This document shows, one piece after another, positions 1-21,269 of a stretch of DNA of 21,269 nucleotides; position 1 is the first letter of the stretch; each line of letters opens with the position of its first letter. The DNA is from a virus, in IMG/VR virus record IMGVR_UViG_3300022200_002546, positions 1 through 21,269 of that record; one strand, written 5' to 3'. A program made the position numbers and the translations under genes. A model generated the notes under the pieces. It did not search any database. It was not told where the DNA came from and was given only the letters and a program-made list of their open reading frames with translations.

Positions 1-65
1 ATGCCGTACTGCTTCAGCATGTCGACAATCTTGCGCTTTACTTTTTTCTCGGGGGTGTCAGCCAT
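1..65 (-). CDS. N-terminus of a possible VRR-NUC nuclease (partial)
   Basis: The minus strand opens an ATG at 65 that overlaps the stop of the preceding gene (TAATG) and stays open to the window edge, giving 21 complete codons. The visible residues are basic and helical and contain TPEKKVKRKIVDMLKQYG. Many phage VRR-NUC (PD-(D/E)XK-type) nucleases begin with a comparable PEKKVK...ML...YG segment before the catalytic core. The catalytic residues would lie outside the window, so the family call is an inference from this short start. The gene is the last visible member of the long leftward operon and is probably translated by coupling to its upstream neighbour. Confidence 0.45.
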   Translation of the reverse strand, partial: MADTPEKKVKRKIVDMLKQYG

Positions 66-286
66 TACTTGATCTCCTCCATGTTCCACACGGTTTTGAT
101 CTTGTCGATGATCGTGTCACGACGCTTTTGCAACGCAACATAGTCCTTGCCGGTGAAGTTCAGCTTGATTTCATTCTGGCCTTTAGTGCGTGACAAGCGC
201 ATGGCTTCTTGGCACACCTCCTGCAAGTCTTTGCGCAGCTTGCGGAGGGAAAGGGAATGTAAAAACTCAGGGGGTCTTGCTCTCAT
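65..286 (-). CDS. Small basic hypothetical protein (73 aa)
   Basis: I do not recognise this protein. It is helical and charged, with many Arg and Lys residues and no membrane segment or cysteine pair. The ATG at 286 has a clear AAGGAG seven bases upstream, which decides the start even though it overlaps the end of the preceding gene by 20 nt. The stop overlaps the next ATG by one base (TAATG). The tight packing supports a real operon gene of unknown function, possibly nucleic-acid associated given its charge. Confidence 0.7.
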   Translation of the reverse strand: MRARPPEFLHSLSLRKLRKDLQEVCQEAMRLSRTKGQNEIKLNFTGKDYVALQKRRDTIIDKIKTVWNMEEIK

Positions 287-464
287 CGGTAGCTCCTTCG
301 GGGTTCATGTAGTCATCTACGGATTGCAGCGCGTGCATCAGCACGAGCTTTTCAAATTCTGCTTTGTAGTTCTTGCCGAAGCGTTTGTTCTCGTCAATCC
401 GGCGTTGCGCTCCGGTCAGTTTCGAGATCAAGCTCCGTCTGTACCTCTTCAGTCCTTGGCTCAT
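267..464 (-). CDS. Small basic hypothetical protein (65 aa)
   Basis: The frame is open upstream to 545, but the start is placed at the ATG at 464. That ATG has AGGAAG just upstream, and the longer version would be a shadow of the better-supported gene at 394-561. The product begins MSQGLKRYRRSL, is strongly basic over its first 30 residues, mixed in the middle and acidic at the C-terminus. No domain is recognised. About 70 nt of it is read out of frame with the preceding gene, and its 3' end overlaps the following gene by 20 nt. Function is unknown. Confidence 0.65.
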   Translation of the reverse strand: MSQGLKRYRRSLISKLTGAQRRIDENKRFGKNYKAEFEKLVLMHALQSVDDYMNPEGATDESKTP

Positions 465-561
465 CTTTCTTCCTAAATATCTTGTCGTAGTTGTCCTCGT
501 ATGCTTTGCGATCTTCTGGGCGGCGCTTGCTGCCCTTACCACCATGCCATTTATCGCTCAT
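394..561 (-). CDS. Small conserved phage protein with HGGKGS..RP start (55 aa)
   Basis: This short gene starts at the ATG at 561 with AAGGAG seven bases upstream and overlaps the end of the preceding gene by 11 nt. The product begins MSDKWHGGKGSKRRP and continues with AYEDNYDKIF. Small phage proteins with a DKWHGGKGS-R-P opening and a Y..N/GYD-IF segment are common, and that pattern is the main evidence. The C-terminal third is acidic and overlaps the next gene in another frame. Function is unknown. The Gly-, His- and Lys-rich opening could bind a nucleic acid or nucleotide, but nothing in the sequence proves it. Confidence 0.75.
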   Translation of the reverse strand: MSDKWHGGKGSKRRPEDRKAYEDNYDKIFRKKDEPRTEEVQTELDLETDRSATPD

Positions 562-784
562 CCTTGTGCTCCTTGATTGTGAAGTTTCGCCAGTAGGGAT
601 TCTTTGCGGCGATCTTGCCCGCCTGACTCCGCGTCATCACTGGCGTGTTCAACGCTTGCTCCAGCGTCCAGCCCCTGATCCGCAAGCGTTCAAGGATTGT
701 GTGGCGCTTTAGGTTGTGTATGTTGCGGGTACGGTCTGACCATGCGGCGCGCACGGCTTCTATCGTTTCGTCGTCTAGCTTCAT
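551..784 (-). CDS. Small hypothetical protein with GWTLE.AL.TP motif (77 aa)
   Basis: The product is predicted helical. Its centre reads HTILERLRIRGWTLEQALNTPV, a variant of the RLR.GW(S/T).E.AL.TP pattern found in many phage DNA-associated proteins and next to HNH domains. A role as a small DNA-binding accessory is therefore possible but inferred. The ATG at 784 has only a weak Shine-Dalgarno. It overlaps the stop of a 33-codon candidate ORF upstream (ATGA), so translational coupling is plausible. A 29-bp palindrome lies 25 nt upstream of the start. Confidence 0.7.
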   Translation of the reverse strand: MKLDDETIEAVRAAWSDRTRNIHNLKRHTILERLRIRGWTLEQALNTPVMTRSQAGKIAAKNPYWRNFTIKEHKDER

Positions 785-882
785 GTCTCTGATTCTTTCT
801 TATAGTTGGGACAAATGGACATCGTGTCCATTTGTCCAGAATAATTACTGGCTGTAGTCTCGGCAGCCAGCGTGCCGTCCAT
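781..882 (-). CDS. Candidate short ORF or leader peptide (33 aa) overlapping the next start
   Basis: An ATG at 882 opens 33 codons ending in a TGA that overlaps the ATG of the following gene (ATGA), the same coupling seen elsewhere in this operon. The upstream purine stretch (GGTGGGGG) is a poor ribosome-binding site. The 29-bp palindrome at 809-837 is read as codons within this ORF, so the peptide may simply be transcribed leader. It could be a regulatory leader peptide or chance; the exact overlap is the only argument in favour. Confidence 0.28.
   Translation of the reverse strand: MDGTLAAETTASNYSGQMDTMSICPNYKKESET
809..837. repeat. 29-bp GGAC palindrome, copy 1 (perfect arms)
   Basis: The arms are GGACAAATGGAC and GTCCATTTGTCC around ATCGT, a perfect 12-bp inverted repeat. 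It is the only fully paired copy of the seven in the window. It ends 25 nt upstream of the leftward gene starting at 784. It could be an operator or a transcribed hairpin. Confidence 0.9.
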
Positions 883-934
883 AAACCCCCACCGAGGAGT
901 TCTCAGGTTCCGGTGGGCCCCCGACTACTGGGGG
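848..934 (-). other. Structured intergenic RNA: three consecutive stem-loops
   Basis: Between the genes ending at 941 and starting at 784, the minus-strand transcript can fold into three perfect hairpins in a row. They are CCCCC/GGGGG with a 7-nt loop (918-934), CCCACCG/CGGTGGG with a 16-nt loop (888-917), and CTGGCTG/CAGCCAG with a 9-nt loop (848-870). A long T-run is absent, so these are not classic intrinsic terminators. They could slow decay, partly terminate transcription, or form a small structured RNA. Confidence 0.5.
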
Positions 935-940
935 TGTTCT

Positions 941-1180
941 TTAGCCAGCGCCGCCTTCGGCGCCAACACCCTTAAGCACGCGTAGCGTGACGCTGCGCTT
1001 GATGTCGCTCTGGCTGGTTGCAGTTTCTGGATTCGCAACATCTTCGGCGGCTTCAACATCGCTGTTGTATTCCTGTCCGGTAGCGACGTTCTCAATCTTT
1101 ACTTCGACTTCTGGCAGTAGGATGGCGCTGCCATCTTCGCGAGTGCCACCGATGGTGGCGTTCTGGTCAATGATCGGCAT
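941..1180 (-). CDS. Small acidic hypothetical protein (79 aa)
   Basis: The ATG at 1180 has AAGGAG eight bases upstream and overlaps the end of the zinc-ribbon gene by 14 nt, as expected inside an operon. The product is acidic in its central 40 residues (many Glu and Asp) and ends in a Gly/Ala-rich tail (GVGAEGGAG). There is no cysteine pair and no membrane segment. I do not recognise a family. A small acidic protein could mimic DNA or bind a basic partner, but that is speculation. Confidence 0.65.
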   Translation of the reverse strand: MPIIDQNATIGGTREDGSAILLPEVEVKIENVATGQEYNSDVEAAEDVANPETATSQSDIKRSVTLRVLKGVGAEGGAG

Positions 1181-1709
1181 CAGTAAACTCCTTGGTTTTG
1201 TGGACGCGAATGTCCTCGTCGTCCAAATTCAAATTGCATGTGTACCCATGCTCGTTCAGCACATAAGTGTTCGTCAGGTAGTGCTGGAGCGTTGACGCCC
1301 TACCGAGCAATGCGTCACGCTCGATTATCTCACACAGATGCTCCAGATAGTCCATGCGCTGACGCTGCCGCTTGATACCCTGCTCAGTGCGTAGCGTCGC
1401 TATGCCTAGCTCTACCTTGTTGAGGTACTGCCTAAGTTTATGGCGTGGTGCGTACATGAGAGACTTGATCTCCGCCAGAACTTCTGCGGCTGGGTCGTGT
1501 GCCAGCAACTGCTCTTGGGCGAGTATGGCGTCATCCCGCTCCACTCGGCGGTCACGCTTTCTACTCGCAGCTTTCGCCCGAAGATACCTAGCCCGCTCCT
1601 TAGCCTTGCGGCGGCAGTCAGTACATATACCGACCACACGCCGCTTGGCGTCCAGAAAACTTTTGCTAGGTTTAGTCTCACCGCACTCAGAACAAGTGCG
1701 GTCCGTCAT
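1167..1709 (-). CDS. Zinc-ribbon protein with HNH-like N-terminal finger (180 aa)
   Basis: The N-terminus holds two CxxC pairs (C6/C9 and C29/C32) in the arrangement CSECGETKPSKSF...GICTDC. This resembles the zinc ribbon in front of many phage HNH endonucleases. A very basic Arg/Lys segment follows (about residues 33-58), then a helical region. No HNH catalytic core (DH...N...N/H) is present, so it may be a DNA-binding remnant or a separate regulator. The ATG at 1709 overlaps the stop of the small membrane gene upstream (TGATG). An in-frame GTG three bases earlier is possible but less likely. The last 14 nt overlap the next gene. Confidence 0.7.
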   Translation of the reverse strand: MTDRTCSECGETKPSKSFLDAKRRVVGICTDCRRKAKERARYLRAKAASRKRDRRVERDDAILAQEQLLAHDPAAEVLAEIKSLMYAPRHKLRQYLNKVELGIATLRTEQGIKRQRQRMDYLEHLCEIIERDALLGRASTLQHYLTNTYVLNEHGYTCNLNLDDEDIRVHKTKEFTDADH

Positions 1710-1822
1710 CACTGCCCCCTTAGATTCAGCCCAGTATTCACCACATCACTTACGGCGATTACCAGCGCACCAAACAGGGTGATGATGCCAAGCATCAGCA
1801 GGAGAGACATGAACCTGTGCAT
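1709..1822 (-). CDS. Single-span small membrane protein (37 aa)
   Basis: This 38-codon ORF is bounded at both ends by TGATG overlaps. Its ATG overlaps the stop of the HTH/membrane gene, and its TGA overlaps the ATG of the zinc-ribbon gene. The product has a short basic N-terminus (MHR) and then one hydrophobic helix of about 22 residues (MSLLLMLGIITLFGALVIAV). The tail is short and hydrophilic. The topology fits a small inner-membrane phage peptide. No known holin or spanin signature is visible. The double overlap and the clean membrane segment argue that it is real. Confidence 0.65.
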   Translation of the reverse strand: MHRFMSLLLMLGIITLFGALVIAVSDVVNTGLNLRGQ

Positions 1823-2322
1823 CACAGCACCCCCGCTTGGTTCAGCGTCAGGAGGACAAGGCCGATCAGCACAGCGATGCCGAAGGTCAGCTTCACACCC
1901 TCCATGTAGTCCGCTGCCGTGTCGGTGACTGCCGGATACTCTTCACGCAGTGCGTCGCTTTCTGCCTTGGTCACAACTGGCAGTGCGTTGAGGTCGTTGA
2001 TTTCCTGCTCATCCTTTTCAGCCAGCAAACGCAGGCCGCGAAGAACCGTGTCCATTGGCTTTTCGTGCGGGGTTGCCAGTGCAGAAATCAGGGCACGAAC
2101 AGATACCGGAACATACATCAGCCCAGCTGATTTATCCGCTGACTTATTTTTGGCAGTGGCCTTCTTAGTCTCAGCGGATTTGGTTGGCTTAACATCCCGC
2201 GTGTAGCGGACCACAGTGCCTTGGCTTACGCCGGTTGCTTCGGCAATTTCCTTGTAGGTTTTGCCGGTCTTACGCAGACTGATAATCATCGTGCGTTGTT
2301 CTTTAGTAATCGCTTTCATCAT
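1822..2322 (-). CDS. HTH protein with a C-terminal membrane anchor (166 aa)
   Basis: Residues about 14-42 form a resolvase/Hin-type helix-turn-helix (TGKTYKEIAEATGVSQGTVV). A Lys/Ala/Thr-rich linker follows (about 46-66), then a helical middle region. A hydrophobic stretch near the end (about 144-163) reads as a transmembrane helix with only a few residues after it. It therefore appears to be a tail-anchored DNA-binding protein that could hold phage or host DNA at the membrane. Two adjacent ATGs are possible; GGAG lies four or seven bases upstream of them. The gene is coupled to the small membrane gene downstream by TGATG. DNA binding follows from the motif; the tethering role is inference. 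Confidence 0.72.
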   Translation of the reverse strand: MMKAITKEQRTMIISLRKTGKTYKEIAEATGVSQGTVVRYTRDVKPTKSAETKKATAKNKSADKSAGLMYVPVSVRALISALATPHEKPMDTVLRGLRLLAEKDEQEINDLNALPVVTKAESDALREEYPAVTDTAADYMEGVKLTFGIAVLIGLVLLTLNQAGVL

Positions 2323-2338
2323 AGGTCTCCAAGTGAAG

Positions 2339-2395
2339 TTAATTTACTGCGCTTAGCAGTAGGTTATAGAAGAAGTAGAACAGCCCCTCAATCAT
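2339..2395 (-). CDS. Candidate tiny hydrophobic peptide (18 aa)
   Basis: The ATG at 2395 overlaps the stop of the preceding small gene (ATGA) and has GGGAGG a few bases upstream. The 18 residues are hydrophobic and aromatic (FYFFYNLLL core). That is too short to be a confident gene, but the exact overlap and ribosome-binding site match the operon's style. It could be a membrane micropeptide or a chance ORF in the leader of the HTH gene. Confidence 0.32.
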   Translation of the reverse strand: MIEGLFYFFYNLLLSAVN

Positions 2396-2568
2396 GGGGA
2401 CCTCCCATTCTCATCTTCTAATTCTTTAGTGTCAATAAGGATGTACTGCGCTTCTTGTGCCATTTGATCTATCTCATCGCACTTGGGCGTGTCTTTCCTT
2501 TTGACCACTGCCATCACCATCTTGGCTAGGCATCTAGCCTTCGTGGCTAACTGTTTAGAATCGTGCAT
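2392..2568 (-). CDS. Small hypothetical protein (58 aa)
   Basis: A perfect AAGGAG lies upstream of the ATG at 2568. The product is helical, with a basic first half containing two cysteines (C13 and C30) and an acidic second half ending ELEDENGRSP. No family is recognised. The cysteines are too far apart for a standard CxxC zinc knuckle. It fills what would otherwise be a gap of over 250 nt in a densely packed operon and is coupled at its stop to a tiny downstream ORF. Confidence 0.6.
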   Translation of the reverse strand: MHDSKQLATKARCLAKMVMAVVKRKDTPKCDEIDQMAQEAQYILIDTKELEDENGRSP

Positions 2569-2578
2569 TAGACTCTCC

Positions 2579-2779
2579 TTATGTTTTAATCCAATAGCGG
2601 TTCTCGCCTACTCGAACCCCGACCCCATCTAACTTTTTTCTGACATCTAGATGTTGGAGTGCAACGATCTTATCGGCAAGCCCGTCTGGCAAATTTTTTA
2701 GTTCACCATAGTTGATGGGCTTGTCGATCTCCTCCTCCACCCACCAGTCGTGGTCTTGGTCCCGATACACAATAATCAT
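2579..2779 (-). CDS. Small hypothetical protein (66 aa)
   Basis: The start is placed at the ATG at 2779, just after the end of the 287-aa gene. A longer reading of the same frame to 2980 lies inside that gene and is rejected. The product begins MIIVYRDQDHDWWVEEE and looks like a compact beta/alpha fold with conserved-looking tryptophans and a YWI end. No good Shine-Dalgarno is seen (only GGGGTGG some distance away), so translation may depend on the upstream gene. Function is unknown. Confidence 0.6.
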   Translation of the reverse strand: MIIVYRDQDHDWWVEEEIDKPINYGELKNLPDGLADKIVALQHLDVRKKLDGVGVRVGENRYWIKT

Positions 2780-2795
2780 CGGATGGCGGCCACCC

Positions 2796-3659
2796 CTAGA
2801 TCGCAAAAGCGTCGAGGATTGAATCAACCTTAGAGCGAACATCTGCTCGAACTGTGTCGTTCTCCTTGACTTCGTCGATGGTGACATTCGCAATAACTTT
2901 TTCAGATTGTTCCACAAGTGCATTGATGGCCTCGTCCTTGGTGATGTTGAGTTGACGCACAGTGGCGATGGTCTCGGCAAAGTTCTCTAGGATGTTATTG
3001 CGGAACCGCTTGCGCTCACCCTCCTCACCAGAGGACAGGCGATCCGAGATATGCTTGAGGTTGTCGATCAGGCGTGTGCGAATGTCTGCAACCGCACCCT
3101 CCCAACGCCGAGCATACTCAGCCTCGTACTGGCTACGCAGCTCCTCCATTGCCTCGCTACCAACATCCACGCGGAAGTCACCCGCCGTGGGCACAGGCAA
3201 ATACGAAACATTAAAGCGGAACTTATGCTCGATCTCCTCGACGGTTGGGTACTCGTCACGGTTGAACATAGCCCCCAGCTTGAATGCCTGCGTGCTGATA
3301 AGCGTCGGGTAGAAGTGCAGGAAGTTCTGCACCATCGTCTCAAACTCTTTCTGGTGTGCATCCAACTCCTGCTTGAAGTCGAAGAACGCCTGCGTGGGGA
3401 TGAGGCGAGGGCCATAGTCAGACCACGGCAGGGTCTTGGAGTACATCCAATTACGCACGCTGGCCGCATACTTGATGATGCGGTCAAGGTGATCGACACC
3501 ATGCAGCAGGTTCTTGTTGACACGCGACGCACCAGCCGATGCGTTCTTCACGGTGTTCACCTCGTCAGTGACCTTGCGGTCTAGCTTACGAGCCGTCCAT
3601 GTTCCGATTGACAAGTCAACCAGCATGGCGCTGGAGGAAATAGAGATTTGATTAGCCAT
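2796..3659 (-). CDS. Conserved protein of the AAA/VWA cluster, DUF3150-like (287 aa)
   Basis: The ATG at 3659 has GGAG seven bases upstream. A longer frame to 3683 would run into the palindrome region and is not preferred. The N-terminus reads ISSSAMLVDLSIGTWTARKLD, reminiscent of the S...WxARK pattern of DUF3150-type proteins, which accompany CobS/CobT-like AAA and VWA genes on phages and integrative elements. The rest is helical with a PVPTAGDFRVDVG segment near residues 155-167. No enzyme motif or membrane helix is visible. Its place downstream of the ATPase and VWA genes suggests a partner or substrate adaptor of that complex. The family link is from memory of motifs, not a search. Confidence 0.68.
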   Translation of the reverse strand: MANQISISSSAMLVDLSIGTWTARKLDRKVTDEVNTVKNASAGASRVNKNLLHGVDHLDRIIKYAASVRNWMYSKTLPWSDYGPRLIPTQAFFDFKQELDAHQKEFETMVQNFLHFYPTLISTQAFKLGAMFNRDEYPTVEEIEHKFRFNVSYLPVPTAGDFRVDVGSEAMEELRSQYEAEYARRWEGAVADIRTRLIDNLKHISDRLSSGEEGERKRFRNNILENFAETIATVRQLNITKDEAINALVEQSEKVIANVTIDEVKENDTVRADVRSKVDSILDAFAI

Positions 3660-3677
3660 GATAAGTCTCCGAAGTAG

Positions 3678-3706
3678 GGACATTTGGACACGATGTCCGT
3701 TTGTCC
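3678..3706. repeat. 29-bp GGAC palindrome, copy 2
   Basis: On the plus strand it reads GGACATTTGGAC, five bases (ACGAT), GTCCGTTTGTCC. It sits 3 nt beyond the stop of the 306-aa gene and 18 nt before the start of the 287-aa gene, exactly in the intercistronic gap. Confidence 0.9.
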
Positions 3707-3709
3707 TGA

Positions 3710-4630
3710 TTAGTCGTGGTAACGAGTCCAGCCAGCTTTCAGAATGCCCAACGGCAAGCGCTCATACGAGTAGATGCCAGCCGCCGTGTACGCACGCGGA
3801 AAGAGTTCAGCTTTAATGTCTTTCAGCTTGGCGAAGTCGATGCGATACCCACCACCTGAACTGTTGTACGCCCAGCGGTTATCGTGGTAGAGCGCAGCGA
3901 AGTAAGGCCACACCGACTCGTCGTCAGGGTTGGCTATCACCTTAGCCAGAATGTCTACCTTGGTTTTTGCTCTGCCGTTGATGTGGTTCTCTCTAGCGTA
4001 GTCGCCAAGCATAAAGTCAAACTGTTCAAGCGGGAACGCCGTGAATATCTTGAGGTAGTCGAACAGCCCGTTGAACTTCTTACGCACCTCGTGTGCTTTG
4101 GACTTGTCCACATACTTCTTGTAGGCGTCAGCCAGCGGAGTGATGTAAGTCTTGCCCTGACTGTCGAACCATATAGACAATTCCTTACCGTGGATGAGGA
4201 ACTCACACCAGTCTGTGCCGGAGGTTTCATTGCCCTCCTCACGCATCCTTCTGACAATGTCCTCCGACAAGTGCGTCGCACGAATGCCGCACTGTCTATG
4301 CTCAGTGCCCAGCCACATGGCGTGCCCTGCTTTCCCTATAAAATAGTTAGCGAAAGTGTTGGTCGACTGCGAGCCGTACGACATGTCGATAGTGATCTCA
4401 CCGTTGCGATGCCATGTCACCACATTGGTTTCGTACAGTCTGGCAGCGTAGGTGTTGTCGTCGATCTTGACCAACGCCTTGTGCCTCCAGTCCTTGCGGT
4501 TGGATTGCAACGGCACACCGACACTCAGCTTGTTAGTGCCACGAATCTCTGCCGTAGTGTTGAAGTAATGCTCAGCCTGCGCGAAGTTGCGCAGACCAGC
4601 CGTGTTGTTTGTTGATACACCAAATGCCAT
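3710..4630 (-). CDS. Conserved hypothetical protein of the AAA/VWA cluster (306 aa)
   Basis: AAGGAG lies seven bases before the ATG at 4630. Residues about 60-96 contain YAARLYETNVVTWHRNGEI followed by TIDMSYGSQSTNT. This resembles the L..T.IV....G.I.L..G...T.TT motif found in many phage hypothetical proteins. The middle is charged and helical, and the C-terminus is rich in Tyr and Trp. No catalytic or membrane motif is evident. It lies between the VWA gene and the 287-aa gene and is likely co-expressed with both. The protein could be a substrate or scaffold of the ATPase complex, but its function is unknown. Confidence 0.7.
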   Translation of the reverse strand: MAFGVSTNNTAGLRNFAQAEHYFNTTAEIRGTNKLSVGVPLQSNRKDWRHKALVKIDDNTYAARLYETNVVTWHRNGEITIDMSYGSQSTNTFANYFIGKAGHAMWLGTEHRQCGIRATHLSEDIVRRMREEGNETSGTDWCEFLIHGKELSIWFDSQGKTYITPLADAYKKYVDKSKAHEVRKKFNGLFDYLKIFTAFPLEQFDFMLGDYARENHINGRAKTKVDILAKVIANPDDESVWPYFAALYHDNRWAYNSSGGGYRIDFAKLKDIKAELFPRAYTAAGIYSYERLPLGILKAGWTRYHD

Positions 4631-4650
4631 TTGAGAACTCCTTGTAAAAA

Positions 4651-5916
4651 TTACAAACGAATGTTGACTGCGTTAGGTGCAGTCTGGTCAGTAGTCATGG
4701 CCCACATCGTAGGCACTCCAAAGTTAGGCCAGTCAATGACATAGCCATCGGACAACATCAGCACAAAGTCAGGCTTTGTGCCCATCTTGTACACGAACCC
4801 TTCAACGCAGCGTGGGTCAGTGCCACCACCACCCGCAGGCTTGGTTGAATGTTCAAGCGTGTCGTACTCGCCAGCTACATAAGTCTCCTCACCAGCCACC
4901 GCCGTGTCCCAGTACAACAAGTGCAGGCGCTCAGGCGGCATGGTCTCGGTGATTGACTTGATCTCAGCAAGGAACGCAGCGATCTCCTCCTGCTTGATAG
5001 ACGCTGAGGTGTCGATGCCAACCACAACAGGGCCAATAGACTCAGCGTACGGGCTAGGCATGTACTTGCCCTGCGCCATCCAGCGACGGTTAGGCTTGCG
5101 CCATGTCGAGGAGTCACGCCCCTGCGTAGCGCCAGTGACGAACTCACGCAACTGCTCACGCCAGTCCACCTTCGGCTCAGGCAGTGCCCCAATGTCACGC
5201 GCAGTGTTGCCACCCAGCTTGCCCGCAAGGATTGAACCCTGACGAATGGCTTGGTCGATAGCTTTGTCGAGCGCCTCGCGTTCTTCTGCCGACAGGTCGT
5301 TGGCGTTCACCCAGTCATGCTCATCCAACGAATTGTCTGCGTTGCCCTTGGCGTAGTGTTCAGCGAACTCATCCGCATCGACAGGCCCACGCTCCTGCGG
5401 CGTGCCATCACCTTGGTTGTCGCCTTGCTGGTCGCCATCCTGCTGGCCCTGCTGCGCTTGCTGCTTCTCCTCAATCTTCTGCTGGAGATACTTGAACACT
5501 TGGCCGGTATCCCACCCACGAAAGCGCTCGTCATAGAGCAGGCCAATCTTGGGCATGGACACCAACTCACCCTCACGGTCGAGGTCAACGATCTGCAAGT
5601 TGATTACATAATCACACGCAGCGTTGGTCAGCTTGGAGTCGATCTTGTCGAGGTGCTTCCAAGTGGTTAAGTGTTTATAGAGAACATGGAAGTTCTCGTG
5701 CGCCACCACGAAGTTGAGTTCCTTCTCATCCAGCCTGTCCATGAACTGCACGCCGTAATACTTATCACGGCCATTCGTGTACGCAGTCGGCACGAGATCC
5801 TTCGGCTTGCTCTCACCCAGCATGATGATGCCGGACAACAGAGCAAACTTTCTGGAACGCATCAGCTGAATGTGGCTGCGCTCGAGGCGTTGCGGTGCTG
5901 TTAGTTTAGTTGCCAT
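4651..5916 (-). CDS. HExxH metallopeptidase-like and VWA domain protein (421 aa)
   Basis: Two domains are visible. Residues about 1-135 hold VAHENFHVLYKHL, an HExxH motif (H73, E74, H77), followed by AACDYVIN with a possible third ligand at D102. This is the arrangement of DUF2201-type putative metallopeptidases. A Gln/Gly/Asp-rich linker follows (about 150-185). From about 295 there is a VWA domain with an intact MIDAS: DTSAS (302-306), a Thr in GGGGTD (366) and Asp in MLSDG (390). The start is the ATG at 5916 after AAGGGGGGAG; the open frame upstream is not needed. The gene lies 10 nt after the MoxR-type ATPase, the classic MoxR/VWA pairing, so it is probably the ATPase's adaptor or effector. 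Proteolysis is inferred only. Confidence 0.85.
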   Translation of the reverse strand: MATKLTAPQRLERSHIQLMRSRKFALLSGIIMLGESKPKDLVPTAYTNGRDKYYGVQFMDRLDEKELNFVVAHENFHVLYKHLTTWKHLDKIDSKLTNAACDYVINLQIVDLDREGELVSMPKIGLLYDERFRGWDTGQVFKYLQQKIEEKQQAQQGQQDGDQQGDNQGDGTPQERGPVDADEFAEHYAKGNADNSLDEHDWVNANDLSAEEREALDKAIDQAIRQGSILAGKLGGNTARDIGALPEPKVDWREQLREFVTGATQGRDSSTWRKPNRRWMAQGKYMPSPYAESIGPVVVGIDTSASIKQEEIAAFLAEIKSITETMPPERLHLLYWDTAVAGEETYVAGEYDTLEHSTKPAGGGGTDPRCVEGFVYKMGTKPDFVLMLSDGYVIDWPNFGVPTMWAMTTDQTAPNAVNIRL

Positions 5917-5926
5917 TGCTCCCCCC

Positions 5927-6967
5927 TTACACAGCCCAAGAGTTTTCACGCGCCCACTTGGTGAACTCAGTCGCGCTTGCCACTAGCCCTGCCTTCTTAG
6001 AACGCATGGCCGCTTGAGCAAACATGAACTGCACCTCACGCGGTAAGCGTTTCAGATACTTCATCCAGTTGTTGATGTTTGAATTGTCAACTCGCATCAC
6101 CGCACCGAGCGCAAGAATGACTGACCCGATTGGGTTGGTCGGGATCTTGGCAGTGTCCGGCTTCTCAACGCACACGGCGAACGGCGTCACATCGTCAGCG
6201 ATGGACAGATACGCTTGAAGATCACGAGCGAACGCCTCACCTGCCGTACCAGACAACGCAGTTATCAGCGTGTCGTCGTCGAGGTTGTGGCGCTGCTTGA
6301 GAATGTGCGACGAGTGTGCGAGCGAGCGACCCGAAACAAACGCAGACTGCTGCTGGCGTGGCGTGAAGATGTATGGGTTGTCGATCTTCTCGTCAGCCGG
6401 ATAGCTAGTGTAGCTGTCCATGCAGTGCGGATACTCCTTGACCCAAGCCATGAGCGTCGGGTCCATGTCGTTGTCCACGCCCCACTCAATCCACTCGTCA
6501 GCCGTAGGCTTGCGGATAGTCAGGAACGACACGCGGTTCTTAGCGTGTGCTTGCAGCGAGTCGCCCACCCCATCCGTCGAGAGGTTAGTCGTACCGAACA
6601 CGATGCTGCCCTCGGGCAGGCGGTACTCACCGATGCGCTTCTCATACAAGACAGGCAGCAGGCCATTGACCACGGCGCGCTGCGCCTTGCCGATCTCATC
6701 CAGCATGTAGATGGTTGGCTCATCAGCCATGAACAATTTATTGGGAACGAATGCCACACTGTCGTCGTTCATCTTGGGCATCTGGAGATCACCAAGGTCG
6801 AGCAGAGTGCAGTCGAAGTAGCGGGTCGGCATGCCGAGCGATTCACCTAGCATGCTGAGCATGGCGGACTTGCCAATCCCCGGCTCGCCCTGAAAGATGA
6901 AGGTGTTGTGTTCGCCGCAGGTTTCAACGAGGTGTGCGGCTTGGGTAAGTGATACTGAAGTGGACAT
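5927..6967 (-). CDS. MoxR/CobS-type AAA+ ATPase (346 aa)
   Basis: Walker A is GEPGIGKS (27-34), Walker B is IYMLDE (86-91) and sensor 1 lies in FGTTN (124-128). A conserved-looking Arg in KNRVSF (145) is a candidate arginine finger. The order and length fit the MoxR/NorQ/CobS branch, whose hexamers remodel proteins or insert metal cofactors together with a VWA partner. That partner is encoded immediately downstream. AAGGAG precedes the ATG at 6967, and a 29-bp palindrome lies 31 nt upstream. The target in a phage context is unknown; it could be a host complex, a phage replication factor or an anti-defence target. The ATPase call is strong. Confidence 0.92.
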   Translation of the reverse strand: MSTSVSLTQAAHLVETCGEHNTFIFQGEPGIGKSAMLSMLGESLGMPTRYFDCTLLDLGDLQMPKMNDDSVAFVPNKLFMADEPTIYMLDEIGKAQRAVVNGLLPVLYEKRIGEYRLPEGSIVFGTTNLSTDGVGDSLQAHAKNRVSFLTIRKPTADEWIEWGVDNDMDPTLMAWVKEYPHCMDSYTSYPADEKIDNPYIFTPRQQQSAFVSGRSLAHSSHILKQRHNLDDDTLITALSGTAGEAFARDLQAYLSIADDVTPFAVCVEKPDTAKIPTNPIGSVILALGAVMRVDNSNINNWMKYLKRLPREVQFMFAQAAMRSKKAGLVASATEFTKWARENSWAV

Positions 6968-6997
6968 GAGAACTCCTTAATTGGAATAAAAGTAAAG

Positions 6998-7026
6998 GGA
7001 CATTTGGACATGAAGTCCGTTTGTCC
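6998..7026. repeat. 29-bp GGAC palindrome, copy 3
   Basis: GGACATTTGGAC, ATGAA, GTCCGTTTGTCC on the plus strand. It begins 31 nt upstream of the AAA+ gene's start codon and overlaps the last base of the preceding gene's stop codon. Confidence 0.9.
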
Positions 7027-7286
7027 TAGCCTTCGCTGGTAGCTTCTGAATAGGGGCCAGCGAACTTCCCCTGCAAGTAATCGGCCTCAGCCAACAACTC
7101 AATCTTCACATCAGGGCCAGCGCCACCGATGTAGTGCATCTTGTCGTTGCCGTAGCCACGAGTTTCATACTTCTCCGCAGCCTCAAGCGAGGACAGAATC
7201 GCGGACGCGTCTTTGATGGGCAGCACATATTCGTTCCACCCAAGTTTCAAAACAGCCATAGCTTTGGCTGGTGTTGGTCTAGCCAT
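7026..7286 (-). CDS. Small hypothetical protein, first gene of the AAA/VWA operon (86 aa)
   Basis: GGAG lies eight bases before the ATG at 7286, which is the first start codon after the promoter at 7342-7369. The product contains GWNEYVLPIKDASAILSSLEAAEKYE, a small alpha/beta-looking segment. Short proteins of this type precede MoxR-like genes in some phages, from memory. There is no membrane segment, metal site or nucleotide motif. It is the promoter-proximal partner of the ATPase, so it may be an accessory subunit or an early regulator. Function is unknown. Confidence 0.7.
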   Translation of the reverse strand: MARPTPAKAMAVLKLGWNEYVLPIKDASAILSSLEAAEKYETRGYGNDKMHYIGGAGPDVKIELLAEADYLQGKFAGPYSEATSEG

Positions 7287-7341
7287 GATGTATCTCCGAA
7301 GTGTTAGGAGTGGTTTGTGTTTTCTTTTTAATAGTCTGCGT

Positions 7342-7369
7342 ATTATACACTTTCTGGTTGAGAAGTCAA
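7342..7369 (-). promoter_or_regulatory. Sigma70-type promoter of the AAA/VWA operon
   Basis: Reading the minus strand, -35 is TTGACT (7369-7364), the spacer is 16 bp and -10 is TATAAT (7347-7342). GGACAC lies five bases upstream of the -35, and the -10 is followed by ACGC. The promoter at 9933-9961 has the same surrounding pattern. Transcription should start near 7335 and run left into the gene at 7286. Confidence 0.82.
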
Positions 7370-7388
7370 CTGAGTGTCCTCAACTCTG

Positions 7389-7415
7389 AAATAAAATGGC
7401 TCGTGTCGTGAGCCA
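7389..7415 (-). terminator. Intrinsic terminator of the 9771-7554 operon
   Basis: On the minus strand a TGGCTC/GAGCCA stem with a 7-nt loop is followed by TTTTATTT. It lies about 140 nt after the stop at 7554 and just upstream of the next leftward promoter. The stem is only 6 bp, so termination may be incomplete. Confidence 0.62.
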
Positions 7416-7553
7416 CTCGGTCGGTTCCCAAGCCGGAGCCGCTGTCAAACGGGTGGTAGCTAACCACAAAGCCTGTGCCGACTGTGCGTGTTTTCGGGGG
7501 GAACAATCGCCTGCAACAAAACCCCGAGGCACGAACGCACTAATCCTCAGCGA
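7416..7553 (-). other. Structured 3' untranslated region, possible small RNA
   Basis: No gene is seen in these 138 nt. The minus-strand transcript can form several stems between the stop codon and the terminator: CTAATC/GATTAG, then CGTG..TCGGGG/CCCCGA...CACG, then GTGGT/ACCAC. With the terminator this gives a compact multi-stem RNA. I do not recognise a tRNA or a known phage ncRNA family in it. Confidence 0.4.
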
Positions 7554-8060
7554 TTAGGTCGCCAACCTGTTCTGCCACTCGTCCAACCACGCAGGTTTAG
7601 TTCTGCCTCGGTATGTGAACCTGTCCATCTTGCTCTTTACTCCAGCGTAGTACGCACGGTAGCAGTCGACTGGCGTATCGAAGAACTTGTACTGGTCTGG
7701 CATCGCCAACGCAAACGGTGTCTGCCTGTCTGCACGAGGGATTCTTGTCGGTGGGTACGACAGTTTGCCGCCAAACTTCTCCATCGTTCGGTGCTTCTTG
7801 TTGTACCTGCGGGTGTACTCGCTGCCCAGCGCGTAGAAATGGTATGTCAGCCAACTGTAATTACAGTCGTTCTCCGCCGCCCACTTCACCGAGGGGTGGC
7901 CTCTGTGCGTGGGCTTGTACATCCACTCCTGCCACTCACCGTACAGGTCATGCACCGTACATAGAATCTGCGCGGTTTCTAGGATCATCTTCACCACATG
8001 GGCATCGCACAAGTCCTGCGCTGCTGCCGATGGGCTTTCGTCTACTGCAAAAATGTTCAT
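7554..8060 (-). CDS. Conserved viral protein of unknown function (168 aa)
   Basis: The N-terminus reads MNIFAVDESPSAAAQDLCDAHVVKM, then ETAQILCTVH. Further on come KPTHRGHPSVKWA and a Tyr-rich stretch with EYTRRY, and near the end RGRTKPAWLDEW. The same blocks (D..P..AA..L.D.HV.KM, Y..TH..HP...W, YRYGK-like, T..PEW-like) recur in a family found in many phages and large viruses with no known function. The clustered His, Asp and Cys residues suggest a metal or substrate site. Start: GGAG eight bases before the ATG at 8060, which overlaps the preceding stop (ATGA). It is the last gene of its operon. The family resemblance is fairly confident; its activity is unknown. Confidence 0.75.
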   Translation of the reverse strand: MNIFAVDESPSAAAQDLCDAHVVKMILETAQILCTVHDLYGEWQEWMYKPTHRGHPSVKWAAENDCNYSWLTYHFYALGSEYTRRYNKKHRTMEKFGGKLSYPPTRIPRADRQTPFALAMPDQYKFFDTPVDCYRAYYAGVKSKMDRFTYRGRTKPAWLDEWQNRLAT

Positions 8061-8317
8061 TTGAATAACTCCTCGACGACTGACTGGCGCAGCCAGTTTT
8101 TTATGTCGTCCTTTGTTTCGTAGCCATCAGGCCACTCGTCTCCGGTGTGTACAAACATCAACTGCGCGATGTAGTCGATCATGTCCCGCTCTTTTGCTTT
8201 CATAGCCAACGCACGCAGGTGTCGCGTAGTTTCTTCGCGAACCGTCAGTTTTAAGTCGGTTTTTGTGTAGATCGGTTTCTCTGGGTGCGTATAGTCGTTG
8301 TCATCTTCCCCTCTCAT
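8057..8317 (-). CDS. Small hypothetical protein (86 aa)
   Basis: The ATG at 8317 overlaps the stop of the 273-aa gene (ATGA) and has GGAG five bases upstream. The longer open frame to 8425 is an overlap with that gene and is rejected. The product has an acidic N-terminus (MRGEDDNDYTHPEK). A basic/helical centre with a TDLKLTVREETTRHLRALA segment follows, then an acidic end. That central strand-helix-helix look is reminiscent of ribbon-helix-helix regulators, but the match is weak. It ends in an ATGA overlap with the next gene. Confidence 0.65.
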   Translation of the reverse strand: MRGEDDNDYTHPEKPIYTKTDLKLTVREETTRHLRALAMKAKERDMIDYIAQLMFVHTGDEWPDGYETKDDIKNWLRQSVVEELFK

Positions 8318-9135
8318 GCTGCCTCCATCTGCCAGTCTGCAACCGCACCGCGCACGAACTGAGCGAGGCCGGATGTCTCGTCGTTGTAGCCGTAGAACCC
8401 CCAGCAGGACTCGACTTCTTCCCACTCTGCATCGTCATCGCCGTTGCTTATAAGTTTTTCCACAGTCACGCCGTACACATCGCCGAACATATACGCACCG
8501 AACACGGTGGCTGCGTTCTCTAGGGCTTGGTCGATCACGGCATCGGGCGTGTGCGAATCTCCCTTTGATTTTTCAACCCACTCAGGCGTCGCAACGAGCA
8601 GTGTGTCGATCCAATCACCCTGCGAGTAGCCAACCAGCGTATCGCGCCAAGTCCGCACATCTGCCCACTCCCACACCTCCTCCATGCGGTCGAGCATCTC
8701 GCTGTCCATGCTGCCGGACAGGTACTCGTCGATCACCTCGGCCACCAGATCCTCCACGGTGTACACATAGCCACCGATCTCAACTGGCTTGTCGCCGAGC
8801 AGATACTCCAGCAGGTTGAACTCGTCGGCTTCGCTATCCGTCCAGTAGTTGTCGCGGTGCGTGTCTTTAATCAGGCGCTCGATCTCTCGGTGGTTCCGCA
8901 TGATCTGTGAGTAAGTCAGGCTCGGTGGGTTGTCCGCCCCGCCGCTGCGGTAGTTGTAATTTCTCCCGCCGTAGCCGACTACTGGCGGCTGGCAGCACCA
9001 TGCTTCCCACGGGTTGTCTGGGTTATCTTCGTACTGCTTGATCGCGCGGTACTGCTGATTGTTCCACTCAAACTCGGCAACGCCAGCGTGTATGCCGTCA
9101 GCCTCGAAGTGCAGATTGATTTCATGCTTTTTCAT
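8314..9135 (-). CDS. Acidic hypothetical protein (273 aa)
   Basis: AGGAG lies upstream of the ATG at 9135. The product is strongly acidic and rich in Trp and Tyr. It contains NPWEAWCCQPPVVGYGGRNYNYRSGG near residue 45, an acidic helical middle, and ESCWGFYGYNDETSGL near the end. I do not assign a family. The ESCWGFYG block resembles a motif in other phage and plasmid hypotheticals, from memory. High acidity with aromatic patches would suit a DNA mimic or an inhibitor of a host nucleic-acid enzyme, which is only a suggestion. A 29-bp palindrome lies 18 nt upstream of the start. Confidence 0.7.
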   Translation of the reverse strand: MKKHEINLHFEADGIHAGVAEFEWNNQQYRAIKQYEDNPDNPWEAWCCQPPVVGYGGRNYNYRSGGADNPPSLTYSQIMRNHREIERLIKDTHRDNYWTDSEADEFNLLEYLLGDKPVEIGGYVYTVEDLVAEVIDEYLSGSMDSEMLDRMEEVWEWADVRTWRDTLVGYSQGDWIDTLLVATPEWVEKSKGDSHTPDAVIDQALENAATVFGAYMFGDVYGVTVEKLISNGDDDAEWEEVESCWGFYGYNDETSGLAQFVRGAVADWQMEAA

Positions 9136-9152
9136 AGCGTTCTCCTAATAGT

Positions 9153-9181
9153 GGACATTTGGACACAATGTCCGTTTGTCC
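9153..9181. repeat. 29-bp GGAC palindrome, copy 4
   Basis: GGACATTTGGAC, ACAAT, GTCCGTTTGTCC on the plus strand, 18 nt upstream of the start at 9135. The short gap to the stop at 9204 holds only A/T-rich sequence. Confidence 0.9.
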
Positions 9182-9203
9182 CTGTGATTAAAAATTAAGC
9201 AAC

Positions 9204-9560
9204 TCAGGCGTCCATCACCACGGGGATGATGTTGAGCGCGTATGTGCTGGAGCCGATGCCTGCCACCGTCACGCCCATGAAGTTGGCACGCTCTGTGATT
9301 GTCTGCTCGATCTGTTCAAGCGTCGGGTGGTACACGAGGTCGAACTCGTCCGCCTCGTCATACCCTGCGCGCAGCAGGTACACACCGTCCGGCATCTGGA
9401 ATTTGAACTCCACCGCACGCTGAGTCCGCGCAATATGCTCTTCCTCTAACTTTTTTAGCACAGCGTGTGCTGCCCACTCGGGGCGTGAGTACGCACCCAG
9501 AATCACTAGGTTGTGCATGACCACATAGACTGTGGGGTTGTTGGGTTGTGTGTTGTTCAT
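9204..9560 (-). CDS. Hypothetical protein (118 aa)
   Basis: AAGGAG lies seven bases before the ATG at 9560; the frame upstream of it overlaps the neighbour and is not used. The product begins MNNTQPNNPTVYVVMHNLVILGAYSRPEWA and has a beta-strand-rich look, with helices in the middle (HAVLKKLEEEH) and a hydrophobic end. There is no signal peptide, metal site or nucleotide motif. It is the second gene from the 9933-9961 promoter, consistent with an early expressed accessory protein. Function is unknown. Confidence 0.7.
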   Translation of the reverse strand: MNNTQPNNPTVYVVMHNLVILGAYSRPEWAAHAVLKKLEEEHIARTQRAVEFKFQMPDGVYLLRAGYDEADEFDLVYHPTLEQIEQTITERANFMGVTVAGIGSSTYALNIIPVVMDA

Positions 9561-9570
9561 GTCGTTCTCC

Positions 9571-9771
9571 TTAAATTGTGTACGCCCAGCGTTCGATCCA
9601 CTCTGCACTAGGCAGGGGGAATCCGCTGTACGCTGGGTCAGTCAGGCTTTTGAAGTGGTGGATGAAATGGTCTTGCCACGCGTCGTTGTCGTGGTGCTTT
9701 AGCACCGCAAGGTTGGCCGCTTCGATGGCGTAGTTGCGCGCCGCACGGCGCAGAGTCTTGTCGATTTCCAT
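9571..9771 (-). CDS. Small hypothetical protein, first gene of the leftmost-reading early operon (66 aa)
   Basis: AAAGGA lies seven bases before the ATG at 9771. The longer open frame to 9804 would start inside the palindrome region and is rejected. The product is helical and His/Trp rich (KHHDNDAWQDHFIHHFKSL), with a compact end (SAEWIERWAYTI). The histidine clusters might bind metal but no standard motif is formed. It is promoter-proximal and therefore likely made early after infection. Function is unknown. Confidence 0.68.
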   Translation of the reverse strand: MEIDKTLRRAARNYAIEAANLAVLKHHDNDAWQDHFIHHFKSLTDPAYSGFPLPSAEWIERWAYTI

Positions 9772-9798
9772 AGCGTTTCCTTTGTTGCTCCGGTTGGG

Positions 9799-9827
9799 GG
9801 ACATTTGGACTTTGTGTCCGTTTGTCC
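9799..9827. repeat. 29-bp GGAC palindrome, copy 5
   Basis: GGACATTTGGAC, TTTGT, GTCCGTTTGTCC on the plus strand, 28 nt upstream of the start at 9771. It is about 100 nt downstream of the promoter's expected transcription start, so it lies inside the transcribed leader. Confidence 0.9.
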
Positions 9828-9846
9828 CGAAAAGTTAAAAATAAAC

Positions 9847-9894
9847 GATTTAGTGGGGAAGGTCTTTGCTCCGAGTTGTGGATTTAGTGGGGAA
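9847..9894. repeat. Two 14-bp direct repeats in the early leader
   Basis: GATTTAGTGGGGAA occurs perfectly at 9847-9860 and 9881-9894, 34 bp apart. They lie between the promoter at 9933-9961 and the palindrome at 9799, so both would be transcribed in the leader of the early operon. They may be binding sites for a regulator acting on DNA or RNA. Confidence 0.7.
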
Positions 9895-9932
9895 TAATGC
9901 GTATCAAAGTGAAAAATCTCTGACATTTGCGG

Positions 9933-9961
9933 ATTATACAGCGTTTTGTGCTTAAAGTCAA
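9933..9961 (-). promoter_or_regulatory. Strong sigma70-type promoter of the leftward early operon
   Basis: Reading the minus strand, -35 is TTGACT (9961-9956), the spacer is 17 bp and -10 is a perfect TATAAT (9938-9933). GGACAC lies five bases upstream of the -35, as in the promoter at 7342-7369. Transcription should start near 9926 and give a leader of about 150 nt before the first gene at 9771. Confidence 0.88.
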
Positions 9962-9970
9962 TATGGTGTC

Positions 9971-10050
9971 CTTTGTGGTGCTTTGTGTTGCTTAGTAGTA
10001 CTTTTTTATGTGGCGTGAGGTGGGGGGAAGTGGTGTGAGGTGTGGAGAAG
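9971..10050. repeat. Phased 10-bp and tandem 20-bp repeats upstream of the early promoter
   Basis: From 9971 three 10-bp blocks (CTTTGTGGTG, CTTTGTGTTG, CTTAGTAGTA) and a fourth CTTTTTTATG follow one another on one helical turn. They are followed by two 20-bp blocks at 10011-10030 and 10031-10050 that differ at three positions. The 10- and 20-bp periods place every repeat on the same face of the DNA just upstream of the promoter at 9933-9961, as for cooperative protein binding or bending. Confidence 0.65.
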
Positions 10051-10273
10051 TGTTGGGGTTGTTCCAAGGGGGTGGAACGGCGGGAACGCCCCGTGGGGGC
10101 TAGGTTTTTGGGGTTGCGGAGGGTGGCGTTGTTCCTCCGCGCGGAACGATGTAAGTGGTTGTCCCCCTAAGAGAATTTGGCGATTTTGAGGGGTTGTTCC
10201 ATTGTTCCAAAAATTGAGCCAGCGAGAATGAAATGGGTTTCGCGAAAAACCGAGCGAGCGTGCCGCCAAACCC

Positions 10274-10318
10274 CCTAAAAACTAAAAAAAAATATATCTC
10301 ATAAATAATATAATAAGA
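10274..10318. other. AT-rich tract between inverted GGAAC pairs
   Basis: From about 10276 to 10318 the sequence is almost entirely A and T, with A-runs and TATAAT-like steps. It is flanked on the left by an inverted GGAACAA pair (10192-10213) and on the right by direct GGAACAA pairs. It would melt easily, as a DNA unwinding element does. The TATAAT at 10309 has no matching -35, so a promoter is not called. Confidence 0.5.
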
Positions 10319-10319
10319 A

Positions 10320-10447
10320 GGAACAACTGGAACAATGCTTCAGAATCAACCACTTGCAGTGTTCCATGCGTGGAACAAAATCGCCTTTTTTGGAACAACA
10401 GGAACAATGCCCTAGAATCAACGACTTACAGCATTCCGTGCGGAATA
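10320..10447 (+). repeat. 58-bp imperfect direct repeat (two units, 72-bp spacing)
   Basis: Unit one (10320-10377) and unit two (10392-10447) share the order GGAACAAC-N-GGAACAATGC, AGAATCAAC, ACTT-N-CAG, then a TTCC...GGAA palindrome. The differences are scattered, and in the terminal palindrome they change together: GTTCCA/TGGAAC becomes ATTCCG/CGGAAT. Paired changes that keep the palindrome suggest it matters. The units may be iterons. Confidence 0.75.
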
Positions 10448-10449
10448 GG

Positions 10450-10480
10450 GGACAAACAGACACGAAGTCCATTTGTCTCC
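10450..10480. repeat. 29-bp GGAC palindrome, copy 6 (degenerate)
   Basis: GGACAAACAGAC, ACGAA, GTCCATTTGTC followed by TCC on the plus strand, with one arm mismatch (A for G) and a two-base insertion near the right end. It is one of two copies in the gene-free control region, right after the second GGAAC repeat unit. Confidence 0.75.
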
Positions 10481-10564
10481 CCGCTCGACTCTGTGCCCAG
10501 CGTGACCGAACCTGCTCGCCGCCCCGCTCGACTCAGTGTTCCCCAAAAATAATCCTGCGGAACT

Positions 10565-10593
10565 GGACAAACGGACAAAATGTCCAAATGTCC
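10565..10593. repeat. 29-bp GGAC palindrome, copy 7 (reverse orientation)
   Basis: GGACAAACGGAC, AAAAT, GTCCAAATGTCC on the plus strand. This is exactly the sense that copies 2-5 show on the minus strand, so this copy is turned round relative to them. A TTGACA starts four bases later (10597-10602), but no good -10 follows at the right distance. Confidence 0.88.
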
Positions 10594-10656
10594 CGCTTGA
10601 CATCGTGACCGTTCCGCTCGTTACGCTAACGCGGAACAGCGGAAGGAATAAACGCT

Positions 10657-10807
10657 GAGCGAAGCGAAGCCTGTGAGCGAAGCGAACGCCGCATCATGCG
10701 CATAGCGCGTAGCGAAGCGAGCGCGGCAGCGCATAGAAATACGAGCGAAGCGAGTCCGCATCAAAGCCGAGCGAAGCGAGCAGAAATACATAGTCGAGCG
10801 AAGCGAA
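10657..10807. repeat. Array of six GAGCGAAGCGA repeats
   Basis: The motif (first G replaced by T in one copy) starts at 10657, 10675, 10710, 10743, 10769 and 10796, with irregular spacers of 6-24 bp. Each contains GCGAAGC, a heptamer known from biophysics to fold as single-stranded DNA into an unusually stable mini-hairpin. The last copy is also the loop of a CATAGTC/GACTATG stem. No reading frame is supported here. A role in replication, nucleoprotein binding or recombination is possible. Confidence 0.8.
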
Positions 10808-10841
10808 GACTATGACCGTATCAAAGCCCGTGACCGTACCG

Positions 10842-10876
10842 AAAAAAAAAGCCCGCACGCCTTGCGGCGTGCGGGC
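10842..10876 (-). terminator. Strong intrinsic terminator after the single-gene unit
   Basis: On the minus strand a perfect 11-bp stem (GCCCGCACGCC with GGCGTGCGGGC) and a GCAA tetraloop are followed by nine Ts. It begins 15 nt after the stop at 10892 and should stop leftward transcription before the repeat region. Confidence 0.95.
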
Positions 10877-10891
10877 AATGCGCCTACTGGA

Positions 10892-11584
10892 TTAGCAGGC
10901 GAGCATGGCGCGCAGGGTTTCTGCGTCCGCGTCTTTTACGCGAGCGCGTACTTGCGAGCGCAGTTCTTTAAGTTCTGCGTCCTGCGCGGCGAGTTCCGCC
11001 TTGTTTTCGACTGCGTGAGTGCGAGCCAGCGCCTCCATGATTTTTGTCATGCGTGCTGGATTGCCTTTCGCGATTTCGATAGCGGCGAGCATTTCGTCAG
11101 TGCCTTCGGCATCAGCGCGAGCGCGTACCTGCTGGACAATCTGCGCGTCCTGCGCCTGGCGCTCGGCGGCTTTCGCCTCGCGTTGCTGGCGCTTTTTTAC
11201 TGCGTCCGCGCTTTCCGACTGTTTAATCTCAACGCCTGCGTCGATCAGGTAATTGCGAACACGCGTTGCCATTTTCTCGCCCGCCTTGCTTGCGAGTTCC
11301 TGCACATCTTTCGGCATAGTGCGTCCGCCGTTCTCGGCTTTCCAGCGCTTACCGGCTGACAACATATAGCCGGCATGGAATGCGCCGCGTGATTTAATCC
11401 ACAAGTCATGCTCAAGGATTGAGCCCGCCTTTAAGCCGAGCTTGTCTTTCACTAGAGCCCCTGCGGTATCTACCGCATTCGCCACGCCATATTCGGCGCT
11501 CTCACAAGCTGCGCCAGCATCACGAAAGGTGGAAAGGATAGCGGTATCAATTGCGCCGTTAGCGCTTGCTGCGTTTTTGTTCAT
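10892..11584 (-). CDS. Helical hypothetical protein, single-gene transcription unit (230 aa)
   Basis: The ATG at 11584 follows GGAG by nine bases; the eight codons upstream are leader. No domain is recognised. The N-terminal half includes small-residue-rich helices and WIKSRGAFHAGYMLSAGKRWK around residues 62-82. The C-terminal half (about 125-225) is nearly continuous Ala/Gln/Glu/Arg helix, probably coiled coil. It has its own promoter, a 5' stem-loop and a very strong terminator, so it is expressed alone and possibly at high level. It could be a nucleoid-type, regulatory or host-takeover protein. The lack of any motif leaves this open. Confidence 0.75.
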   Translation of the reverse strand: MNKNAASANGAIDTAILSTFRDAGAACESAEYGVANAVDTAGALVKDKLGLKAGSILEHDLWIKSRGAFHAGYMLSAGKRWKAENGGRTMPKDVQELASKAGEKMATRVRNYLIDAGVEIKQSESADAVKKRQQREAKAAERQAQDAQIVQQVRARADAEGTDEMLAAIEIAKGNPARMTKIMEALARTHAVENKAELAAQDAELKELRSQVRARVKDADAETLRAMLAC

Positions 11585-11614
11585 TTGAACAATCTCCAAT
11601 AAAAGCATTGCGGG

Positions 11615-11638
11615 AAAAAGTCGGGCAATGCAACCGAC
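11615..11638 (-). promoter_or_regulatory. Stem-loop at the 5' end of the single-gene mRNA
   Basis: On the minus strand GTCGG and CCGAC pair around a 9-nt loop and are followed by TTTTT. The hairpin begins about where transcription from 11645-11672 should start. It could protect the 5' end of the mRNA or act as a weak attenuator. Confidence 0.4.
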
Positions 11639-11644
11639 AATTTA

Positions 11645-11672
11645 GTTATAGCACAGTCGGGACAATCCCCAA
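11645..11672 (-). promoter_or_regulatory. Probable promoter of the single-gene unit
   Basis: Reading the minus strand, -10 is TATAAC (11650-11645) with an extended TG one base upstream (TGCTATAAC). A weak -35, TTGGGG, lies 16 bp further (11672-11667). The extended -10 could compensate for the poor -35. Its position just before the leader of the gene at 11584 supports it. Confidence 0.6.
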
Positions 11673-11901
11673 AACTTTTTTAGCGGAACGGGGAGGGCTT
11701 GCGCTTTATAGATAAGTGTCCCAGCGACCCCCGCACCCCAAAAATTTCGGCCTGTCCGCTCTACTTACATACATGCCATTCCACACAAACAACCACTAAA
11801 AATTTTCAAGACCCCCCACCCCCCTTGCAATTCCTGACCAATCCAGTCAGATTACAAATTCCGCGCGATTTATTTAGGAGTCCCTTGTTTTTATTACGTT
11901 T
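11673..11901. other. Gene-free stretch before the terminase genes
   Basis: I see no gene, no convincing sigma70 promoter and no terminator here. It holds a C-rich run around 11813-11824 and a CTGAC/GTCAG inverted repeat at 11834-11850. An AGGAG at 11876-11880 has no matching ATG. The stretch directly precedes the small terminase, where packaging sites (cos or pac) and late promoters often lie, so either could be hidden in it. Confidence 0.4.
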
Positions 11902-11946
11902 ATGCCCTACTCTCTGCCAAACTTAGCTACGGCTACGCAAAAATGA
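11902..11946 (+). CDS. Candidate leader peptide (14 aa) coupled to the small terminase
   Basis: An ATG at 11902 opens 14 codons whose TGA overlaps the ATG of the small terminase (ATGA). AGGAG lies 21 nt upstream, which is too far to be ideal. Since the small terminase has no Shine-Dalgarno of its own, re-initiation after this mini-ORF is a possible way to start it. It may also be chance. Confidence 0.28.
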   Translation: MPYSLPNLATATQK

Positions 11947-12560
11947 CGCTTGATTACCTGCTGAACGACGAGGGCCTGATCCCTCCTCTTGAAACGGTGC
12001 CGTTCGACGCCGTGGAAAAGCCGCGCCTGACGGACAGGGAAGAAATCTTCGCGGCTGCCAATACAGCGAAACTGATGCAAGACCTTGGCGACGACGAAAT
12101 TACCGTCGAGCCAGAGGACGAAATGCGCGCCCAAGACATTTTTGAGGAAGCGCGCACCCCCACGAAGTACGAACGGACACTGCCGGGGGTGATGCTCAAG
12201 CTCGAGGCGCTCCTCACCGAGTACGACTACTCAATAATTCACGATGCCCAGCAGGTGCGGACCTACGTCACCAACCGCCTGCTGGAGGAAACCTCCGACC
12301 CAGATCCAAAAATCCGCCTTCGTGCCTACGAATTGCTGGGTAAGATCAGCGATGTCGGCCTGTTCACCGAGCGGAAGGAAGTAACAATCAAGCACCAGAG
12401 CACGGAAGAGCTCACTGACCTCCTTCGCAGCAAGTTAAGCCGCCTAATAGACGGCCAAGCCGAGGAAATTGAGGAAGGGTTGTTTGAAGAACGCAGTATG
12501 TACGAGGCCAAACGGTTGGCTGAGACAGTAACCGCTGACGATCTTCTGAACGAACTTTAA
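11943..12560 (+). CDS. Putative terminase small subunit (205 aa)
   Basis: The gene lies directly before the large terminase with only one base between stop and start, the usual place for the DNA-recognition subunit of the packaging motor. The N-terminal third is acidic. A helical core (about 85-150) contains YERTLPGVMLKLEALLTEY and KIRLRAYELLGKISDVGLF, and the acidic C-terminus could touch the large subunit. No classic HTH is obvious, and the call rests on position and helical make-up. The ATG at 11943 has no Shine-Dalgarno. The frame stays open upstream to a TGA at 11835 without another ATG, so the true start is uncertain. Confidence 0.72.
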   Translation: MTLDYLLNDEGLIPPLETVPFDAVEKPRLTDREEIFAAANTAKLMQDLGDDEITVEPEDEMRAQDIFEEARTPTKYERTLPGVMLKLEALLTEYDYSIIHDAQQVRTYVTNRLLEETSDPDPKIRLRAYELLGKISDVGLFTERKEVTIKHQSTEELTDLLRSKLSRLIDGQAEEIEEGLFEERSMYEAKRLAETVTADDLLNEL

Positions 12561-12561
12561 G

Positions 12562-14139
12562 ATGGGCGCGCAAGCTGCTGAATTAACGCAAGAAGAGATC
12601 GTAGCACTGCTCTCAAACCTCGACAAAATGAGCGAGGCGGAGAAGATGCAGGTGCTAAGCGTGGTCGAGGAGCTGGAAAACCGCAGAAAAGCCAACGCCG
12701 CGCGCTTAAATCTGCTGGATTTCGCCAAAATGATGATGCCGGAGTACAAAATCGGCAGACATCACAGAAAATTGGCCCAACTTCTCGAAGATATGGCCTA
12801 CGGACGCAAGTCCCGCGTCACAGTCAGCATCGCACCTCGTATGGGTAAGTCCCAGCTGACGTCAATTTTCTTCCCGGCGTGGTTTATCGGCAATTTTCCG
12901 GCCAAAAAGATAATGATGGTGTCGCACACGGCGGATCTGGCCGTCGATTTCGGTCGTAAAGTGCGAAATCTGGTCAATTCCGAGGAATATAAGCAAATCT
13001 TCCCCGATGTCAGCCTCGCTGCTGACTCAAAGTCGGCTGGTCGGTGGGATACCAACAAGGGCGGGACGTATTTCGCGATCGGTATCGGCGGTGCGATCGC
13101 AGGTCGCGGTGCTGACCTGCTGGTGATCGACGACCCCCACAACGAACAGGACATTTTGAACGGAAACTTCGAGGTTTTCGAGAAGGCGTACGAGTGGTAC
13201 GCCTACGGTGCTCGTACTCGTCTGATGCCCGGTGGTGCTGTGGCTGTTGTAGCAACACGATGGGCGGAGCAAGACCTGATTGGCAAGTTGCAGACGGACA
13301 TGATCCGCAACGAGGGGTCAGATCAGTGGGATGTGGTGGAGTTCCCGGCGTTATTTGAGCGGTCGGACGCCCCGGCGTCGGCTCCAGAAGAAGAGAAGTA
13401 CACGGCCCTCTGGCCTGAGCAGTGGCCGGTAGAAGCCCTGTTAAAAACAAAGGCGTCTATGCCGGGGTTCCAGTGGGCGGCGCAGTACCTCCAGCAGCCG
13501 ACATCCCGAGATGCAGCGATAATTAAGCGTGAGTGGTGGCAAGAGTGGGACAAGGACCACCCGCCCCAGTGCGAGTACATAATCATGTCACTCGACGCCG
13601 CAGCAGAAAAAAACAACCGTGCTGACTACACCGCGCTTACGACGTGGGGTGTGTTTTATATGGACAGCCCGGAGACGGGCAGGTCGGAGGCAAACATTAT
13701 TCTGCTCAACTCAATCAAAGAACGCCTCGAGTTTCCTGAGCTGAAACGGCTTGCCTACGACGAGTACAGTGACTGGCAGCCAGATTGGTTCGTGGTGGAA
13801 AAGAAATCAGCCGGTACTGCCCTGTACCAAGAGATGCGCAGAGCAGGAATACCAGTACAGGAAATAACGCCAACTCGAGCTTCGGGCGATAAAGTAGCGC
13901 GCCTAAACGCAGTTTCTGATATTTTTGCATCTGGCATGGTGTGGTATCCAGCAGGACGGCGCTGGTCAGAAGAAGTTGTAGACGAGGTTTGTGGGTTCCC
14001 AGCCATGCCACATGACGACTTGGTGGACTCGACGATTTATGCGCTGATGCGGTTTCGCGACGGCGGTTTTATTCGCCTCCCCAGTGACTCGTGGGAGGAT
14101 GAGCATGATTATCAGCCGGTACGCGCAGCGTACTATTAG
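12562..14139 (+). CDS. terL: Terminase large subunit (525 aa)
   Basis: This is the ATP-driven motor and nuclease that packages DNA into the prohead. The ATPase domain shows a Walker A variant APRMGKS (91-97), Walker B LLVIDDP (186-192) and an ATRW motif (231-234) of the kind seen in this family. The RNase H-like nuclease domain has SLDAA (D345), VVEKK (E413) and HDDLVDS (D485, D486, D489) as likely metal ligands. Length is typical. The ATG at 12562 follows the small-subunit stop by one base and has no clear Shine-Dalgarno, so translation is probably coupled. The function call is very secure. Confidence 0.97.
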   Translation: MGAQAAELTQEEIVALLSNLDKMSEAEKMQVLSVVEELENRRKANAARLNLLDFAKMMMPEYKIGRHHRKLAQLLEDMAYGRKSRVTVSIAPRMGKSQLTSIFFPAWFIGNFPAKKIMMVSHTADLAVDFGRKVRNLVNSEEYKQIFPDVSLAADSKSAGRWDTNKGGTYFAIGIGGAIAGRGADLLVIDDPHNEQDILNGNFEVFEKAYEWYAYGARTRLMPGGAVAVVATRWAEQDLIGKLQTDMIRNEGSDQWDVVEFPALFERSDAPASAPEEEKYTALWPEQWPVEALLKTKASMPGFQWAAQYLQQPTSRDAAIIKREWWQEWDKDHPPQCEYIIMSLDAAAEKNNRADYTALTTWGVFYMDSPETGRSEANIILLNSIKERLEFPELKRLAYDEYSDWQPDWFVVEKKSAGTALYQEMRRAGIPVQEITPTRASGDKVARLNAVSDIFASGMVWYPAGRRWSEEVVDEVCGFPAMPHDDLVDSTIYALMRFRDGGFIRLPSDSWEDEHDYQPVRAAYY

Positions 14140-14147
14140 GATGAAAT

Positions 14148-16589
14148 ATGGCAGTTGAAAAAGCGATGTACGGCGCCCCGATGGGTCTCGAAGAAGAAGC
14201 GATGAACGAAGAACCTGTAGAGGTTGAGGTCGCTATTGAGGACCCAGAAAGCGTTGAGTTTTCTATTAACGGCGAAGAAATTTTTGAAATTGAAGCCGGT
14301 GATGCGGGGGATGAGATCGCACACAACGCGAACCTTGCCGAGTACATCGACGAGGATCAACTGGGCGTCATCGCTGATGATTTGCTCGAGGCGTATGCCA
14401 CAGATATTGAATCCAGAGCGGAGTGGGAAGAAACCTACTACGACGGGCTTGAGCTGCTGGGCCTCAAGATTGAGGACCGGTCGGAACCTTGGGAAGGTGC
14501 TTTTGGCGTTTATCACCCCCTCCTCGCGGAAGCTGTAGTGAAGTTCCAATCGGAGACGATTGTTGAAACTTTCCCTGCACAGGGGCCAGTCAAGACTAAG
14601 ATTCTTGGGGCCACAAACCGTGAGAAAGAGGAGTCTGCCGCACGTGTTCGTGAAGACATGAACTTTGCGCTGACAGACGGAATGCCCGACTACAGGTCTG
14701 AGCACGAGCGCCTATTGTGGAACCTGCCAATCGCAGGCTCTGCATTTAAGAAGGTTTTCTACGACGCGTCACTCGAGCGCCCAGTAGCTCAATTTATTGG
14801 TGCGGAAGATTTCGTGGTCAGCTATGGCGCGACAAGTTTGGATACTGCCCAGCGTTATACGCACCGCATGAAGTGTACAAAAAATGAGCTGCGCAAGATG
14901 CAGGTCAGTGGGTTTTATAAAGAGTGTGATCTGGGTGATCCGGTAGCGGACGAAGATGACATTCAGCGTCGCAAAAACGAGCTTGGAGGCTACGATGCAG
15001 CACGAGACGACCGGTACACCGTCCTTGAAGTCCATTGTGAACTCGACATTGATGGGTTTGAGGACTTGGATAAAGAAGGTGAGCCGACGGGTATCGAACT
15101 TCCGTATGTCGTAACGATCCTCAAAGACAGCGGCAAGATTCTGTCGATCTACCGTAACTGGGATGAGATGGACGACAAGAAGCGCAAGCTCGTCCACTTT
15201 GCCGACTATAAATACATTCCGGGCTTTGGCTTCTACGGCTTTGGTCTGATTCACCTCATTGGCGGCTTTGCAAAGGGTGCAACGAGCATCATGCGTCAGC
15301 TGGTGGATGCGGGCACACTGGCAAACTTGCCGGGTGGTTTCCGTACTCGCGGGCTTCGTATCCGTGGTGGTGATACTCCGATCGCTCCGGGTGAGTTCCG
15401 TGATGTCGATGTACCGACTGGCACAATCCGCGACAACATCATGCCGCTGCCGTACAAAGAGCCGTCTACGGTTCTGGCGGGGCTGCTCGATAAGATCGTG
15501 GGTGAAGCGCGCCGCTTCGCGTCAATGGCGGATATACAGGTGGCGGATATGTCTGCCAACACGCCTGTAGGCTCAACGCTGGCAATTCTTGAGCGTCAGT
15601 TGAAGGTGATGACCGCTGTTCAAGCGCGTGTACACGCAGCGATGAAGGGCGAGTTTAAGATCCTGAAGAAGATCATGGCGGAGCTTGCTCCGGTCGACTA
15701 CGAGTACGATGCACAGGGTGATGAAGGGTTCGCTGCACGTCAGCGTGACTACTCTAACGTAGAGATTATCCCTGTTTCAGATCCGAATGCGTCCACCATG
15801 TCGCAGCGCGTAGCGCAGTATCAAGCGGCGATGCAGTTGGCTGCACAGTCTCCTGACCTGTACGACCTGCCGTTGCTACACCGCCAGATGATCGAGACGC
15901 TGGGTATTAAGAACGCAGCTGAACTTGTGCCGGATAAGGACGACATTAAGCCGTGCGATCCGATGACCGAGAACATGAACATGTTGCAGGGCAAGCCGGT
16001 CAAGGCGTTCGCGTATCAGGACCACGAGGCGCACATCAAGGCGCATCAGGCGTTTGCTGACGATCCGAAAATTCAACAGGTTGTTCAAGCGCAAGGTGAA
16101 GCCGCAGCGATCAAGATTGCAGCACTGCACGCGCACATCGCTGAGCACGTGGCGTTTGCGTACCGTGCCAAGGTTGAGATGGAGCTAGGTGTACCGCTCC
16201 CAGCGTACGACGAAGAGCAGAAACTGGACCAAGAGCAGGAACTCGCCATTTCTCGTCTCGTCGCCGAGGCAGCGCCTCGCATTACTGGCAAACATCAGCA
16301 GGAAGAAAAAACCAAGGCCGAGCAGGCTCAGGCTCAAGATCCTGTCATTCAGATGCAGCAGAAAGAACTTCAGCTCCAAGAACAGGAGCTGCAACGCAAG
16401 GTCCAGAAGGACCAGATGGATTACGACATCAAGCTCAAAAACTTGGTGCTCGAAGGATACCGCGTCGAGTCGCAAGAAAAGCAGGCTGGCGCTGCAATGG
16501 GAGCCAAGGCGGCTTCCGACAAAAACAAGACTGAAGCTGACCTCAAGAAGGCTGGTCTGAAGGCCGGAATTGATCTGGCAAAACGCTAA
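14148..16589 (+). CDS. Portal protein (813 aa)
   Basis: Portal proteins form the dodecameric ring at the head vertex through which DNA enters and leaves. The gene directly follows the large terminase and precedes scaffold and capsid. The protein has an acidic N-terminal extension (about 1-75), then WEETYYDGLELLGLKIEDRSEPWEGAFGVYHPLL, a pattern typical of large portals. A central region (about 350-510) includes KGATSIMRQLVDAGTLANLPGG and IQVADMSANTPVGSTLAILER. The long C-terminal tail (about 640-810) is Gln/Glu/Lys-rich and helical, which may be a barrel or coiled coil extending into the head. AGGATGAAAT precedes the ATG. At 813 aa it is longer than many portals. Confidence 0.92.
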   Translation: MAVEKAMYGAPMGLEEEAMNEEPVEVEVAIEDPESVEFSINGEEIFEIEAGDAGDEIAHNANLAEYIDEDQLGVIADDLLEAYATDIESRAEWEETYYDGLELLGLKIEDRSEPWEGAFGVYHPLLAEAVVKFQSETIVETFPAQGPVKTKILGATNREKEESAARVREDMNFALTDGMPDYRSEHERLLWNLPIAGSAFKKVFYDASLERPVAQFIGAEDFVVSYGATSLDTAQRYTHRMKCTKNELRKMQVSGFYKECDLGDPVADEDDIQRRKNELGGYDAARDDRYTVLEVHCELDIDGFEDLDKEGEPTGIELPYVVTILKDSGKILSIYRNWDEMDDKKRKLVHFADYKYIPGFGFYGFGLIHLIGGFAKGATSIMRQLVDAGTLANLPGGFRTRGLRIRGGDTPIAPGEFRDVDVPTGTIRDNIMPLPYKEPSTVLAGLLDKIVGEARRFASMADIQVADMSANTPVGSTLAILERQLKVMTAVQARVHAAMKGEFKILKKIMAELAPVDYEYDAQGDEGFAARQRDYSNVEIIPVSDPNASTMSQRVAQYQAAMQLAAQSPDLYDLPLLHRQMIETLGIKNAAELVPDKDDIKPCDPMTENMNMLQGKPVKAFAYQDHEAHIKAHQAFADDPKIQQVVQAQGEAAAIKIAALHAHIAEHVAFAYRAKVEMELGVPLPAYDEEQKLDQEQELAISRLVAEAAPRITGKHQQEEKTKAEQAQAQDPVIQMQQKELQLQEQELQRKVQKDQMDYDIKLKNLVLEGYRVESQEKQAGAAMGAKAASDKNKTEADLKKAGLKAGIDLAKR

Positions 16590-16598
16590 GGAGCGCAA

Positions 16599-16790
16599 AT
16601 GATCCGCACATTCGGAGAGCATCTCCGCAAAGAAATTCGTAAGGATATGGACGACCTCGTCGATGGCTTAGCCACCGGCAGCGCCCGTAACTACGAAGAA
16701 TACGCCCACATGACGGGCGTGATTAAGGGCTTAGCGCAAGCTGAGCGGTTACTGCTGGACCTCATGGAGGCAGCTGAAAAATCCGAGTAA
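16599..16790 (+). CDS. Small hypothetical protein of the head module (63 aa)
   Basis: AAGGAG lies upstream of the ATG at 16599, nine bases after the portal stop. The product is a helical, charged protein (HLRKEIRKDMDDLVDGLATG, then KGLAQAERLLLDLMEAAEKSE) without cysteines or membrane segments. It could be a small head-assembly factor. The position between portal and co-chaperonin argues for a late gene, but no family is recognised. Confidence 0.75.
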   Translation: MIRTFGEHLRKEIRKDMDDLVDGLATGSARNYEEYAHMTGVIKGLAQAERLLLDLMEAAEKSE

Positions 16791-16799
16791 GGAGTGGTT

Positions 16800-17174
16800 A
16801 TGACTACAGCCGAACAGGCTGCAACACAGCTCACTGAGCAGCAAATTCCGAAACCCGCAGGGTATCGGCTACTGGTAGCAATACCGGAAATTAAGGAAAC
16901 GTACGGCGATTCAGGCATCGTGAAGGCCGCCACCGAAATCAAGAACGAAGAGATTTCAACGATGGTGGTGCGTGTGATCGACATGGGCCCTGACGCGTAT
17001 AAGGACGAGAAAAGGTTCCCAAATGGCCCGTATTGCCAGATTGGTGACTACGTTCTCATCCGTGCCTATTCCGGCACGCGCTTCAAGATTCACGGTAAAG
17101 AACTGTTCCGTGTCATTAACGATGACTCGGTTGAGGCCGTGGTTGAAGATCCAACGGGATATTCCCGCATTTAG
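16800..17174 (+). CDS. GroES-like co-chaperonin (124 aa)
   Basis: The sequence follows the GroES (Cpn10) fold order. KPAGYRLLVAIPEI begins the barrel, SGIVKA follows, and VVRVIDMGPDAY matches the GroES strand before the G.D motif. IGDYVLIRAYSGTRFKIHGKELFRVINDDSVEAVVED then gives the C-terminal barrel. Phage versions such as T4 Gp31 cap host GroEL so that it can fold the capsid protein, and this gene lies in the head module. No GroEL gene is visible, so it would use the host's. The ATG at 16800 has AAGGAG six bases upstream; an in-frame GTG at 16794 is less likely. Confidence 0.88.
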   Translation: MTTAEQAATQLTEQQIPKPAGYRLLVAIPEIKETYGDSGIVKAATEIKNEEISTMVVRVIDMGPDAYKDEKRFPNGPYCQIGDYVLIRAYSGTRFKIHGKELFRVINDDSVEAVVEDPTGYSRI

Positions 17175-17183
17175 GAGTAATTT

Positions 17184-18251
17184 ATGGCTCAAGCCGCCGA
17201 AAAGGATGATTTTGAGGATACCGAATTTGTAATCGGTTCCGACCCATCTGGCGTACCTCCGGGTATGAAAAACAAACAGATGGAAGAGGGAGTTGATGTA
17301 GAAATTGAAGACGAACCTAAGAAAGAGGCTAAGAAGGTCGAGGAAGAAGACGATTTCGAGCTTGAGATCGTTGATGACACCCCGCCGCAGGACCGCAACC
17401 GCAAGCCGCTCCCTGACGAGGTCAAGGCGGAACTTGAGCAGGATGAAACCGAGGAGTACTCGGCTAAGGTTAAGCAGCGTATCGACCAGCTCAAAAAAGC
17501 ATGGCATGACGAGCGCCGAGCCAAAGAAGAAGCGGCTCGTGAGCGTGAAGCCGCTGCCATGTACGCCCAACAGTTACAAGCCGAGCGTGACCGCCTCCGT
17601 GGTCAGCTGACGCAAGGTGAGCAGTGGGCGCTAGAGCAGGCGAAAGGCCGTGCTCAGCTGCAACTAGAAGCAGCAAAACGCGCTTACCGTGATGCGTATG
17701 AGCAGGGTGACTCTGATGCGATTGCTGAAGCCCAGCAGAACTTGAGCCGTGCTACATACCAAGCGGATCAAGCCAATGCGATGTATCCGGTGTTTAATAC
17801 TCCGCAACAACCGCAAAACAGTGCTTTACAGCGACAACCTGCACAGGTATATAATCAACCCACGGAACCGCGTGTACGCGCACCTGAGCCCGACGCTCAA
17901 ACTAGAGAGTGGGGCGAACGCAACAAGTGGTTTGGAAATGATGATGAAATGACCAGCTTTGCGCTGGGCCTTCATCAGAAGCTGACGAAGGAAGGTATTC
18001 CGCCTTCGACCAGCGAATACTACGAGCGAATTGACGCTCGCATGCGTGAGGTGTTTCCCGACAAGTTCGAGGATGCAGCTCCTAAAAAGGAAAAGCGTCG
18101 ACCCTCTACCGTCGTCGCCTCCGCCGGAAGAACTCCGAAGGGGAAGAAGGTAGTGCTAACACAGTCGCAAGTAGCGATGGCTAAAAAGCTGGGTATTTCC
18201 CCAGAAGCCTATGCTCGCGAAGTGATGAAACTGGAGAATAGTAATGGCTGA
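17184..18251 (+). CDS. Putative scaffolding protein (355 aa)
   Basis: AGGAG precedes the ATG at 17184. The protein is highly charged. It has an acidic N-terminus (about 1-95), a long coiled coil (about 95-200, with QQLQAERDRLRGQL), a Gln/Pro-rich linker (about 205-240), and a basic tail (KKEKRRPS, then GRTPKGKKV). Coiled coil plus a basic C-terminal region that can bind the capsid shell is the usual build of phage scaffolds, which guide capsid assembly and then leave. Its place before the capsid genes supports this. The last 8 nt overlap the next gene. Confidence 0.85.
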   Translation: MAQAAEKDDFEDTEFVIGSDPSGVPPGMKNKQMEEGVDVEIEDEPKKEAKKVEEEDDFELEIVDDTPPQDRNRKPLPDEVKAELEQDETEEYSAKVKQRIDQLKKAWHDERRAKEEAAREREAAAMYAQQLQAERDRLRGQLTQGEQWALEQAKGRAQLQLEAAKRAYRDAYEQGDSDAIAEAQQNLSRATYQADQANAMYPVFNTPQQPQNSALQRQPAQVYNQPTEPRVRAPEPDAQTREWGERNKWFGNDDEMTSFALGLHQKLTKEGIPPSTSEYYERIDARMREVFPDKFEDAAPKKEKRRPSTVVASAGRTPKGKKVVLTQSQVAMAKKLGISPEAYAREVMKLENSNG

Positions 18252-18714
18252 TGAAATTCGTAACCGTGAACCTCGTCCGGTTTCTCGCTCGCAAGAAACT
18301 CGTGAAACGACTGCGCGTAAGAAGCAGTGGGCACCTGCATCCCTGTTGCCTGAACCAGAACCTCAAGAGGGGTTCACGTTCCGTTGGATCCGTAAGTCTA
18401 TGTTAGGCATTAGTGATCCAACGAACTTTTCGCGTAAAGTGCGTGAGGGCTGGGAAACCTGCCGTCTCGAGGACCATCCTGAATTGGAGCTTCACGTTGA
18501 TAGTGACGCAGCCTCTTCCGGCCTCGTAGAAATTGGTGGCCTTATCCTCTGCAAGATGCCGACCGAGTTCGTTGAGCAGCGTAACGCGTACTATAACCGT
18601 ACGAACCAAGCTCAAATTGAATCGGTCGACAACAACTTTATGCGTGAGAATGACCCGCGTATGCCGCTCTACAAGGAGCGTAAATCGCAGGTCAGTTTTG
18701 GACGCGGTTCTTAG
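18244..18714 (+). CDS. Conserved head-module protein between scaffold and capsid genes (156 aa)
   Basis: GGAG lies upstream of the ATG at 18244, which overlaps the scaffold stop by 8 nt. The product has a basic, disordered-looking start (NREPRPVSRSQETRET), then FTFRWIRKSMLGISDPTNFSRKVREGWE and a hydrophobic strand (GLVEIGGLILCKMP). A charged end follows (NFMRENDPRMPLYKERKSQVSFGRG). Proteins with an RW.R.S.LG..D..N...K.REGWE pattern are common in phage head modules, from memory, without an assigned role. It could be a minor capsid or head-stabilising protein. Confidence 0.72.
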   Translation: MADEIRNREPRPVSRSQETRETTARKKQWAPASLLPEPEPQEGFTFRWIRKSMLGISDPTNFSRKVREGWETCRLEDHPELELHVDSDAASSGLVEIGGLILCKMPTEFVEQRNAYYNRTNQAQIESVDNNFMRENDPRMPLYKERKSQVSFGRGS

Positions 18715-18748
18715 AACCTTCGTTTTTTCCTTTTAGGAGAGTTATCTC

Positions 18749-19348
18749 ATGGCATATCCGACTGTTTCTGCCCCTTACGGCATGATTCCGGTCAAGATGG
18801 TCAACGGTAATCCTTACAATGGCGCCACCCGTGCTTACAAGATTGAATCAGGTAACACTGACGTAATCTTCAACGGTGACGTTGTTGCTCTGGCTACTGA
18901 CGGCTACATTGACCGTGGTGTTTACGATGACGCTATCGCTGCTGTTGGCGTTTTTGTAGGCTGTTCTTACACTGATCCGACCTATGGTCTGACCTTCCGT
19001 AACTACTATCCGGGCAGCGTTGTTGCTTCCGACATCACCGCGTACGTGGTTGATGATCCGAACGTGCTGTTCAAGATGGCTGTTGTCGATGACAACGGCG
19101 CAATGAGCTACGTTACTCAGGCTGCTATCGGTGCTAACGCTGGTACCGAAGAAGGTGCTTCTGCTAACGGTTCTACTGCAACTGGTCGCTCTAACGGCGG
19201 TCTGGACAGTTCTACTGTTGCTACTACCAACACTTTGCCTTTCCGCATTGTTGAAGGTGTAGCTGAAACCGCTTCTTCTAGCGGCTTCACCGAAGTACTG
19301 GTCAAGTGGAACGCTGGGCACCAGCTGACCAACTCTACCGGCATTTAA
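18749..19348 (+). CDS. Putative capsid decoration or head structural protein (199 aa)
   Basis: AGGAG precedes the ATG at 18749. The product begins MAYPTVSAPYGMIPVKMVNGNPYNGATRAYKI, is beta-rich and low in charge. Near residues 127-155 it has a Gly/Ser/Thr-rich loop (GTEEGASANGSTATGRSNGG). Beta-rich, Gly/Ser-rich proteins just before the major capsid gene are usually decoration or minor head proteins that stabilise the shell. The codon choice is biased to GCT, GGT and AAC, as in the capsid gene, which suggests high expression. Confidence 0.78.
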   Translation: MAYPTVSAPYGMIPVKMVNGNPYNGATRAYKIESGNTDVIFNGDVVALATDGYIDRGVYDDAIAAVGVFVGCSYTDPTYGLTFRNYYPGSVVASDITAYVVDDPNVLFKMAVVDDNGAMSYVTQAAIGANAGTEEGASANGSTATGRSNGGLDSSTVATTNTLPFRIVEGVAETASSSGFTEVLVKWNAGHQLTNSTGI

Positions 19349-19362
19349 TTAGGAGCTAAGTA

Positions 19363-20274
19363 ATGGCAATTTCACGCGCACAAATGGTGAAGGAGCTCCT
19401 GCCGGGCCTGAACGCACTGTTCGGCATGGAGTATTCTCGTTATGGTGAAGAGCATAAGGAAATTTTCGAGACCGAAAGTTCTGATCGCTCTTTTGAAGAA
19501 GAAGTGAAGCTGAGCGGCTTCTCTGCTGCACCGGTTAAGTCTGAAGGCGACGCCATTCAGTACGACGCTGCACAAGAAGCGTTCACCTCTCGCTACAGCC
19601 ACGAAACCATCGCTTTGGGCTTCAGCATTACTGAAGAAGCGGTAGAAGACAATCTGTATGACAGCCTGTCTTCTCGCTACACCAAGGCTCTGGCTCGTGC
19701 TATGGCGTACACCAAGCAGATCAAGGCTGCGTCTGTGTTGAATAACGCATTCGCTGCTTCTGGCTACACTGGTGGTGACGGTGTGACCCTGTGCTCTACT
19801 GCACACCCGCTGGTATCTGGTGGTACTAACTCCAACAGACCTGCGGTAAACGCTGACCTGAACGAAACCTCCCTTGAGGCGGCAGTAATTCAGATCGGTG
19901 GTTGGACTGACGAGCGCGGCCTGCTGATCGCAGCTAAGCCGAAGAAGCTCATCATTCCTCGTGACCTGATGTTCGTGGCTACCCGTCTGTTGAAGACTGA
20001 AGGCCGTGTTAGCACCGCTGACAACGACATCAACGCAATCGCCAACAACGGTGCGATTCCGGGCGGTTACGCAGTGAATAACTTCCTGACCGACAGCGAT
20101 GCGTGGTTCCTGACCACTGACATCCCGAATGGTCTGAAGCACTTCGTGCGTACTCCGATGACCACCAAAATGGAGGGGGACTTCGACACCGGTAACGTAC
20201 GTTACAAGGCGCGCGAAAGATACTCTTTCGGTTGGTCCGATGCGTTAGGTATCTTCGGTTCGCCGGGCGCCTAA
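19363..20274 (+). CDS. Major capsid protein (303 aa)
   Basis: AGGAG lies upstream of the ATG at 19363. The sequence has HK97-fold-like features. An N-terminal helical segment (KELLPGLNALFGMEY) is followed by an E-loop-like stretch (about 50-90), then YSHETIALGFSITEEAVEDN and a central P-domain-type helix (SSRYTKALARAMAYTKQIKAASVLNNAF). The C-terminal half has beta strands with CSTAHPLVSGG, KKLIIPRDLMFVATRLL and RYKARERYSFGWSDALGIFGSPGA. It resembles Mu gpT-type and related capsid proteins. Size and position after scaffold and decoration genes make the call strong, and the codon bias fits abundant expression. A terminator follows. Confidence 0.93.
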   Translation: MAISRAQMVKELLPGLNALFGMEYSRYGEEHKEIFETESSDRSFEEEVKLSGFSAAPVKSEGDAIQYDAAQEAFTSRYSHETIALGFSITEEAVEDNLYDSLSSRYTKALARAMAYTKQIKAASVLNNAFAASGYTGGDGVTLCSTAHPLVSGGTNSNRPAVNADLNETSLEAAVIQIGGWTDERGLLIAAKPKKLIIPRDLMFVATRLLKTEGRVSTADNDINAIANNGAIPGGYAVNNFLTDSDAWFLTTDIPNGLKHFVRTPMTTKMEGDFDTGNVRYKARERYSFGWSDALGIFGSPGA

Positions 20275-20297
20275 GTTAAATCCTTGATTTTCAAGGT

Positions 20298-20323
20298 AAA
20301 AGCCCCCGCAAGGGGGCTTTTTT
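20298..20323 (+). terminator. Intrinsic terminator after the major capsid gene
   Basis: AAAAGCCCCC pairs with GGGGGCTTTT around a GCAA loop, and the T-run continues to 20323. It should end most of the capsid transcript before the endonuclease gene. Confidence 0.95.
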
Positions 20324-20334
20324 ATGCGCGGCTA

Positions 20335-20362
20335 TTGTATTTTTAATTTAGGGTGGTATGAT
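20335..20362 (+). promoter_or_regulatory. Probable promoter of the HNH endonuclease
   Basis: -35 TTGTAT (20335-20340), a 16-bp spacer and -10 TATGAT (20357-20362). Transcription from here would start near 20369. That leaves out the ATG at 20358 and supports the GTG start at 20388. Confidence 0.6.
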
Positions 20363-20387
20363 TTGTATACACAACCGGAGATTACCT

Positions 20388-21050
20388 GTGTCAAAACTAC
20401 CTACTACTCGCGCCGAAGCCAAAGCCGCAGGCTCACCTCGATACAACACTGGCAAGCCGTGCAAACACGGCCATATTGCTGACCGCTTTACATCTAGTGG
20501 GACGTGCTCTGAGTGCCTTGCTCCACGTCGCCGGGAAGGGATGCGTAAGTGGGCCGCAGAAAACCCGGAAGAGAAGAAGCGCCGTGCTGCTGAGTGGTAC
20601 GACAACAACCGCGATGAGATTATCGAGCGCGTGCGTGAGAACTACTATGCCGACATCAATAAGAGCCGCGAACGCGCCCGTGATTACGCCGCTCGACATC
20701 GTGAAGAGGCTGTGGATCGAGCAAAACGATGGAAGAAAAATAATCCAGAACGAGCAAAAGAACATGATGCTGCTAGAGACCCTGTAAAACTACATGCAGG
20801 CAAAGCTAAATATCGGGCAGCAAGACGACAGGCGTGTCCGCCGTGGTTAAATAAGGAAATGCTTAATCAGATCCATGAGATTTACAGATTACGCAGGCAG
20901 ATTTCTGAGGCTACCGGTATCGTGCATGAAGTCGATCACATCGTCCCGCTGCAAGGTGGAACCGTGTGCGGGTTGCACGTACCGTGGAATCTTAGAGTCA
21001 TAACGAAAGAGCAAAACAATCGCCGACCACGCATCTGGAAATCATCTTGA
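20388..21050 (+). CDS. HNH homing-type endonuclease (220 aa)
   Basis: Near the N-terminus C25, H27 and H29 in CKHGH and C40/C43 in CSEC could form a zinc site, as in many phage HNH proteins. A long Arg/Glu/Lys-rich helical linker follows (about 50-150). The C-terminus holds the catalytic HNH core: EVDHIVPLQGG (H184), LHVPWNLRVI (N201) and KEQNNRR. The start is GTG at 20388 with GGAG seven bases upstream; the ATG at 20358 lies inside the -10. The gene sits alone with its own promoter between two structural transcription units, typical of mobile free-standing endonucleases. Its codon use is less biased than the capsid gene's, suggesting later arrival. Confidence 0.92.
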   Translation: MSKLPTTRAEAKAAGSPRYNTGKPCKHGHIADRFTSSGTCSECLAPRRREGMRKWAAENPEEKKRRAAEWYDNNRDEIIERVRENYYADINKSRERARDYAARHREEAVDRAKRWKKNNPERAKEHDAARDPVKLHAGKAKYRAARRQACPPWLNKEMLNQIHEIYRLRRQISEATGIVHEVDHIVPLQGGTVCGLHVPWNLRVITKEQNNRRPRIWKSS

Positions 21051-21075
21051 CGCTTCGGCTTTGCTCGCGTATAAA
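21047..21075 (+). promoter_or_regulatory. Strong sigma70-type promoter overlapping the HNH stop codon
   Basis: -35 TTGACG (21047-21052), a 17-bp spacer and -10 TATAAA (21070-21075). The -35 overlaps the TGA of the endonuclease gene. Transcription should begin near 21082 and read the structural gene at 21168 after a leader of about 85 nt. Confidence 0.82.
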
Positions 21076-21097
21076 TTCCTTAAGTCTGGGAAATCCA

Positions 21098-21141
21098 GCT
21101 ACGTAGACCGGCCCAGCGGACATTGCAGATGACTACGTAGC
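21098..21141 (+). repeat. Inverted repeat GCTACGTAG/CTACGTAGC in the leader
   Basis: A perfect 9-bp inverted repeat (21098-21106 and 21133-21141) encloses 26 nt in the leader downstream of the promoter at 21047. Each arm also contains the 8-bp palindrome CTACGTAG. It could form a leader hairpin or be a paired binding site. Confidence 0.7.
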
Positions 21142-21167
21142 GAGTGCTGCAACACGGAGATAATCTC

Positions 21168-21269
21168 ATGGCGAGCACAACTTTTTCTGGTCCAGTCACT
21201 TCTACGGCTGGTTTTGTAGGCGCTGTAACTGGTGACGTAACCGGCGATGTAGCTGGCAACGTAGACGCC
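21168..21269 (+). CDS. N-terminus of a repetitive structural protein (partial)
   Basis: GGAG lies eight bases before the ATG at 21168, and the frame runs off the window after 34 codons. The residues are small and beta-prone (FSGPVTSTAGFVGAVTG), then repeat G-D/N-V steps (GDVTGDVAGNV). Short glycine-spaced repeats of this kind are typical of phage head-fibre, tail-fibre or decoration proteins. Which of these it is cannot be told from the visible part. Its own promoter separates it from the capsid transcript. Confidence 0.65.
   Translation, partial: MASTTFSGPVTSTAGFVGAVTGDVTGDVAGNVDA

Follow-up and report, generated by a model that had tools for sequence, protein, structure and literature searches.

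The repeat-rich noncoding gap at positions 9772-10891 of the virus record IMGVR_UViG_3300022200_002546 is, as judged from its sequence, very probably the place where phage DNA copying starts. We refer to the whole record of 21,269 bases, probably a fragment, as the window. We conclude that the origin is built like those of PICIs/SaPIs, with a set of iterons on each side of an AT-rich stretch, and that it includes IHF sites as well. The whole explanation, in which a predicted DUF927 initiator reads the iterons and IHF aids melting of the core, has in our judgment a good likelihood of being right. A preliminary description of this DNA had proposed a candidate origin here; the proposal is supported by a layout and position kept in relatives, by unison switching of the iterons and by a DUF927 primase-helicase that the relatives encode. 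Two general marks of iteron-type origins, clustered short repeats and an AT-rich element, are both present, and initiator binding is predicted.

Iterons, AT-rich core and gene context

The leftward arm of the window (minus strand), comprising genes for a MoxR-type ATPase (5927-6967) and a VWA-type protein (4651-5949) as well as small genes, ends at 9771. To its right lies the 1.1-kb noncoding gap, within which the repeat region was indeed found to be free of genes. A sigma-70-type promoter (TTGACT-17-TATAAT; 9933..9961, minus strand) reads into the early operon from outside the iteron block. The right-hand neighbour of the gap is an open reading frame (ORF) of 238 aa (10892-11608, minus strand), whose intrinsic terminator (10851..10876, minus strand) points into the gap and marks its right-hand boundary. 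Gene direction switches at 11609-11942 to the rightward late genes, namely terS (11943-12560, presumed by position), terL (12562-14139) and the genes for portal (14148-16589) and major capsid protein (19363-20274). The repeats had been placed between oppositely read modules: a direction switch does lie nearby, but the right-hand neighbour is also leftward and the region itself is not between divergent genes. Searches of the window matched no Rfam families, found no tRNA and returned no DNA match to annotated phages.

GGAAC/GTTCC occurs 17 times in the 577 bp from 10061 to 10637, as compared to 1.1 times per 577 bp in the rest of the window and to a mean of 1.8 (maximum 7) in Markov shuffles of the same region. 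The longer form GGAACA is oriented: left of the core we counted no forward and four reversed copies, right of it six forward and two reversed ones. The repeated unit consists of GGAAC-N4-GGAAC, a spacer with AATCAANNACTTR, and GTTCC-N6-GGAAC, with a degenerate inverted copy left of the AT-rich core. Its spacer motif matches exactly the IHF consensus WATCAANNNNTTR, whose perfect form occurs three times in the window, twice within this region (at 10344 and 10416).

From left to right, the region opens with the outer iterons GTTCC-N8-GGAAC-N4-GGAAC (10061..10087, including a palindrome at 10061-10078), followed by the palindrome GTTCC-N7-GGAAC (10131..10147) and by a degenerate IHF-like site with two mismatches (10152..10164, minus strand), which by sequence inspection belongs to the unit's inverted copy on the left. 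Next come the left inner iteron pair TTGTTCCATTGTTCC (10194..10208, minus strand; GTTCC at 10196 and 10204) and the AT-rich core (10275..10319), the proposed unwinding element. Right of the core, the first unit carries the inner iteron pair GGAACAACTGGAAC (10320..10333, plus strand), the perfect IHF site AATCAACCACTTG (10344..10356, plus strand) and the palindrome GTTCC-N6-GGAAC (10361..10376); the second carries the pair GGAACAACAGGAAC (10392..10405, plus strand), the perfect IHF site AATCAACGACTTA (10416..10428, plus strand) and the palindrome ATTCC..GGAAT (10433..10446), a symmetric variant of GTTCC..GGAAC. The outermost palindrome, GTTCCGC..GCGGAAC, spans 10611..10637.

Most of what the preliminary description had listed could thus be recovered. 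All five GTTCC/GGAAC-type palindromes were located, one of them (10433-10446) being ATTCC/GGAAT; the paired GGAACAA repeats are inverted around the AT tract, with TTGTTCCATTGTTCC on the left mirroring GGAACAACTGGAACAA on the right (10320-10335); and the tract given as 10274-10318 coincides with the best 45-bp windows, starting at 10275/10276, which are the AT-richest of the entire window. The long repeat is real as well (10320-10376 and 10392-10446; 51 nt at 82% identity, spacing 72), and its terminal palindrome changes on both arms between the units, from GTTCC..GGAAC to ATTCC..GGAAT. Iterons and AT-rich core stood, then, but the two perfect IHF sites had been overlooked, as had two copies of a separate, dispersed 29-bp dyad in the inventory of repeats.

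This dyad, GGACANNNGGACANNNTGTCCNNNTGTCC, has the form GGACA..GGACA..TGTCC..TGTCC and occurs in seven near-copies, some imperfect, across the window (809-837, 3678-3706, 6997-7026, 9153-9181, 9799-9827, 10450-10477, which is imperfect, and 10565-10593). Five of them (809, 3678, 6997, 9153 and 9799) lie within or next to short gaps between genes, just ahead of the start of a leftward gene; the one at 9799..9827 is upstream of the first leftward gene. Relatives have their own dyads in equivalent places, such as TGTCTAATTAGACA in L020, TGTCTAAATTTAGACA in L009, and GTATGGA-, TTAGGGA- and TTAGTA-type palindromes in others. We read the dispersed dyads as genome-specific operators with fast turnover that would be distinct from the iterons; treating GGAAC and GGACA as one family was rejected, since only the dyad is scattered ahead of leftward genes. 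A predicted protein at 1822-2322, with a helix-turn-helix at its N-terminus and a hydrophobic C-terminus that may span the membrane, is a possible regulator acting on GGACA-type dyads. Separately, six copies of AGCGAAGCGA, a sequence absent from the rest of the window, lie within 150 noncoding bp (10657-10806) immediately to the right of the origin; a similar GC-rich run is found in L016.

Conservation of the layout and switching of the iterons

A scan with terL returned 80 loci. In nearly all relatives whose sequence covers the gap, ranging from 100% to about 60% terL identity, the same noncoding gap is occupied by the same layout of an AT-rich core with flanking inverted iterons, which makes dozens of phages; L022, L030 and L063, loci for which gap coverage was not established, did not display it. 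The iteron sequence itself depends on the genome, with GGAACA, CGAACATT, GTAACATT and AAACATT among the types. GGAACA is shared by the window, L020 and L053, and GAACA with a varied first base by L009, L024, L039 and L056; GTAACA occurs in L060, L076, L078, L083 and G027, AAACATT in L059 and GGTAAC in L016. Absence of the repeats from close relatives had been named as an argument against an origin; the relatives retain the structure, and its letters differ.

We compared 28 origin regions, one per distinct sequence, several of which are still related. Iterons (X) and their reverse complements (rcX) numbered 33 and 86 left of the core and 108 and 29 right of it (p about 1e-16, a value that ignores relatedness). 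Perfect IHF sites were found 26 times in 21.9 kb of origin DNA as compared to 8 times in 355 kb elsewhere (Markov expectation, 1.6), an approximately 53-fold enrichment of sequence matches to the consensus, and 10 of the 28 regions lack a perfect site. A genome-wide scan for inverted iterons ranked the gap first in the window, in G001, G002, G003, G005, G006 and G007, and also in the Pseudomonas phage Rollin (see below). Cumulative GC skew, proposed earlier as a check, does not put the origin elsewhere: in six of seven longer relatives (G001, G002, G003, G005, G006 and G007) minima fall within about 2 kb of the gap, which is weak support, as the genes also change direction there. Two of four matches to the GGAAC repeat pattern, L088 and L089, were discarded as chance occurrences inside an unrelated AT-rich phage, and L087, which has one GGACA dyad but no alignment to the window, was not accepted as a relative.

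Between the loci L053 and L078, 12 of 12 iterons show the same one-base change, from GGAACA to GTAACA, irrespective of strand and of the side of the core. The two are otherwise close (terL 98%, terS 98%, MoxR 99% and the gap about 95% identical). This unison switch points to a single sequence-specific reader acting in trans, with altered specificity. TerS is unlikely to be that reader, because it is 98% identical—4 differences in 200 aa—while every one of the iterons has switched; the product of the leftward ORF next to the gap is less similar than TerS, at 84% identity. G026 and G027 form a second switched pair, and their primase-helicases are 90% identical, with 9 differences in the last 28 residues. 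Across 12 genomes, divergence of the DUF927 C-terminus showed a slight excess between iteron types, so that its covariation with iteron type is suggestive only. GGAACTGG elements near the relatives' right-hand terminator were rejected as iterons, being unchanged between L053 and L078. A GGAACTGGTATC-type element is present two or three times to the right of the origin, next to the terminator (right part of L053:7130-7900), with equivalents in L024, L056, L060, L076, L081, L083, G026 and G027. It, too, stayed the same when the iterons of L053 and L078 diverged, and is perhaps a promoter or a second binding site. Both switched pairs offer natural experiments on the joint change of specificity in initiator and iterons, and could tell whether iteron type decides the sharing of replication apparatus among phages or satellites.

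A candidate initiator and competing readings

Seven longer relatives, four of them 58-60 kb in length, were fetched and their arms mapped. All seven encode, at the far end of the leftward arm and about 14-20 kb from the origin, a protein of 908-951 aa (~930 aa) that combines AEP primase motifs, a DUF927 helicase and a C-terminal strand-strand-helix-helix-strand-strand unit, which looks winged-helix-like. The nearest solved structures to the model are SCCmec Cch (5dgk; E 7e-18) and SaPIbov1 Rep (8tch; 2e-17), both likewise matched by the protein sequence, and the N-terminus matches the phage PrimPol 6zp9. Cch contains DUF927 and is related to SaPIbov1 Rep (PMC7581432), and DUF927 domains fused to AEP primases are known from mobile elements (PMC5862659). 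The leftward arm of G002 additionally encodes a DNA polymerase A, an SNF2-type helicase, a PD-(D/E)XK exonuclease and a gp2.5-like SSB. An initiator gene is absent from the 21-kb window, and none of the DUF927 contigs could be linked to the window's own clade, an attempt to do so through its dyad having failed.

Outside the phage group, the pattern is uneven. The cultured Pseudomonas aeruginosa phage Rollin has a relative of the DUF927 protein (27.7% identical over 88% of its length). In this phage (OR577172), TATGCAA iterons surround the genome's AT-richest tract, together with an IHF site, at about 258-680 of the record. The Rhizobium phage RHph_TM27A (60.9 kb) encodes a more distant DUF927 protein and has an AT core flanked by its only two perfect IHF sites (L112:19400-19980), at the AT-richest tract, but no clear iteron cluster. 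HTVC023P and DSL-LC04, two relatives by terL that the DUF927 search did not return, showed no such iteron cluster either.

In the relatives, the repeat layout and the primase-helicase occur together. We infer a DUF927 primase-helicase also for the window's genome, encoded beyond the fragment where the leftward early arm would end, and likewise its contacts with DNA, the way the core opens and the direction of replication. The winged-helix-like C-terminal domain of this protein would bind the GGAAC(A) iterons, and each of the two mirror-image iteron sets would load a helicase assembly oriented towards the core (10275-10319). Host IHF at AATCAANNACTTR may bend the DNA so that the inverted iterons flanking each site meet, which would help the core to melt. 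Priming would then fall to the N-terminal AEP domain, and extension to a family-A polymerase with a gp2.5-like SSB, as encoded by the relatives.

An origin read by another protein, be it the product of the leftward ORF 10892-11608 or an early protein not seen so far, with the DUF927 protein joining afterwards, is improbable yet the strongest competitor. The position of the adjacent ORF is kept, its product is less similar between L053 and L078 (84%) than TerS, and the covariation of the DUF927 C-terminus is weak. Leftward ORFs of ~165-238 aa, bounded by a terminator, hold this position in all relatives checked, and most of these equivalents have no detectable sequence relation (10-26% identity between genomes), whereas the iterons stay similar; a role of the 238-aa product as a conserved iteron reader is therefore not supported. 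SaPI Rep helicases, moreover, use their own C-terminal domain on iterons (PMC7581432).

An operator array serving a phage regulator of the leftward early operon and of the ORF next to the gap is considerably less probable: the region is noncoding, has a strong leftward promoter (9961-9933), and a regulator would also fit unison switching, but about 100-670 bp separate the iterons from that promoter, which lies downstream of them, their mirror symmetry about an AT-rich core, together with the IHF sites, resembles an origin, and the separate dyads dispersed upstream of leftward gene starts fit operators better. Least probable, by a little, is a packaging site (pac/cos-like) bound by the small terminase subunit, for although terS (11943-12560) is about 1.3 kb away and repeats combined with IHF-type sites recall phage lambda cosB, with its repeated terminase sites and IHF site, TerS barely differs between L053 and L078 despite the switch of 12 of 12 iterons, and an AT-rich core between inverted iterons is not expected there.

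Comparison with known replication origins

If the DUF927-initiated origin holds, it provides a defined origin and a candidate initiator for a whole group of uncultured aquatic phages, and an origin design thought peculiar to phage satellites would extend to non-satellite phages. For this aquatic ~60-kb group, we give even chances to the fuller picture of a PICI-type origin with a DUF927 primase-helicase and IHF sites, co-switching of iterons and reader, and replication-compatibility groups among near-identical phages. A literature search of limited extent returned no description of such an arrangement in non-satellite phages or with IHF sites.

At the lambda ori, read by the O protein, and in iteron plasmids (pSC101, P1), iterons likewise adjoin an AT-rich element, and IHF assists opening in some; these systems differ in having direct iteron arrays on one side of the AT-rich element and initiators that are not helicases. 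The satellite phage P4 is closer, with a primase-helicase-initiator and iterons near an AT-rich stretch, but its origin is bipartite and its helicase belongs to a different family. Work on PICIs mentions that P4 replicates by means of alpha and its ori (PMC6092414), and a review covers origin opening (PMC5043065).

The PICI/SaPI origin likewise has element-specific iterons, and its self-loading initiator helicase, with an iteron-reading C-terminal domain (PMC6092414, PMC7581432), has a candidate counterpart here: SaPIbov1 Rep is DUF927-related, and the relatives' DUF927 protein matches 8tch and 5dgk. The differences are fourfold. The phages here are ~60-kb non-satellites, and the window has terminase, portal and major capsid genes of its own; the origin lies directly 3' of the initiator gene in PICIs/SaPIs, whereas ~14-20 kb separate the two in the relatives; the AEP primase is here fused to the DUF927 helicase; and IHF consensus sites belong to the repeat unit.
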